From: Candidatus Kryptoniota bacterium
Lineage (GTDB): Bacteria > Bacteroidota > Ignavibacteria > Kryptoniales > JAKASW01
Length of the DNA stretch: 64,000 nucleotides
Direction: 5' to 3'
NCBI GenBank assembly: GCA_024641705.1
Contig: JAHECO010000001.1
Location: 1-64,000, forward strand
The notes beneath the pieces are model-generated. The model searched no databases and was not told where the DNA came from. It saw only the letters and a program-made list of their open reading frames with translations. Both the position numbers and the translations under genes were made by a program. Of the stretch, positions 1 through 64,000 are shown piece after piece (position 1 is the stretch's first letter; every line of letters starts with the position of its first letter).

Positions 1-118
1 CCAAAACAAGGAAAATGTCATTCTGAAGGAGCGGAGCGACTGAAGAATCCACTTATTCGTTCTGAAAAATGGATGCTTCACTTCGTTCAGCATGACAGAC
101 AAGACTTTCTGGACAGCC
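1..118. repeat. Dispersed repeat, left copy of a 118-bp perfect inverted pair
   Basis: This stretch is, by direct comparison, the exact reverse complement of positions 54135-54252. Identity stops at 118 with the GGACAGCC end and may continue beyond the window start. It contains no gene. The text-like GAAGGAGCGGAGCGACTGAAGAATC core resembles dispersed non-coding repeats common in Bacteroidota and relatives. The rest of the gap up to 252 holds only a G-rich run at 223-233. Confidence 0.9.
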
Positions 119-252
119 ACGGCGATATCTGGAAGGTTTTCGCCGTACTGTAATCGAAAACGGAACGGATGACGGCTAAGTGAGTCACAAGAGGGACAAG
201 TTTCTCAAGTTCGCTCGTTCGAGGGGGGGGTGGCAGCAAGGTTCAATGCGTC

Positions 253-1329
253 TTGGTGATCAGGAACGGACTAATCGGAGACACTATCTTTGTTATCCCT
301 GTCTTCGATAGGCTTCACGCCACTTTCCCGAATGCCCGGCTTGATGTGGCGACGAGTGAGAGGAGCATTCCCCTTCTCGGGAATAACCAAAGCCTAAGCA
401 ACGTGTTTCCCATCCCAACTCGTTTCTCGGTTTGGGCTCATATGAGATTCTTTCTCTCGCTTAGAAGATTCCGCTATGACATTGTTGTAGTGCAGGAGTC
501 AAATTCACACTACACATTGATGGCCAAATTGGTTGGCGCCCGATTCGTCGTTGGCTTTGATAACAAGCTAAGTCGATTTCTGAGCTACTCTGTTGCATGG
601 CCCTCCGGTGTCCATGCGGTCATAGCGGAACTTGAGACGGTGAGGGGGTGGACGGATTCTAACCGTCCGGTCGTGATTAATCTTCCAGTTGCCGACGAAG
701 ATATCGAGCAAGCCAGAGAAATTCTGGTGTCGAACGGTGCCCAGCGATTGGACAAAGTTGTCTGCATCCATCCGGGCTGCAGCGGCAAGGAGTCCAAGCG
801 CGAATGGTTGCCTGAGTATTACGCCGCAGTTGCCGATCGGTTAATTGAGAATCACGGCGCGGAGATCGTTTTGGACGGGATCTCTCAGGACAAGGCTATC
901 ATCGATAAAATTATCTCGTGCATGCGGCACACGTGCGTTTCAGTCCTGGGCAAGACCAACCTCAGGCAATTCTTGGGCTTGATGAAACTCTCGAAACTTC
1001 TTCTGGGGCCGGATACCGGAACGCTGCACTTGGCTACGGCGGTCGGGACGCCTGTTGTCATGCTCATCGGTCCGACGGATCCTGTCGACACCGGCCCCTT
1101 TGATCCTTTAGGTGTGTCGAAAGTCTTGCGGTCTGAGCTTCCATGTATAGGATGCTCTTTGCGCAATCCAAAACCGACGCAATGGGAGATCTGCAAGGAT
1201 CTGTACCCCGTAGTTTGCATGAAGAAACTCGTGCCCGAGCTGGTGTACGCGGAGATATTGAATGCGCTCGGCTGGCGGCCCGATCAAGTGCTGCCACGCG
1301 GGCACACCGGGCCGGATCATGAATCGTAA
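253..1329 (+). CDS. Glycosyltransferase family 9 (heptosyltransferase-like)
   Basis: This is a GT9-family glycosyltransferase of the ADP-heptose:LPS heptosyltransferase type, expected at the cytoplasmic face of the inner membrane in lipopolysaccharide core assembly. The N-terminus carries the family signature IRNGLIGDT, and the C-terminal half has HPGCSGKESKREW (about residue 175) and the nucleotide-sugar binding motif PDTGTLHLATAVGTP near residue 255. At 358 aa the length is normal. The start chosen is TTG at 253; the frame stays open upstream to a stop at 181 without another common start, and an ATG at 246 is out of frame. A G-rich run at 223-233 may serve as a distant ribosome binding site. 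The sugar donor and acceptor cannot be told from sequence. Confidence 0.85.
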   Translation: MVIRNGLIGDTIFVIPVFDRLHATFPNARLDVATSERSIPLLGNNQSLSNVFPIPTRFSVWAHMRFFLSLRRFRYDIVVVQESNSHYTLMAKLVGARFVVGFDNKLSRFLSYSVAWPSGVHAVIAELETVRGWTDSNRPVVINLPVADEDIEQAREILVSNGAQRLDKVVCIHPGCSGKESKREWLPEYYAAVADRLIENHGAEIVLDGISQDKAIIDKIISCMRHTCVSVLGKTNLRQFLGLMKLSKLLLGPDTGTLHLATAVGTPVVMLIGPTDPVDTGPFDPLGVSKVLRSELPCIGCSLRNPKPTQWEICKDLYPVVCMKKLVPELVYAEILNALGWRPDQVLPRGHTGPDHES

Positions 1330-1414
1330 TATTGTGTCACAGTCATAGCTCTCATCGCGCAAACCCTTGCGTTGCGGTTATGACTGCCGCCTCTTGCCCG
1401 TGCTGTGTCAGATG

Positions 1415-1894
1415 CTAGATTCCTACTTCCACCTCGGATGCGCGGAGTACCCTCTTCAATTCATTCGGATCGATCTCCACAAGGAATCCCCGCTTCCCCC
1501 CGTTAATAAATATCTTCGGCAAATCGAAAATAGTTTTCTCAGCATAAACCGGGAGCTTCTTTCTCGTTCCGAACGGGCTCGTCCCACCGAACTGATATCT
1601 GGTGTGCCGCTGTGCAATGTCGGCGGTGCAGAGCTCAACATGTTTCACCCCGAGAATGCGGGCGAGCTGTTTCGCGGAGACTTCCAGGTCGCCGTGCATC
1701 AGGACAAGGAGCGGCTTCTTCTCGTCGGTCTCCATAACGATCGTCTTTCCCACGCTGTGTTCCGGCACTCCCAGCGCCTCTGCCGACACTTGCGTCCCGC
1801 CGTGTTCGACGTAAGCGTATAGGTGCGGCACGAATGCCACTCCCTTCGCTCTCAGCTCACGCACTGCGGTCGTGACAGGGTAATCTTCACTCAT
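1415..1894 (-). CDS. YbaK/EbsC-family aminoacyl-tRNA deacylase
   Basis: This is a stand-alone trans-editing domain of the YbaK/ProX superfamily, which hydrolyses mischarged tRNA such as Cys-tRNA(Pro). The family pattern is visible: GKTIVMETDEKKPLLVLMHG near the middle, with the conserved Lys after VG, and the GGTSPFGTRKKLPVY segment that forms the substrate pocket. I start at the ATG at 1894 (MSEDYPVTTAV, 159 aa) because the family begins here; the frame extends about 14 codons further upstream with no family similarity. It lies 63 nt downstream of the alkyltransferase-like gene on the same strand and may be co-transcribed with it. Which amino acid and tRNA it edits is not determined. Confidence 0.85.
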   Translation of the reverse strand: MSEDYPVTTAVRELRAKGVAFVPHLYAYVEHGGTQVSAEALGVPEHSVGKTIVMETDEKKPLLVLMHGDLEVSAKQLARILGVKHVELCTADIAQRHTRYQFGGTSPFGTRKKLPVYAEKTIFDLPKIFINGGKRGFLVEIDPNELKRVLRASEVEVGI

Positions 1895-1957
1895 GTGGCA
1901 AGGAGCGTCGTGCGGAGCGCAGAGAGCATAGCGCAATGCATCTTGTGTTGTTAGGGT

Positions 1958-2347
1958 TCATTCTAAAGTCCTGTCCTGTTTTCCGATACGGCCGCTCTTT
2001 GCTCTGTGCGCTTTGCGCCTGTTTCCCTCCGAACGGCTTTCGGCTCCATACTTCGCCAAGTCTATCTTCCCGTTTTCGAACACGATCCCTTCCTGCTCAA
2101 GTAAATGTTTCTGGTGTTCATGACCGCTTGTGTGCGCGCGTAGCGAAATCATCCCTTTGGAGTTCACGATCCTGTGCCAGGGCACGCCGGAGCCTGGAGG
2201 GAGGTTGTGGAGCGCGTAACCCACAAGCCTCGGTTGCCCTCTGAGATCGCAGACGAGCGCGATCTGCCCGTACGTTGCGACCCGTCCTTTCCGGACTCCT
2301 TTCACGGCCTTCCAGATCTTGAGGTAGAGATCGGGGTAATTCTTCAT
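1958..2347 (-). CDS. Alkyltransferase-like (ATL) MGMT-family DNA repair protein
   Basis: This is a single-domain member of the O6-alkylguanine-DNA alkyltransferase family. The active-site motif, PCHR in true alkyltransferases, reads PWHR here (GVPWHRIVNSKG). The acceptor Cys is therefore replaced by Trp, which is the mark of alkyltransferase-like proteins that bind alkylated DNA and hand it to nucleotide excision repair instead of removing the alkyl group. The helix-turn-helix region (RKGRVATYGQIA) and the GRP-like arginine-finger region are present. I start at the ATG at 2347 (MKNYPDLYLK, 129 aa). The C-terminal tail after KYGA is basic and not part of the family core. The assignment as ATL rather than MGMT rests on the directly readable Trp codon. 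Confidence 0.88.
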   Translation of the reverse strand: MKNYPDLYLKIWKAVKGVRKGRVATYGQIALVCDLRGQPRLVGYALHNLPPGSGVPWHRIVNSKGMISLRAHTSGHEHQKHLLEQEGIVFENGKIDLAKYGAESRSEGNRRKAHRAKSGRIGKQDRTLE

Positions 2348-2417
2348 TATGTAATTTAGGAAAACGCGATTCGCTTCGAAAGTGAGTCGCACTTAAGCGA
2401 CAGGAAAGTTATTTTGG

Positions 2418-4037
2418 ATTACGATACATAATTACTTCACTCTCAAAGCCCTGACCGATGAAATACGCGCTGACGTAGAAGCTTCCGTGGTGGAAGCGTG
2501 TTATACGCGGACAGAAGAGACGTTGGAGATAATACTCGCGAAGGGGGAGGCACAGCCGAAACTGATGGTAGTCTCCTGCAAACCGAGAGCCAACTACATT
2601 TTCCTTCGCTCCGCTCCCCGACGCCACACGGGCGCCAACGTGCTGCAGGGAGTTGTAGGACGTGACGTGTTTACGATTGACACGGTGATGAACGAAAGGA
2701 TGGTTGCTTTAACTCTCTCCGGCGACAAATCTCTCGCCGTCAATCTTTTTGGTCCGCATGCCAACGTCTACCTTGTGAACGGGTCGGGTGAAATCGAGGA
2801 GTCGTTTCTCAGGAAGAAGAAGCCGACAGCCGGCATACCGCCCGGTGGTGTTCGCGAGAGTGCCGGTGAGGAAAACGTCCGGCGTTTCATTGAAGATTTC
2901 GCCGGCGCAGCAGGAAGTCCTCTTCAGCGCCTCGCCGCGGTAATCCCGCCGTTCAGCGGCAATCTCGGAAAGGAAGCTCTCTTCAGAACGGGCGGCGATG
3001 AATTGCTGGGGAAGGCAAAGGACAGGAACGCCGTTATCGATCAGGCCCGGGTCTCGGCGCTTTACGAAGGCGTCTCGGATCTCCGCCGGGAGCTTTCTCA
3101 TCCTCAACCGAGAATATATTACGAGGGAGATCAACCGGTGATGATGAGCCTGATCGAAATGCGCCATCTCGGCGATCTCGCGGAGACCGCGTACGGGTCC
3201 GTCAACTCCTGCGTCACCGCGTTCGCGGCGGAAGCCGAGAAACACAAGAGCGGCGTCGAGTTGAAGACAGGAGTTCTCGATCGGCTCAGGAAACGAAGAG
3301 ATGTCCTGACCGATACCATCCGGAAGATCGGGGAGGACATATCGGGGAACCGGGAGGAAAAGTACCGGAAGGCGGGAGACACTATCATGGAAAACTTGGG
3401 GACTATCGATAAGGGAGCCGTGATGTTCCGCGCGAAGGACGATAGTCCGGAGATCCGACTCGACCCCAAGTTGAGCGCCGTCCAGAACGCGCAGGCATAC
3501 TATGAGAAGGCGAAAAAGGCGCGGGAATCATACCGGCAGGCCGTAGTCCGGGAACAGGGGTTGAAAAGACTGCTGAACGAAGTCGAGGCGGAATTGAGTG
3601 AGATAGAAGCCGGTAAGGATCAAAAACAGATACTGTCGCTGGCCAGGGCGGATAAGGCGAAAGAAAGTGCCCAGACACCGTTCCGCGAGTTTGAAACAAA
3701 CGGATACAAGATCTACGTCGGCAAAGATGCGAGGAACAATGACCAGCTGACGTTCGGTTTCGCTAAGCCGAACGACGTTTTCCTTCACGCCCGCGGGGTA
3801 TCGGGGTCGCACGTGATCATAAGGAACGGTTCAAGGGACTACCCGCCAAAGCCTATCCTGGAGTTCGCCGGGAAGATAGCGGCTCACTACAGCAAGGCGA
3901 GAACCAGCGGCATTGTCCCGGTCGCTTACACCATGAGGAAATTCGTCAAGAAGGCGAAGGGCAAGCCCGGGGCGGTGATCGTGGACAGGGAAGAGGTGAT
4001 CTTCGTGAAACCGGGCATCCCACAATTACTAAGGTAA
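2418..4037 (+). CDS. rqcH: NFACT/RqcH-family ribosome quality control protein
   Basis: This belongs to the NFACT (Rqc2/RqcH) family, which binds stalled 50S subunits carrying peptidyl-tRNA and adds C-terminal alanine tails. It shows an NFACT-N domain, a central coiled coil (about residues 250-390), and the C-terminal NFACT-R/DUF814 domain with YVGKDARNNDQLTFG and LHARGVSGSHVII. The first common start codon is GTG at 2487, but conserved N-terminal sequence (HNYFTLKALTDEIRADVEAS) is encoded just upstream in the same frame, after a stop at 2394. I therefore place the start at the ATT at 2418, which lies about 10 nt after an AGGAAAG ribosome binding site; an ATA at 2424 is the alternative. The 5' end is the uncertain part; the family assignment is firm. 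Confidence 0.82.
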   Translation: MTIHNYFTLKALTDEIRADVEASVVEACYTRTEETLEIILAKGEAQPKLMVVSCKPRANYIFLRSAPRRHTGANVLQGVVGRDVFTIDTVMNERMVALTLSGDKSLAVNLFGPHANVYLVNGSGEIEESFLRKKKPTAGIPPGGVRESAGEENVRRFIEDFAGAAGSPLQRLAAVIPPFSGNLGKEALFRTGGDELLGKAKDRNAVIDQARVSALYEGVSDLRRELSHPQPRIYYEGDQPVMMSLIEMRHLGDLAETAYGSVNSCVTAFAAEAEKHKSGVELKTGVLDRLRKRRDVLTDTIRKIGEDISGNREEKYRKAGDTIMENLGTIDKGAVMFRAKDDSPEIRLDPKLSAVQNAQAYYEKAKKARESYRQAVVREQGLKRLLNEVEAELSEIEAGKDQKQILSLARADKAKESAQTPFREFETNGYKIYVGKDARNNDQLTFGFAKPNDVFLHARGVSGSHVIIRNGSRDYPPKPILEFAGKIAAHYSKARTSGIVPVAYTMRKFVKKAKGKPGAVIVDREEVIFVKPGIPQLLR

Positions 4038-4203
4038 AAATTCCGTCAACACAGTAATCTTTACATCCTGGGATGCCGACTTCCCCAGCCGGTATCCGGG
4101 GAGTACCACATAAGTCCTTCCGTTGCGGTCGGTTATCCAACCCGCTCGGGCTTCCTGGATCTTGGCACGCTATTGCCTGATGTGGGGGGAAAGGAATCTG
4201 GAA

Positions 4204-4569
4204 ATGTCGTTGGTCTGCAAAACGCTCGTGTTCCTCGAGAACCGGGAAACCATGAAAATAGTCGCGAGGGCTTTCCCACATCCCAAGTACGAGCTGGAAT
4301 TCGTCGATACAGTTGAAGCGGCGGCCGCACACGCCGTTTCCAACAGGATGGACCTGTTTATCGTCGATTCGAAGTTTGCGGGCGACGAAAAAATAGACTC
4401 TCTCAGGCGTTACATGCCTACCCTTTTTGTCGAGCCTGATTACACACAGGCCGCCGAAATAGAGAGTCATCTTGACGAAGAGTCGGACAGGATGAGAACA
4501 GCTGCCGAGAAACTGCTTCGCAAGAATTACATCGGCTGGATAGTCGACGCGCTCGAATATTCCAGTTGA
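4204..4569 (+). CDS. Degenerate receiver-like protein
   Basis: This 121-aa protein has the layout of a response-regulator receiver domain: a first strand LVFLENRETMKIV, a putative acceptor strand DLFIVDSKF with an Asp in the phosphorylation position, and a following strand MPTLFVEPDY. The acidic pair of true receivers (DD) is reduced to EN and no clear conserved Lys is seen, so it may not be phosphorylated. The start at 4204 is preceded by a GGGGGGAAAGG purine run. It is 23 nt upstream of the large histidine kinase and is almost certainly in one operon with it. I infer a role as a partner or decoy of that kinase; nothing in the sequence proves this. Confidence 0.6.
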   Translation: MSLVCKTLVFLENRETMKIVARAFPHPKYELEFVDTVEAAAAHAVSNRMDLFIVDSKFAGDEKIDSLRRYMPTLFVEPDYTQAAEIESHLDEESDRMRTAAEKLLRKNYIGWIVDALEYSS

Positions 4570-4592
4570 GCTGATTATCGAGGAGGCACGTC

Positions 4593-7256
4593 ATGAGCGA
4601 GACATTGTTGATAAGCGCGGCCGCTTTTTCGCTGCTCTTGACCATTGTGTATGCTTACGTGAGGAAACAGAAGCATATAGAGGCTGAGCTCGAATCCGCA
4701 AGAAGGATCAGAGCGATAGCTGGGTTGAAGCTTTCGAGGAATTCCTCGACAGAAGACTCCCTGAGGGCAGTACTGTCGACGACGGCGAGAGCATACAATT
4801 CGGGCGAAAGCAAACTCCAATTCCACAGTCCTGCCCTGGGCGAGTTTCTAATCTCGGGGGGCGGCGAGAACAGGCACGAGCAGAGTGTCCTTCAACGAAT
4901 CGACAGCGTATTATCCAGCATCGACAAACCGCGGCAGGAGTTAAGCGGCCCGGGTCAGCGCAGGGATGTTGTCGTTTTCACCGTCGATGATCAGGAGTTC
5001 TCTTGCAGACTGGAGCTCAGGACTAACGTCGAGCCAGCCCACATCGAGTACGCGTACGTGCAGGATCTGATTAGGGAAAAAATCTCCAAGCTGCTTCTCG
5101 ATAAGATGGACCAGGTAGTAAAGGCGGCCCTCAGGGATCTCGGGACGCCGTATGCCGTCGTCGACAATCGCGGCAGGATACTTCACGAAAGCAGTTCCTT
5201 CGCGGGCGTGTTTCACCGCGCGGACGAATCCGAACTGCTCGGGATGATCGACGACCTCTGCAAGTCCGGCAAGGACAGGAAGATCTTCGATTTGGAGGGC
5301 GCCGGCAGAAGAACAGCGCTGACTAAGATAGACAGGGATCTGTTTGTCGTTTTCTCGGTCAATGGAGAACAAGACCGGAGCGGTATTCATTTGGAAACGG
5401 AGTCGATGCTCTTCGATGCACTTGAGGACATGAATCTGGGTATCGTCGTCCTCGAAGCGGGTGATAACGGACAGAATTCGGATTACAGGATATCTCAAAT
5501 CAACGAGGCGTTCTACAGGATTTTCGGACTGGACGGCAGCAACGCGCAATCGGACGAGGTTGCCGAAATACTCTCCTCTGCTCTCAGGCAGGACGAGATG
5601 AAGAAGCCTCCTCAAGCCGCCGCGCGCGTCCCCGGTGACGTTCACTACATGAGAAGGGACGGCCTCAGAGTCCGGGCCCGGTTGAGGGTCATCAGGAAAA
5701 TGGGAGGCCCACAGGTTGTAATCTTTGAACCGGTGGAGAACTCACAGTTTCTCATGTCCACCTATCGTCAGTTGATCGATGCCGCACAGCATCTGTTCGC
5801 CACCGGCGACGTCCGGCTCTATCTGAAGGAGTTGAGGGATGCTACCCGGTCCGACGGCGTCGCGCTGGCGAAAAGGGATTCCGAGTCTGATAAGTTCGAG
5901 ATCAAAGAGAAAGCCGGTTTCATTATCAACGTCCCGCAGCTCCTTTTTGACGACCTGGCAAGCCGTGACCTCGTCAATCTCCAGGGATACATCCTCGCCC
6001 CTATCAGGGACCACGATGCAATTAACGGTGCTGTCGTTGCGTTGAAACCGAACCAGGAGGCGGTCGAGGCGGTCGCCGTAGGCGCAAGGCTCCTCGAGGC
6101 CTACAACACGATACAGGAAGAGATTCACAGTCTCCATTCGCAGACAGCCTGGCTCATCTCGGACGCAAAGCGGGCGGATGCCGCGAACAGGTCGAAGTCG
6201 GAGTTCCTCGCGAACATGAGCCATGAAATACGCACTCCGCTGAATTCTATTATAGGCTTCGGCGATATCATCCACTCCGATACGGATGACCTCGAAAACG
6301 GGACATTGCGCGAGTTCAGCGGCAACATCGTCATCGCCGGGAAACACCTGCTGAGTCTCATAAACGACATCCTCGACCTCGCGAAGGTGGAAACGGGGAA
6401 GATGAAGCTCGAAGTGCAGGAGTTCTCCATAAGAGAAGTCGTGGAGAGCGTGGAAAGGATTCTCCAGCCTCTCCTCGACAGGAAGAAGGTAACTCTCGAA
6501 GCGAGGTTTGAAGAGGGCGTCGGTGTCTTCGTCGCCGACACCGTGAAATTCAAACAGATACTCTACAACCTCCTCAACAATGCTATTACTTACAGCCCCA
6601 CCGGTGGTGTCGTACGGTTCGACGTTGCGAAGTCCGCGGACGGAATAGAGATGAGAGTGATCGACAAAGGTATCGGCATCAAGAAAGAAGACCTCGACAA
6701 ACTCTTCAAGCCGTTCGTGCAGCTGGGCGAAGCCCATGTCGGAAGCGGCCTGGGGCTGGTACTCACGAGAAAGCTGGTCGAGCTCCATGGCGGCGCGATA
6801 TGGGTAGACAGCGTATACGGGAACGGGACGACCGTCGTCGTCTACCTGCCGAGTACAGCAGGGACATCGGCGGCGCCGGAAGAGAAGCGCGTCAATGAAG
6901 ACGACGAGGAGATTGTCTTCCTTACCGACGACGACCAGCTCTACAGCCTGTTCACGACTGTCATGGACGGCGTCGGGTTCAAGACCAAAAGGGTCAGCCC
7001 TGGTTCCGTCGCCGGGTCGGACTTTGCGGGCGATGATGCCGTGCTGGTGATTGACGCCAGTGCGGCCAATCTGACGGAGAATGTCATCTCGGCGTGCAGG
7101 GATGCCGAGAAAGCGCTGTTCCTGACCGACCCGGAGGATGTCACAGCTCTCGCCGAAAGAGTGAAGGACTACGAGAGCAAGGTGAGTTTCATAGACAGAA
7201 GGAATTTCACGAAGAGTGAATTGCTGACGGAGCTTAGTGCTGCCGGTCGGCTCTGA
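4593..7256 (+). CDS. Sensor histidine kinase with PAS/GAF modules and a C-terminal receiver-like domain
   Basis: This 887-aa kinase has one N-terminal membrane helix (about residues 5-25), a PAS-like segment, further PAS and GAF-like sensor regions up to about residue 520, a HisKA dimerisation helix with SEFLANMSHEIRTPLNS (phospho-acceptor His near residue 543), and a HATPase domain with the N box (LYNLLNNAITYSP), VIDKGIGIKKED and GSGLGLVL. The last 110 residues read like a receiver (EIVFLTDDDQLYS, VLVIDAS), again poorly conserved. GAGGAGG upstream is a strong ribosome binding site. It follows a degenerate receiver gene, so two receiver-like modules flank the kinase core. The signal sensed is unknown. 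Confidence 0.9.
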   Translation: MSETLLISAAAFSLLLTIVYAYVRKQKHIEAELESARRIRAIAGLKLSRNSSTEDSLRAVLSTTARAYNSGESKLQFHSPALGEFLISGGGENRHEQSVLQRIDSVLSSIDKPRQELSGPGQRRDVVVFTVDDQEFSCRLELRTNVEPAHIEYAYVQDLIREKISKLLLDKMDQVVKAALRDLGTPYAVVDNRGRILHESSSFAGVFHRADESELLGMIDDLCKSGKDRKIFDLEGAGRRTALTKIDRDLFVVFSVNGEQDRSGIHLETESMLFDALEDMNLGIVVLEAGDNGQNSDYRISQINEAFYRIFGLDGSNAQSDEVAEILSSALRQDEMKKPPQAAARVPGDVHYMRRDGLRVRARLRVIRKMGGPQVVIFEPVENSQFLMSTYRQLIDAAQHLFATGDVRLYLKELRDATRSDGVALAKRDSESDKFEIKEKAGFIINVPQLLFDDLASRDLVNLQGYILAPIRDHDAINGAVVALKPNQEAVEAVAVGARLLEAYNTIQEEIHSLHSQTAWLISDAKRADAANRSKSEFLANMSHEIRTPLNSIIGFGDIIHSDTDDLENGTLREFSGNIVIAGKHLLSLINDILDLAKVETGKMKLEVQEFSIREVVESVERILQPLLDRKKVTLEARFEEGVGVFVADTVKFKQILYNLLNNAITYSPTGGVVRFDVAKSADGIEMRVIDKGIGIKKEDLDKLFKPFVQLGEAHVGSGLGLVLTRKLVELHGGAIWVDSVYGNGTTVVVYLPSTAGTSAAPEEKRVNEDDEEIVFLTDDDQLYSLFTTVMDGVGFKTKRVSPGSVAGSDFAGDDAVLVIDASAANLTENVISACRDAEKALFLTDPEDVTALAERVKDYESKVSFIDRRNFTKSELLTELSAAGRL

Positions 7257-7315
7257 AGTCTGACGGCGACCATGGTATGGTTATGCCCCCTCGAGCTGGT
7301 ACTGCCCGTTTGTGC

Positions 7316-7342
7316 GCCGGGTGGTGCCGGCTCTATTTTTTT
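7316..7342 (+). terminator. Rho-independent terminator after the histidine kinase
   Basis: A GCCGG/CCGGC stem with a 6-nt loop is followed by TCTATTTTTTT. It lies 60 nt after the kinase stop codon. It overlaps the last codons of the convergent ATPase gene, whose stop is inside the T-run. Confidence 0.6.
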
Positions 7343-8127
7343 GCTGCCAGATCGATGATCTCCTCCGGCCCGAAGCAGACCCTGTCCGAGCCTAAGGCTG
7401 CCGATATCCTCGCGTAGACGGGATATCTGATCCCGGACCGCCGCATCAACTCCCGCCCATCTCCTCTCTCGAACAACGCCTCCTTTCTTCCGCAGAATTG
7501 AGCCATGCCGTGGGAAAGCATCAGCATGTCGTCGGCGTAAGGGAGAAGAAAATTCAGATCATGCGTCACGATCACGATAGTCTTGCCCTGTTTCTTCAGA
7601 AGCGAGATCAGGCCGCCGAGGTACTCTTTTTCGCGGATCGACAACCCGGCGGTTGGTTCGTCAAGTGCCAGAACCGGAGTGTTCATCGCCGACGAACCGC
7701 CGATTGCCACGAGTCGTCTCAGAGCGTACGTCAGTGAGTAGGGATTCGATCCGAGATGTTCACCGAGATGAAAGGTCTCGATTATCGGTTGGAGGAGTGA
7801 GCCGTCGGCACCTATGTTGTCGATTCCGAACCGGAGCTCCTTTGCAACGCTCTGCGCAAACAGCTGATCGTCGGGATTTTGAAAACTCAGCGCGCACCTC
7901 CGGGCAAGCTCGCTCGTGCTCTTTTCTTTGGTGGGGACATCCCCAAGGTACACCGTGCCTTTTGCCGGTTTAAGTATCCCGTTCATCATCCTGAGGAACG
8001 TGCTCTTTCCGGATCCGTTGTGTCCCACGATAAGGACAGTTCGCCCCGACCCGAATTCGCAGGTGATATCCCTGAGGGCTTCGGTGGATCCGTATGCGAA
8101 GCTGACCCCTTCGTACTTCACTCTCAT
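7333..8127 (-). CDS. ECF transporter ATPase with degenerate signature motif
   Basis: This is a CbiO/EcfA-type ABC ATPase of 264 aa that would energise the S and T components encoded upstream. Walker A (GHNGSGKST), Q-loop (FQNPDDQLFA), Walker B with catalytic Glu (VLALDEPTAG) and the H-loop His (IVIVTHDLNFLL) are present. The signature region, normally LSGGE/Q, reads LTYAL (NPYSLTYALRRLVAIGG), and the D-loop Asp is replaced (AGLSIRE). The DNA over this region gives no sign of a frameshift. I start at the ATG at 8127, whose first bases overlap the stop of the preceding ATPase gene (ATGA). Together with the second ATPase this makes one canonical and one degenerate composite site (see findings). 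Confidence 0.88.
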   Translation of the reverse strand: MRVKYEGVSFAYGSTEALRDITCEFGSGRTVLIVGHNGSGKSTFLRMMNGILKPAKGTVYLGDVPTKEKSTSELARRCALSFQNPDDQLFAQSVAKELRFGIDNIGADGSLLQPIIETFHLGEHLGSNPYSLTYALRRLVAIGGSSAMNTPVLALDEPTAGLSIREKEYLGGLISLLKKQGKTIVIVTHDLNFLLPYADDMLMLSHGMAQFCGRKEALFERGDGRELMRRSGIRYPVYARISAALGSDRVCFGPEEIIDLAAKK

Positions 8128-8969
8128 CCGTGTCCCCTCAGCATCTTGATCGCGCTCCTGTAGTCGAGCTCGTAGAGAGATGAAGCGGGTTCTTTGCGAA
8201 TCAATCCTTTCTTCGCGGCTTCGGCCACGCACACCGTCCAGGCGGGAAGGTCCAGGTACCGTGCGGTGGATTCGTTGATCGCTGTCTCCGTCCGTCCGTC
8301 CGACACGATGCTCCCCTCATCAAGGACGACAAGCCGGTCGGCCACCTTAAGAGTTAGGTATGGATCATTCTCCGCGATGAGAAGCGCCATGTCCTTCTTG
8401 AGCTCCGTCAGCACATCTCCCAGGTAGGCGGTCGTCTCGGGATCCAGCTGGCTTAACGGTTCATCGAGGATCAGGAGATCCGGCCTGACCGCAATCGCGG
8501 AGGCCAGTACCACCTTTTGTTTCTCGCCACCCGATAGTTCGAGGGGATTGCGGTCCGCAAGGTGGCCGATCCTGATCTTCTCAACCGCCTCACCGACGCG
8601 CCTGAAGGTTTCTTCCCTTGATAGACCGATGTTTTCGCACGGGAACGCGATCTCTTCCAGGACGGTCGACCTGAGGTATGTGATCTGCGCGTAAAAGTTC
8701 TGAAGTACTACCGCTGTTCGGGGTTCTTCCGAGCCATTCTTTCCGTGTCTCAGTATTACGCCTTGCCGTTTGACGGCGGGGTACGTCTCAAGAAGGCCGG
8801 CTGCCGCCAGGCATAGGGTAGACTTGCCGGATCCGCTGAGACCGCTGACGACGACACTCTCCCTCTCGTTGACGTCGAGGCTTATGTTCCGGAGAGCCGG
8901 GGGAGCGTCGGCGGAATATGAGACCGAGAAACTCTGAAAGGAGAGAATCTTCAACTGAAGATCCTCCAT
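8124..8969 (-). CDS. ECF transporter ATPase lacking the H-loop histidine
   Basis: This second CbiO/EcfA-type ATPase (281 aa) has Walker A (GLSGSGKST), Q-loop (LQNFYAQITYL), an intact signature LSGGEKQKV and Walker B LLILDEPLSQLD. The H-loop, normally AEHD or VTHD, reads LLIAENDPYL, so the switch His is Asn. I start at the ATG at 8969 (MEDLQLKIL), 19 nt inside the end of the T-component gene; the frame continues open upstream but only as a shadow of that gene. It pairs with the ATPase encoded immediately downstream, and translational coupling through the overlaps is likely. Confidence 0.88.
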   Translation of the reverse strand: MEDLQLKILSFQSFSVSYSADAPPALRNISLDVNERESVVVSGLSGSGKSTLCLAAAGLLETYPAVKRQGVILRHGKNGSEEPRTAVVLQNFYAQITYLRSTVLEEIAFPCENIGLSREETFRRVGEAVEKIRIGHLADRNPLELSGGEKQKVVLASAIAVRPDLLILDEPLSQLDPETTAYLGDVLTELKKDMALLIAENDPYLTLKVADRLVVLDEGSIVSDGRTETAINESTARYLDLPAWTVCVAEAAKKGLIRKEPASSLYELDYRSAIKMLRGHG

Positions 8970-9706
8970 ATCCAGATGCCGATCGCAGCCAGAAGGATTA
9001 TCCTGCCGGCCACCAGCCCTCCGCGGTCCACCTCTATTTCCACGAGCGGAACGGGAACCGGCGATCCGGGATATTTCCTGTCGGAGAAATTCGCCGCCCG
9101 CAGCGCGATTCCGCGGTCGAGGCTTTCCGCGATGTAGGAATACGACAACGGCACAAGCATCGGGAGTAGGTACCTCGCCCGGCTGAAGACGTTCTTCGTC
9201 GTGTCCAGCCCGCGGGCAGACTGCGCCGTGTAGATCTTCTGGAGCTTGTCGCGCATCAGGTGAACCATCGCAACGGAGAGAAGATAGATGTATACGAGCC
9301 GCCTGTCGGCCCCTCTCGCCACGAGATACTCGGAGATCGTCTCCGATTTGACACGTGAGAAGTAGCAGCTGATTGCCAGGACTATCAAAGTCAGTCTTGC
9401 CGCCACCGTGGACGCGAAGACAAGCCCCTGGTCTCTGAATTTCAGAGGACCCAACATGAACACCACATTGCCCGTGAAAAATATTCCGTTGATGACGAAC
9501 CCAATCAATATCAGCGGGAGGACGAACTTGAGAAATCCGCGGTAGATACTCTTTCTCCGGTGGGACAACAGTGTGGCAACAAAGAGCGCGGCGAGGATCG
9601 CGATCTGCCATTCCAGTCTGAAGGCGAAGGCCGCGAAAACGATTGTCAGCGTGATATAATGATCGAGCGGATTGTACGCTCTACGGGGGATCTCAGGTGT
9701 TCGCAT
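8951..9706 (-). CDS. ecfT: ECF transporter transmembrane (T) component
   Basis: This 251-aa membrane protein belongs to the CbiQ/EcfT family, which couples the ATPases to the S component. Several hydrophobic helices cover the first 130 residues. The cytosolic coupling helices carry the Ala-Arg-Gly type motifs QSARGLD and LDRGIALRAANF, the second a variant of the usual ARGF form. I start at the ATG at 9706 (MRTPEIPRRAY), which overlaps the end of the S-component gene by 14 nt. A further start 19 codons upstream is possible but adds no family-like sequence. Confidence 0.85.
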   Translation of the reverse strand: MRTPEIPRRAYNPLDHYITLTIVFAAFAFRLEWQIAILAALFVATLLSHRRKSIYRGFLKFVLPLILIGFVINGIFFTGNVVFMLGPLKFRDQGLVFASTVAARLTLIVLAISCYFSRVKSETISEYLVARGADRRLVYIYLLSVAMVHLMRDKLQKIYTAQSARGLDTTKNVFSRARYLLPMLVPLSYSYIAESLDRGIALRAANFSDRKYPGSPVPVPLVEIEVDRGGLVAGRIILLAAIGIWIWRIFS

Positions 9707-10286
9707 ATCCGGGTAAGCGCAGCAATATCGAGCGAGGAATTCTGGTGAGGAGGAAATAAACAATCAGGTAGCTTACCGCTTTATCGACCGGGTCGGCGGC
9801 GAGTCCCTGCAGGAACGCGCTCTGCACAATCGATTTCCCGATTGCCCTGAAATAGAGGACGAGGAAATCTGTCCCGCCCATCGTCACGCCCCCGAACATG
9901 AACGCTGCGATAGGTGCAGAAGCCACCGCGGCAAGGACGCCCTGGACAAGCCCTGCGGGAATTGCGGCGTACCATCTCCTGAAGACCCCGAGTTTCGCCA
10001 CGATCCCGGTGAACGCCCCGATCACCAAGGTAACGGGGATAAAAAATATGAACGCGTAATTGAAGAAGAAGCCGAGCGTAAGATTGGCAAATGCTCCCGT
10101 CAGCATGCCGGCGAGCGGACCGACGACGCATGCTATCATGATTGTCCCAATAGAATCGAGATATAGCGGCAGCTTGATGAGCTGGACGGCCTGTCCGACG
10201 ACGATGTTGAGAGCGGCTCCGAAGGCGATCAGCGGGATTGTGGTGGCGTTCACTTCCCTTTCGAACCGGGAAAGTGCCTCAGCCAT
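9693..10286 (-). CDS. ECF transporter S component, substrate unknown
   Basis: This 197-aa integral membrane protein has about six hydrophobic segments and the compact layout of an S (substrate-binding) component. The LPLYLDSIGTIMIACVVGP region near residue 40 followed by AGMLTGAFANLTLGFFFN is typical of such proteins. It sits between the eIF2B-like gene (8-nt overlap) and ecfT (14-nt overlap), so the five genes form one tightly packed transcription unit. The vitamin or metabolite imported cannot be read from the sequence; the companion enzyme hints at a sugar-phosphate or nucleoside-derived compound, which is inference only. Confidence 0.75.
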   Translation of the reverse strand: MAEALSRFEREVNATTIPLIAFGAALNIVVGQAVQLIKLPLYLDSIGTIMIACVVGPLAGMLTGAFANLTLGFFFNYAFIFFIPVTLVIGAFTGIVAKLGVFRRWYAAIPAGLVQGVLAAVASAPIAAFMFGGVTMGGTDFLVLYFRAIGKSIVQSAFLQGLAADPVDKAVSYLIVYFLLTRIPRSILLRLPGYANT

Positions 10287-11163
10287 AGAGCTCTTTCATC
10301 GCGGTTTCAAGCTTCGCCAGCCCCAACGCCGGCGGAATGTCCCCCGCTTCTGTTACCACGGAAGTGACGAGGTCCGGCGGGACCTTGTCGAAGTAAACAT
10401 TTTTGACCTCGAATTCCGGGTTGGGGAAAATCTCGTGAGGGCTCTCTTCCCTGTTGAGGAACCGCGCGGCGTCCTTTTCCGGGTCGTATTTCAGAACGCT
10501 CGTGACGGTATGGAATTCCTTTCCCGATGCCGCGCACGCCGCTGCTAGCGCGTAGGAACCTATCTTGTTGATGACGGTTCCGTCGGAAAGAACCGCGTCC
10601 GCCCCGACCAGAGCCGCGTCAATCCGCTCGACGAAGAAACCTATTGCGGCGTCCGAAACAAGCACGGGATGGTGTCCCATCGCCTTGAGCGCGCGCGCCG
10701 ACTGCCTCCCTTCGAAGAGAGGACGCGACTCCATGACGTACACCGTGACGGTCTTTCCCTCCGCGGCCGCGGTCTCGAAAGTCTTCATTACGAACTCGCT
10801 CTGGCTCAGGGTGGCGTACGATCTTCCGTCGGTCACGAGCCCCGCTGCGTTCACGGCTGTGCGCGCGGAGGCATCGCCGACCTTCTGGCGCAGGACACTG
10901 ATGTAAGCGCCGATGTCTGCGGCCGGCAGCCTGGAGGATGCCGACAGTATCAGCCTGCATATGTTGGAAAGTGCTGACATCTGGGCCTGCGCGTTCGAAA
11001 GCGTAGATGCTATGGAATTCAGCTCGGGAATGAAACCCTCTTCTCCGGAATTTTTTCCGCAGAAATCGAGCAACAGGTCGAGCGTGTCTTTCAAAACCTG
11101 CTGTGCGCTCGAGACGTTGTCCGTCGCAATGCGATTAGCTCTGTCCAGGTATTCGGCTTTCAT
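10279..11163 (-). CDS. eIF2B alpha/beta/delta-family protein (sugar-phosphate isomerase-like)
   Basis: This 294-aa protein belongs to the eIF-2B/MtnA/ribose-1,5-bisphosphate isomerase superfamily. Family motifs visible include VMESRPLFEGRQSARAL near residue 150, the Asp-containing VGADAVLSDGTVINKIGSY near 195, and YFDKVPPDLVTSVVTEAG at the C-terminus. Bacterial members act on phosphorylated sugars: MtnA on methylthioribose-1-phosphate, others on ribose-1,5-bisphosphate. It is the first gene of an operon with a complete ECF importer. This suggests that the enzyme handles something related to the imported solute, but the isomerase subtype cannot be assigned and regulatory roles are possible. 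Confidence 0.8.
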   Translation of the reverse strand: MKAEYLDRANRIATDNVSSAQQVLKDTLDLLLDFCGKNSGEEGFIPELNSIASTLSNAQAQMSALSNICRLILSASSRLPAADIGAYISVLRQKVGDASARTAVNAAGLVTDGRSYATLSQSEFVMKTFETAAAEGKTVTVYVMESRPLFEGRQSARALKAMGHHPVLVSDAAIGFFVERIDAALVGADAVLSDGTVINKIGSYALAAACAASGKEFHTVTSVLKYDPEKDAARFLNREESPHEIFPNPEFEVKNVYFDKVPPDLVTSVVTEAGDIPPALGLAKLETAMKELYG

Positions 11164-11496
11164 TACAGCTCCGTCGGTCTCCTCTTGATGGAACCGGAAA
11201 GTAGTTTAAAGTCTTCTTCGCAAAATTGCAATCAATCTAATCGGAGATTGAATGCTTAACGAAACAGATCATTGAACACGAGTTATACATATCGTTTCGT
11301 GCCATTCGATGATCCGGACAGGGTCCTTTATTCGCGTTAATTCTCCCCGGATCGCCATGTCTTCTGAGGTACGTAATCGCCATGTCACCGGCACGGCAAA
11401 CATCGGACTACTTTGCACTTGTATACATGCTGCTCCGGAACTTATGTTGTTTTAATCTGTTGGGAATTTTGGATGAGATAACGATCAGGGAGACAA
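11164..11496. other. Divergent intergenic region (333 bp)
   Basis: This AT-richer gap separates the eIF2B/ECF operon (leftward) from the reductase gene (rightward) and must hold both promoters. No open frame here looks like a gene, and I could not identify a convincing -35/-10 pair or riboswitch fold. The only clear signal is a CAGGGAG ribosome binding site just before 11497. Confidence 0.5.
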
Positions 11497-12675
11497 ATGA
11501 GCGATTACAGATATATAATAGTCGGCGGCGGAATGGCCGCAGACTCGGCAGTCAAGGGAATTAGAGATTTCGACGAAACCGGCAAGATCGCGGTCTTCAC
11601 CGCGGAAAAGGACATGCCTTACAACCGGCCGCCCCTTTCAAAGGGGTTATGGAAGGGTGAAGACCCCAAAAGCATCTGGCGGAAGACCGACCAGTATAAT
11701 GTGGATTTCTTTACCGCGAACACGGTCGCCTCCGTGAAACCGGATAGCAAATCTATCGCGACCGCTGGCGGGAAGGCTTACACTTACGACAAGCTTCTAC
11801 TTGCGACCGGCGGCTCGGTCAGGAGACTGCCATACGGCGGAGAGGACGTGATATACTTCAGGACCTATGAGAATTACTCCAGACTTCGTTCGATTGCCGA
11901 GCACGCCTCCGAGCTCGTCGTGATAGGGGGCGGCTTCATCGGGTCGGAAATAACTGCGGCCCTTGCCATGAACGGGAAGAAAGTGAGCATGATCCTGCCC
12001 GAAAGCGGGATCGGTGCGAAGGTGTTCCCGAAAGGACTCTCCTCATATCTGGTGTCATACTTCTCGGATAAAGGGGTAGAGGTCTATATAAAAGATTCGG
12101 TTATCGGCATCGAAAGAAAGAGCGCCAACTTCTCGGTAAAATCGAAGAGCGGAAAGATGATTACGGCTGATGGCGTTGTTGCAGGAATAGGCATTGTTCC
12201 GAACGACGGCCTTGCGAAATCTGCGGGCCTCGCGGTGGACAACGGGATCATCGTGGATGCCTTCCTCAGGACGACGAACCATGATATCTATGCTGCGGGA
12301 GACGCCGCAAATTTCTACAGCATTGCCCTCGACAAACGGTTGAGAGTCGAGCACGAGGACAACGCCAACATTATGGGCTTGACTGCGGGACACAATATGG
12401 CGGGAAAGCAGGAGCCCTACCATCATCTTCCTTTCTTCTATTCCGACCTGTTCGATCTGGGATACGAAGCGGTGGGCGAACTCGACTCGAGGATGGAGGT
12501 CGTCGAGGACTGGATGGAAGAATTTAGGAAGGGAGTCGTTTATTATCTGAGCGAGCAGAGCGTCCGGGGAGTGCTTCTCTGGAATACCTGGGGAAAGGTC
12601 GAAGACGCGAGAAAGCTTATCGGCTCGAAGAGGAGATGGTCGCGGGGTGAGCTCCAGGGCCTGATCAGGGACTGA
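11497..12675 (+). CDS. FAD-dependent NAD(P)H oxidoreductase, AIF/ferredoxin reductase type
   Basis: This 392-aa flavoprotein has the two-dinucleotide-binding-domain fold of the pyridine nucleotide-disulphide oxidoreductase family. The first Rossmann motif (IIVGGGMAADSAVKGI) binds FAD, NRPPLSKGLW is the family's conserved loop, VVIGGGFIGSEI near residue 147 binds NAD(P)H, and DIYAAGDAAN near 265 is the second FAD contact. No redox-active Cys pair is seen. This points to the rubredoxin/ferredoxin reductase or apoptosis-inducing-factor branch. The electron acceptor is not encoded next to it. The CAGGGAG ribosome binding site supports the start. Confidence 0.85.
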   Translation: MSDYRYIIVGGGMAADSAVKGIRDFDETGKIAVFTAEKDMPYNRPPLSKGLWKGEDPKSIWRKTDQYNVDFFTANTVASVKPDSKSIATAGGKAYTYDKLLLATGGSVRRLPYGGEDVIYFRTYENYSRLRSIAEHASELVVIGGGFIGSEITAALAMNGKKVSMILPESGIGAKVFPKGLSSYLVSYFSDKGVEVYIKDSVIGIERKSANFSVKSKSGKMITADGVVAGIGIVPNDGLAKSAGLAVDNGIIVDAFLRTTNHDIYAAGDAANFYSIALDKRLRVEHEDNANIMGLTAGHNMAGKQEPYHHLPFFYSDLFDLGYEAVGELDSRMEVVEDWMEEFRKGVVYYLSEQSVRGVLLWNTWGKVEDARKLIGSKRRWSRGELQGLIRD

Positions 12676-12691
12676 GGCGCCGGAAATGAAA

Positions 12692-12715
12692 GGCGGAGGA
12701 CATGCGCCCTCCGCC
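12692..12715. terminator. Hairpin between convergent genes
   Basis: An 8-bp perfect stem (GGCGGAGG/CCTCCGCC) lies between the reductase gene and the convergent Yip1 gene. There is no long T-run on either side, so termination function is only probable. Confidence 0.4.
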
Positions 12716-12745
12716 CGAAGAACAATTCTGCTTTTGAGCCGGGTC

Positions 12746-13510
12746 TTATCCGAACATCCCGCCAAGGACGAAGGAATTCACCAGGACGAGCACCACCCAT
12801 ATCCCGAAAACCCACGCGTACGGCTGATACCCTTTCTTTCCTGAGAACACGCTTATCCCGATCGCACTTGCAGCGAGATTCCAGATTGTAAACAGGTTGA
12901 CGTTCCTCAGCAGGACATAGATCTTGTTGCTGTTGTCCATCTGGGTCAGCAGGCCGAGGTGCAGGCCGCCGTCAAACCGTGAAAACATGACTGCGATGAC
13001 GATACCCACTATCGCTCCCACAGCCACGATCCAGCTTGTGGTCCCTGCGATACCCATTGCCTGGGAGTAAGTCATCGAAGCACCCTTCAGGAAAAACTTC
13101 CCGACGAGGAGCCACACACCAGCCGTGATGAAGAATATCAGCGCGATAGCGACCACGGCGCCAAGTATCCCGAAGGTCATGAACATGCCCGACGAGCCCT
13201 CCATCCGGTCCTTGGCCTTCTGGGCTTGCTCGGCGGTCATCTTCCCCTCGCTCACGGACTTGTCGATCCTTTGTTCCTGCATCTGCACAAACTGCATGCG
13301 GAGATCGGGCGTGCTGAAACTCACGTAAGTGGCCAGAGACACGAGGATGGCCAGAATCACGAGAGGAATCAGCCAGTCGATGGTTTTTACACCGTCGTTC
13401 CTGAGCGACTGGAATACTTTGGTTGGCTCGTAAAAGATACCCGCGGCTTTGTCCGTGAAGGACATCTTTTCTTCAGGTGGTTGATCAACGGTAACAGGCT
13501 GTTCCGACAT
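12746..13510 (-). CDS. Yip1-domain membrane protein
   Basis: This 254-aa protein has a short hydrophilic N-terminus followed by FYEPTKVFQSLRNDG, which matches the start of bacterial Yip1 domains, and about five or six membrane helices (WLIPLVILAILVSLATYV, GAVVAIALIFFITAGVWLL and others). A charged loop (about residues 75-105) separates the first helix from the rest. An AAGGAGGAC ribosome binding site sits just before the ATG at 13510. The bacterial function of this family is not established; membrane organisation is often assumed. Confidence 0.75.
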   Translation of the reverse strand: MSEQPVTVDQPPEEKMSFTDKAAGIFYEPTKVFQSLRNDGVKTIDWLIPLVILAILVSLATYVSFSTPDLRMQFVQMQEQRIDKSVSEGKMTAEQAQKAKDRMEGSSGMFMTFGILGAVVAIALIFFITAGVWLLVGKFFLKGASMTYSQAMGIAGTTSWIVAVGAIVGIVIAVMFSRFDGGLHLGLLTQMDNSNKIYVLLRNVNLFTIWNLAASAIGISVFSGKKGYQPYAWVFGIWVVLVLVNSFVLGGMFG

Positions 13511-13574
13511 CAGTCCTCCTTTTTTTTAAATTAAATTACACGTGCAAGAAGTACAAACGAGAGGCAAGTCAAAA

Positions 13575-13680
13575 GTAAAACCTGTCCTGACACAAGGTCA
13601 GGGCCTGTCCTGACGACAGGTCAGGAGGTCAAAAGTCAAAACCGGGGAGCGAGGAACCACGGACCAAGAACCAAGAACTG
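13575..13680. repeat. Short intergenic repeat cluster upstream of polA
   Basis: Three kinds of repetition follow one another: GTCAAAAGT copies at both ends, CCTGTCCTGAC twice with the inverted form GGTCAGG, and a 7-nt series ending in CC (GGAACCA, CGGACCA, AGAACCA). No coding potential is seen. It resembles degenerate slippage-type filler. Confidence 0.6.
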
Positions 13681-13735
13681 TGCGGCAAGTTTTTGACCTT
13701 CAATCTATCTAAATTGATTCAAAGAGGAGTCGATA

Positions 13736-16525
13736 TTGCCCGCAAAACGCTTTTTCATCCTTGACGGAACCGCCCTGGCGTACCGCGCTTACTTCAGCAT
13801 GATCAGCAGACCGCTCGTGAATTCAAAAGGACAGAACACCAGCGCCGTGTTCGGTTTTGCGAACTATCTTCTGAAGATACTCTCCGATGAAAAGCCCGAT
13901 TACCTCGTGGCCGTTTTCGACACGGCCGAGCCGACGTTCCGCCACAAGAAATACCCCGAGTACAAGGCGACGCGCGAGAAGATGCCCGAGGAGATGGCGT
14001 CGCAGCTGGACAACATCAGAAGGATGCTGAACGCGTTCGGTGTGCCGACCGTCGCTAGACCGGGATACGAGGCGGATGACGTCATCGGGACGCTCGCGCG
14101 TCTCGCGGCGAAAGAGAACATAGACGTCTTCATGGTTACCGGCGACAAGGATTTCATGCAGCTCATCACGCCGAAGATCAAAATGTACAAGCCGGGCAAG
14201 AGCGGGGCGGACGTTGAGATCGTCGACGAAAAGGGGGTGGAAAAGAAGTTCGGAGTGAAGCCCGACCGGGTGATAGACGTGCTCGCTTTGACGGGCGACG
14301 CCGTCGATAACGTGCCTGGGATAAAAGGCATCGGCGACAAGACCGCCATACCTCTCATACAGAAGTACGGCACGGTCGAAAAACTTCTTTCAAGCGCCGA
14401 CAAAGTCGACAAGCCCGCACTTCGCGAGAAGCTCAAGAGCGGAAAGGAAATGGCCCTCCTTTCGAAATGGCTTGTCACCATCAATACCGACGTTCCGCTC
14501 GGTGTCGATTTCCATTCGTTGAAAGAAAAGAATTCTGACCCCGCTGAAATCTCGCGGCTCTTCATCGAACTGGAATTCAGGTCGCTTCTCGCAAGGGCGC
14601 AGCAGATCGTTTCCTCGGCGGGTGCCGAAGTCGTGGAGGAAAAGCCTGCTGAGCATGAAGGCCCTGTGGCCGTTGCCGGAGACTACAAGACAATTTCGAC
14701 GGTGAGACACAACTATAAGCTTGTCACCGACCCGAAATATCTGGAGAAAGTCGCGGAGAAGCTGAAGCATGCTGAGGTTGTCTCGATGGATACGGAAACG
14801 ACCAGCGTCGATCCGCTCAACGCGAAGCTCGTTGGGATTGCCCTTTCAGTGAAGCCGCACGAGGCTTACTATGTCAGCATCGCTTCGGAGGAAGGCGATC
14901 TCTTCTCTAATATCGAAGCCCAGCGCAGCGTGAGCGTGAAGGATGCCGTCAAGATCCTCAAGCCGATCTTCGAGTCCGGCAAGATTAGGAAGGTCGGGCA
15001 AAACCTTAAATACGACATGTTAGTCCTCTCGAACTACGGCATCCGCACGCGCGGTGTCGCGTTCGATTCGATGGTCGCGGCCTATGTCCTCAATACTGAC
15101 GGCCAGCATAACCTGGACGCCCTGGCAAAAGAACATCTCGGCTATCAGCCCGTCCCTATCGAAGAGCTGATCGGCAAGGGGAAAAGCCAGAAGAACATGC
15201 GCGAAGTGTCTCCGGAAGTCGTTGCAGAATATTCAGGAGAGGACGCCGATATAGCGCTCCAGCTTACCGAGGTGCTGAAGAAAAGGCTGGAGAAATCGAA
15301 TCTCCTCGACCTCTGCGAGAATATGGAATTTCCCCTCATCGAGGTGCTGACGGAGATAGAGAAGACCGGGGTAAGGATAGACACCGACATACTGGGACAG
15401 ATTTCGAAGGAACTCGAACGATTGATAGAGAAGCTCGCCGTCGATATTTACAGGGAAGCGGGAGAAGAGTTCAACATCAATTCCCCGAAACAGCTCGGCG
15501 ACATCCTCTTCAACAAGATAAGCCTCCCTTCCGGCAAGAAGACGAAGACCGGCTTTTCGACGGATGTCTTCGTGCTTGAAGAGCTCAGTGCGCAGTACCT
15601 GATAGCAGCAGACGTCCTTTCGTATCGCAAACTCACGAAACTCAAGTCGACCTACGTCGACGCCCTGCCAGCGCTGATTAACCCGCGTACGGGGAGGGTG
15701 CACACGTCTTTCAACCAGACCGTCGCGGCGACCGGGAGGCTGAGCTCGTCGGACCCTAACCTGCAGAATATACCGATCCGCGGTGAGATGGGGAAGGAGA
15801 TCCGCAAGGCCTTTGTCCCCGGCGAGAAGGGGTGGGTTATGATGTCCGCCGACTATTCGCAGATCGAGCTCCGGGTCATGGCACACATCTGCAAGGATGA
15901 AGGGTTGACCGAGGCGTTCAAGAAGCATGAGGACATCCACCGCACGACGGCATCGAAGGTATTCGGCGTCCCGCTGGAGAAGGTAACCGCGGACATGAGG
16001 CGCAAGGCGAAGGAAGTGAACTTCGGTCTCCTCTATGGCATCGGTCCCTACGGCCTCAAGATCCGCCTCGGGATTTCACAGGGTGAAGCGAAGGAAGTCA
16101 TCGACACTTACTTTCAGCGGTTCCCGAGGGTGAGAGAATACATAGACGGCACGCTGGCGTTCGCGCGCAAACACGGTTACGTAGAGACGCTTCTCGGGAG
16201 AAGGCGCTATCTCGCGAACATAAACAGCAGGAATTCCGCCGTGCGCATGGCCGAGGAGAGGCAGGCGATAAACATGCCGATACAGGGGACCGCCGCGGAC
16301 ATGATAAAGCTTGCCATGGTCGAGATCTTCCACGAGATGGAGAAGCAGAAGCTGAGATCGAAGATGATACTCCAGGTACACGACGAGCTTGTCTTCGAAG
16401 CGCCGAAGGACGAGGTGAAGAAGCTCGAGACGCTCGTTCGCGAAGGGATGAGGGATGCGCTCAAGCTCAGCGTACCTGTCGAAGTGGACGTCGGCACCGG
16501 ACCGAATTGGCTCGACGCTCACTAG
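13736..16525 (+). CDS. polA: DNA polymerase I
   Basis: This full-length 929-aa family A polymerase serves in Okazaki fragment processing and repair. The 5'-3' exonuclease domain covers about residues 1-290 (FILDGTALAYRAYFS, YEADDVIGTLA, TGDKDFMQLI). The 3'-5' exonuclease domain (about 320-520) keeps its acidic residues (MDTETTSVDP, NLKYDM, YSGEDADIA) and so is probably a working proofreader. The polymerase domain has DYSQIELRVMAH near residue 705, the O-helix segment RRKAKEVNFGLLYGI, and QVHDELVFEAP near 880. The start is TTG at 13736, supported by AGAGGAG 8 nt upstream and by the family N-terminus. Confidence 0.97.
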   Translation: MPAKRFFILDGTALAYRAYFSMISRPLVNSKGQNTSAVFGFANYLLKILSDEKPDYLVAVFDTAEPTFRHKKYPEYKATREKMPEEMASQLDNIRRMLNAFGVPTVARPGYEADDVIGTLARLAAKENIDVFMVTGDKDFMQLITPKIKMYKPGKSGADVEIVDEKGVEKKFGVKPDRVIDVLALTGDAVDNVPGIKGIGDKTAIPLIQKYGTVEKLLSSADKVDKPALREKLKSGKEMALLSKWLVTINTDVPLGVDFHSLKEKNSDPAEISRLFIELEFRSLLARAQQIVSSAGAEVVEEKPAEHEGPVAVAGDYKTISTVRHNYKLVTDPKYLEKVAEKLKHAEVVSMDTETTSVDPLNAKLVGIALSVKPHEAYYVSIASEEGDLFSNIEAQRSVSVKDAVKILKPIFESGKIRKVGQNLKYDMLVLSNYGIRTRGVAFDSMVAAYVLNTDGQHNLDALAKEHLGYQPVPIEELIGKGKSQKNMREVSPEVVAEYSGEDADIALQLTEVLKKRLEKSNLLDLCENMEFPLIEVLTEIEKTGVRIDTDILGQISKELERLIEKLAVDIYREAGEEFNINSPKQLGDILFNKISLPSGKKTKTGFSTDVFVLEELSAQYLIAADVLSYRKLTKLKSTYVDALPALINPRTGRVHTSFNQTVAATGRLSSSDPNLQNIPIRGEMGKEIRKAFVPGEKGWVMMSADYSQIELRVMAHICKDEGLTEAFKKHEDIHRTTASKVFGVPLEKVTADMRRKAKEVNFGLLYGIGPYGLKIRLGISQGEAKEVIDTYFQRFPRVREYIDGTLAFARKHGYVETLLGRRRYLANINSRNSAVRMAEERQAINMPIQGTAADMIKLAMVEIFHEMEKQKLRSKMILQVHDELVFEAPKDEVKKLETLVREGMRDALKLSVPVEVDVGTGPNWLDAH

Positions 16526-16534
16526 GTCTTGTCG

Positions 16535-16573
16535 CTGTTTTCGCGGGTCGCGGGACGGTTTTCGAGAAAACAG
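16535..16573. promoter_or_regulatory. Inverted repeats upstream of the antitoxin gene (possible operator or terminator)
   Basis: CTGTTTTC at 16535-16542 pairs with GAAAACAG at 16566-16573, and GTTTTC-GA-GAAAAC at 16558-16571 is nested in it. A TATATT sequence at 16583-16588 could be the -10 of the antitoxin promoter, placing the inner repeat over the -35. Autoregulation by the antitoxin is a plausible reading; a role in ending polA transcription is the alternative. Confidence 0.35.
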
Positions 16574-16610
16574 TCATCATGCTATATTGTATCGAATAGC
16601 GGAGGTCAAA

Positions 16611-16829
16611 GTGGATTCCGATCTGTCCAAACAAATAAAGAAGTTGACCATCGCGGAACGGATCCGACTCGTCGAAGAGATTTGGGATGACATTGCGCGA
16701 GAAAACGAAGGATTCGAGCTCACCGACTCTCAGCGACAAGAGCTCGATAGACGGCTTCAGACTTACTCCGGAAATCCTTCGCAGGGGCGGACATGGGAAG
16801 AGATTAGGGCTGAATTCCTCAAATCTTGA
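16611..16829 (+). CDS. Addiction module antitoxin (PF09720-type)
   Basis: This 72-aa protein begins SDLSKQIKKLTIAERIRLVEEIW and matches the short unstable antitoxin family found with ParE/RelE toxins: a helical N-terminal half and a C-terminal segment (GRTWEEIRAEFLKS) that would wrap the toxin. The start is GTG at 16611 with GGAGG 6 nt upstream. Its stop overlaps the ATG of the downstream toxin (TGATG). The toxin is broken by two frameshifts, so this antitoxin appears to be an orphan remnant, though it may still repress its promoter. Confidence 0.8.
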   Translation: MDSDLSKQIKKLTIAERIRLVEEIWDDIARENEGFELTDSQRQELDRRLQTYSGNPSQGRTWEEIRAEFLKS

Positions 16830-17121
16830 TGGTTACCGTCCGGTTTCATCCGGAAGCTGAACAGGAATTCCGGGAAGCGTTTGTGTGGTATGAACACCAG
16901 AGGATTGGCTTGGGATCCGACTTCATCCCTTTCTATCGACGAATCGATTGGACGCATTTGCCGTTCTCCCGAAACCTATCCGGTGGTCTATAAGACTGTT
17001 CGTCGGGCTGTCGTGCGCCGTTTCCCATTTGAGATACTTATATGAAGCCGTCGGAGACGAGGTTCGTGTGATTGCAGTATTTCATTCTCGGCGTGATCCG
17101 GAAAAGTGGCGGCGGAGATAA
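16829..17121 (+). pseudogene. ParE/RelE-type toxin, disrupted by two frameshifts
   Basis: Reading from the ATG at 16829 gives VRFHPEAEQEFREAFVWYE, a RelE/ParE toxin N-terminus, but the frame ends at 16993. Moving one frame at a TTT run near 16931 restores DESIGRICRSPETYPVVYK and VRRAVVRRFPFEIL. A second one-base shift near 17040 (an extra A in CTTATATGAA) restores YEAVGDEVRVIAVFHSRRDP and the natural end at 17121. Removing one base at each site would give an intact protein of about 96 aa. Either this toxin is inactivated or the assembly has two indel errors. Confidence 0.8.
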
Positions 17122-17203
17122 CGACTCTTAATCGTAGGAAGCCACGGGTATGCGACCGGTCGACGTTGCCGCATGAGGAACAAGAAACTAACGAGATGAA
17201 GAA

Positions 17204-17392
17204 TTGCCTTACTTCGATGACGATGGAAACGAACTGAATCCTGATCTCATTCCCAAACCTTCCTTGTGTGCACTCTGCAGACGTGATGAGTTGGACGATG
17301 AGATGGAGCAAGTTCTATGCAACCTCACAAGGCTCGACGAAAGGGGGCCCAGCGAATTCATTTGCGGCGCCTTTGAACCGAAGGAGACTTAG
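17204..17392 (+). CDS. Small CxxC protein of unknown function
   Basis: This short acidic protein (62 aa) starts PYFDDDGNELNPDLIPKPS and contains CALC, a later Cys in VLCNLTRLDE and a final Cys in FICGAFEP. The four Cys could bind one metal ion. The start is a TTG at 17204; an ATG at 17196 is in another frame. I recognise no named family. The codon pattern and ordered Cys spacing argue that it is real, and no operon partner is evident. Confidence 0.55.
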   Translation: MPYFDDDGNELNPDLIPKPSLCALCRRDELDDEMEQVLCNLTRLDERGPSEFICGAFEPKET

Positions 17393-17543
17393 GCCTTTCG
17401 CCCCGGCAGCCGCATATGTTATCCCCTGAGATCGGGCGGGGTTCGTGTGCTGAAGGTTGTGTGGACGGATCGGTATTGCAGGAGTCCGCATGGAGCTTGG
17501 GGCCGCCGCGTGCTCGGCGACAGAAAGCTAGAAACCTGACGGG

Positions 17544-18533
17544 CTACTTTATGAACAGCTCGATAATCTTGTAGGCGCCGGCCCCGATAAGGGCCGCCAT
17601 CGGGATCGTGAGCACCCAGGCTATGATGATATTCCCAGCGACTCCCCAGCGCACTGCCGAGACCCGTTTCGTCGCGCCTACCCCCATTATACCGCCGTTT
17701 ATCGTGTGAGTGGTGCTGACGGGTATGCCCGCAAAAGTTGCGATGAGGAGAGTGATCCCGCCGGCTGTCTCTGCGCAGAATCCATCCACAGGCCGCAGCC
17801 GCGTGATCTTCTGACCCATGGTTTTCACAATTCGCCATCCGCCGAAGAGCGTACCCAACGCAATGGCGAAGTTACACATCACTATCACCCAGAATGGAAC
17901 TTCAAACGACTTCAGAAAGCCGGCCGTTACCAGGAGTCCGGTTATCACTCCCATTGTTTTTTGGGCATCGTTGGTTCCGTGGCCGAGACTCAGGAAAGCC
18001 GCCGAAAGCAGCTGTAGTCTTCGGAAGGCCTGGTTGACTCTTGTCGACGATCTCTTGTGAAAGAGCCACATGACGGCTGTCATGAGTCCGAAGGCAACGA
18101 CGAGTCCCATGACCGGCGCGACAACGATGAAAATGACGGTTCCTGTCCAACCGCCGTAAAGGATCGCTGAAAAGCCGGCCTTCGCTATGGCCGCCCCGGC
18201 ATATCCGCCCATCAATGCATGGGACGAACTCGTCGGCAGACCGTAGTACCATGTTATCAGGTCCCAGGCAATTGCGCCGACCAGACCGCCCAGAATTACA
18301 TACTCGTTCACCGCGCTCAGCTCGACAAGGCCTTTCCCGAGAGTATCTGCCACTTTGAGACCGAAGAAAAAAGCCGCGATGAAGTTGAAGAATGCCGCCC
18401 AGGCAACGGCCTTTCGGGGAGACAAAACGCGAGTGGATACGACGGTCGCGATGGAATTGGCTGAATCGTGGAATCCGTTCAGGAAATCGAAGATAAGCGC
18501 GACGATTATGATGAAAACGACGAGGGTCAGCAT
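17544..18533 (-). CDS. pit: Pit-family inorganic phosphate transporter
   Basis: This 329-aa permease of the PiT/PHO4 family takes up phosphate with H+ or Na+. The duplicated family signature is visible: FDFLNGFHDSANSIATVVSTR near the N-terminus and AAFLSLGHGTNDAQKTMGVI in the second half. About ten hydrophobic segments are present, and GIPVSTTHTINGGIMGVGA near residue 275 is also typical. It is encoded 15 nt after a DUF47 PhoU-like gene on the same strand, the usual arrangement for this transporter. There are no signs of disruption. Confidence 0.93.
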   Translation of the reverse strand: MLTLVVFIIIVALIFDFLNGFHDSANSIATVVSTRVLSPRKAVAWAAFFNFIAAFFFGLKVADTLGKGLVELSAVNEYVILGGLVGAIAWDLITWYYGLPTSSSHALMGGYAGAAIAKAGFSAILYGGWTGTVIFIVVAPVMGLVVAFGLMTAVMWLFHKRSSTRVNQAFRRLQLLSAAFLSLGHGTNDAQKTMGVITGLLVTAGFLKSFEVPFWVIVMCNFAIALGTLFGGWRIVKTMGQKITRLRPVDGFCAETAGGITLLIATFAGIPVSTTHTINGGIMGVGATKRVSAVRWGVAGNIIIAWVLTIPMAALIGAGAYKIIELFIK

Positions 18534-18548
18534 CCGGTACGGGCGGCG

Positions 18549-19193
18549 TCAGGCATGTTTTATCAGTATCGATTCGAGGACGTTGGCGACGTCTTCGCAA
18601 CGATCTGTCGCCGTTTCCAATCCTATGTATATCTCCTTGAGCTTTATAAGTTCAATTGCATTCTTCTCGTTTTCGAACAGGTCGGCGATCGCGAGGTTGA
18701 ACACCGTGTCGGCGTCGTTCTCGTATTCATTCACTTTTTTCAGTACATCCTGGAGCATCGCCGTGTTCCTGAAGTCCCGAAGATATGTGACCCCTTTGCC
18801 GATCATCTCCACCTGCTGCTGGATTATCTCCATCAATTTTCTCATGTACTGCGGAGCGACTTTCACATTATACAACACGAACCTCGACGAGCTTCCGTTT
18901 ATGTAGTCCATGATATCGTCGAGCGACGACGCGAGCTCGTGTATGTCCTCGCGGTCGAAAGGTGTGACGAAAGTTGCGTTGAGCTCGGCGAAGACATTAT
19001 GAGTTACCTCGTCGGCTTGGTGTTCCAGGTCCTCGATCTCGTCGACGAGCGCTTTGGTCTGGATGGGATCGGAGTCAGGTATCTTCTTGAGCGCGATGGA
19101 TGCCTTCTGGAGGAGCTTTGTCATTTCCTCAAACAACGAATAGAACTTCTCGTCATGAGGGAGGAGGATCTGAATCAGTCTGTCGATTTTCAC
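18549..19193 (-). CDS. DUF47 PhoU-like accessory protein of Pit
   Basis: This helical 214-aa protein of the DUF47/PhoU-like family typically precedes Pit transporters and is thought to control them. LLPHDEKFYSLFEEMTKLL at the start, the EDLEHQADEVTHNVFAEL segment (acidic, metal-binding in PhoU proteins) and FVTPFDREDIHELASSLDD are characteristic. I start at GTG 19193 because the family begins there; the frame is open 25 codons further upstream to an ATG at 19268. It forms an operon with the Pit gene. Confidence 0.88.
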   Translation of the reverse strand: MKIDRLIQILLPHDEKFYSLFEEMTKLLQKASIALKKIPDSDPIQTKALVDEIEDLEHQADEVTHNVFAELNATFVTPFDREDIHELASSLDDIMDYINGSSSRFVLYNVKVAPQYMRKLMEIIQQQVEMIGKGVTYLRDFRNTAMLQDVLKKVNEYENDADTVFNLAIADLFENEKNAIELIKLKEIYIGLETATDRCEDVANVLESILIKHA

Positions 19194-19520
19194 GTTCAGC
19201 CCAAAATAAAATGAAAAATTCGAAGCGATCAAATTTAACTGCCGTCTCGGATTTTTCAAAGGAATCACGCCGTTTGAGGGGTATTTAGACCTGATCTTGA
19301 TTTGGTCGCGCGCACACCGGAGGATTCCTGACTTGATTTTGACCTGCCGTTTCCGAAATTAAGGGTAGCAGTATCCGTTCAGGCCCTCGAATGGCTTGTT
19401 TGATAATAGCGGGATGCTGTCTTAAATTAACGATGAATACGATTGGTTCCCGGGATATTGAAACTCGTTTAGGCTCGGCAGTGTTGGAATTAGCACAGCA
19501 AACAAATTATCAGGTACGAA

Positions 19521-22040
19521 ATGGAAGGTAATTTTTCAAATCGCGTGCAGGATGTAATAAGGCTCAGCCGCGAAGAGGCGTTGAGGCTCGGTCACGATTT
19601 CATCGGTACCGAACACCTTCTTCTCGGTATCATCCGCGAGGGTGAAGGGATCGCCGTAAAAATCCTGAGGAATCTCGGCGTCGACCTCTACAAGCTGAAA
19701 AAAGCGGTCGAAGACACCGTTCGTACCTCGGGGGGCACGCTCACGATCGGGAATATACCGCTGACGAAACAGGCGGAAAAGGTTTTGAAGATTACGTATC
19801 TGGAGGCAAAGCTCTACAAGTCGGACGTCATCGGGACGGAACATCTCCTACTGTCGCTCCTTCGTGACGACGATAACGTTGCCTCGCAGATTCTGCACCA
19901 GTTTAACGTCACATATGACAATGTCCGTCAGGAACTCGACAATATCATAAACGGGAGGCCGTCGCAGCCTTCCGCGCAGACCGCTCAGCACGCTGCCGCG
20001 GCGGGCAGCGCGGAGCAGCGCAAAGGCGAGAAGTCCAAGACCCCCGTCTTGGATAACTTCGGCAGGGATCTGACGAAACTTGCCCTTGAAGACAAGCTCG
20101 ATCCGATAATCGGGCGCGAGAAGGAAATTGAGAGGGTTGCCCAGGTCCTCGCCCGCAGAAAGAAGAACAACCCCGTGCTGATAGGCGAACCGGGAGTGGG
20201 CAAGACCGCCATTGCGGAAGGCCTCGCCCTCAGGATCGTTCAGAAGAAAGTATCGCGCGTCCTTCACAATAAACGAGTCGTCACGCTTGATCTCGCAGCC
20301 CTTGTAGCGGGAACGAAGTACCGGGGCCAGTTCGAGGAACGCATGAAGGCCGTACTCAACGAGCTGGAAAAGGCAAAAGACGTAATTCTTTTCATAGATG
20401 AACTCCACACGATCGTCGGAGCGGGCGGAGCCTCCGGTTCCCTGGACGCCTCCAACATGTTCAAGCCCGCACTCGCGCGAGGTGAAATCCAGTGCATCGG
20501 CGCCACCACGCTCGACGACTATCGACAGTACATAGAGAAAGACGGCGCTCTCGACAGGAGATTCCAGAAGATAATGGTGGAACCGACATCGGTCGACGAG
20601 ACGATCCAGATTCTGAACAACATCAAGCAGAAATACGAAGAACACCACAACGTCAAGTTCACCGAGGCGGCAATAGACTCGGCGGTGAAACTGAGCGACC
20701 GCTATATGACCGACCGGTTCCTTCCGGACAAGGCGATAGACGTCATGGACGAGGCGGGATCCCGCATTCACCTCGCGAATATCATCGCGCCGAAGGAAAT
20801 AGTCGAACTCGAAGAAGAAATTGAGAAGATAAAGCAGCAGAAGAACAAGGTCGTGAAGACGCAGGACTTCGAAGAGGCCGCTCGTTTGAGAGATCTCGAG
20901 AAGAAGCTCCTTTCCGATCTTGAAATCGCGAAGCGCGAATGGGAATTGAAAGCCGAGACCACGATCCATGAAGTAACCGAAGACCACGTCGCGGACGTGG
21001 TTGCCATGATGACCGGCATACCGGTCAACAAGATCGCCGAGAGCGAATCGGTCAAGCTCCTCAAGATGTCCGAGGAGCTCACGAAGGTCATCGTGGGTCA
21101 GGACGAAGCGATCACCAAATTAAGTAAGGCTATCCGCCGCGCGCGTGCCGGACTCAAGGACCCCAAGAGGCCGATTGGATCGTTCATTTTTGCAGGTCCC
21201 ACGGGCGTCGGGAAGACGGAGCTGGCGAAGGCACTCGCCCGGTACCTGTTCGACTCCGAGGACGCCCTGGTCAGAATAGACATGTCCGAGTACATGGAGA
21301 AATTCAACGTGAGCAGGCTTGTCGGAGCTCCTCCGGGATATGTCGGATACGAAGAGGGCGGTCAGCTCACCGAGAAGGTGCGCCGCAAGCCGTACAGCGT
21401 CGTTTTGCTAGACGAGATCGAGAAGGCACATCCCGACGTGTTCAACATTCTGCTGCAGGTTCTGGACGACGGCATACTCACCGACAGCCTCGGAAGGCGC
21501 GTCGATTTCAAGAACGTTATACTGATAATGACCACGAACATAGGCACCCGCGAGATAAAGCCGGCGGGGTCGTTCGGATTCGGCCAGGCCACTTCCGAAG
21601 ACAAGTACAGCTCGATGAAGAACGTTATCGAGGAGGCGATGAAGCGCCTGTTCAACCCCGAGTTCATGAACAGGATCGACGATGTCATCATTTTCCACTC
21701 GCTCGAGACGGACGACATAAAGAAGATTATCGACATCCATACCGAGAGCCTGAGGAAACGGCTGTCGACGCTCGGAGTGAAGCTCGAGCTCACAAAGCCT
21801 GCCAAGGATTTTCTTGCCGAGAAGGGATTCGATCCCGCATTCGGCGCGCGCCCGCTGAGACGCGCCGTCCAGAGGTACCTCGAGGATCCCCTGGCCGAGG
21901 AAATGCTGAAAGGAACTTTCACCGAAGGAATGCTCGTCAAGGTGAAGGTCGACAAGCGATCGGGTGAGCTGAAGTTCGCCGAGCAGAAGGCAAAGGCGGG
22001 AGCCAAGGACCCGAACCTTTCAGACGTCAGCACGAATTGA
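19521..22040 (+). CDS. clpC: ATP-dependent Clp protease ATPase subunit ClpC
   Basis: This 839-aa Hsp100 unfoldase feeds proteins to ClpP. Two Clp_N repeats cover residues 1-145 ([20 protein letters not shown]), the first AAA+ module has Walker [10 protein letters not shown] near residue 221, a UVR motif lies near 450 ([17 protein letters not shown]), and the second AAA+ module has GPTGVGKTE near 558. The UVR motif between the two modules separates ClpC from ClpB and ClpA. The upstream region has half of a CIRCE-like sequence (TTAGCAC) but no second arm, so HrcA control is not supported. A terminator follows. Confidence 0.95.
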
Positions 22041-22062
22041 AGAGTCAATGCCTCGATTTAAG

Positions 22063-22097
22063 CGCCGGACGGATCTAACGACGTCCGGCGTTTTTTT
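22063..22097 (+). terminator. Rho-independent terminator of clpC
   Basis: CGCCGGAC (22063-22070) pairs with GTCCGGCG (22083-22090), and a run of seven T follows. It lies about 20 nt after the clpC stop codon. Confidence 0.9.
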
Positions 22098-22161
22098 GTG
22101 CCTGCCGCTGCACCACGACTAAGATTGGATTTTCCTGCAAGCTTTGTTAAAATTAGTACGA

Positions 22162-23277
22162 ATGAAATTTCGTGAATCGCTCCGTTCCACCTCCAACAAT
22201 TTATCTCTGCGTTGGTCCGTGATCCTCCTGGCCGCAGTTATCGCGGTGCCGCAGCTGACACTTCTCAGCTCACCTGTTCACGAGGCGCGTGTGGATGGTG
22301 AGGCTGTGTTGAGCGCCATGTTCGTGAATCCCGATGCATCTTATCCGCAGTGTCACGCCTCCACGATTGTGGAGACGGCTCCCGGGCAACTTGCGGCAGC
22401 CTGGTTCGGCGGTACGCGTGAGGGGAACAAGGACGTCGGGATATGGTTCACGGAAATGAAGGACGGCCGCTGGCTTCCCGCGACTGAAGTTGCCGACGGA
22501 CTGCAACCCGACGGGACACGTTACCCGACATGGAACCCTGTGCTCTTCAGTCCGCACAAGGGACTCCTCGTTCTCTTTTATAAAGTCGGCCCCAGCCCGA
22601 GTACCTGGTGGGGCATGATGATGAAGTCCTCGGACGGAGGGCAGAGCTGGGACAAACCGCAGCGGTTGCCGGACGGAGTTCTCGGCCCAATAAAGGACAA
22701 GCCGGTGCTTCTCTCCGACGGGAGCTGGCTGTGCGGCTCCAGTGAGGAGGGAGGCGGCTGGCGCGTGCACTTCGAGTTGACGAGCGACGAGGGGCGCAAC
22801 TGGAAAATTGTCGGGCCTGTCGACGGGGGAGGAAAGTATCACGCTATTCAGCCTACGATCCTGCTCCACAAAGACGGGCGGCTTCAGGCTCTCTGCCGCA
22901 CGCAGGAGGGTGTCATTGCCACAACGTGGTCTGACGACGGAGGGAAGTCATGGACTCCGCTGGCGTCCACAGGACTGCCCAACCCGAACTCGGGGATCGA
23001 CGCGGTTACACTGAGAGATGGCAGGCAGCTCCTTGTTTACAACGATTCGGGAATAGTACCCGGCAAGCCGATGGAAAGTCTTCGATGCCCGCTTAACGTC
23101 GCTATATCGAACGACGGATTGAAATGGAAGAACGTTCTTACGCTCGAAGACAAGCCGCTTCCAGCAGGATACGCCTACCCGGCCGTAATACAATCTTCGG
23201 ACGGGCTCGTGCGGATCACGTACACCTGGAACCGGCAGCACATAAAATACGTCGCGATCGATCCGTCAAAACTATGA
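22162..23277 (+). CDS. Secreted sialidase/BNR-repeat family protein
   Basis: This 371-aa protein has a hydrophobic N-terminal segment (WSVILLAAVIAVPQLTLLSS), pointing to export or membrane anchoring, and a sialidase-type six-bladed propeller. Three Asp-box motifs are readable: SSDGGQSWDKP near residue 155, TSDEGRNWKIV near 205 and SDDGGKSWTPL near 256. HASTIVETAPGQLAAAWFGG and YTWNRQHIKYV are typical of the BNR_2 exo-sialidase-like family. The ATG at 22162 is preferred over a TTG at 22144; neither has a clear ribosome binding site. Activity on sialic acid is not certain, since many homologues act on other glycans. Confidence 0.82.
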   Translation: MKFRESLRSTSNNLSLRWSVILLAAVIAVPQLTLLSSPVHEARVDGEAVLSAMFVNPDASYPQCHASTIVETAPGQLAAAWFGGTREGNKDVGIWFTEMKDGRWLPATEVADGLQPDGTRYPTWNPVLFSPHKGLLVLFYKVGPSPSTWWGMMMKSSDGGQSWDKPQRLPDGVLGPIKDKPVLLSDGSWLCGSSEEGGGWRVHFELTSDEGRNWKIVGPVDGGGKYHAIQPTILLHKDGRLQALCRTQEGVIATTWSDDGGKSWTPLASTGLPNPNSGIDAVTLRDGRQLLVYNDSGIVPGKPMESLRCPLNVAISNDGLKWKNVLTLEDKPLPAGYAYPAVIQSSDGLVRITYTWNRQHIKYVAIDPSKL

Positions 23278-23497
23278 ATCAGGATCTTGTTAACGGAGCC
23301 GGACCGGCAGAGGAGCCGAATCGACCGGGAGAAACGCCGGATTTGAAGTCGTCGGGAGAGTTCATGGATGTCTCGGACAACGAGTACTGGAACTACTGTG
23401 ACCCCGCGAAACGCGGGGCGGGACGCGGCTCGAGACGTTCCGTTGCAGGTACGTTTGTCCAAAATGCGGTTTCTTTCACTCGTGCAGCGAGCCGTAG
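23274..23497 (+). pseudogene. Probable small zinc-ribbon gene with a frameshift
   Basis: An ATG overlapping the sialidase stop (ATGA) opens an acidic frame ending SDNEYWNYCDPAKRGAG. That frame then loses similarity to anything structured, but one frame over, just past 23430, the DNA reads ETFRCRYVCPKCGFFHSCSEP and stops at 23497. That segment is a clear Cys cluster (C-x3-C-x2-C-x6-C) resembling a zinc ribbon. Joining the two gives a plausible protein of about 74 aa. I infer one frameshift, or an unusual recoding event, within the GC-rich run 23401-23435. Without the shift the first frame runs to 23525. Confidence 0.45.
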
Positions 23498-23538
23498 CCG
23501 CTTGCGTAAAACAGATAATCGATAAAAAAGGAGAACAA

Positions 23539-23655
23539 ATGAACAAGAAGAAGAAGGTTGTCATGAAGAAGCATCACCGGAGAGTAACCAAGATAAAGGC
23601 CAAGACAAAAGCGCGCCGCGCCGCAGCCAGCAAGGCCAAGGCGACAGCAGCCTGA
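23539..23655 (+). CDS. Very small basic protein (38 aa)
   Basis: AAAAAAGGAG lies directly before an ATG that opens a 38-aa frame rich in Lys, Arg and Ala (KKKKVVMKKHHRRVTKIKAK and so on). The composition resembles small nucleic-acid-binding or ribosome-associated proteins. I recognise no named family. The strong ribosome binding site and compact frame make it likely to be expressed. It is encoded between the zinc-ribbon remnant and an inositol-phosphatase gene. Confidence 0.65.
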   Translation: MNKKKKVVMKKHHRRVTKIKAKTKARRAAASKAKATAA

Positions 23656-23698
23656 GAAGAACGCTGACGCCTGAACTCAACGATGACCGGTCTCCCGG

Positions 23699-24505
23699 TT
23701 GTCAAAAGATGATACATTGAAATCGTACGTCAAAGAATTGGAATACGCTCTGAGGATCGTCAAGGCCTCCGAGCGTATCACCCTAAAATATTTCCGCTCG
23801 AAATTCCGGGTCGAGTACAAATCGGACAGGAGTCCGGTCACAATCGCCGACAAAACCTGCGAGAAATTCCTGGTGGGTGAGCTGGCCAGGAAGTTTCCCC
23901 ACCACGGTTTCTACGGTGAGGAGTTCGGGGCCAGCTCGGCCGGGAGCGAGTTCAGATGGATCATAGATCCGATCGACGGGACGCGGAATTTCACGCGCGG
24001 TATTCCTTTTTGGGGCACACTCTGCGGACTCGAGCATCTCGAAGATCCCGCGAGCGGGAAGGGTGAGATGGTCGCCGGCATAATGTCCCTTCCGGCTTTG
24101 AAGAAGACTTACTACGCTTCGAAGAAACACGGCGCTTTCTGCAACGGGAAGCGGATAAAGGTCAGCAAAGTGAAGGAGTTGGAGAAATCGACGGTTGTGT
24201 TCGGGGGGCTGAGCTATTTCGTCGGGACGAAATACGAGAAAGCTTTCCTGGACATCGTGAAGTCGTCGTACCACGACCGCGGTTTCGGCGATTGCTTCGG
24301 GTATACTTTCGTCGCTGACGGCCGGACGGAAGCGATGCTCGACCCGATCGTGAGTCCGTGGGATGTAGCAGCGATAAAACCGATAATTGAAGAGGCGGGC
24401 GGAGTCTTCACTGACTTCGAGGGGAACCCCACTATTTACAACCGCACGGGGCTGGCGGGGAACCCGTATTTACACGAGATCATTCTCAAGAAACTGTCGG
24501 AATAG
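23699..24505 (+). CDS. Inositol monophosphatase-family phosphatase (histidinol-phosphatase-like)
   Basis: This 268-aa Mg2+-dependent, Li+-sensitive-type phosphatase has the metal-binding motifs GEEFG near residue 75, WIIDPIDGTRNFTRGIPFWG near residue 95, and the C-terminal PWDVAAIKPIIEEAGG. The family includes inositol-1-phosphatase, CysQ and the HisN-type histidinol-phosphate phosphatase; the RGIPFWGT segment resembles the HisN group, but substrate assignment is tentative. The start is TTG at 23699. No histidine biosynthesis genes are adjacent. Confidence 0.85.
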   Translation: MSKDDTLKSYVKELEYALRIVKASERITLKYFRSKFRVEYKSDRSPVTIADKTCEKFLVGELARKFPHHGFYGEEFGASSAGSEFRWIIDPIDGTRNFTRGIPFWGTLCGLEHLEDPASGKGEMVAGIMSLPALKKTYYASKKHGAFCNGKRIKVSKVKELEKSTVVFGGLSYFVGTKYEKAFLDIVKSSYHDRGFGDCFGYTFVADGRTEAMLDPIVSPWDVAAIKPIIEEAGGVFTDFEGNPTIYNRTGLAGNPYLHEIILKKLSE

Positions 24506-24540
24506 AATACCGTCCGGTTATTCGTCGGTTCCGGTATCAA

Positions 24541-24626
24541 CAATCTCCCAATTCCCCCAAATCCATTGATCCATAAATCCATCCCGTTATTCCATCCATC
24601 CAACATTCCATTCTTCCAGTATTCCC
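24541..24626. repeat. Octanucleotide repeat array (ATTCC/ATCC type)
   Basis: TCC triplets recur every 8 nt (24545, 24553, 24562, 24570, 24578, 24591, 24599, 24607, 24615, 24623) with the degenerate unit NNNATTCC. A second array of the reverse-complement unit lies at 29384-29480. It is non-coding because an 8-nt period breaks any frame. A GTCCGCC-AAG-GGCGGAC hairpin follows at 24641-24657. Confidence 0.8.
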
Positions 24627-24732
24627 CGACTGCGTCCGCCAAGGGCGGACTTCGCGTCTACACGCCGAAGCAGACCTTTGAGCATGTCCTGGCGCAAATA
24701 CTCATTTCAAAGCGCAGGCGTGCAGGCAGGCC

Positions 24733-27180
24733 CTACTCCGCCTTCACTTTTATAACAACCATCGTCATATCGTCATGCTGCGGAGCGCCGCCGACGAACT
24801 TCCTGACACCGGCATCGATCTTCTCGATCATTTCCTTTACCGGGAGATGTCGCGTTGACTCGATCAGCTCGACAAGCCTCTGTTCGCCGAACTCGTTCGC
24901 CTCTGAGTCCATCGCCTCCGTGAAACCGTCCGTGTAAAACACCAGCGCGTCGCCGGGCTTCAACGTGATTTCCATCTCCTCGAGAGTCGCATCGAACTTG
25001 TCCCCGTCGTCGAGTCCGAGCGCGAGGCCGTTCGGCGTAAAGAGCTTTGCCGATGTTTCCTCCGAGGAGAACAGGGCAAGCGGATTGTGGCCCGCGCGCG
25101 AGAACTTCACTCTCCGGGTCTTCGTGTCGATGACCGCGTAAATCATGCTGATGAAGGTCCCGCGTGAGATGGAGCGATAGACGATCTGGTTTATCTTGCT
25201 GAGTACTTTTCTCGGTGACGGCTGGTCCTCCGCGGATGCCTGCAGCGCGCCTTTCGTCAGCGTCATGTAAATGGCTGCAGGCAGGCCTTTTCCCGAAACG
25301 TCCGCGATGGCGGTGCCGATGAGGCCGCCGTGCATCTGCACGAAATCGTAGTAATCGCCCCCCACCTCCAGCGCGGGGATGCAGATTCCCCCGAACTCGA
25401 GCTGCGGTATCGAGGGAGTGGACTTCGGCAAAAGGTTGGTCTGGACATTCTTTGCTATCTCGAGCTCGCGCGCCATCCGCTGCCGTTCGCTTATCCTGCG
25501 TATATGGACCGGCATGAGATCGACCGTCAGCTCGAACGATTGTTTCCGCCAGAGCGCAACCAACGAAACCACGATCGGTATGGAAAGGAGTGTGACCGCC
25601 ACAACCGAATTTGTGGCGAAGTAGGGGTTCGATGAGGCGAATATCGGGATAAGTCCCCGCGCGGAGGAGAAGATAGCGCTTGCGACGAAGACTGTGATGA
25701 AATCATATCTCATGAAAAGCGAAATGAAGGCTGCGGAGAGTGCAAGGGTCATGACTATGCGGGTGAAGACTCCGTACTCACCGAAAGGCAGCGGGTAGAA
25801 AACGGACGGTATGAACAGAACGGCTGAGACGGCTATGCCCTTCAGAATCTTTTTCTTTCCGAAATAGGAAAGAAGCCCGAACCTGTAGAAGGTCTCGCTG
25901 AACAGCGCGACCGCGAAAGCGTCTGCGAGCGCCGCAACGGATGGGAAGTAGGAGTCCAGCATCGTGCCTGATGAACTGAAAGAGCCCATAGAGCTTGAGA
26001 GCTTCAACAAGGGGTGGGCTATTGCGTAGACGCCGAGCAGAATGCCGCCGAAAGCGTAGCCCCTTAGCGTGGATATTCCGAGCTTGTCATTGAAGAACTT
26101 GAGGTGCGATGCCGCGTCGAAGGTGAAGAGCTTCTCCGGCCAGATCGCCCTTGCCGACGATTCGCCGATGCCCCATGAGGAAAATGCAAGTATCGCATAG
26201 AGCGGGGACCAGAGTAAGAGGAACGCGGCCGCCATTATGATGTTCTTGTAAAATGTGTTCATGTCGCCGATCATTATTCCCGAACCTACCGAAGGGAAAG
26301 AGAGGAGGACCGAAGCGAGGGCCGCGACATAGTAGATGCCGGCTACGAGAAGTGCCGAGCCGATTCCTGCTTCTCCTTCGTTATAGCGCTTCAGGAAAAT
26401 AACGAACCCGATGGCAAACAGGAGGAAGATCACTATCCACGACGTAAAACTCATGAAGACGTACGGTGAAGTACCGGCCGTATAAGCGGTTGTGAACTCG
26501 TCAGGCGGATAATAAGACACTTCGGACGAAACGACATTGTTCCCGGCAATTCTTACCTTCAGCTGCTCTTTCAGACCGGTATGGCTCACGCTGTCCTTCA
26601 CGAAAGTCAGCGACCAGTCCTGTCTGTGGTCCAGCTTGACAGGTTCCGAGTTTTTCATCTTCCACGAAGACAGGTCAATGCCCATTAGCCCCGACAGCCC
26701 GCGGCCATCCCAGAACGCCCGGAATATTTTCAGCGCCTCTTCCTCCTGCAGTGAAGGACCCGACGTGGTGTCGGGGATGTAGCGCCTGAACTCTATCAGC
26801 TTTCCGCCGGCCGAAATGGCCATCCGCAGTTTTGATCCTTCGGTTGCCTGCTGTGACGGATCGAACCATACGATATCCCAGAAGTTGAGGGGAACGGAGT
26901 CCGCCCTGACGAGGTCATTAGTCCTGAGGATGCCGAGTCTCGATTTAAGGTAACCAAGCGAAACCACGTCCGACCTGAATGTGGTATTCTCTATCAGGTT
27001 GTCGGTGATGTGTGCGCCGATTTTTCCGGCGATCTCCCTGGACAGCGATATCGCCTGACCGCGATCGAGTTTGCTGTCGACGGAGAACAGGAGTGAATAA
27101 CGTGGCGTCATGGTAACGAAGACGACCACGCCGGCTATTGCAGCCGCAGCGAGTAAGATAGCCGCTCTTTTGTTTTTCAT
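24733..27180 (-). CDS. Membrane-bound SpoIIE/PP2C-type phosphatase with CPBP-like segment
   Basis: This 815-aa protein has an N-terminal membrane helix, a large extracytoplasmic domain (about residues 30-225), some eight to ten membrane helices (about 225-560) and a C-terminal SpoIIE/RsbU phosphatase domain (about 580-815). The phosphatase motifs LEVGGDYYDFVQ, GTAIADVSGKGLPAAIYMT, FYTDGFTEAMD and GAPQHDDMTMVVIKV are complete. The helix region around ALFSETFYRFGLLSYFG looks like a CPBP (Abi) membrane-protease domain, but the first Glu of its EExxxR motif is Ser and the later His motifs are not evident. The likely role is anti-anti-sigma dephosphorylation in a partner-switching pathway responding to an envelope signal. 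Confidence 0.85.
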   Translation of the reverse strand: MKNKRAAILLAAAAIAGVVVFVTMTPRYSLLFSVDSKLDRGQAISLSREIAGKIGAHITDNLIENTTFRSDVVSLGYLKSRLGILRTNDLVRADSVPLNFWDIVWFDPSQQATEGSKLRMAISAGGKLIEFRRYIPDTTSGPSLQEEEALKIFRAFWDGRGLSGLMGIDLSSWKMKNSEPVKLDHRQDWSLTFVKDSVSHTGLKEQLKVRIAGNNVVSSEVSYYPPDEFTTAYTAGTSPYVFMSFTSWIVIFLLFAIGFVIFLKRYNEGEAGIGSALLVAGIYYVAALASVLLSFPSVGSGIMIGDMNTFYKNIIMAAAFLLLWSPLYAILAFSSWGIGESSARAIWPEKLFTFDAASHLKFFNDKLGISTLRGYAFGGILLGVYAIAHPLLKLSSSMGSFSSSGTMLDSYFPSVAALADAFAVALFSETFYRFGLLSYFGKKKILKGIAVSAVLFIPSVFYPLPFGEYGVFTRIVMTLALSAAFISLFMRYDFITVFVASAIFSSARGLIPIFASSNPYFATNSVVAVTLLSIPIVVSLVALWRKQSFELTVDLMPVHIRRISERQRMARELEIAKNVQTNLLPKSTPSIPQLEFGGICIPALEVGGDYYDFVQMHGGLIGTAIADVSGKGLPAAIYMTLTKGALQASAEDQPSPRKVLSKINQIVYRSISRGTFISMIYAVIDTKTRRVKFSRAGHNPLALFSSEETSAKLFTPNGLALGLDDGDKFDATLEEMEITLKPGDALVFYTDGFTEAMDSEANEFGEQRLVELIESTRHLPVKEMIEKIDAGVRKFVGGAPQHDDMTMVVIKVKAE

Positions 27181-27412
27181 GGTCTGCTGAATTTAGTATC
27201 GGTCATTAACGAATCCAAATTACCGCAGCTTGCTTCCACCATACCGCCGGATTTTGCCTTTACGTTCGTTCGAAAGTATATTTTGGCACCGGAGTCCGAC
27301 AGGTTGTTCTTGATGGAGTTCATATTCAAGCTTACGTAAGGGTTAAATAAAGTTGCTCTCTTTCTCCCACCTGTTTGATTTATGTCATGCTAAAACAAAA
27401 AAGGTCGTTCAA

Positions 27413-29383
27413 ATGAAGTCAAAGCATTCCATTTCCCTGTTCTTCGCGGCTGTATTTTTGCTGGCGTCGACAGCACTCCCCCAGACAAAATCGGGTTATA
27501 ATCCACACAAAGTGTTCGATCCGAAATTCGACTCGAACGGCGGGACGATCTACAGAGGCGCAAACGGCGCGCCCGGCCCGGGCTACTGGCAGAATCGCGC
27601 GGACTACAGAATTGCGGCGACACTCGACACCGCGATGAAGACGATTTCCGGAAAAGTTGAGATAAACTACACGAACAACAGTCCTCATAAATTGCCGTAC
27701 GTGTGGCTCCAGCTCGAGCAAAACCGGATGCGCGACGGTTCGCGAAGCATGCTCACGGCCGGTAACTACCCGACAGGATTCAACGGCGGAGACAGTATTC
27801 TTTCCGTCAGGATCGAGCAGCAGGGCAAATCTTCGGCGGCCGACTATCTCATCGAAGGGACCCGAATGCGGATCCGGCTTTCTCATCCCGTAGCTGCGAA
27901 AGGGGGCAAGCTCGGAATAACCATCGACTACTCGTTCGTGCTCCCGCCCGCGCGGCACGGCAGGTCGGGATGGATGTATACGAGGAACGGGGCGATATAT
28001 GATGTCGCGCAGTGGTATCCGCGCATGGAAGTGTTCGACGACATCAACGGCTGGAACAGCCTGCCGTTCCTCGGCGCGGGAGAGTTCTATTGTGAGTACG
28101 GAGACTTCGATTACAGCGTGACCGTTCCCGCCGACCAGATCGTTGTCGGCTCCGGAGAACTGCTGAACCCGAAAAGCGTCCTGACGGCAAGGGAGATCGA
28201 GAGGCTGGATGAGGCGCGAAGGAGCGACAGGAGAGTCTACATAGTTTCGCCGGATGAAATCGGCAAGCCGGAAACGCGGCCGGCGGAAAAGGGAATGCTG
28301 ACGTGGCATTTCAGGATGGAGAATGCCCGCGACGCAGTGTGGGCCTGTTCGCGCGCATTCATCTGGGACGCCGCTCGGATAAACCTTCCTAGCGGCAAGA
28401 AGTCGCTGGCCGAATCCGTGTACCCGATAGAGAGCGCGTCGGACTCATCCTGGGGACGCTCGACCGAATACGTCAAGGGAAGCATAGAGATTTTCTCAAA
28501 AGACTGGTACGAGTATCCTTACCCGGCCGCGATCAACGTCGCCGGGCCCGTCGGCGGTATGGAGTATCCCGGCATAGTCTTCTGCTGGTGGCAGATGTAC
28601 CGGAAGACCCTCTGGTACGTGACGGCGCACGAGCTCGGTCACAACTGGTTTCCGATGATCGTCGGCTCGAACGAGCGGGCAAACGGATGGATGGACGAGG
28701 GCTTCAACACGTTCATAGATGTCTATGCCTCGGACGAGTTCAATCACGGCGAATATGCCCCGAAGCGCGACGGGGAATTCGATCCGGCAGGTAGGAATCC
28801 CGCCCGCGACATAGTACCCTATCTCGTCAGCCCCGAATCCCAGCCGATCCTCTCCTACGCCGATGCGATACCGGGCCGGTATTCCCATACGCTTGAGTAT
28901 TACAAAACCGCGCTCGGGTTATACATGCTGCGCGAGTACGTGCTCGGTCACGATAGATTCGATTATGCATTCCGCACTTATATAAAGAGGTGGGCTTACA
29001 GGCATCCCGCTCCCACGGACTTCTTCAGGACCATGAACGATGCCGCCGGGGAAAATCTGAACTGGTTCTGGAAAGGCTGGTTCGTCAAGAACTACAAACT
29101 GGACCAGGCGGTCGACAGCGTTAGATACATGGGAGGCGACCCGGCCTACGGCGCATTGATCACCATAGAGAACAGGGACCAGATGGTCATGCCTGTCACG
29201 GTCGAGGTGAAGGAATCCAACGGCAAAACGGGAAGAATCGATCTCCCTGTCGAGATATGGGAAAGGGGCGGCCTTTTCACGTTCCGGTACAACTCGACGA
29301 GCCGGATCGATTCCGTTATCGTCGATCCCGATGAGGTGCTTCCCGACGTCGATGCGGCGAACAATGTGTGGACAGGGAAATAG
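27413..29383 (+). CDS. Secreted M1-family metallopeptidase
   Basis: This 656-aa zinc aminopeptidase of family M1 has a signal peptide ([23 protein letters not shown] region, charged start then hydrophobic core). The catalytic motif HELGHNWFP lies near residue 405 with the third ligand Glu in MDEGFNTF some 20 residues later. [11 protein letters not shown] upstream corresponds to the GAMEN exopeptidase motif. I start at ATG 27413; the frame is open 20 codons upstream but without a signal-peptide-like start. No type IX C-terminal sorting domain is obvious. The probable location is periplasmic or extracellular. Confidence 0.9.
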
Positions 29384-29480
29384 GGGAATAATGGAATGTT
29401 GGAATAATGGAATGTTGGAATAGTGGAATGATGGAATAGTGGAATGATGGAGTAATGGATTGTTGGATTAATGGATCAAT
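29384..29480. repeat. Octanucleotide repeat array (TGGAAT type)
   Basis: TGGAAT recurs exactly every 8 nt from 29392 (29400, 29408, 29416, 29424, 29432 and on) before decaying to TGGATT near the end, about twelve units. It begins immediately after the M1 peptidase stop codon. It is the reverse complement type of the array at 24541-24626. The remaining gap to 29618 holds a 12-bp palindrome (ACCTCGCGAGGT, 29503-29514) and nothing else recognisable. Confidence 0.9.
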
Positions 29481-29618
29481 GAGTGGTGTTTCCTTTTGTG
29501 GGACCTCGCGAGGTGACCGGGTGTTGTAGGCGCGCCTTTGCCTCGAACCGGAACGTAGCGTCAAGTACTGGAACGCCGTCGGCTGCCTGATCCATTCGCA
29601 GGACGAGGCGGCTCGGTT

Positions 29619-32600
29619 TCAACTATTGAGCACCTCTCTTATTTTCCTGGGGACTTCAGACGCAGTATAGGGTTTGTGGATGAAGTCCCGGGTCCCCGCG
29701 TCGGTGATATTAGACTTGGTGTCCGGCTCGAGGAATCCGCTCGCGAAAATGATCCGCACGCGAGGATCGATTTTTCTCAGCTCGTTAAGCAGATCGGCTC
29801 CCGCGAGCTTCGGCAGGCCGAGATCCGAAAGAACAAGGTCGATCCTCTTGAAATTTTCGGCAAAGACCGAGACGGCGGTTTCTCCATCGGGGGCGGTGAG
29901 GACTTTGTACCCCTTTCGGGTCAGGATCTCCGATAAAAAGTCGGTCAGCATTTCTTCGTCTTCGACCACGAGGATAGTCTCGCTCCCTCCTTCAGTCTCG
30001 GCTCTGTCGTCGTGCGGGTCCTCGGTCCCGGCCCCGCGCGCTTGTGAAGGGAGATAGATTGTGAACGTCGTACCCATGCCGGGCCGGCTCGAGATGTCTA
30101 CGAATCCCTGGTGCCCTTCGACGATGCCGTACACAGTGGCCAGCCCGAGCCCGGTCCCTTTGCCTCTCTCTTTCGTGGTGAAGAACGGCTCAAAGACATG
30201 GGCGCGCGTTGCCTCATCCATACCCATACCTGTATCCTCGACGGTGAGTTTCACATACTTCCCACCGGCAGCCTTTGGGAAAGTATTCCTGATCGATTCG
30301 CCGTCGGTGACTGCGGAAGATATGGTCAGCGTCCCCCCTGGAGGATTACCGTCCTTCCTGTCGATCATTGCGTCTCTCGCGTTGACGCACAGATTGAGAA
30401 GCGCCTGGTGGATCTGGTTCGGATCACCGATGATCGGCGGAATGTCTTCGGTTAGCTGGAGCTTGATAGTCACGAGTCTGGGGAACGTCTCCTGGAGGAG
30501 TTTGTGAAGGTCGGTTATTATCTCGTTCACGCGGATACTCTCAAAAACACGGTCCTCCTTTCTTGCGAACGTGAGCAGCTGGCGTATCAATCCCGCTCCG
30601 CGTCTTGTGGCGCTGTCGATCGCTTCAAGGCTTCTTGAAGTCCGTTCCTCGTCGAGCCCCTTCCTCTTCAAGAGAGCGGTGTGTCCCATGATTATTCCGA
30701 GTATGTTGTTGAAATCGTGGGCGATACCGCCTGCCAGTGTGCCGAGGCTCTCCATCTTCTGGGTCTGGAGCATCTGCATCTCCAGCATTTTCCTGCGGGT
30801 GTCGTCGAACAAGTAATTCTTCGTCTGGATTAGCGCTCCGTTCTCGTCGAAAATGCCGTAGGCGCTGATGATAACGAAGATGTGTGAACCGTCTTTCCTC
30901 TTGAGCGTCATTTCACGGTACTCGATCTTGCTCGATTGCTGCAACAGCCCCAGGAATTCTTCACGTTGTTCGGCGCTCAGGTACAGGTCCTTGACGTCTG
31001 CTTTGAGCGCCTCTTCCACGGATGAAAATCCGAATATCCGGGCGAAAGCGGGGTTGCAGGAGAGTATCTCTCCGCCCACCGTCGATATGAAATCTGCCGT
31101 GATGTCTTCTTCGAAGAACTTCCGGTACTGCTCGCGGCTCTTCCTCAGGAGCTCTTCGGCTTCTTTTCGCTCGGTAATGTCCTGGACGACGCTGATTAGA
31201 TTCTGTGGCTCACCGTCGGCGCCTCGCACCATCGCGGCGGAGAGATGGACCCAGACAGGAGTGCCGTCTTTCCTGATATATCTCTTCTCGACCGAGTACG
31301 TCTGTATGTCGCCCCGGGTAATCCTTTCCAGACTTTCGATGTCGCGCGCCGTGTCATCCCTGTGCGTTATATCCAGGAACGAGCGCCCCACAAGGTCCGC
31401 TTCATCGTATCCTGTAATCATGAGGAAGTGAGGGTTAGCTTTCATGATGATTCCAGTCGGCGTGAGAAGAACAATCCCGGTGGCCGCCTGTTCGAATGTG
31501 GCGCGGAACCTCTCTTCACTCGCCCTCATCGCGCTTTCCGCCCTCTCCCTCTGGAGCTCCTGTTTCATCCCTTCCAGAGCGAATGACAGGTCGAGCGCGA
31601 CTTCACGGAGAAGCGCCATTTCCTTTTCACGGAAGAAGCCCGCCTCCACGGACGATACGACGAGCATCCCCGCCGTTTCACCGGACGAGGTCAGCCGCAG
31701 AACGGACATGGATCGGTGTCCCATTTGCAGCAGCTGCTCCATTACCGGAGCCGGAATCTCGTCGGTTTCGATGCAGTTGAAGACACAGTATTCTTCTCCG
31801 AAGAGGACGCGTCGTACGGACGGGGTATCCAGGAATGCCCCCATGAAGCCGCGGGTATCCTTGAACTTAGCGCAGCCGACACCGGAACACGAGTCGATGA
31901 CGTTTTCGATCCCCGGCTCCCTCCGCAACGAAACCCATGCCATCCTGAAGCTGCCGTATTTCACCATGATCTCGCAAACCTCTTTGAGCAGGCGGTCTCT
32001 TTCCCTGGTCCTTACGATCGCCTGGTCGGACTGGCTGAGCACCGCGTACAGTTTGTTGGCGTGCAGCAGTTCGGTTTCCGAATTGTTCAGCCGGGCCGCC
32101 GCAAAGAGGACGACGACGGCAACGAACGAGATCACCACCACGGTGAAGATCGACAGGCTGATGCCCGGCCTCAAGAAACCGTAATCCTGCAAGATGTCCA
32201 CCATCTCACCGACCAGGATAAAGACGAGGACACCGATAGGCAGCCACTTTCTCACCTGAGTGCTTCCGGCGTACTTCGCGCTCCACAACGCCACGATGCC
32301 GCGCGATTGTCTCGAAGCCAGCATTCCCAAGGAAAGAATTATGAATATCGCCGACGATAGCAACGGGATCGGACTGTCAACTCTCGGATCGGGGAGCGAG
32401 TCGCTCATGTAAAGGAACGCGATGAGGGAATCGAGTGAAACTACGAGGACTATGGCCGCCAGGATTTCAGACGGATACCTGTTTCGTTTTATCCGTACAT
32501 CTGTGAAGATGAATGCAAGGCCGATCACGCAGAACTCAACGGCGGTCAGAACGGTCATTCTTGCCGAGCCGGAATCGACTTCTCTCAACCATTTCTGCAA

Positions 32601-32972
32601 AACGATCAGCGTGCTTATGTGAAAATCCGTGCCGAGAAGATGTTCCAGTATGGTCAATCCTCCGAGGGCTGTCAGCAGCAATCCAAGCAGCTGCGCGGTT
32701 CTTCTCACCGAGAAGGTCGCCCGGACTTCGGGAATGCGCCACACACCGTTCACCTTCTCTTCCTGGACAAGGCTCAGAGCAAGTCCCGCTATAAGGAATC
32801 CAAGACCGGAGTTGGGCCTGGTTATAGGGTTTGACCATCCCTCAAACCACAAAAGGGGAAGTCCCATGACCCAGGAAAGTGTGACCGCGGTGCCAAAATA
32901 GAAGACTATCGTGCCGGCCAGCTGGGAGAGGTTGTATGTCGTTCGCTCCTCTCTCAATGTACCCTCAAGCAT
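29619..32972 (-). CDS. Hybrid sensor histidine kinase with C-terminal receiver
   Basis: This 1117-aa hybrid kinase has an N-terminal region of about eight membrane helices (residues 15-315), a GAF-like domain (about 330-480), two PAS domains with PAC tails (about 495-615 and 620-740; the first ends QNLISVVQDITERKEAE), HisKA with LAGGIAHDFNNILGI (His near 750), HATPase with VEDTGMGMDEATRAH and GKGTGLGLATVYG, and an intact receiver (ILVVEDEEML, phospho-acceptor in VLSDLGLPK near 1050, Lys in DFIHKPYTA). The layout allows an internal phosphorelay. No cognate regulator is adjacent, and the signal is unknown. Confidence 0.92.
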   Translation of the reverse strand: MLEGTLREERTTYNLSQLAGTIVFYFGTAVTLSWVMGLPLLWFEGWSNPITRPNSGLGFLIAGLALSLVQEEKVNGVWRIPEVRATFSVRRTAQLLGLLLTALGGLTILEHLLGTDFHISTLIVLQKWLREVDSGSARMTVLTAVEFCVIGLAFIFTDVRIKRNRYPSEILAAIVLVVSLDSLIAFLYMSDSLPDPRVDSPIPLLSSAIFIILSLGMLASRQSRGIVALWSAKYAGSTQVRKWLPIGVLVFILVGEMVDILQDYGFLRPGISLSIFTVVVISFVAVVVLFAAARLNNSETELLHANKLYAVLSQSDQAIVRTRERDRLLKEVCEIMVKYGSFRMAWVSLRREPGIENVIDSCSGVGCAKFKDTRGFMGAFLDTPSVRRVLFGEEYCVFNCIETDEIPAPVMEQLLQMGHRSMSVLRLTSSGETAGMLVVSSVEAGFFREKEMALLREVALDLSFALEGMKQELQRERAESAMRASEERFRATFEQAATGIVLLTPTGIIMKANPHFLMITGYDEADLVGRSFLDITHRDDTARDIESLERITRGDIQTYSVEKRYIRKDGTPVWVHLSAAMVRGADGEPQNLISVVQDITERKEAEELLRKSREQYRKFFEEDITADFISTVGGEILSCNPAFARIFGFSSVEEALKADVKDLYLSAEQREEFLGLLQQSSKIEYREMTLKRKDGSHIFVIISAYGIFDENGALIQTKNYLFDDTRRKMLEMQMLQTQKMESLGTLAGGIAHDFNNILGIIMGHTALLKRKGLDEERTSRSLEAIDSATRRGAGLIRQLLTFARKEDRVFESIRVNEIITDLHKLLQETFPRLVTIKLQLTEDIPPIIGDPNQIHQALLNLCVNARDAMIDRKDGNPPGGTLTISSAVTDGESIRNTFPKAAGGKYVKLTVEDTGMGMDEATRAHVFEPFFTTKERGKGTGLGLATVYGIVEGHQGFVDISSRPGMGTTFTIYLPSQARGAGTEDPHDDRAETEGGSETILVVEDEEMLTDFLSEILTRKGYKVLTAPDGETAVSVFAENFKRIDLVLSDLGLPKLAGADLLNELRKIDPRVRIIFASGFLEPDTKSNITDAGTRDFIHKPYTASEVPRKIREVLNS

Positions 32973-33335
32973 AACGCCCTCTCGTTTTATATGGAAAGCT
33001 CAATAACCGCCTTGCGGCCGGTTCCTTATTGTCACTTTCGAACAGATTATTAGAATGTCCTGACTGCTGGGTAACCGAGGCCGGGAAGCACGACAAAGAG
33101 GGGAATTGCTCGAACCAATTGTAGACCCTCGGCTCGATTTCAATGTAATTGTAGTCCGGTCAAAGTCAAATGACGTTTCTCAACGCACGCCTTGCTCCGG
33201 ATGAAAGGTTCGTGCATCTCAAATAGCGGCAAAATAAGCAGTTAACCGTGTGCCTTGAACACCGCCCGGGCCGGTTAACCTTGATTAAGGCTGCCTCTCT
33301 GGCTATATTTTTTTACAGAAATTTCAAGAGGAAAG
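32973..33335. other. Divergent intergenic region before secA (363 bp)
   Basis: This gap separates the hybrid kinase (leftward) from secA (rightward). It holds the secA promoter described separately and an 8-bp inverted repeat just upstream of it. I see no RNA gene and no credible coding frame; the middle part (33050-33240) has nothing recognisable. Confidence 0.6.
33241..33309 (+). promoter_or_regulatory. secA promoter with upstream inverted repeat
   Basis: TTGATT (33281-33286) and TATATT (33304-33309) are separated by 17 nt, a housekeeping-type promoter. GTTAACCG (33241-33248) and CGGTTAAC (33272-33279) form an 8-bp inverted repeat ending one base before the -35. It could be an operator or activator site. 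Transcription would start about 20 nt before the secA ATG at 33336. Confidence 0.6.
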
Positions 33336-36388
<3,053 letters not shown>

Positions 36389-36392
<4 letters not shown>

Positions 36393-39300
36393 TCATATAC
36401 AAAAGGGTAGTAATCTCGGCCCTTGCCTCAGCTGTTATAATCGTGTTCGCGGCGTCGCCGTTGACGGCGTATTCTGCGGCTAGGGGATACACCAGGGTCC
36501 AGAACGCTTCATCGACGCAGCGCCTCCTGACAATCTCGATGGACAAAGAGAGGGCGATTGCGCTTGCGGGTGCACGTACGGGTACGCCATACGTAGCATT
36601 TCCCTTTATCACGAATGGACGGGTGAGCTACACCGTCGAGCGGCAGGGGATGGAAGTTACCACGATGTCCGGGCCGGTATCCGGGCTGTCAGACACGGCC
36701 AACGGAGGACCTGCAATCGCGCAGCCAGATCTAAAGTCTCTTGCCGATGCTAATGGAGTCCTTCTCAAGAAGGTCGGGATCATGCGCGGGGAAACGGTCT
36801 ACTCGCTGATCGTCCAGCCTTATCTTTACAATGCTTCAACGAAACAGCTGACCTATTACAGCACGGTGAGCGTCATGCTGACGTCGTCTCAGCCGTTTCC
36901 CTCCAACTTCGACAATCTCTCAGGGGCACTCACGCGCGATGTCGTAAACAAGGTTCAGAGTACTTCGCCGCCCCCGACCGGATCTTACATACGGATCGTT
37001 GTGAATCGGGACGGGATTTACCACATTACAGGCCGCGAGCTGGACACTTCGGGGGTAAACCTCTCCGGTTTCACGAGCCAGAACATGACTCTCTGGAACC
37101 ACGGCAAGCAGATGCCGATATACGTACACACGTCCGGCGGTACGACATTCACCAGCGACAGCTACTTCGAATTTTACGGGACGGCGAACCGCGTGGACTA
37201 CTCCGGCGGAAGGCCGGACCTGTACCTCGACCCATTCGCGGACAACAATGTCTATTTCCTGACCAAGGATTCTACCGCTCCGTTGCAGCGGCTGGTGACA
37301 GAATCAGGAGCTCTCGGCCGCATGAGCAACGCTGTTGACCTTGCCGCATACTCGTTTACCCAAACCGTGCACGTCGAGAGAGACCTTCGTTATGAACGTC
37401 TCGACAACGTCGATTTGAATCAGCCATACGACAGGCAGGATCACTGGTTCTGGTCCGAAGTGTCGAGCCAGCAGATGGTTTCGCTGCCGTTCACCCTGGC
37501 CTACCCCGATACTACCAACATCCAACCGCTTACCCTGACCGCGGCATTCCAGGGGATAACGCACCTCGACGGAACTAACGGTTCGCCCAATGTGCCGAAC
37601 GAGCACCAGGCCGAGTTATTCATCAATCAGACTCATGTGATGAGCACAACCTGGGACGGCCAGAACTCACGCATCGTGGACGTAGGCGCAAGCGCGAACA
37701 TACCGCAGAGCGTGCTGCATAACGGGGCAAACGAGTTTCGAGTTTACGATGCTAACCCGGGAAACATAGCCGTCGCCACGTTCGCGTTTAACTGGGCGGA
37801 GCTTCACTACCAGCGCCTGTATGTCGCGGACAAGGATTACTTGGAATTCACCGTGCCGGACAACGCGCGTCCCGGCTACTACAACTTCCTCATCCAGCAC
37901 TTCGGCAATTCATCGATCTCGGTCTACAGGTTGAATGATTCGAGGATCACCGATGTCACGATCAAATACCTGAATAACCAGGGCACGGCCCAGGGATACG
38001 CGGCGCTTTTCGAGGCGTATGTCCAATCGCCTGAGGATCGGTTCATCGCCGTAAGCGACTCGGGTAAACTCAGCCCGGTAAAGATTGAACAGGTACCCGA
38101 TGCCGGGCTTTCTTCATACGATTACGCGGCGAAGTATATCATTATCACGAACCGTCAACTCGACGACGTTACCGGAAAGCAGACGGACCAGTCGAATCCC
38201 GTCAGCCAGCTCGCGGCGTATTACAACTCGCACGGCATCAAGACTATCGTTGTAGACGCTTCGCAGGTCTACGACGATTTCAGCTACGGCATAAAAAGTC
38301 CTTACGCGATCAGGTCGTTCATTTCATACGCTTACCACAATTGGTCCACGGTTCCCAAATATGTTCTGCTGGTGGGAGGAGGGACGTGGAACACGAAGAA
38401 CGGCAGCGCCGCCGCCAATCTTATCCCGGTCATGATGATGCAGACCTACAATTTCGGCGCGACCGCGTCCGACAATTTCTATGCCTGCGTCGACGGAAGC
38501 GATCCGATTCCGGACGTGGCGGTGGGAAGAATCCCGGCTGCCAACACGATTCAGGTCAAAGCGGCTGTCGACAAGATACTCGCCTACTACTCCGGCAAGA
38601 GCTACGGTTGGCAGAACACGGCATTGCTGATCGCCGGGGAGGAAGAGGAATTTCATATCCAGGCTGACTCTCTCGTCCATTCGATGATCCCGCCGAGCTA
38701 TTTCATCAAGCGGCTTTACACGAGCATTCAGAACCAGTCTGTCGATACGAAGTACTACGGGGTGACGCAAGACCTTGTAAACGATATCAACCAGGGCGCC
38801 GTGCTCGTGAACTACATGGGCCACGGAGGCGGTGCGATCTGGGCGGACAATGGGATACTCACGAACGACGAAGTCGCAAATCTGTCCAACTCGGGAAAAT
38901 ATCCGTTCGTTACCAGCATGACGTGCTTTGCGGGCGCGTTCGACGGCCAGATCGGGCTGCCGCTCTGCTCGACTCTTCTCTTCGCGGAGAACAAGGGCGC
39001 GGTCAGCCTGCTGGGGTCCGCGGGCCTGGGCTGGCTTTACAACGATTTCTTCATGGACAGCGAACTTCTCCCGGCTCTTTTCAATACTGCCGATTACAGT
39101 TCCGCGATCGGGTCCGACATAATTCTCGCGAAGGCGAGGTATTACGCCTCGTACTTCTTCTGGCCGCAGGCCCCGACAATGCTCGAGCAGTACAACCTTA
39201 TAGGTGACCCGGCGCTCGTCCTCCAGTTGCCCCGGAACACTTCCGCGGTGAGGCTGAACTCTTACACTGCGCTTCCCGGACAGAACATCGACGGTACCTT

Positions 39301-41254
39301 GTCGAATGCCCAGGCCGGCGGTACGGCAGCGATTCAAGTGACGAACAACGACGGAGACGTCGTGGCACAAAGCAGCGTCACGGTGGGCAGCAACGGTACG
39401 GCAAGTTTCAGCATACCGTACAGCGGGGGGCTCTCGGGCCTTTCGCATGTGAAGGCCTACTCGTACAACAGCTCATCACAGAGCTCGGCGTTCGTCGACC
39501 TCTCCACCGGCAGCGCGTTCACTCAAGTCAGCGGTTTCGGGATTACATCCAACGGGAGCATCTTCAGAATCAGAATAGAAGGCCTGGTCAGCTCCAGTTC
39601 CAGCGTGAGTTCCGTGACTTTCGCGGGAAGCGTTTACGCGGCGGGCGCACCGGCCGGAAGCAGGGCTTTGATGACACTCAACATACCGCTCGCGAGCACC
39701 GGCGCGAACGAGTATTCCTCCGATTACTCAATAGGCGCAGATAGCCTGAAACCCGGAGAGACAATAACGGGATTCCTGAGAGCGCGCTTCTCCGACGGGA
39801 GCGCTGATTCCAGCCGCTCTGTGACCTACACAGTGCCCGGGGCAGCCGATATATCCGCGTTTTCCAGGCAGGGCTACGTCAATTCGAATTCGACCATGAA
39901 GGTCGTCGCGGACAGTGTTATAAAGCTGCAAGCGGCGGTGTATGACTGGAATTCCGTCCCTGCGCAGAACGTGAGGATAGATTTCTATGACGGAGTGCGC
40001 GGAAGCGGGATCCTCCTCGGCAGCGGCAGGGTTAGTTTCGATACGTCTTCAACTGAGATTACTTCGATCCCCGTAGCGCTGTCGCCCGGGAACCACACCG
40101 TCTACATGTACGTCGTGTTCGACAGCCTCACGAACGGTTACGACCTCACGCCATCCAACGGCTATGCTTACGCCAACGTGTACGTGAATCTTGTCGCCGC
40201 AAATTCCCGGGGCGTGGTGGAGTTTGACTCGGCGGCGACACTTTCCGGCGCGGCCGCGGGACAAATCTTCAGAGTCGATACGACTTCGCCGCCGTTATAC
40301 CCTCAGCCGCTTCTGAGTCCGGCACGGGACAAAAGCGGTTCCGCTCATTTTTATGAGTTCGCAGCGCTCAACAACTCGCAGTCCGGCAGTTACACCGTGT
40401 CCATCGCGGTCAACGGTCCGGACTCCGTAACGAACGTGAACCTGGCAGGTCTGCATCTGTACCTTTATGACCCCAGGACAAGAACCCTCAACCTTTCGGG
40501 CGGAGCCTACGTCTCGGGAAAGGTAACCGGGAACGTCTCCGGACTCGGTGTCTTCGCCGCCGCCTACTCTTCGGATCATACGCCGCCACAGCTTTCGGTA
40601 TCCATCGGCGATCAGTTCTTTACCAACGGGGACTTCGTTCCCCCCAACCCCCGTTTCTCGATCCTGATGCACGATGCGGACGGAGTCGATCTGGGGAAAG
40701 GAAGCATCGACATACGTCTGGACGATCAGAGAGCCGATCCGGGTCTCGTCACAGTTCCGGATTCAGTATCGAATCCGACGTCGGTTACGGCGACCGTGCA
40801 GCTTCCCGTCAAGGACGGGTCGCATACTCTCCAGATAACCGCGCAGGACGCTAACGGGAACGTGTCGGCGCCGGTGACGGTGAACTTCGTTGTAAGATCT
40901 GACTTCAGCCTGAGAGTGTACGGTGCTTATCCCGATCCCTTCGTCAGCCAGACGTTTATAGCGTTCGAGGTGACCTCCGGCAACCCGATAGATGCAGTCG
41001 AGATTAAGATATACACGGTGAGCGGGAGGCTGGTAAGGACAATCCGTTATCCCGGCAATAATCCCATGGAGTCGCTCGGGCTGCTGCAGGGAGGCACCGG
41101 TTCGCCGACCGCGGTCGGTTATCACGAAGCATGGTGGGACGGCACCGACAACTTCGGGAACCAGGTGGCCAACGGTGTGTACTTCTACAAGGTCAGTGTG
41201 AGCAGCGGGGGCAAGACGCTCGTGGACATCGGGAAGATGGCGAGGTTGAGATGA
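36389..41254 (+). CDS. porU: Type IX secretion sortase PorU (C25 cysteine peptidase)
   Basis: This 1621-aa protein matches the PorU-type C25 (gingipain-like) peptidase that removes C-terminal signals from type IX cargo at the outer membrane. A hydrophobic export segment (VVISALASAVIIVFAASPLTA) is at the N-terminus. The catalytic pair is readable: His in VNYMGHGGGAIWA near residue 810 and Cys in TSMTCFAGAFDG near 847. The C-terminal part has FlgD-like and sorting-type sequence (IKIYTVSGRLVRTI, WWDGTDNFGNQVANGVYFYK). I start at GTG 36389, which overlaps the secA stop (GTGA); the frame is open 13 codons earlier inside secA. porV follows with an ATGA overlap. Confidence 0.88.
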
Positions 41255-42258
41255 AGAAGATTCTGCTCACCATTCTTCTCCTGAGTACTGTGGCCGCCGC
41301 GCAGACGACAAAATATGTCGGTAGTTTTCTTGAAATACCGGTAGGCGCGAAAGGCCTGGGCATGGGTGACGCCTTCGTGTCGCTCGCGGACGACGGTACC
41401 GCGTTTCACTACAACCCGGCCGGCACTGCCCTTGTCGATACCAAGATACTCTCAATGATGTACTCTTCTCAGTACGGATCGCTTTTCGCTCCGCTTTCGA
41501 ACTTCTTCTTCCTTGGTTACGCACAGAAACTACAGGATCTTAATATCTCGCTCGACTGGGTGCGGCTCAGCGTCGACAATATTCCGGCCGAACCGGACCT
41601 GACCGTTTACGATTCGCCCGCCCAGAGAGAGCTTCTCGTCAAGACCGGGACCGGCGGCGGATACTTCAACAGTGCTGACGACGCAGTGTATCTTAACATA
41701 TCGAAGATGTACAAGTTCGACATAGACCTTGGCTGGGCGATTTCAAAAATACCGGTCCAATTGCCTATAGGCATTAATTTCAAGATCATCCATCGCATGT
41801 TGGATGGGCGGGCGGCATCAGGTGTCGGCATCGACGGCGGGTTCATGTTCAGATTTCCCGCCGGCTCCTTCTTTGAGAAGGGGAAATACGGTACATTTTC
41901 ATTCGGCATGAACGTGCGCGATATAACGAATACAAGGATTGCATGGGATACACAGACCACGGAGATAATCCCGCGCAGCACGCTTTGGGGAGTCTCTTAT
42001 GATTTGCCAGTCAAGCCGCTCGATGGCGATATTGTTGTGGCGTTCAACCGGGACACGCAGTACGGCGACATTCTTCTCGGAGCCGAGTATGTATATCACA
42101 ATCTTCTTTCCGTCAGGGTCGGGTCGGATGCCTCCAATATTACTGCGGGAGTCGGCCTGGTGCTGAACCTCCTGCGTGTGGACTACGCGTTCCTCGCGCA
42201 GGATCTGGGAAATGTGAACAGAATCAGCGCTTCATTTTATCTTGATAAACTATTTTGA
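41251..42258 (+). CDS. porV: PorV/PorQ-family outer-membrane protein
   Basis: This 335-aa protein has a cleavable signal peptide (KKILLTILLLSTVAAAQ) and the PorV signature near its mature start (LEIPVGAKGLGMGDAFVSLADDGTAFHYNPAG). The rest alternates amphipathic strands ending in an aromatic residue (SFYLDKLF), as expected of a FadL-like outer-membrane beta-barrel. In type IX secretion PorV shuttles cargo from the translocon to PorU, so its place directly behind porU fits. The start overlaps the porU stop (ATGA). The closely related PorQ remains possible by sequence alone. Confidence 0.85.
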   Translation: MKKILLTILLLSTVAAAQTTKYVGSFLEIPVGAKGLGMGDAFVSLADDGTAFHYNPAGTALVDTKILSMMYSSQYGSLFAPLSNFFFLGYAQKLQDLNISLDWVRLSVDNIPAEPDLTVYDSPAQRELLVKTGTGGGYFNSADDAVYLNISKMYKFDIDLGWAISKIPVQLPIGINFKIIHRMLDGRAASGVGIDGGFMFRFPAGSFFEKGKYGTFSFGMNVRDITNTRIAWDTQTTEIIPRSTLWGVSYDLPVKPLDGDIVVAFNRDTQYGDILLGAEYVYHNLLSVRVGSDASNITAGVGLVLNLLRVDYAFLAQDLGNVNRISASFYLDKLF

Positions 42259-42427
42259 CAGTGTTTTCAAACGGGGCCGGCTTGCGGCCATAATTTCCTC
42301 CGCGTACACACGGGTGCAGCGATCCGGGCGGGTTTTCGGAACGCGTTCAGCCGCAGGCAGGTCCGGCGATGCCCGGAATGGGCATATACAACAAAATAAT
42401 TCTTGAGATTCAAGAGAAAGGGAACAA

Positions 42428-42940
42428 ATGAGAAAGAATTCGTTTGCGATTCTTATGGGTCTTATATTCCTGTCCGCTTCTCCGTCGGTTCACGCGCAGG
42501 GATTGTTCGGCAGCTCTACTCCGCCCATAGGTTCGAGCGCACCTTCATACTACTATCTCGGAGGTAAGGAAGGACTGACAATCGCAGTCAACCTCTGGGG
42601 TTTCGTCCGCAACCCGGGGAGGTACGAGGTACCGAGCTCCACAGACCTCGTTCAGCTGATCTCTCTGGGCGGAGGGCCTCTCGAACATGCCGAACTCGAC
42701 GGGGTCAAGATAGTCCGACAGATACTCCAGCCCGACTCGACATACAAGACGGAAGTGATACCCGTGGATTTAAACCATTACCAGAGTACCGGAGCGAAGA
42801 CACCGCTGCTGCTGCCCGGCGACACGATTATCGTGCCGGGTTCGACTTTCAATACGATCGAGCAGATACTTTCGGTGTTTCGCGATGTCGCGCTGATCTT
42901 CTCCGGTATCGGCACTTTGATGATCGCCGTGAAGCGTTGA
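42428..42940 (+). CDS. SLBB-domain exported protein
   Basis: This 170-aa protein has a signal peptide (FAILMGLIFLSASPSVHAQ), then a single SLBB-type beta-grasp domain (LTIAVNLWGFVRNPGRYEVPSSTDLVQLISLGGGP to LLPGDTIIVPG), and a hydrophobic C-terminal helix (VFRDVALIFSGIGTLMIAV). SLBB domains usually follow a Poly_export domain in Wza-type exporters, but that domain is missing. It may be an accessory of an exopolysaccharide exporter or a loose relative of such proteins. AAAGGGAAC precedes the ATG. No polysaccharide genes are adjacent. Confidence 0.75.
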   Translation: MRKNSFAILMGLIFLSASPSVHAQGLFGSSTPPIGSSAPSYYYLGGKEGLTIAVNLWGFVRNPGRYEVPSSTDLVQLISLGGGPLEHAELDGVKIVRQILQPDSTYKTEVIPVDLNHYQSTGAKTPLLLPGDTIIVPGSTFNTIEQILSVFRDVALIFSGIGTLMIAVKR

Positions 42941-43059
42941 ATTGCTTGGCTGCAGGCGTTAATTTGTATTCCGGAACACGGATGGCCGCTATTTTGCGAC
43001 TTTCCCGGCCGGAAGGAATCTAATTTCAAGCGAAGTTTTCCATTGAAGGGATCACTGCG

Positions 43060-44340
43060 ATGATGCGAAGTGATGTTAAGAACGACTTTCCGATTTTTGC
43101 TGAATGGAAAGAAAAAGGGCGACCGCTGATTTACCTGGACAGCGCCGCCACGACTCAGAAGCCGCGGGAAGTCATTGCCGCGCTCGACGAGTACTATTCC
43201 AAATACAATGCGAACGTGCACAGGGGAACCTACGAGCTCAGCCAGCTCGCGACCGACATGTACGAGGAGGCAAGAGCCAAAGTCGCCAGGTTCATCAACT
43301 CGGCCAGACCGGAGTCGGTGGTTTTCACCCGGAACGCCACTGAGTCGCTCAACCTGATTGCATACGCGTGGGGTTTGAACAATCTTCAAAAGGGCGACGA
43401 AATCGTTCTCAGCGAGATGGAGCATCACAGCAACCTCGTTCCGTGGCACATCATCGCGCGGCACACGGGAGCGGTGCTGAAATTTATCAGGATGAACAGC
43501 GACTACATGCTCGACCTCGAATCGTTGAAGGAAAACCTCGGGCCGAGGACAAAGGCCGTTTCCGTGGTTCACGTTTCCAACGTCCTTGGCACGATAAACC
43601 CCGTGAAGGAAATATGCCGGCTCGCGCACGAGGCCGGGGCACTGGCGATCATAGACGGCGCCCAAAGCGCACCGCACATGCCGGTGGATGTGCAGGATAT
43701 CGATTGCGATTTCTACGCGCTCAGCGGACACAAGATGTGCGGCCCGACGGGCATCGGGGCGCTCTACGCGAAGTACGAACTTCTGGAGAAGATGGAACCG
43801 TTCATGGGCGGCGGCGAAATGATAAACGAAGTCTTCCCGACGACATCCAACTACGCGAAGCCTCCTTACAAGTTCGAAGCCGGTACCCCCAACATAGGCG
43901 GCGCGATCGGACTCGGGGCCGCGGTCGGATACCTGGAGAAACTCGGACTTCAGAACGTCGTGGAGCACGAAATAGAGCTGGGCGATTACGCTGCGAGACG
44001 ACTGGCGGAGATAGAAGGGATACATATATTCCGGCCGAAAACAACGGGAACGGGAGTGCTGTCCTTCACCGTCGACAATGTGCATCCGCACGACATCTCG
44101 ACGATCCTCGATTCTGCCGGGATAGCGATCCGGGCGGGACATCACTGCGCGCAGCCGCTCATGAGAAAGCTCCAGGTCCAGTCCACCGCCCGCGCAAGCT
44201 TCTACGTTTACAACGACAAACCCGACGTCGAGGCGCTGGCTGCGGCGCTCGAAAAAGGTATCGCATTGTTCAGACCAAGGAAAAAAGCCGATCCCGAACA
44301 GACAGTTCGGGATGCCGAAAATAATGTAAAGATAGGTTGA
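43060..44340 (+). CDS. sufS: SufS-type cysteine desulfurase
   Basis: This 426-aa PLP-dependent group II cysteine desulfurase supplies sulfur for Fe-S cluster assembly. The N-terminal LIYLDSAATTQKP, the PLP-binding Lys in ALSGHKMCGPTG near residue 226, and the active-site Cys in IRAGHHCAQPLM near residue 364 are all present. A C-terminal extension of about 20 residues (after FRPRKKADPEQ) is charged and not conserved. sufU follows with an overlap of a few bases. The pair matches the SUF systems of Firmicutes and Bacteroidota; the SufBCD scaffold genes are not in this window. Confidence 0.94.
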   Translation: MMRSDVKNDFPIFAEWKEKGRPLIYLDSAATTQKPREVIAALDEYYSKYNANVHRGTYELSQLATDMYEEARAKVARFINSARPESVVFTRNATESLNLIAYAWGLNNLQKGDEIVLSEMEHHSNLVPWHIIARHTGAVLKFIRMNSDYMLDLESLKENLGPRTKAVSVVHVSNVLGTINPVKEICRLAHEAGALAIIDGAQSAPHMPVDVQDIDCDFYALSGHKMCGPTGIGALYAKYELLEKMEPFMGGGEMINEVFPTTSNYAKPPYKFEAGTPNIGGAIGLGAAVGYLEKLGLQNVVEHEIELGDYAARRLAEIEGIHIFRPKTTGTGVLSFTVDNVHPHDISTILDSAGIAIRAGHHCAQPLMRKLQVQSTARASFYVYNDKPDVEALAAALEKGIALFRPRKKADPEQTVRDAENNVKIG

Positions 44341-44345
44341 TCGGC

Positions 44346-44780
44346 ATGTCGCTGGATGAATTATTCACTGAAATTATCCTCGATCACTACCAGCACCCGC
44401 ACAACCACGGGCTGATACCGAACCCCACCTTCAGCTCCCGCGGATACAACGAGTCCTGCGGAGACGATATCCAGGTCTCCGTCCTGATCAGGGACGGGGT
44501 CATCGCTGACGCAAAGTTCTCGGGCGCCGGATGCTCCATCAGCCAGGCGTCGGCCTCCATAATGACGGATCTCATCAAGGGGAAGACTGTCGACGAGGCC
44601 CGGCAGATTGCCGGAAGATTCTACGAGATGGTCAAGGGCACCGAGGGAGATTACGGCGAAGAGATGGGGGACGCGATATCCCTGCAGGGAGTATCCAAGT
44701 TTCCAGTCAGGGTGAAGTGCGCGACACTCGCGTGGCACACACTGGAAGAGGCGCTTGCTAAGGGAGATCACGAGCGGTAA
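44346..44780 (+). CDS. sufU: SufU-type sulfur relay/scaffold protein
   Basis: This 144-aa IscU-like SufU binds zinc and accepts sulfur from SufS. The three conserved Cys lie in YNESCGDDIQV, SGAGCSISQASAS and RVKCATLAW, and the SufU-type insertion between the second and third is present (GRFYEMVKGTEGDYGEEMGD). I start at ATG 44346; a TTG at 44337, overlapping the sufS stop, is the alternative. It is co-transcribed with sufS. Confidence 0.92.
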   Translation: MSLDELFTEIILDHYQHPHNHGLIPNPTFSSRGYNESCGDDIQVSVLIRDGVIADAKFSGAGCSISQASASIMTDLIKGKTVDEARQIAGRFYEMVKGTEGDYGEEMGDAISLQGVSKFPVRVKCATLAWHTLEEALAKGDHER

Positions 44781-45344
44781 GCGGAATCGTGACTCCCGCA
44801 CGGAAGTCGCAACAAGTCACTCAAAGAATTAACCACATAGAAACATAGGACACATAGAAGCTATGTGTCGTGAGAATGGGTCTGCCTGCATGTCGTAAGT
44901 CCGGGGTGCTCTCCGAAGTGTGCTTGTTGCATTTATAAAATCTCTCCGTTACTTTCAAGCAGCGCTTCGCGCAAGTGACTGGATATGAGGATGGTGTAAG
45001 TCGGATCCAATACGGATCGAGAAAAGCGGAAGCAGGGCGAACAATCAACTGACGGGTACGCGGCGAACATTCTGTCTTTAAGGTAGTGTGAATCTCTGTT
45101 AGAAGTAGGAGAGGCCAAATATGCGGCTCCGCTCGAGACTACGGAGAGACCGGACAAATTCAGGGGCATCGGCAGGCGAATGCGGATATCCCTTTGTGTC
45201 GCTTTTTGAATGGCTTTCAGAGCCGTTTCCATTCCTTTTGTCAAATCTCCAGGATCTCGATAATCCGCTGAAGCCACCGATATCCAGGCCGTACTGGCGG
45301 AATATCGTTTCCAGAGGCCGTGCGGCAAGCCCAAAGTTGGGGAG
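44781..45344. other. Long intergenic region with a 9-bp hairpin repeat (564 bp)
   Basis: GACACATAG-AAG-CTATGTGTC (44849-44869) is a perfect 9-bp hairpin preceded by AACCACATAGAAACATAG, a dispersed-repeat style common in this bacterial group. A minus-strand frame crosses the rest, but its composition is not protein-like and I see no ribosome binding site, so I call no gene. The region runs directly into the 21-bp array. Confidence 0.6.
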
Positions 45345-45660
45345 ACGGAGTTCGCATTGACAAACGACAGATTCGCGAGGCAAAAAGTCAACTTCGCAAT
45401 TGGAAATCTCGGGTTCACAAAGCGTTTGTGGTGTCGCGCAATGCGTAAAGGAGACTTCGCAACGGCAGAAGCGAAGCTCGCAGCGCTCCCGGCAGTCACA
45501 CAATGGACGGTGTTATTGCCATAATGTGAAAAGTCGCTGTCACAATGCCCGAAGCTGGTTTGACAATGAAGAAAATCTAATTCGCAACGGTAGAAGAAGA
45601 GTTGACAATGCGGAAAGAAGAACTCGCAGCGGGAGAAGACGGCTTCTGAAATGGGGAAGA
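45345..45660. repeat. Degenerate 21-bp tandem array, about 15 units
   Basis: The core CAA (variants CAT, CGA, CAG, TAA, GAA) recurs at 45355, 45376, 45397, 45418, 45439, 45460, 45481, 45501, 45522, 45543, 45564, 45585, 45606, 45627 and 45648. The spacing is 21 nt each time except one step of 20. The loose consensus is TTCGCAATGSNNNAANNNNNN. On the minus strand the period shows as a 7-residue pattern (CELRFCR, CEVSFTH, CATPQTL, CEPEISN, CEVDFLP), but the 20-nt step breaks the frame. Units are diverged, so it is an old array. It ends 45 nt before the ATG of the next gene. Confidence 0.85.
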
Positions 45661-45704
45661 ACCGTCGTTATATCACACACAACTAATAAAGTCAGGAGGG
45701 CAAA

Positions 45705-46409
45705 ATGGCGAGAACAAACAAGAGGCGCGAGAACATAAGATCGGCAATCGAGTCGGTCAAACAGGTGTTCTCTGACAATTCGGAGACTGTCAGCGGGCTG
45801 GCGGCGCTGAGTGAAGCGGTCACGAAGTTCGACGGCGACTACGCGATTTACCTGAAGGGCGAGGAAGCGTTCGGCGTCGCGATGAACGGCAAGACGACCG
45901 CCAAGCACGAGGCGGAGGAAACCCTGACCGACGTCCTTTATCCGCTCGGCCGTGCGCTGAGGTCCTATGCGAAGAAGGCGGACAAGCACGACATCTTCGA
46001 GCTTGTGGACGTCGAGGAATACGAGCTCGACAGGATGAGAGACACCGACCTCGTCGAGTACGCGAAGACCGTTCTGAAGAGGGCGAACGAAGTGGGCACG
46101 GAGCTGGCGAAGTACAACGTGACGCCCGAGGAACTCGCGGACGTTCAATCGAAGCTCGACGCGTACGACAAGGCGCTGAAGGCGCAGGGGGGCGGAATGG
46201 CGGCGAGGTCCAGCGAGTTCGCCGCGATGGTCGACGCGCTTCAGACCGTGAAGGACGACCTGGAGGACATAGACGATATAATGGAACGCGTCAGGAAGGA
46301 CAATCCGAAGTTCTACGACGCGTACAATTCTGCGCGGCGCGTGAAGGCGCTGGGCACGCGGCATAACCCGGCCCCCGCAGCTTCGGCGGGGACCCAGCCG
46401 CAGAGTTAG
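45705..46409 (+). CDS. Alpha-helical protein of unknown function next to the 21-bp array
   Basis: This 234-aa protein is predicted to be almost entirely helical (long charged Glu/Lys/Asp runs with heptad-like Leu/Val/Ala) with a Pro/Ala/Ser tail (HNPAPAASAGTQPQS). It has no signal peptide, no Cys pairs and no recognised catalytic motif. AGGAGGG before the ATG is a strong ribosome binding site. The start MARTNKRRENIRSAIESVKQ is basic. From memory, helical proteins of this size occur beside 21-bp arrays in Bacteroidota, but I cannot name the family. Two small HNH-like genes follow. Confidence 0.7.
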   Translation: MARTNKRRENIRSAIESVKQVFSDNSETVSGLAALSEAVTKFDGDYAIYLKGEEAFGVAMNGKTTAKHEAEETLTDVLYPLGRALRSYAKKADKHDIFELVDVEEYELDRMRDTDLVEYAKTVLKRANEVGTELAKYNVTPEELADVQSKLDAYDKALKAQGGGMAARSSEFAAMVDALQTVKDDLEDIDDIMERVRKDNPKFYDAYNSARRVKALGTRHNPAPAASAGTQPQS

Positions 46410-46513
46410 CATTGTCGGCTATTCTTCTCGGAGAAAGCGCAGGCCGGACCCAGGCTGGCGGGCCCGGCCTGCAGGTGATGCGGGGCTCAGAGAGCACCAT
46501 CTACAATACACCT

Positions 46514-46624
46514 GTCATTGCGAGGAGTCGGTCCGTTCATGATGAACGGACTGACGACGAAGCAATCCCCGAAATGAAACCACAGCTGGATCTCATAAGC
46601 TCCTCCACGTGGGCTCGCAATGAC
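46514..46624. repeat. MITE-like repeat with 11-bp terminal inverted repeats
   Basis: GTCATTGCGAG (46514-46524) and CTCGCAATGAC (46614-46624) are perfect inverted ends of a 111-bp element. Inside is a hairpin, GTCCGTTCAT-GA-TGAACGGAC. A GACGAAGCAATCC segment follows the left end. The family is widespread in this bacterial group as short non-coding repeats; a partial copy lies near 54028-54068. Confidence 0.8.
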
Positions 46625-46710
46625 GGGAGACTTCTTGCGCGGAGACATAATCATAAAATCGAGTCGGGCGTTTGGATTTATTCACATCAATCGAAGAAAG
46701 GAGACTTGAG

Positions 46711-47007
46711 ATGGCGACGAAGGTGAAAAACCTCAAAGGAACCGAAGATCAGAAGTGCACATGTTGCGACAGCTGGCTGGATCACTGGATAAACAAAACA
46801 GGGACGAAGAGCCCCGAGTGCGCCGCCTGCAGCAAGAAGGCCGACGTAGGTGGGCACGTGAAGAAGGTGGATTCAACTGATGGCACGCATTACATCGTTC
46901 CGCTGTGTTACAGTCACAACTCGACCGACGACGAGTTCACGGCATACGGCGAGCTGGTGCCGGCGGCGAAGCAGTCGACGTGTCGTGTACAAAGTAGTGC
47001 GATGTGA
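46711..47007 (+). CDS. Small HNH-like zinc-binding protein (98 aa)
   Basis: KCTCCDSWLDHWIN and SPECAACSKKADVGGHVKK provide four or more Cys and a His, followed by HYIVPLCYSHN, an arrangement like the zinc-stabilised HNH (treble-clef) fold. GAAAGGAGACTTGAG lies before the ATG. The next gene encodes another short HNH-like protein with the related pattern. Catalytic activity is uncertain; the fold assignment rests on Cys/His spacing only. Confidence 0.65.
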   Translation: MATKVKNLKGTEDQKCTCCDSWLDHWINKTGTKSPECAACSKKADVGGHVKKVDSTDGTHYIVPLCYSHNSTDDEFTAYGELVPAAKQSTCRVQSSAM

Positions 47008-47075
47008 ACATTGTCAAGGTTCTCTACCTTTGACAAGGCTGGAACGACGATCACTAAAGAACAAAGGAGGACAAA

Positions 47076-47303
47076 ATGGCTGGATGCACGAGAACACAGG
47101 ACCTCGAAGTCCATCACATCAGGCGCGGCGGAGACGCCAGTCTCAGTAACGCCAAAGTGCTTTGTCCAAAGTGTCACCAGCCGACCTCAGGTTACGGCAC
47201 CCCCGGAACGTCCCCGCCGGATTTCAGCCGGGAAACGAAAGACAAGGCGCTGAAAGCTGCAGATTATCAGTGCGAATGTACGAGCACTGCAGGATGCCAC
47301 TGA
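47076..47303 (+). CDS. Small HNH-type protein (75 aa)
   Basis: LEVHHIRRGGDASLSNAKVL followed by CPKCHQPTSGYG is a compact HNH motif: the catalytic His pair, an Asn and zinc-binding Cys pairs, with more Cys in CECTSTAGCH at the end. AAAGGAGGAC directly precedes the ATG. At 75 aa it is close to the minimum for an HNH domain and lacks any DNA-recognition domain, so a partner may supply specificity. It is in line with the 98-aa zinc protein and the helical protein upstream. Confidence 0.7.
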   Translation: MAGCTRTQDLEVHHIRRGGDASLSNAKVLCPKCHQPTSGYGTPGTSPPDFSRETKDKALKAADYQCECTSTAGCH

Positions 47304-47429
47304 TACAACAAAAGGGAGAGGAGGATCTTGACTCCTGCTCTCCTTATGGAATTATATAGAAGACTACGGATGGGGGCGAGCCAATCCGTAAGCCGGAAGG
47401 ATCGCTGTGTTTGAAAATCGCACAAGCCA

Positions 47430-47458
47430 TTGACATAATTTCTAACACCAGTTATATT
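47430..47458 (+). promoter_or_regulatory. Near-consensus promoter of the Panacea toxin-antitoxin operon
   Basis: TTGACA (47430-47435) and TATATT (47453-47458) are separated by exactly 17 nt. Transcription would start near 47465, some 27 nt before the antitoxin ATG. Such a strong promoter is expected for an autoregulated toxin-antitoxin unit. Confidence 0.75.
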
Positions 47459-47491
47459 AGCTCCGCAATAAAACCAGCGGAGGACGGGGTT

Positions 47492-48286
47492 ATGAATTCT
47501 ATAAATGCTCAGATCGGGCGAAAAGTGAAGGAATTAAGAGAGAGCAGAAATTTGAGCCAGGAGAAGCTTGCGGAAATGCTCGGCATTCCAAGGCCGGCGG
47601 TGTCCCAGATCGAGAACGGAGCGAGAGCGGTCTCGGCCGATGAACTCGTCAGGATGTCGAAGGCCTTAGGGACTCATGTCGAAACATTGCTCGGGATCAA
47701 GCAGGAGCCGCAAGTGGTACTTGAGAAAGAGGAGGTCCCGCAGGCTTCAAAGAAGCCGACGATGCGCATCAACGTGCCGCAGGAAAATCTGAACAAGTTC
47801 CGGCAGGTTTTGATGTACATCCTGGATAAGGTCGGAGCGAAGCCGAACATCGGCGAGACTGTGATTTACAAGCTGCTCTATTTCATCGATTTCGATTACT
47901 ACGAGAAATATGAGGAACAGCTCATAGGCGCGAAATATCAGAGGAATCACTACGGGCCTGCGCCGATCGAATTCCCGAAGGTTGTTCAGAAGATGATTGC
48001 GTCGAAGGAGATCGAAAAGGTAAAGAACAAGGTTTTTGATTTTCCGCAGACGAAATATCTTCCGTTGAAGAAGCCCGACTTGTCGAAGCTGAGCGCTCGT
48101 GAGCTGGAGCTGATCGACGGCGTCCTGCACAGACTTTCGGATATGACCGCCAGGCAGATAAGCGAGTACTCTCACGAGGACATCCCGTGGAAAAGCGCGG
48201 GGGATGGAGAGATAATGGAATATGAGTCGGTCTTCTACAGGACGCGGCCATACTCGGTCAGAGAGTACGAAGACGAAGATCAGTGA
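47492..48286 (+). CDS. XRE-type antitoxin with Panacea (DUF4065) domain
   Basis: This 264-aa protein combines an N-terminal XRE helix-turn-helix (residues about 5-65: LRESRNLSQEKLAEMLGI, RPAVSQIENGARAV) with a C-terminal Panacea/SocA-like domain (KLLYFIDFDYYEKYEEQL, YQRNHYGPAPIEFPKVV). Panacea domains are known as versatile antitoxin modules that neutralise unrelated toxins. I start at ATG 47492, behind GCGGAGGA. The downstream RelE-like frame overlaps its 3' end, a standard toxin-antitoxin arrangement. The HTH should bind the promoter region just upstream. Confidence 0.85.
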   Translation: MNSINAQIGRKVKELRESRNLSQEKLAEMLGIPRPAVSQIENGARAVSADELVRMSKALGTHVETLLGIKQEPQVVLEKEEVPQASKKPTMRINVPQENLNKFRQVLMYILDKVGAKPNIGETVIYKLLYFIDFDYYEKYEEQLIGAKYQRNHYGPAPIEFPKVVQKMIASKEIEKVKNKVFDFPQTKYLPLKKPDLSKLSARELELIDGVLHRLSDMTARQISEYSHEDIPWKSAGDGEIMEYESVFYRTRPYSVREYEDEDQ

Positions 48287-48683
48287 AATAACGCGCCTCC
48301 CGGAATTCGAGAGGGAGCTGAAGGCACTGCAGAAACGGTTCAGGACGCTCGATGATGATATCAGGACTTTTCAAACATCAGCTCTGAAGATGTTCCACGA
48401 GCAGGGGATCGATGCGGGCGCCATGGAGCAAATCTCCGGACTTGGCATTGAGGAGCCGAAGATATACAAGGTGGTGAAGTTTGCCTGTCGTTCTCTGCCG
48501 GGCAAGGGAAATAGGTCGGGGATAAGAATTATTTACGCGTTTTGCGAACGGGGTTGCAGCGTGGAATACATCGAGATCTACTATAAGGGCGATAAGGAGA
48601 ACGAGGACAGGGGGAGGATAAGAAAGTATTATGGGACGAGGAAGGTAGGGGAGGAAAAGGAGATGTATGAGATTGAGAGTTGA
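48222..48683 (+). CDS. RelE-family toxin partner of the Panacea antitoxin
   Basis: The core ITRLPEFERELKALQKRF, TLDDDIRTF and SGIRIIYAFCERGCSVEYIEIYYKG followed by RIRKYYG matches RelE/HigB-like ribosome-dependent mRNA interferases. The only common start is ATG 48222, which overlaps the antitoxin gene by 65 nt. Family similarity begins later, near 48275, where only rare start codons (ATC, ATA) exist, so the first 15-17 residues may be an artefact of that overlap. Function is inferred from fold-level similarity and the antitoxin neighbour. Confidence 0.75.
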   Translation: MSRSSTGRGHTRSESTKTKISEITRLPEFERELKALQKRFRTLDDDIRTFQTSALKMFHEQGIDAGAMEQISGLGIEEPKIYKVVKFACRSLPGKGNRSGIRIIYAFCERGCSVEYIEIYYKGDKENEDRGRIRKYYGTRKVGEEKEMYEIES

Positions 48684-49033
48684 GAACGGCTGGCTGGTTC
48701 TTCGCACTCCTGAGTTCGTCTGGTAGAGCGGCGGCGGTGATAGGGATTGAGAGGGGGGTAGGGAACAGTATTCCTGATAGTACGATGTCAGGATAATTAT
48801 CATTGAATGATTTGATGTTTTAGGTGACGACGGGCTATATATCTTATGAAAAAAGTAACGCTAAGATCTCTGGATGCGGAGCAATCATCGAGTGGTCTCA
48901 TGATATCACCGGTGGTTTGGAAAAACAGTTGGATTGAATATTCCCATGGTGGTAAATTTGAGGCAAGAATGGAGCAGTCTACTCTGTCAGGGATTGGAAC
49001 GAAAGAAGAGTCGGTTAACGGGAGGTTGGATAC
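48684..49033. other. Intergenic region before the accessory cluster (350 bp)
   Basis: The gap becomes noticeably more AT-rich after about 48740. TTGATG (48812-48817) and TATATA (48836-48841), 18 nt apart, may be the promoter of the following cluster. A 69-codon frame from 48846 lacks a ribosome binding site and is not called. A GGGAGG site lies just before the 49034 start. Confidence 0.5.
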
Positions 49034-49603
49034 ATGTCTAAATCGCATAAGTTAAACTCAAAGGATATACTTCTCTTGATGCTCTACTCACCCGGAAAGA
49101 CAGGGAAAGAGAATGAGGAAATCAGAGGACGAACACGGATAGTTAAGATGCTCTTCATATTCCAAAAGGAATATATGAAGAGCTTCAAGGCGGACAAGAT
49201 TGACTTTAAACCGTGGAATTATGGTCCATGGTCCGAAGACATCTACACAGACATAGAATTCCTCAAGAACCTCAATTTTATCGAGGTCGGTTCTTCATCT
49301 TCAACGGACGCTGACGTCGTTGCCGAAGAGGCTGAGGAGTTCGAGAAGTGGGAGGGGGCCTTGGACATGGATGCGTCGGCGACCGAAGAGTACAACCAAG
49401 AGGTTTTTGCGCTGTCAGATTTGGGTAAAGGCTATGTGTCGGAGCGTCTGTACAGCGATTTGTCGGCTGATCAGAAGAAATTGTTGTTGAAATTCAAAGA
49501 AAAGTATAACTCCTTGTCCTTGTACGCAATCCTTCAGTACGTGTATAAGAAGTATCCAGATATGACGGAGAGGTCAAAGATACTTGACAAGATAAATCCA
49601 TGA
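49034..49603 (+). CDS. Panacea/YwgA-like protein, first gene of the accessory cluster
   Basis: The N-terminal half (DILLLMLYSPGKTGKENEE, GRTRIVKMLFIFQKEYMK, KPWNYGPWSEDIYTDIEFLK) has the pattern of small winged-helix-like proteins in the YwgA/Panacea group: a target helix with KxLF and the YGPxS turn. The C-terminal half is acidic then helical (SALSDLGKGYVSE-type helix, QKKLLLKFKEKYN). It is 189 aa, starts at ATG 49034 behind GGGAGG, and overlaps the next gene by 4 nt (ATGA). Related domains act as antitoxins or sensors in defence loci; that role here is inference. Confidence 0.55.
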   Translation: MSKSHKLNSKDILLLMLYSPGKTGKENEEIRGRTRIVKMLFIFQKEYMKSFKADKIDFKPWNYGPWSEDIYTDIEFLKNLNFIEVGSSSSTDADVVAEEAEEFEKWEGALDMDASATEEYNQEVFALSDLGKGYVSERLYSDLSADQKKLLLKFKEKYNSLSLYAILQYVYKKYPDMTERSKILDKINP

Positions 49604-50112
49604 ACAGCGCCGAAACGTTTTTCGGATGGTCCCCGCTGATTCCCCTTATTTGCGCGCTTGCGGGCATCTTCTATGATAAGTGGCTTTCCAGAGAGAAACG
49701 GTTTTCAGACGCGTGTGACGCTTTGCGCAATCAAATTCTTGTACGCAAATCTGATGCGTTACAGTTGCTCGTGGGCCAAGTGATGTCAGGGTTTGACAAT
49801 GTCGGGCTGAGTGAGAAGGATTTGTATCTACTTTTCTTTCAGGAAATGATGCAACACTCGCGCTATTACGAAACCGTAGAAAAAGTCCAGCGGCGATTCG
49901 AAGGATCGCGTGTCGTTGTGTTCTGTATAGTGGGCGTGGAACTGCTCGCGTTTGGTTTTGGTATGCTTGGCGTGCTGAGTCACGTAGTGGCCGTATATCT
50001 TCTAGGAGGCGGATTCATCTTGACGTTTGCTCTCGTTTTGGTTGGGCTCAGGCAGGATTGGCTGTTGAATGAGTTGAAGAAAGAACCCAAACTATTTCCG
50101 GGCAGATCATGA
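49600..50112 (+). CDS. Membrane protein of unknown function in the accessory cluster
   Basis: This 170-aa protein has one N-terminal membrane helix (WSPLIPLICALAGIFYD), a central soluble helical part of about 80 residues, and two more membrane helices (VVVFCIVGVELLAFGFGML and VYLLGGGFILTFALVLVGL). I recognise no family. It overlaps both neighbours by 4 nt (ATGA on each side), so it is translated together with the Panacea-like protein and the nuclease-like protein. Small membrane proteins beside nucleases are common effectors or anchors in defence operons, which is only an analogy. Confidence 0.6.
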   Translation: MNSAETFFGWSPLIPLICALAGIFYDKWLSREKRFSDACDALRNQILVRKSDALQLLVGQVMSGFDNVGLSEKDLYLLFFQEMMQHSRYYETVEKVQRRFEGSRVVVFCIVGVELLAFGFGMLGVLSHVVAVYLLGGGFILTFALVLVGLRQDWLLNELKKEPKLFPGRS

Positions 50113-50510
50113 CCGAGCTTCAACTTGTTAACAAAGTAAGAGAAATGCTGGTTGCAGAAGGAAAAACGGTTTATTTGGAAGTTCCCTTCCTGTCGAGATG
50201 CATCGATATGTTAATTGTTCAAAACGATGAAGTAACATCCGTCGAGTTCAAGATGCGTGATTGGCGGAAGGCGATAGCGCAGTCCAGAGAACATTTGCTC
50301 GGAGTCGACAAGGCCTATGTGTGCCTGCCCCATCGAAAGTCAATAACCGAAAAGATGCGAATAGAGTTCGAGAATGCTGGCATAGGCTTGCTATTCTTCT
50401 CGGAAGACAATCCACCGTTCAAAGAAATGATTCCAGCCAAGCGGTCGGAGATTAAATGGGATATCTCCCGGCGTTGGCTGGAGGAGGCAATTGAGACTCA
50501 TGTCGGCTGA
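50109..50510 (+). CDS. PD-(D/E)XK-like nuclease domain protein
   Basis: This 133-aa protein shows the core of the PD-(D/E)XK nuclease fold: a helix (TELQLVNKVREMLVAEG), Glu in VYLEVPFLS, Asp in RCIDMLIVQ, and the paired residues in SVEFKMRDWRKAIAQ (Glu-x-Lys), then a strand KAYVCLP. The order and spacing Glu-Asp-ExK are right for catalysis. It has no separate DNA-binding domain. The start overlaps the membrane-protein stop (ATGA), and its 3' end overlaps the next gene's start, so these products are probably made together. Confidence 0.65.
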   Translation: MTELQLVNKVREMLVAEGKTVYLEVPFLSRCIDMLIVQNDEVTSVEFKMRDWRKAIAQSREHLLGVDKAYVCLPHRKSITEKMRIEFENAGIGLLFFSEDNPPFKEMIPAKRSEIKWDISRRWLEEAIETHVG

Positions 50511-51828
50511 TTTGGTAAAGCACTTCTTGCGTTATGGTACACACGCTGAAAGCAGATATTTCCTAGAATCTGAATTGGTAGACAACTATGAGGGGGTTGT
50601 CTTCAACGGCAATATGGTAGCTATGACTAGGTCTGCAATTGCGGGCTTTATCACGAGCTTGAAGAACAAGCCCTTCATTGTTGATCCTCAGACACACGCT
50701 TTTCAGCACGATGTGTTTTATGTTGGTCAGGAAGGCGACGATGGGACCGTTGTACCAAAGCGGTCTATTCAGAAACTGGCAGAAGCGTTCGGTGACCCCG
50801 TAGCAAGCAAAGTTGGGAAATCGTCTGTGCTGCCCGAAGATTTTGCAAACGCGAAGATTAGAGCGGACTTCTGCAAACACGTCGTGCAATTTCAATTGGG
50901 TATACGTGATCAAATTGAGAAACGGCCTGAATGGAGCTACGTTAGCTACGCGATAGAGAAGAAGAAGATCGACGAAGATGTCTTATCTCCCGCCGGCGTA
51001 GTCCCCCCTTATTTCTACATGACAGAGAACACATTAGACGAGTGGTTAAACTTAAACTGTGAGTTTGTTAAGATTGCCGCTGCGGAGTTCGATGATCAGC
51101 AAATACTTGCTCAGCTTGTGATCTCCAAGCAAGTTGTGCTTAATCGCAGCTTGCGAAAGAAGATAATTGACGCATATTCCAGCTTAAATTGCGCGGCTAT
51201 ACTTATTTGGATCGATGACTTCGATGAAACTAAGGTGGGTGAAGATCTGCTTAAAGGATTTAGGGATTTGGCTCATGGTTTGTCGTCTAGCAAGAAGGTC
51301 ATCAATCTTTACGGTGGATATTTCTCGATTCTCCTAACGAAAATGAATATGTTGCACGGTGTTTCCCACGGGCTGGAGTACGGGGAAAGCAGGGCTGTAA
51401 TACCTGTCGGTGGCGGTATTCCAATGGCCAAGTATTACTTTTATCCCTTGCACATACGCCTCAGATATCCGGATTTTGTCCGCATCATCAAGCTGAAAGG
51501 TTTAATAGGCAAGGAGTCTGTTTTTAAGGCAAACGTCTGCGAGTGTGACGTTTGTGAAGGTGGGAAGATCGAGAAGTTTGGCGTGACTAAGCCTGTAAAA
51601 TTCAAGCGAGGAGAGCAGGTGATCACGCTTAATTACCCAACCCCAGAAACGAAGGACTTTAGTCTTCGCCACTATCTATGGTCGAAGAAAAAGGAGTTTG
51701 AAACCGTGGCTTCGAGAAACAAAACAACCCTGGCATCTGAGTTGGAAGCATCTTTTGATGCACACAAATCAGTGATGGGGTTAGATCCTATATACTATCT
51801 CAAGAATTGGAAAAAGCTGCTCACTTAG
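50500..51828 (+). CDS. Possible TGT-like TIM-barrel protein with CxCxxC motif
   Basis: This 442-aa protein is of unnamed family. The C-terminal half has VINLYGGYFSILLTK, GVSHGLEYGESRAVIPVGGG and PMAKYYFYPLHIRLRYPDFV, then CECDVC and a later His in SLRHYLW. A CxCxxC followed by His is the zinc site of tRNA-guanine transglycosylases, and the Gly-rich segment before it fits a TIM-barrel strand end. The resemblance is partial and the Cys-to-His spacing (38) is longer than in bacterial TGT. I start at ATG 50500; a TTG at 50491 is closer to the GAGGAGG site. If real, it may exchange a base in DNA or RNA, as DpdA does. Confidence 0.4.
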   Translation: MSADLVKHFLRYGTHAESRYFLESELVDNYEGVVFNGNMVAMTRSAIAGFITSLKNKPFIVDPQTHAFQHDVFYVGQEGDDGTVVPKRSIQKLAEAFGDPVASKVGKSSVLPEDFANAKIRADFCKHVVQFQLGIRDQIEKRPEWSYVSYAIEKKKIDEDVLSPAGVVPPYFYMTENTLDEWLNLNCEFVKIAAAEFDDQQILAQLVISKQVVLNRSLRKKIIDAYSSLNCAAILIWIDDFDETKVGEDLLKGFRDLAHGLSSSKKVINLYGGYFSILLTKMNMLHGVSHGLEYGESRAVIPVGGGIPMAKYYFYPLHIRLRYPDFVRIIKLKGLIGKESVFKANVCECDVCEGGKIEKFGVTKPVKFKRGEQVITLNYPTPETKDFSLRHYLWSKKKEFETVASRNKTTLASELEASFDAHKSVMGLDPIYYLKNWKKLLT

Positions 51829-51907
51829 GCTCTGGAATTGGATTGAGTGTATGCCCTCAGCAGAGGATGCTCTCCGATTCAACTATCACCTTTGTGGCGT
51901 CTGGTGA

Positions 51908-53053
51908 ATGATTAGGAAAGATTGGACTCATGACGAACTTGTTCTTGCATTCAATCTGTATTGCAAGACACCCTTCGGAAAGATTCACACGCGGAATCCG
52001 GACATTGTTGTTCTAGCGAGATCACTGGGGCGCACTCCTTCCGCCGTTTCATGGAAATTGGCAAACTTTGCAAAGCTTGATCCCGCGCTACAAGCGAGAC
52101 AAATCAAAGGCGCCTCTCATGGTGCGACCGCCGAGATAGAGGTGTGGAATGAGTTTAACTCCAACTGGGACGAGCTGGCATTCGAGAGCGAAAAGCTTCT
52201 GGCCAAGTTATCAGGAAGAAGAGTCGGCGAAGAATTTGAAGACTATATTTATGAGACCCTGCGAGACGGCAAAGAGCGCACAAGCATGGTCAAGGTCAGA
52301 GTAAACCAAGACTTTTTTCGAAAGAGTGTTTTGGCCGCATACAATTCAAAGTGCTGCATCACTGGGCTCGCAATTCCCAAGCTACTGTTAGCCAGCCACA
52401 TTGTCCCATGGAGAGTTGACATCTGGAACAGAGTGAATCCGAGAAATGGTTTGTGCCTGAATCCGGTACATGACCGCGCCTTTGACCAGGGACTTATGAC
52501 TGTTACGACGGACTTTAAGGTAATAGTATCGAAGTCCATCAAGTCAACATCTGAGAATAGCGCGGTCAAACGGTTTCTACTCGACTATGCGGGTAGCTCT
52601 ATTGAATTACCAGCGGTTTCAACCGGATCCTTCTTTCTTGAAATACCACAACGAAAACATTTTTATCGACTCGCTATGAAAGGAGGTATGATAATGAACG
52701 TGAGGTTCAACTATCTCTACCGTGACGCGGGCAACTACAAATCTTGGGGGGCTGTCATTTTCAGAAACCCTGACGGTTTGCCAATTAGCGAAATCGAAAG
52801 TCGTCTACGCAAGGCATTCTTTCAATACGATTTGTTTATTGCAGGTCAGATTGGTGTTCTCGAGGTATTCTTGTATGACAAGAGTGATGCGACGGAAGAC
52901 GATGTCTGCTTTCATGAATTTGATTCCGTGGAGTTTACCAATGAGGTCCCAACCGACGCTATGGATCGCACAGCAGCCGAGTTTCTCGAAGTCGTGGAGC
53001 TTTCCTCAAAGATGGGGTGGAAGGCTTTCGATCCCCGTTTCCCCAAGCACTGA
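51908..53053 (+). CDS. HNH endonuclease fused to a second small domain
   Basis: Residues 1-130 form a restriction-type N-terminal region (WTHDELVLAFNLYCKTPFG, LGRTPSAVSWKLANFA). The HNH nuclease core follows: CCITGLAIPKLLLASHIVPW, RVNPRNGLCLNPVHDRAFDQGL. After about residue 262 the sequence changes to NVRFNYLYRDAGNYKSWGAVIFR and CFHEFDSVEFTNE, a separate 119-aa domain. A perfect AAAGGAGGT and an ATG at 52694 lie at the junction in the same frame. So this is either a fusion caused by loss of the HNH stop codon or two nested products. The HNH part resembles type II-like restriction endonucleases without a cognate methyltransferase nearby. Confidence 0.8.
   Translation: MIRKDWTHDELVLAFNLYCKTPFGKIHTRNPDIVVLARSLGRTPSAVSWKLANFAKLDPALQARQIKGASHGATAEIEVWNEFNSNWDELAFESEKLLAKLSGRRVGEEFEDYIYETLRDGKERTSMVKVRVNQDFFRKSVLAAYNSKCCITGLAIPKLLLASHIVPWRVDIWNRVNPRNGLCLNPVHDRAFDQGLMTVTTDFKVIVSKSIKSTSENSAVKRFLLDYAGSSIELPAVSTGSFFLEIPQRKHFYRLAMKGGMIMNVRFNYLYRDAGNYKSWGAVIFRNPDGLPISEIESRLRKAFFQYDLFIAGQIGVLEVFLYDKSDATEDDVCFHEFDSVEFTNEVPTDAMDRTAAEFLEVVELSSKMGWKAFDPRFPKH
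52679..52687 (+). promoter_or_regulatory. Internal Shine-Dalgarno inside the HNH frame
   Basis: AAAGGAGGT lies 6 nt before an in-frame ATG at 52694. It would start a 119-aa product (NVRFNYLYRDAGNY...) ending at the same stop, 53053. Its strength is unlike a chance occurrence inside a coding region. Confidence 0.7.
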
Positions 53054-53155
53054 TCGATCATTCTCAAATGGCAATCCAGGCCGTACTCGAGGTGGGATGA
53101 GGAAACAACTGGCATCTGGTGGATCGAAAACCGGATAGTCGGCAATCGGTGAAAA

Positions 53156-53941
53156 GTGCCCACTCGTTCCCACATAGAATGGACCGAAATGACCTGGAAC
53201 CCCGTCACGGGCTGTTCCAAGGCCCGCCTTCCGCAAGCGTCCGGCGGACAGGTCACCGCCGGATGCAAAAACTGCTATGCTGAAAGGATGGCGAAGCGAC
53301 TCAAATCGATGGGAGTCGAGCGGTACAGAAACGGATTTGCGGTAACGTTGCAACCCGACCTCCTCGATGCTCCTCTCCACTGGCGTGAGCCGAGGGTTGT
53401 GTTTGTCAATTCGATGAGCGACTTGTTCCATGAGAAGGTGCCGATCGATTATATCCGGCGGGTTTTCGAAACGATTGAGAAGTGTCCACAGCACACGTTC
53501 CAGATACTCACCAAACGCAGCGAACGGCTGAGGGAAGTGGCGAAGGAGCTTCGGTGGCCCGGCAACATTTGGATGGGGGTGAGTGTAGAGGACGGCCGCG
53601 TAACTCACCGGATAGATGATCTCAGACTTGTTCCGGCAAAAATCAGATTCCTTTCATGCGAGCCACTCATCGGGCCGCTGGAGAACCTGTCGCTGGACGG
53701 AATTGACTGGGTGATTGTCGGCGGGGAGTCAGGACCGAAGGCAAGGCCGATGAAAAAGGGATGGGTCGAATCAATTCACAGGCAATGCAGGGAAGCAGGA
53801 GTCCCGTTCTTCTTCAAGCAGTGGGGTGGAGTGAGGAAGGACCTTACCGGAAGAGAGCTACACGGGCGGACTTACGACGCAATGCCGCGAGTGCAAGCAG
53901 ACAGCAGCTTGTTAAGAAAGCGAGAAGAAGCCGCGGCGTAA
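53156..53941 (+). CDS. DUF5131 (phage Gp37/Gp68) family protein
   Basis: This 261-aa protein has the family N-terminus [14 protein letters not shown] and the paired Cys [14 protein letters not shown], followed by [33 protein letters not shown] and [14 protein letters not shown]. The three Cys suggest an iron-sulfur cluster of the radical-SAM type, as proposed for the family; its partner, a three-Cys-motif protein, is not adjacent. Between the first Cys and the pair there are about 12 extra residues ([11 protein letters not shown] region) encoded by a GC-rich, partly self-complementary insert at about 53222-53255. The start is GTG at 53156. Members are common in phages and defence islands. Confidence 0.8.
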
Positions 53942-54393
53942 CTGCTCGCGTCGGAAGCCGGCATTTGCCAACTGCAGGCACCAACACGAACGGGAGCCGG
54001 GAAGTCCCTGGATGCAACTACCAAGAAGGGGATTGCCGCGTGGCGCGAAACGCGCCACTCGCAATGACAGGAGGTTAGGCAGGGGCTCCGTACGAGGATG
54101 TCATTGCCAGAAGAACCTCCATTGCTGGCTCTGAGGCTGTCCAGAAAGTCTTGTCTGTCATGCTGAACGAAGTGAAGCATCCATTTTTCAGAACGAATAA
54201 GTGGATTCTTCAGTCGCTCCGCTCCTTCAGAATGACATTTTCCTTGTTTTGGGACAACCTCAGCAAATCTTGTGCAGGAGTTCAACTCCTGCACAGCTCT
54301 GGTTTGAGCCAACCCTCCCCATTGGTTAAATTATACCATGATTCACCATATCGACATGCATGGATTTGTTTGACGTCAGGAACGGAGGGAACT
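53942..54393. other. Repeat-rich intergenic region (452 bp)
   Basis: The region holds GTGGCGCG-AAA-CGCGCCAC (54040-54058), a hairpin, inside a partial GGGGATTGC...CTCGCAATGAC repeat, and the right copy of the 118-bp inverted repeat (54135-54252). I see no gene. An ACGGAGGGA site lies just before the next start codon. Confidence 0.7.
54135..54252. repeat. Dispersed repeat, right copy of the 118-bp inverted pair
   Basis: This is the exact reverse complement of positions 1-118. The flanks diverge at both readable ends (CTCAGAG before and GACAACC after). It has no coding content. Confidence 0.9.
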
Positions 54394-55053
54394 ATGGCTA
54401 AGATAATATTCTGGGATGTGGATACACAGTATGATTTCATGATGCCGGACGGGAAGCTGTATGTCCCGGGCGCGGAGGGCATAGCGGATAATCTTGAGAG
54501 ACTTACGGAATACGCGCGAGAGAACGCTATCCAGATCTGCGGATCGGTCGATTATCACTTATTAACCGACGCCGAAATCTCCGATAATTCCGATCTCCAT
54601 GAGGCTTTTCCGCCGCACTGCCTGCAGAATACGCCGGGTCAGAAGAAGATCCCGGAGACGAGCCCGATCGACCCGCTCTGGATCGACAATGAAAGGTTTG
54701 ACCCCGATCGGCTAGAAGAAATAATCTCGAAACACGGCGGGGAAATTATCTTCCGGAAACAGAAGTTCGACGTCTTCTCTAACCCGAACGTGCCGGCAGT
54801 GCTCGATATACTTCAGCCGACGCACATCGTCGTATACGGCGTCGCGCTGGACGTCTGTGACGCACATGCGATCGAGGGCTTCCTGCGTATCGGGAAGTAC
54901 AATATCTACCTGGTAGAGGACGCGGCAAAGCCCATTTACGAGGACAAGGGAAGGGAGCTGATCGAAGATTGGTCGAAGAGAGGCGTGAAGATGATTCGGA
55001 CCGCGGATGTAGAAAGCGGCGCTGTGCTCAAGAAGGCCGGAACGGCAGTCTGA
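54394..55053 (+). CDS. Isochorismatase-family cysteine hydrolase (nicotinamidase-like)
   Basis: This 219-aa member of the cysteine hydrolase family has the catalytic triad readable: Asp in FWDVDTQYDFM near residue 10, Lys in IFRKQKFDVF near 125, and Cys in VYGVALDVCDAHAI near 155. The non-prolyl cis-peptide region before the Cys fits. SVDYHLL and HCLQNTPGQKKIPE correspond to the metal/substrate loop of nicotinamidases. Nicotinamidase in NAD salvage is likely but other amidase activities occur. The ATG at 54394 follows ACGGAGGGA. Confidence 0.82.
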   Translation: MAKIIFWDVDTQYDFMMPDGKLYVPGAEGIADNLERLTEYARENAIQICGSVDYHLLTDAEISDNSDLHEAFPPHCLQNTPGQKKIPETSPIDPLWIDNERFDPDRLEEIISKHGGEIIFRKQKFDVFSNPNVPAVLDILQPTHIVVYGVALDVCDAHAIEGFLRIGKYNIYLVEDAAKPIYEDKGRELIEDWSKRGVKMIRTADVESGAVLKKAGTAV

Positions 55054-55079
55054 AACAGTTGTTGAATGATTGCAGCGGC

Positions 55080-55215
55080 TCAGGCTCAAGAGAAAAGAAT
55101 TACACAGAGATCCACAGAGAGAAGAAAGAGAGACACGGAGAAAAGAACCTTTGCGGAACTCTGTGCCTGCGCACCGAAGTGCCGTGCTTCGGCACGCGGG
55201 TGTGCCGCTCTGTGT
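55080..55215. repeat. CACAGAG/CTCTGTG inverted dispersed repeat
   Basis: ACACAGAGATCCACAGAGAG on the left and CTCTGTGTCACTCTGTGAAG on the right form an imperfect inverted pair around a GTGCCG-TGCTT-CGGCAC hairpin (55179-55195). It is non-coding and typical of repeats in this group. The remaining gap to 55333 has nothing recognisable except AAAGGGAAC before the next gene. Confidence 0.65.
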
Positions 55216-55333
55216 CACTCTGTGAAGCGTTTTACTTTGTAAACCAAATAATTTGTCGAATCGAACGCCAACGCTGCTGTCAGGCGGCGGTCGGCCTTCG
55301 GACGAAGATTCATCCTAATCGAAAGGGAACAAA

Positions 55334-56725
55334 ATGGATTACCGAATTGAAAAAGATTCACTGGGAGAACTGAAGGTTCCGGCCGATGCTTACTATGGCG
55401 TCCAGGTTCAACGGGCGGTGGAAAATTTTCCTATCAGCGGACTGAAGCCTCACCCTGACTGGGTGAAAGCCACGGTGCTCGTGAAGAAGGCCGCCGCCAT
55501 CGTCAACAACAAACTGAACCTCCTCGACAAGAAGAAAACGGACGCGATCCTCAAGGCTTGCGACGAGGTGCTCAGCGGAAAACACGCAGACCAATTCGTC
55601 GTCGACGTTTTCCAGGCAGGCGCCGGAACCTCGCACAACATGAACGCGAACGAGATGCTGGCCAACCGCGCGATCGAGATACTCGGCGGAAAGCGCGGCG
55701 ACTACTCGGTCATAAGCCCCAACGATGACGTCAACATGGCCCAGTCGACCAACGACGTGATCCCCACCGTGATCCGTGTCTCCTCGATTCTTCTGATCGA
55801 TAAGCTCCTGCCGGAGCTTGTGGAACTGCAGAAGTCCTTCGAGAAGAAGGGCAAGGAGTTCGACCACGTGATAAAATCCGGAAGGACTCACCTCCAGGAC
55901 GCGACCCCGATCAGGCTGGGGCAGGAGTTCTCCGGTTATGCGGCGTGCGTGCAGGGTCACATCGAACGCATAAAACAGGTGCGCGAAGACCTGACCTACC
56001 TCGGCATCGGCGGGACCGCCGTCGGGACGGGTGTAAACTCCGATCCGAAATACAGGGAGATGATGCCGGGTGAACTTGCGAACCTGACCGGTATTGCCTT
56101 CAAGCAGGCGAGGAACTACTTCGAAGCGATGCAGAGCATGGCGGGCGCGGTGTCGTTGAGCGGTGCGATCCGCAACCTGGCACTCGACATCACGAGGATC
56201 GCGAACGATCTCCGTCTCCTGAGCAGCGGGCCCCGCACAGGTTTCGCGGAGATCAAACTCCCTGCTGTTCAGCCGGGTTCCTCCATCATGCCGGGCAAAG
56301 TCAACCCGAGCATCCTCGAGATGGTGAACATGGTATCATACCAGGTTATCGGGCTGGACACTACGGTTGCCTACGCGACACAGGCCGGGCAGCTCGAGCT
56401 CAACGTGATGATGCCCGTGATAGGTTTCAACCTTACATTCGCGCTGGAGATATACCGGAACGCCATGCACGTGATGCGCGTCAAGTGCGTCGACGGCATC
56501 GAGGCGGACGAGGCGGTCTGCCGGGAGTTCGCCGAGAAGAGCGTCAGCATAGTTACGGCGCTGACGCCGCATATAGGCTACCTTAAGGCAGCCGAGGTGG
56601 TCAAGGAAGCCGTCGCGAAGAACAAGACCGTCCGTGCGGTTCTCCTCGAGAAGAAACTCGTGGAAGAGAAACTACTGAACGATATCCTCGACGCGTACAA
56701 ACTGACGGAAGTGGGAAGACACTGA
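55334..56725 (+). CDS. aspA: Aspartate ammonia-lyase (fumarase/aspartase superfamily)
   Basis: This 463-aa enzyme begins IEKDSLGELKVPADAYYGVQ, the aspartase-like N-terminus. The FQAGAGTSHNMNANEMLANRA, SPNDDVNMAQSTND and catalytic SS-loop GSSIMPGKVNP (near residue 314) motifs are complete. The C-terminal sequence (AGQLELNVMMPVIGFN, KCVDGIEADEAVC) is closer to aspartases than to class II fumarases, so I favour L-aspartate deamination to fumarate; fumarase is the alternative. It is followed by strong terminator hairpins. Confidence 0.85.
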   Translation: MDYRIEKDSLGELKVPADAYYGVQVQRAVENFPISGLKPHPDWVKATVLVKKAAAIVNNKLNLLDKKKTDAILKACDEVLSGKHADQFVVDVFQAGAGTSHNMNANEMLANRAIEILGGKRGDYSVISPNDDVNMAQSTNDVIPTVIRVSSILLIDKLLPELVELQKSFEKKGKEFDHVIKSGRTHLQDATPIRLGQEFSGYAACVQGHIERIKQVREDLTYLGIGGTAVGTGVNSDPKYREMMPGELANLTGIAFKQARNYFEAMQSMAGAVSLSGAIRNLALDITRIANDLRLLSSGPRTGFAEIKLPAVQPGSSIMPGKVNPSILEMVNMVSYQVIGLDTTVAYATQAGQLELNVMMPVIGFNLTFALEIYRNAMHVMRVKCVDGIEADEAVCREFAEKSVSIVTALTPHIGYLKAAEVVKEAVAKNKTVRAVLLEKKLVEEKLLNDILDAYKLTEVGRH

Positions 56726-56736
56726 CATTTGTAGAG

Positions 56737-56807
56737 TGACCGTCATCCCCCTGGTGACGGTCATGTTACGCTGAAAAACAGAAAAGTCCGCCGCCGGCGG
56801 ACTTTTC
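56737..56807. terminator. Double hairpin between convergent genes
   Basis: TGACCGTCA/TGACGGTCA (56737-56763) is followed by GAAAAGTCCGCC-GCC-GGCGGACTTTTC (56781-56807). The second has A and T runs on both flanks, so it can end transcription from aspA and from the convergent gene at 56834. Confidence 0.9.
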
Positions 56808-56833
56808 AACTCAAGGGGCATCTGAAGAGGGAA

Positions 56834-57178
56834 CTACTCCTTCTTCGACTCTTTCTTCTTCTTCATCATCGTTTTCGACTTCATCTCGTGTTTTTTCATC
56901 GTGCTCTTCTTCATGCCTTTCTTCCACGTCGTCGAGTGCTTCTTCGTGCTCCCTTTCTTCATCGCCATCTTTTTATGGGTCTCACGGGTCTTGCTGGATT
57001 TCTTCATCACCTTCTTGTGCATCTTCATGCTTTTCCCGTGGGTCGTCATCTTCTTGTCGGTCTTCTTCGACATTTCCGTCTTCGTCTCTTTCTTGACCTG
57101 CTTCTTAACCGGATTGGCGTAGGTCGAGCCGAAGGCGACAAAAGACGCAAGAAGTATCATCAGGGCTAGCTTCTTCAT
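56834..57178 (-). CDS. Secreted Lys/Met/Thr/His-rich protein
   Basis: This 114-aa protein has a signal peptide (KKLALMILLASFVAFGSTYA) and a mature part built of KKxxMKK-type segments such as MKKSSKTRETHKKMAMKKG. It is low-complexity and strongly basic, without Cys. AAAGGAGGTG precedes the ATG. Such proteins may bind metal or polyanions in the periplasm, but no function is known to me. It lies next to a two-component system transcribed in the same direction, which may control it. Confidence 0.75.
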   Translation of the reverse strand: MKKLALMILLASFVAFGSTYANPVKKQVKKETKTEMSKKTDKKMTTHGKSMKMHKKVMKKSSKTRETHKKMAMKKGSTKKHSTTWKKGMKKSTMKKHEMKSKTMMKKKKESKKE

Positions 57179-57262
57179 GGTGCTTCACCTCCTTTTTGTT
57201 AATGTGCGTAAAACATACGCCACGGCGTGTGTGGGAGGCAATGAATTGAAGATTAAAAAATA

Positions 57263-58741
57263 TTAATGGGCCGACGGCGGTACGGCGGGGAGAATGACGA
57301 TGAACTTGCTGCCGGCGCCGACACGGCTTTCCGCGAGGAGTCTGCCGCCGTGAGCCTCGGCGACCCATTTTGAAATGGACAGCCCCAGGCCGAGGCCGTC
57401 CGGAAGCCTGCTCCGGCTCTTGTCGACGCGGTAAAAACGGTCGAAAATCCGCGTTAGCTCCTTTGGGGGTATGCCTATCCCGGTGTCCTCCACGCTGAAG
57501 TTTGCCTCACAGTCCTGCCTCTCAAGAGAAAGGGTGACGCTGCCCCCCTCGGGAGTATACTTGATGGCATTGTCTACGAGGTTCAGCATCAGCTGTCTGA
57601 GTCTCACCGGGTCTCCTACCACTGTCGTCTCGTCGAGCCGCGAGATAGATACCTTTATCCGCTTCTGATCCGCGAGAATCTCCGCGTCCTCCTTTATTTC
57701 GCTCACGAGGGAATCGAGCCTCGTCGGCTTCTTCTCCAGCTTGGCGTTGCCCTTGTCGGCCTTCGCCAGGAGTATCAACCCCTCGACGATGCTCGCCATC
57801 CTCAGCACTTCTTCGAGGAGACTGGCAAGCGTCTTCTTGTAAGAAGCCGATTTCCGATTCCCCCTCAGCGCAAGTTCTATCTCGCCCCTCATGATGGTGA
57901 GCGGGGTTCGGAGCTCGTGCGACGCGTCCATCGAAAACTGCTGCACCTGTTCGAACGACGCCTCGAGCCTGCTTATCATGTCGTTGAGAGTTTCCGTCAG
58001 CCGGCCGAGCTCGTCCTGCGGGTTGTCGACATGGATCCGCTCGCGAAGGTTTGTCGCGGTTATTTTCCTTGCCGTCCGCGTGATCTCATCTACCGGGCTG
58101 AGCGATTTTCGTGCGAGGAAGAACCCACCGATCACCGATATCACGAGAACAATGGGGATGAGTACGAGGAAAATTGAGAACAGGTTCTGGAGGACGTCCG
58201 TTATCTCGTCCTCCGGGTAAGCTACACGGATTTCGTAGAATTTGGTGTTGAGAGCAGCAAGGCGTATTTTCTGTTCGTCGAGAACGGTCTTTGTGACGCT
58301 TACCTTGTAGGCTTCCAGACCCGGAGGCGAGGGGAGTGTATCCTGTCCCAGATTAAAAGACTTGTAGAAAACCCTGCCCCGTCTGTCCATCACGTATACG
58401 AACTGCTTCTTGGAGTTGAGCAGGGAGTGTTCGTAGATCTTGTTCCATATCGTATAGTCCTCGCCGGTTGCCTCCTGATTCCCTCCCTGCGGGGTCACGC
58501 CGGGGTTGGGTGGATTGTTCAGAATCCCGCTGCGGGGATTGCGCGACTTCCCCCTCTCCATATCGAGCCTGCCCTCGAGTATCTCTCTCAGCCATTCGGT
58601 CTCATTCCTCAGAGAAAGATCCAGATTCTGCGAGAGCATTTCTCCGGTGTACAAGTATGCCGCTGCCACGAACGTTCCAAGAGCGGCAAGCAGGCCGATC
58701 GAGTACCATACCGTGAGCCGGAACCTGATCGATTTAAACAT
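57263..58741 (-). CDS. Two-component sensor histidine kinase (OmpR-partner type)
   Basis: This 492-aa kinase has two membrane helices (about residues 8-30 and 185-210) around a periplasmic domain of about 150 residues, then HAMP, HisKA with MDASHELRTPLTIMRGE (His near 278), and HATPase with MLNLVDNAIKYTPEGG, VEDTGIGIPPKELT and DGLGLGLSISKW. I start at ATG 58741 (MFKSIRFRLTVWYS), which overlaps the regulator stop by one base (TGATG). It is encoded directly after its response regulator. Similar pairs respond to metals or envelope stress; the periplasmic domain gives no clear clue. Confidence 0.93.
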   Translation of the reverse strand: MFKSIRFRLTVWYSIGLLAALGTFVAAAYLYTGEMLSQNLDLSLRNETEWLREILEGRLDMERGKSRNPRSGILNNPPNPGVTPQGGNQEATGEDYTIWNKIYEHSLLNSKKQFVYVMDRRGRVFYKSFNLGQDTLPSPPGLEAYKVSVTKTVLDEQKIRLAALNTKFYEIRVAYPEDEITDVLQNLFSIFLVLIPIVLVISVIGGFFLARKSLSPVDEITRTARKITATNLRERIHVDNPQDELGRLTETLNDMISRLEASFEQVQQFSMDASHELRTPLTIMRGEIELALRGNRKSASYKKTLASLLEEVLRMASIVEGLILLAKADKGNAKLEKKPTRLDSLVSEIKEDAEILADQKRIKVSISRLDETTVVGDPVRLRQLMLNLVDNAIKYTPEGGSVTLSLERQDCEANFSVEDTGIGIPPKELTRIFDRFYRVDKSRSRLPDGLGLGLSISKWVAEAHGGRLLAESRVGAGSKFIVILPAVPPSAH

Positions 58742-59412
58742 CACTCGATCTTCATCATATATCCGGCGCCGCGAACGGTGTGGATAAGTTTCTTTTCCGA
58801 ACCGGAATCGATCTTGTTGCGAAGCTTGTTCACGTACACCTCGACGATATTGGTGCCGGTGTCGAAGTTGTACTCCCATATATGCTCGGAGATTACAGTC
58901 CGGGTCAGGACGCGGTTTACATTGCGGACGAAATATTCCAGGAGCGCGTACTCGCGGTTCGTTAAATCGATCTCCTTACCGTTTCGCCTGGCCTTGCGTG
59001 ATATCGTGTCGAGTTCCAGATCGGCGACTCTGAGAATCGTGGTCTTGTCTACGCCGCTCCTTCTCCCGAGCGAACGGACGCGGGCAATGAACTCCGCAAA
59101 GGCGAAAGGCTTGACCAGATAATCGTCCGCCCCTTCGTCGAGCCCTTCGACCTTGTCTTCAAGGCTTCCCTTGGCAGTCAAGATCAGAACCGGCGTCGTC
59201 TTTCCGCTCGTGCGTATTGTCTTAAGGACTTCGATCCCGTTCTTCTTCGGGAGCATGATGTCCAGCACGATCACGTCGTATTCGCCCGACATTGCCATCT
59301 TCTCGCCGGACTCGCCGTCGTATGCGATCTCAACGTTGTGGCTTTCCGCTTCGAGGCCGAGCTTCAAAAACCTTGCAACCTTCTTCTCGTCCTCTATCAC
59401 AAGGATTTTCAT
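58741..59412 (-). CDS. OmpR/PhoB-family response regulator
   Basis: This 223-aa regulator has an intact receiver (ILVIEDEKKVARFLK, phospho-acceptor in VIVLDIMLPKKNG near residue 51, Lys in YLVKPFAFAE near 101) and a C-terminal winged-helix domain ending VRGAGYMMKIE. It is the partner of the kinase encoded immediately downstream. Likely targets nearby are the Lys/Met-rich and Trp-rich secreted proteins, on position alone. Confidence 0.95.
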   Translation of the reverse strand: MKILVIEDEKKVARFLKLGLEAESHNVEIAYDGESGEKMAMSGEYDVIVLDIMLPKKNGIEVLKTIRTSGKTTPVLILTAKGSLEDKVEGLDEGADDYLVKPFAFAEFIARVRSLGRRSGVDKTTILRVADLELDTISRKARRNGKEIDLTNREYALLEYFVRNVNRVLTRTVISEHIWEYNFDTGTNIVEVYVNKLRNKIDSGSEKKLIHTVRGAGYMMKIE

Positions 59413-59472
59413 CGCTGCCTCAATTTACAAATATTTGTCCCTCATATTCCTTGCCGGCATTCCACAAAAAAG

Positions 59473-59491
59473 GCCCCGTCCAGGACGGGGC
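59473..59491 (-). terminator. Terminator of the Trp-rich protein gene
   Basis: GCCCCGTCC-A-GGACGGGGC followed on the minus strand by CTTTTTTG is a strong intrinsic terminator. It lies just after the stop at 59514 and separates this gene from the regulator. Confidence 0.85.
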
Positions 59492-59513
59492 AAAATCGGC
59501 TTCTCCGCAGCGT

Positions 59514-60512
59514 TCAGTGCCGGTGACCCGGTCCGTTGTTGCTCTTGTCTTCACGATCCCGGCGTGCAGGTCCTTCGGCCCTCTTGCGCGGCGAATCCTG
59601 CCTTGGCCGAACGCTGTCTTCTCTTCGCCTCTCGATCCTGGGCGTCTGCTGTCCTTCCCTGACACGCGGCTGGGTCATTTCCTGTCGCGGCCTCGACTGT
59701 TCACGTCGCCCGGTCCTGAAGCGATCGGGAGTCTGATGGATCCGTTCTCGCCGGATCACCTCCTGCTCGTTTCGTATGCGCGGTTCCAAAGTACCGGGGG
59801 TGTAAATATGTATGGTGTTTCCGATTACCCGCTGCCGGCCGACATCGTTGGTTCGGACTATGTTGGCTGTCCGTACCGGCCTGCGGCTGACTCTCTCGAC
59901 ATCCTCTCTGGGGAGTCCGACATTGTAGACTCCCCTTTCTGTAAATCTGTACCTCGTAACGTTCCGCGTGTCGCCGAAGACCTGCCGGAAGGAGTGTCTG
60001 TCGACGAACCTGTAGCGTGCCGATCCCATTTCTCGTGCGTAAACAAAACTCCAACCTCCGGGGCCGACACCGAAATCATGTCCGTCAGGCCCCACAACGA
60101 CATCGACTCTGAAATGAAATCCCGGTGGCAGCGGTGCCCATCCGCAATATCCTCCGCCCCAGCGCCACTGTACCCAGGCGGGTGCCCAGACATAACCCGG
60201 AGTCCAGATCCATCCGTGGTAAGAGTCGAGTATCCAGCGACCGTAATGAAAAGGCGCCCAACCCCATGGATAACCCGAGACCCACGTCCAGCCGTACTCG
60301 GTCCAGACCCAGTGGCCAACCGTGTACGGCCTCCAGTCGAGGGAGATCCCGGACGGTCGCCAGCACATTCCGTAATCTGCAGTGTTTACCCATTCGCCGT
60401 ACGGCTCAAGGGAGGAGTAGAACAGACCGAATGAAACCTCCTGTGCACTTGTATTTCGTGGAGCGCTCATTATCGCGAGCGCAACGCCGGCCAGGAAAAT
60501 CGCTCTTTTCAT
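59514..60512 (-). CDS. Exported Trp/Tyr-rich DUF6600-like protein
   Basis: This 332-aa protein has a signal peptide (KRAIFLAGVALAIMSAPRNTSA), then a Trp-rich repeat region (WRPYTVGHWVWTEYGWTW, GWAPFHYGRWILDSYHGWIW) as in the DUF6600 family, and a long Arg/Glu/Pro-rich C-terminal tail (RREQSRPRQEMTQPRVREG...) ending NNGPGHRH. The function of the family is unknown; surface or cell-wall binding is often assumed. ACGGAGGTTGAA precedes the ATG. The tail is probably disordered and strongly basic. Confidence 0.75.
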   Translation of the reverse strand: MKRAIFLAGVALAIMSAPRNTSAQEVSFGLFYSSLEPYGEWVNTADYGMCWRPSGISLDWRPYTVGHWVWTEYGWTWVSGYPWGWAPFHYGRWILDSYHGWIWTPGYVWAPAWVQWRWGGGYCGWAPLPPGFHFRVDVVVGPDGHDFGVGPGGWSFVYAREMGSARYRFVDRHSFRQVFGDTRNVTRYRFTERGVYNVGLPREDVERVSRRPVRTANIVRTNDVGRQRVIGNTIHIYTPGTLEPRIRNEQEVIRRERIHQTPDRFRTGRREQSRPRQEMTQPRVREGQQTPRIERRREDSVRPRQDSPRKRAEGPARRDREDKSNNGPGHRH

Positions 60513-60611
60513 TTCAACCTCCGTTTCGTTTACAAATATAACGTGCGGTCTCTGCCCAAGTTTAAGCGGCAGACGATGTTTAATATTTTTTAATTTTTGG
60601 AGGTTTCGCTT

Positions 60612-60638
60612 TAAAGTTGTTACTCACAATTCCGAAAA
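60612..60638 (+). promoter_or_regulatory. Sigma-28 (FliA)-type promoter of motAB
   Basis: TAAAGTTG (60612-60619), 11 nt, TCCGAAAA (60631-60638) matches the flagellar sigma-28 consensus TAAAGTTT-N11-GCCGATAA at 7 of 8 and 6 of 8 positions with exact spacing. It lies 39 nt before the motA start, as expected for late flagellar genes. Confidence 0.75.
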
Positions 60639-60676
60639 TAAGGTTGATTTAGGATCCCAAAACCGAGAGGGCGATA

Positions 60677-61534
60677 TTGTTCGTAATTATAGGAATTGCT
60701 ATAGTTCTTGTTGCAGTGCTTGGCGGATTTGCGATAGAAGGTGGACCGTTTCTCGTCCTGATTCAATATGCCGAATTTCTAATCATCATTGGCGCTTCCA
60801 TCGGAGCACTCTTAATATCTGCGCCGAGCAAGCTGCTTACGAAAATCCTCAAGAAACTGACAGGCGCCTTCCAGGGCAACAAAGTCAATAGCGGAGCATA
60901 CCTGAATCTTCTCAGGCTCATGTACGAGTTGTTTCAGGTAGGACAGAAGGAAGGTGTGGTCGGTCTCGAACAGCACGTCGAGAATCCCGACAAGAGCAAG
61001 ATATTCTCAAAGTATCCGGCGGTGCTTTCAAACAAGCACGTTCTCCATTTTCTCACGGACACGATGAGGCTCATTATTGTGGGCGGTGCGGAGCCGATGG
61101 ACCTTGAGGGGCTCATGGATGCCGACATAGAGACGCACCACCAGGAAGGGTCGAAACCTGGAATGATCCTGCAGAAGATCGGCGATTCCATGCCGGGCCT
61201 CGGCATCGTGGCCGCGGTGCTCGGAATCGTCATCACGATGCAGGCGATCGACGGACCACCACAGGAGATCGGGCACAAGGTGGCCGCCGCGCTCGTAGGC
61301 ACATTTCTGGGTGTGCTTCTGTCGTACGGATTTGTCCAGCCTCTGGCGACAAACCTGGATCTCGCCGCCGAGGAAGAAGGAAGGATGTTTGAAGCAATAA
61401 AGGCCGGAGTGGTGGCCTTCGCCAAGGGAATGCAGCCGCTGATCGCGGTCGAGTTTGCGCGGAGAACTATCTTTCAGGATCACAGACCGACTTTCCAGGA
61501 AATGGAGAAGACTCTCAAGGGCGCGAAGTCATGA
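60677..61534 (+). CDS. motA: Flagellar motor stator protein MotA
   Basis: This 285-aa stator subunit forms the ion channel of the flagellar motor with MotB. Two N-terminal helices, a large cytoplasmic loop (about residues 55-175) and the functional Pro in IGDSMPGLGIVAAVLG near residue 177 followed by two helices (HKVAAALVGTFLGVLLSYG) are present. The start is TTG at 60677 behind GAGAGGGCG. It overlaps motB by 4 nt (ATGA). A sigma-28-type promoter lies upstream, so it is likely a late-class flagellar gene. Confidence 0.92.
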   Translation: MFVIIGIAIVLVAVLGGFAIEGGPFLVLIQYAEFLIIIGASIGALLISAPSKLLTKILKKLTGAFQGNKVNSGAYLNLLRLMYELFQVGQKEGVVGLEQHVENPDKSKIFSKYPAVLSNKHVLHFLTDTMRLIIVGGAEPMDLEGLMDADIETHHQEGSKPGMILQKIGDSMPGLGIVAAVLGIVITMQAIDGPPQEIGHKVAAALVGTFLGVLLSYGFVQPLATNLDLAAEEEGRMFEAIKAGVVAFAKGMQPLIAVEFARRTIFQDHRPTFQEMEKTLKGAKS

Positions 61535-62364
61535 GCCTCAGCAATGGGGACCGTCCCCAGATAAACATTATCAGGAAGAAGAGAGCCTCGCACGGAGGTC
61601 ACCACGGCGGAGCGTGGAAGGTTGCCTATGCCGACTTCGTGACGGCGATGATGGCCCTCTTCATCGTGCTGTGGATCATCGGACAGAGCAAGCAGGTAAA
61701 AGAGTATATCGCGAACTATTTCAGGGATCCAGGGGCTTTCAATGAGGAAACACATTCCGGCGCGCTCTCCGGCGGGCTCGTACCCGTCCATAACCCGAGC
61801 ATGAGCAAAGTCGGAGTTCCGCTCGATAACCAGACTTCGGAGTTCATGACACTGAAGAAGGAAGGCCAGAAGCTTGAGCAGATGATCTCGTCCACGCCCG
61901 AATTCAAGAAGTTCACGAACCAGATCAAGATCACCGTTTCCAAAGAGGGGCTGCGGATAGAACTCATTGAAAATGCGGAAGGATTGTTCTTCGATGTCGG
62001 GAGTGCAACGCTGAAACCCGAAACCATTGTCCTCCTTAGAATGATCGCAAAAGAGCTGGCGTCTCTGCCGAACCAAATTATCATCGAAGGTTATACCGAC
62101 GCGCGCCCCTACGTGAGAAAGGACTATACAAACTGGGAGCTCAGTACGGACAGGGCCAACGCCGCAAGGCGGGTAATGCAGGACGGCGGCCTTCGTGAAA
62201 AACAGATCCTGGAGGTGCGCGGTTACGGAGACAGAAGACTGAGGGATCCCGACCATCCCTATGATTTCTCGAACCGGAGAGTCAGCATTTTGGTGACTCC
62301 TGCGATAAGCGACACGAGTGACGTAATAGAGAAAGTGGACACGGTAAGAATCGGGGGAAAGTAA
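61531..62364 (+). CDS. motB: Flagellar motor stator protein MotB
   Basis: This 277-aa protein has a short basic N-terminus, a single membrane helix with the proton-carrying Asp (KVAYADFVTAMMALFIVLWI, Asp near residue 35), a periplasmic linker with a plug-like region, and an OmpA/PAL-type peptidoglycan-binding domain (IIIEGYTDARP, NWELSTDRANAARRVM, YGDRRLRDP). It completes the MotA4B2 stator. It overlaps motA by 4 nt. The ion (H+ or Na+) cannot be fixed from the sequence. Confidence 0.93.
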   Translation: MSLSNGDRPQINIIRKKRASHGGHHGGAWKVAYADFVTAMMALFIVLWIIGQSKQVKEYIANYFRDPGAFNEETHSGALSGGLVPVHNPSMSKVGVPLDNQTSEFMTLKKEGQKLEQMISSTPEFKKFTNQIKITVSKEGLRIELIENAEGLFFDVGSATLKPETIVLLRMIAKELASLPNQIIIEGYTDARPYVRKDYTNWELSTDRANAARRVMQDGGLREKQILEVRGYGDRRLRDPDHPYDFSNRRVSILVTPAISDTSDVIEKVDTVRIGGK

Positions 62365-62573
62365 GCAGCCCCGAAGGCTCTATCGCTCTTGGGACCGGCG
62401 ACACTTTCTCCTCATTCCGCATTCGCGAGCGCATTTTTCGTAATCGAATCGGCGGTCCTCGCCGAGCTAATCCCTCATTCTACTCTTCGACAACCCGAAG
62501 CGTTGTTCCCCCTGCAACTTATTCGCCGCACACGGTGTTCGGTCTTTTATACTACCTGAAACAGGAGAGTGCC

Positions 62574-64000
62574 GTGAGAGCGAAGATTCACTTATCCGCA
62601 CAAATACGAGCGACGTTATTTGCGGGTGCAGCCTTGATTGCGCTTGTCGCGCTGGTTGCGATGAGCCCGGCAACCCACGCAGTCAAGCCCGGGACGACCG
62701 GCTACGACTGGTCTCAATTCAACTTCGACCAACAGCACAGCGGCAACAACACGAAAGAGAAGGAGATAAAGGCCGGGAACGTGAGCCGGCTGCACCGGCT
62801 TTTTCGCGTTTCGCTGCCGGACGTTGCTGACGGCGCTCCGGCGTATCTGAGCGATGTCCGCACGACAGAAGGAACAATGAGCCTTCTCTTCCTCACGACC
62901 CGAGACGGGCATATCGTCGCAGTGAACGCAAGAACGGGGAAGACCGTCTGGAAACACCAATACGGGCCCGGCGACTACAGGATAAACAACGGTCACCAGC
63001 CTGTCTATACCACATCCTCACCGGCCGTGGATCCGAACAGGGAGTTTGTCTATAGCTACGGACTCGACGGCTACGTGCACAAGTTCAGCGTCGCGAACGG
63101 CGAGGAGGTGAAATCCGGAGGATGGCCTGAACTATGTACTCTGAAGCCGTTCGATGAGAAGGGCTCTTCCGCCCTCGCGATTGCCACTGCCCGGAACGGG
63201 GCGTCGTATCTCTATGTGACAAACGGCGGCTACCTCGGAGACAGGGGAGACTACCAGGGGCACGTCACCGCGATCAACCTTCGCGACGGAGTCCAGCACG
63301 TCTTCAACGCGAACTGCAGCGACAACCCCGTCCACTTTGTGGAGCGCCCCGGCAAGCCCGACTGCCCGGCGGTGCAGACCGCCATATGGTCGAGGCCGGG
63401 CGTTATCTACGATCCCGCGACGGATAGGATCTATATGGCCACGGGCAACGGTCCCTTCGACCCGCAGAACCACGACTGGGGTGACACGATCTTCTCCCTC
63501 AACCCTGATGGCACAGGCCACGATGGGAATCCCGTCGATGCGTATACACCTGCTAACCATCATTACCTTAACGCGGCAGACTTAGACCTCGGGAGCACGG
63601 CACCGGCGATCTTGCCGACGCCGGCGGACTGCACTGTTCGCGACCTCGCGGTCCAGGGCGGGAAGGATATGAAGCTTCGGCTGGTCAACCTCGCGGATCT
63701 CAGCGGCGGGCGCGGACCGGGCCATGTCGGCGGGGAAATAGGGAAGCTTGTCGATGTACCGCAGGGCGGTATGGTGTTTACCCAACCGGCGGTGTGGGTG
63801 AACCCGGCGGACAAGTCGACCTGGGTATTTGTGGCGACTTACAGCGGCCTTTCGGCTCTGAAGCTTCATGTCGACAAGCGCGGCATGCCGAGTATCAAGG
63901 CGGCATGGCGGAACGACGACGAGGGGAGTTCGCCCATAATTGCCGACAACGTCCTGTACTGCGCGGGAAGCCACGACATGAGAGCCATCGACCCCACCAC
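62574..64000 (+). CDS. Exported PQQ-like beta-propeller protein, truncated by window end
   Basis: An uninterrupted frame runs from GTG 62574 to the last base, at least 475 codons. A signal peptide is clear (ATLFAGAALIALVALVAMSPATHA). The mature part starts YDWSQFNFDQQHSGNN and shows PQQ-type propeller segments (DGHIVAVNARTGKTVWKH, DGYVHKFSVANGEEV, TDRIYMATGNGPFDP). The family includes quinoprotein dehydrogenases and BamB-like scaffolds; the Trp-rich cofactor motifs of true PQQ enzymes are not evident in this part. ACAGGAGAG precedes the GTG by 6 nt. The C-terminus is outside the window. Confidence 0.8.
   Translation, partial: MRAKIHLSAQIRATLFAGAALIALVALVAMSPATHAVKPGTTGYDWSQFNFDQQHSGNNTKEKEIKAGNVSRLHRLFRVSLPDVADGAPAYLSDVRTTEGTMSLLFLTTRDGHIVAVNARTGKTVWKHQYGPGDYRINNGHQPVYTTSSPAVDPNREFVYSYGLDGYVHKFSVANGEEVKSGGWPELCTLKPFDEKGSSALAIATARNGASYLYVTNGGYLGDRGDYQGHVTAINLRDGVQHVFNANCSDNPVHFVERPGKPDCPAVQTAIWSRPGVIYDPATDRIYMATGNGPFDPQNHDWGDTIFSLNPDGTGHDGNPVDAYTPANHHYLNAADLDLGSTAPAILPTPADCTVRDLAVQGGKDMKLRLVNLADLSGGRGPGHVGGEIGKLVDVPQGGMVFTQPAVWVNPADKSTWVFVATYSGLSALKLHVDKRGMPSIKAAWRNDDEGSSPIIADNVLYCAGSHDMRAIDPT

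Follow-up and report, generated by a model that had tools for sequence, protein, structure and literature searches.

The ECF importer described here carries two ATPases which, paired as in known structures, would form one consensus nucleotide site and one degenerate site. Its genes are arranged with overlaps in the order S-T-A-A as a compact operon on the minus strand (7333-11163) of the window, the whole stretch of 64,000 nucleotides from a Candidatus Kryptoniota bacterium that was analysed. We consider it probable that this is a dedicated group I-like importer with one catalytic and one non-catalytic site, running on one ATP per cycle. Judged from the sequences, the two ATPases would pair as a heterodimer in the cell, the degenerate site would be catalytically inactive, and a single ATP would be spent in each round.

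The genes and the motifs on which this reading depends are collected in Table 1. The 7333 gene starts at the ATG at 8127 and not at the start of the longer open reading frame at 8232, and it shares a 4-base overlap, ATGA, with the 8124 gene. The open reading frame of the T gene begins with a TTG at 9763 that runs into the S gene, and its true start is probably internal to the frame. With 51 bits against PF02361 (cut-off 25) the product is an EcfT/CbiQ-type T component, and it carries two Arg-containing coupling motifs, QSARG and SLDRG. Both ATPases have ECF-type domains, with ECF_ATPase_2 and ECF_ATPase_1 as their best profile matches, and they score 160.6 and 143.2 bits against the EcfA1/EcfA2 equivalogs TIGR04520/TIGR04521, below the cut-offs of 330 and 315. 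The probable S component also stays under the curated cut-off of NF045596, the CD3073 family (123.7 bits, cut-off 180), as do four of its relatives in other phyla, and it reaches 21.4 bits against PF12822 (cut-off 30.7). Since the ATPase and S profile scores all lie under the curated equivalog cut-offs, the system is a divergent ECF system. No binding-protein gene is present among the operon genes. The eIF2B-family isomerase-like gene overlaps the S gene by 8 bp and is kept in synteny in the genus; its product scores 111 bits against TIGR00511, well below the cut-off for ribose-1,5-bisphosphate isomerase.

Table 1. Operon genes and ATPase motifs, in window coordinates.
Coordinates	Strand	Feature	Remark
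7333..8127	-	EcfA2-type ATPase, 264 aa	signature lost; Walker A/B, Q- and H-loops consensus
8124..8969	-	EcfA1-type ATPase, 281 aa	LSGGE intact, H-loop altered
8951..9763	-	T component (CbiQ/EcfT family)	PF02361, E 1.9e-13
9693..10286	-	S component, CD3073-like family	NF045596, E 5.9e-36
10279..11163	-	eIF2B-family sugar-phosphate isomerase-like protein (ribose-1,5-bisphosphate isomerase relative)	PF01008, E 3.8e-41
8523..8537	-	8124 product, intact signature LSGGE	completes the consensus site
8367..8369	-	8124 product, H-loop Asn201 instead of His	degenerate site
8817..8843	-	8124 product, Walker A of the degenerate site, GLSGSGKST	consensus in the window organism
7720..7734	-	7333 product, degenerate signature LTYAL, aa 132-136, where LSGGQ belongs	lost in all orthologues too
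7639..7641	-	7333 product, D-loop Ser163 instead of Asp
7999..8025	-	7333 product, Walker A of the consensus site, GHNGSGKST	key residues invariant, 29 homologues
7657..7671	-	7333 product, Walker B with catalytic Glu157	consensus site
7561..7563	-	7333 product, H-loop His189	consensus site

The signature region of the 7333 product reads NPYSLTYALRR and its D-loop AGLS, and the protein has Walker B (LALDE), an H-loop of the form VTHD and the Q-loop Gln. The 8124 product has Walker B (LILDE), a D-loop reading QLDPE and the Q-loop Gln, and its H-loop reads AEND. Direct reading of the motifs thus bears out the initial annotation, which had reported LTYAL for LSGGE and a lost D-loop Asp next to a kept H-loop in the first ATPase, and LSGGE with Asn at the H-loop His in the second. 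No substitute (hidden) signature is conserved in the homologue alignment of the EcfA2-type ATPase. AlphaFold2 predicts an ordinary NBD fold for the 7333 product (pLDDT 96.3, pTM 0.92), and the model matches CbiO (5x40_A, Z 33.1) and the EcfA2 of a closed ECF module (8bms_B, Z 32.1). Purifying selection acts on both ATPase genes, with dN/dS of 0.17/1.35 and 0.20/2.54 in the comparison with the closest congener.

In an ABC dimer, each nucleotide site combines the Walker A/B motifs, Q-loop and H-loop from one subunit with the signature from its partner (PMC7756269), and in the closed ECF dimer each ATP is set against the partner's signature (PMC10368641). With the dimer geometry of the window ATPases taken from known structures, the signature loss of the 7333 product and the H-loop change of the 8124 product would fall in one site, because a site combines a signature with the H-loop of the partner. 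The second composite site (Walker motifs, Q-loop and H-loop of the 7333 product, LSGGE of the 8124 product) is fully consensus. Such a division had been proposed from the sequence at the outset and is supported by standard ABC dimer geometry; it is the pattern of degenerate-site ABC systems, where a lost signature is matched by loss of a catalytic residue of the partner in the same site. The D-loop Ser fits as well but is less specific because D-loops meet mid-dimer, the D-loop Asp being central to the dimer and not site-specific (PMC7756269). Taken alone, the H-loop change is weak evidence. Asn at this position was rejected as proof of a dead site, as a change of the H-loop His to Asn or Gln is tolerated in NBS2 of ABCC1 (PMC7756269), and Gln replaces the His in several ordinary EcfA1 proteins with both signatures intact. 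In four ordinary EcfA1 records with H-loop Gln (L140, L142, L144 and L145), the pair seems to be intact in both its signatures and its Walker motifs. Modelling of L081, a natural fusion homologue, gave pLDDT 81 and pTM 0.54; the structural comparison aligned single domains in turn, and the domain interface of the model is unusable because of its pTM.

The signature loss extends far beyond this operon. Twenty related operons were fetched using the S component, and all ten congeneric ones (54-75% ATPase protein identity) share both the signature loss and the H-loop Asn. Sequencing error or local decay was rejected on the strength of these ten congeners, the purifying selection and the well-folded model. 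Other families of the class likewise lack the EcfA2-type signature (HPYDLPASHRR and similar), and the EcfA1-type H-loop His has gone in nearly all. In one ignavibacterial family (f6), the losses of the EcfA1-type protein extend to Walker A (GRKSELSTL, SRSQESSTI) and the catalytic Glu (LILDN) and never reach LSGGE; across the 20 related operons, the EcfA2-type protein retains its own Walker and H-loop residues in every case. A wider scan with one genome per species gave 80 named loci with the S-family of the window, ranging over Bacteroidota with Ignavibacteria, Chloroflexota, Actinomycetota, Armatimonadetes, Acetothermia, WOR-3, Kaistia/Mesorhizobium and rumen bacteria. In 68 of the 68 complete ATPase pairs the EcfA2-type signature lacks its second Gly and the EcfA1-type partner retains LSGG, the remaining loci being truncated or without a readable pair and holding no intact counter-example. 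Walker A, the Glu and the H-loop His of the EcfA2-type protein are kept in every readable case among these pairs; the EcfA1-type protein keeps the His in 36 (lost in 32), Walker A in 66 and the Glu in 65. Being shared by all complete pairs, the signature loss is an old family-wide trait. The H-loop and D-loop changes appear from their distribution to be later and confined to some lineages, with several later losses falling in the same site. Comparison of the same positions in orthologous operons, as the initial annotation had proposed, thus found the signature gone in every one, and no orthologue with both sites intact was found in this S-family, whether among the congeners, the 68 pairs or a sample centred on the T component. 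The asymmetry had been presented as a property of this operon; it is real here, but the whole family has it and its mirror image occurs elsewhere.

It is unlikely that both sites hydrolyse ATP, as they would if the LTYAL/LPPxR helix and the Arg that follows contacted the gamma-phosphate well enough for an ordinary motor with a divergent signature. The 8124 site in the window does have an intact Walker A, Walker B Glu and Q-loop, most of the family retains Walker A and the Glu, Arg137, just behind the signature, is almost invariant, and in CbiO homodimers the first Gly of LSGG varies freely (LSFGE, LSLGE). However, the residue missing from the EcfA2-type signature is the second Gly, which is otherwise kept, and the Ser is usually gone too. 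The motif at this position is also unconserved in the family (LTYAL, LPPAR, LSPTW, LGASR), unlike a reinvented contact, and further losses, of the H-loop, Glu and Walker A, occur at the degenerate site in several lineages and never at the consensus site. A role for the degenerate site as a regulatory or allosteric sensor of ATP or of a cargo-related nucleotide, in place of a passive spacer, would account for the retention of Walker A in most relatives of a site that looks non-catalytic, and genes of nucleoside metabolism do neighbour the importer; we regard it as quite improbable, given that the site has no conserved new motif and that Walker A is wholly lost in family f6. Least credible of all is that the ATPases are unpaired, with 8124-8124 homodimers driving the T component and the 7333 protein a regulator or relic: the 8124 protein by itself has both Walker motifs and LSGGE, but the ATP-binding residues of the 7333 product are invariant across 29 homologues while the 8124-type protein loses them in f6, the opposite of what homodimers predict, and many relatives fuse one of each domain in a single chain.

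These fusions (L073, L074, L076, L078, L081, L083, L098 and L108), among them several Chloroflexota relatives with both domains in the same order, support a 1:1 heterodimer, and with it an importer with one catalytic and one non-catalytic site. In ordinary EcfA1/EcfA2 pairs from 58 genomes, taken as a control, both subunits carry Walker motifs and a signature of the LSGG type. The matching of losses was further followed in a motif-blind sample of 60 paired or fused ATPases, for which loci were chosen by their T component in three phyla, the third including records L076 (Armatimonadetes) and L115 (Burkholderiales). Loss in an ATP-binding half went with loss of the partner's signature in 11/18 cases against 9/102 (Fisher P 2.6e-6), and with loss of the signature on its own chain in 0/18. 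In a set reduced to one representative per 60% identity (46 non-redundant pairs) and tolerant of H-loop shifts, the partner signature departed from SGG opposite 8 of 9 binding-half losses (P 5.8e-4; p 1.5e-4 by permutation), and the signature on the same chain in none of the 9; the sequences are not phylogenetically independent, and the 60% reduction removes only part of their relatedness. The association is weaker under a stricter signature criterion (p 0.013). Where an apparent H-loop loss could be due to an alignment shift (L368, perhaps also L405 and L379), the later tests scored the H-loop as intact.

Six systems of this sample have the mirror orientation: L300, L316, L317, L322 and L343 from the Chloroflexota phylum and L352 from the Actinomycetota phylum. 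In these, the EcfA1-type signature is altered or lost (LSVSM, LTYGQ, MSMAA, QSMAD, LSSAQ, LSIGL) and the EcfA2-type H-loop is lost, with additional damage in L343 (Walker A Lys to Arg) and L352 (Glu to Asp). The ATPase tree, built on ~213 columns and with many weak inner nodes, places the mirrors in two lineages, L300/L316/L352, which have their own S gene (PF12822), and L317/L322/L343. On these sequences, degenerate sites seem to have had three or more origins among ECF motors, with both orientations represented.

Among known systems, the group I transporter YkoEDC with its fused double ATPase YkoD (PMC5037267) resembles the window importer in being a dedicated module with the same domain order. 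The window ATPases group with their YkoD-like counterparts, each on its own side of the tree (support 0.995 for the NBD2 clade, inner nodes weaker), and the H-loop of YkoD-like NBD1 often has the form [VA]EH[RK], as in the window family. The S component has no match to YkoE (PF09819) and is not of YkoE type. Classical YkoD (e.g. L133) keeps LSGGQ and LSGGE, unlike the window ATPases, and other YkoD-like double ATPases have intermediate signatures (LSLGE, LSHGE, LSKGQ, LSKAD, LSRGD), so the second-domain signature seems to have been eroded stepwise.

Group II transporters such as ECF-FolT2 of L. delbrueckii (PMC10368641) are similar in having two different ATPases and an EcfT. In the turnover structure of ECF-FolT2, ATP is hydrolysed at the EcfA' site only and left in the EcfA site (PMC10368641); this EcfA' site corresponds to the consensus site of the window importer, which speaks for the one-site reading. 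That the asymmetry of FolT2 might predict in general which site is lost was rejected, since the mirror lineages have lost the opposite one. Mutation of the catalytic Glu in either ATPase of the L. delbrueckii transporter abolishes both transport and ATPase activity, so both sites matter there; its dimer closes on ATP binding, which expels the S component, and is reset by hydrolysis (PMC10368641).

The initial annotation had likened the importer to heterodimeric exporters, and the parallel holds: in TAP, MRP1, TM287/288 and Pdr5 the signature is lost in one NBD and catalytic residues in the other (PMC7756269), and yeast Pdr5 has lost the Walker A Lys, the Glu (to Asn), the His and the signature, as in family f6 (PMC7756269). 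Exporters differ in uniting NBD and TMD in a single chain and in their coupling mechanism (PMC7756269), and in that the catalytic Glu is commonly changed too, whereas in the window family the signature was lost first and the Glu is usually kept. Degenerate sites are not limited to exporters, however, as importers outside the ECF class also have one. The ribose/nucleoside importers RbsA/NupO contain one degenerate site like the window importer, but are classical importers with a substrate-binding protein and fused NBDs of another family (PMC11466899). The genome-wide survey that noted the degenerate sites of RbsA/NupO omitted ECF transporters (PMC11466899).

A mechanism can be proposed for the importer with one working site. 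The catalytic site would consist of the Walker A/B motifs, Q-loop and H-loop of the 7333 product together with LSGGE of the 8124 product. At the other site, the Walker motifs of the 8124 product would face the signature-less helix of the 7333 product; in the window organism this site probably still binds ATP, which may serve as a hinge or spacer with little or no hydrolysis. As its Walker A/B motifs retain the consensus in the window, the site could bind ATP and also hydrolyse some of it. In family f6, normal ATP binding would be impossible and the site presumably empty. One ATP per cycle would close and then reopen the dimer, flex the coupling helices of the T component, expel the empty S component and reset the docking site.

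The cargo may be approached through neighbouring genes. The importer is accompanied by an IUNH nucleoside hydrolase in Actinomycetota and Chloroflexota, by a PfkB kinase in Chloroflexota, and in the genus of the window by the ribose-bisphosphate-isomerase-like gene. In a member of the Ardenticatenaceae (L073:4672-5976), a queuine tRNA-ribosyltransferase (TGT) gene lies directly upstream of the S-family gene, and a link of that importer to queuosine precursors is possible. From the nucleoside hydrolase, PfkB, TGT and isomerase-like neighbours we can only guess that the substrate is a nucleoside or ribosyl compound. No riboswitch was detected at Rfam thresholds in the window and 12 relatives.

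Two other features of the window were observed. A histidine kinase at 4593-7256 ends in ~120 receiver-like residues with no Pfam match, a possible pseudo-receiver. At 47411-53053 lies a low-GC island (46-48% against about 55%) that, by eye, encodes a helix-turn-helix protein followed by a Panacea/SocA-type-looking domain, a RelE/HigB-like small protein, a second Panacea-like protein and an HNH endonuclease-like protein, and it looks like a toxin-antitoxin or defence island.

In the open-access literature, to which the search was confined, no ECF transporter is reported to have a degenerate site, which agrees with the initial annotation, where no described ECF importer with such matched asymmetry was known; the novelty is provisional. 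The order of ATP binding and hydrolysis at the two ECF sites was stated to be open in a 2023 mechanistic paper (PMC10368641), and it is hard to settle in the model protein because single-site mutants are dead. A natural family with one site apparently switched off, together with lineages with the opposite site off, would provide ready-made one-engine motors. The family and these lineages suggest that a single working site is enough to run ECF vitamin-type pumps. The broader proposal, to which we give even chances, is that ECF motors need only one catalytic site and that either one will do, the EcfA1 side having been retired in the window family and its YkoD relatives and the EcfA2 side in L300/L316/L352 and L317/L322/L343, independently and even though T and S dock asymmetrically. 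If this is true, the degenerate-site design, described mainly in exporters, would have been reached several times in a mechanically unrelated class of importers.
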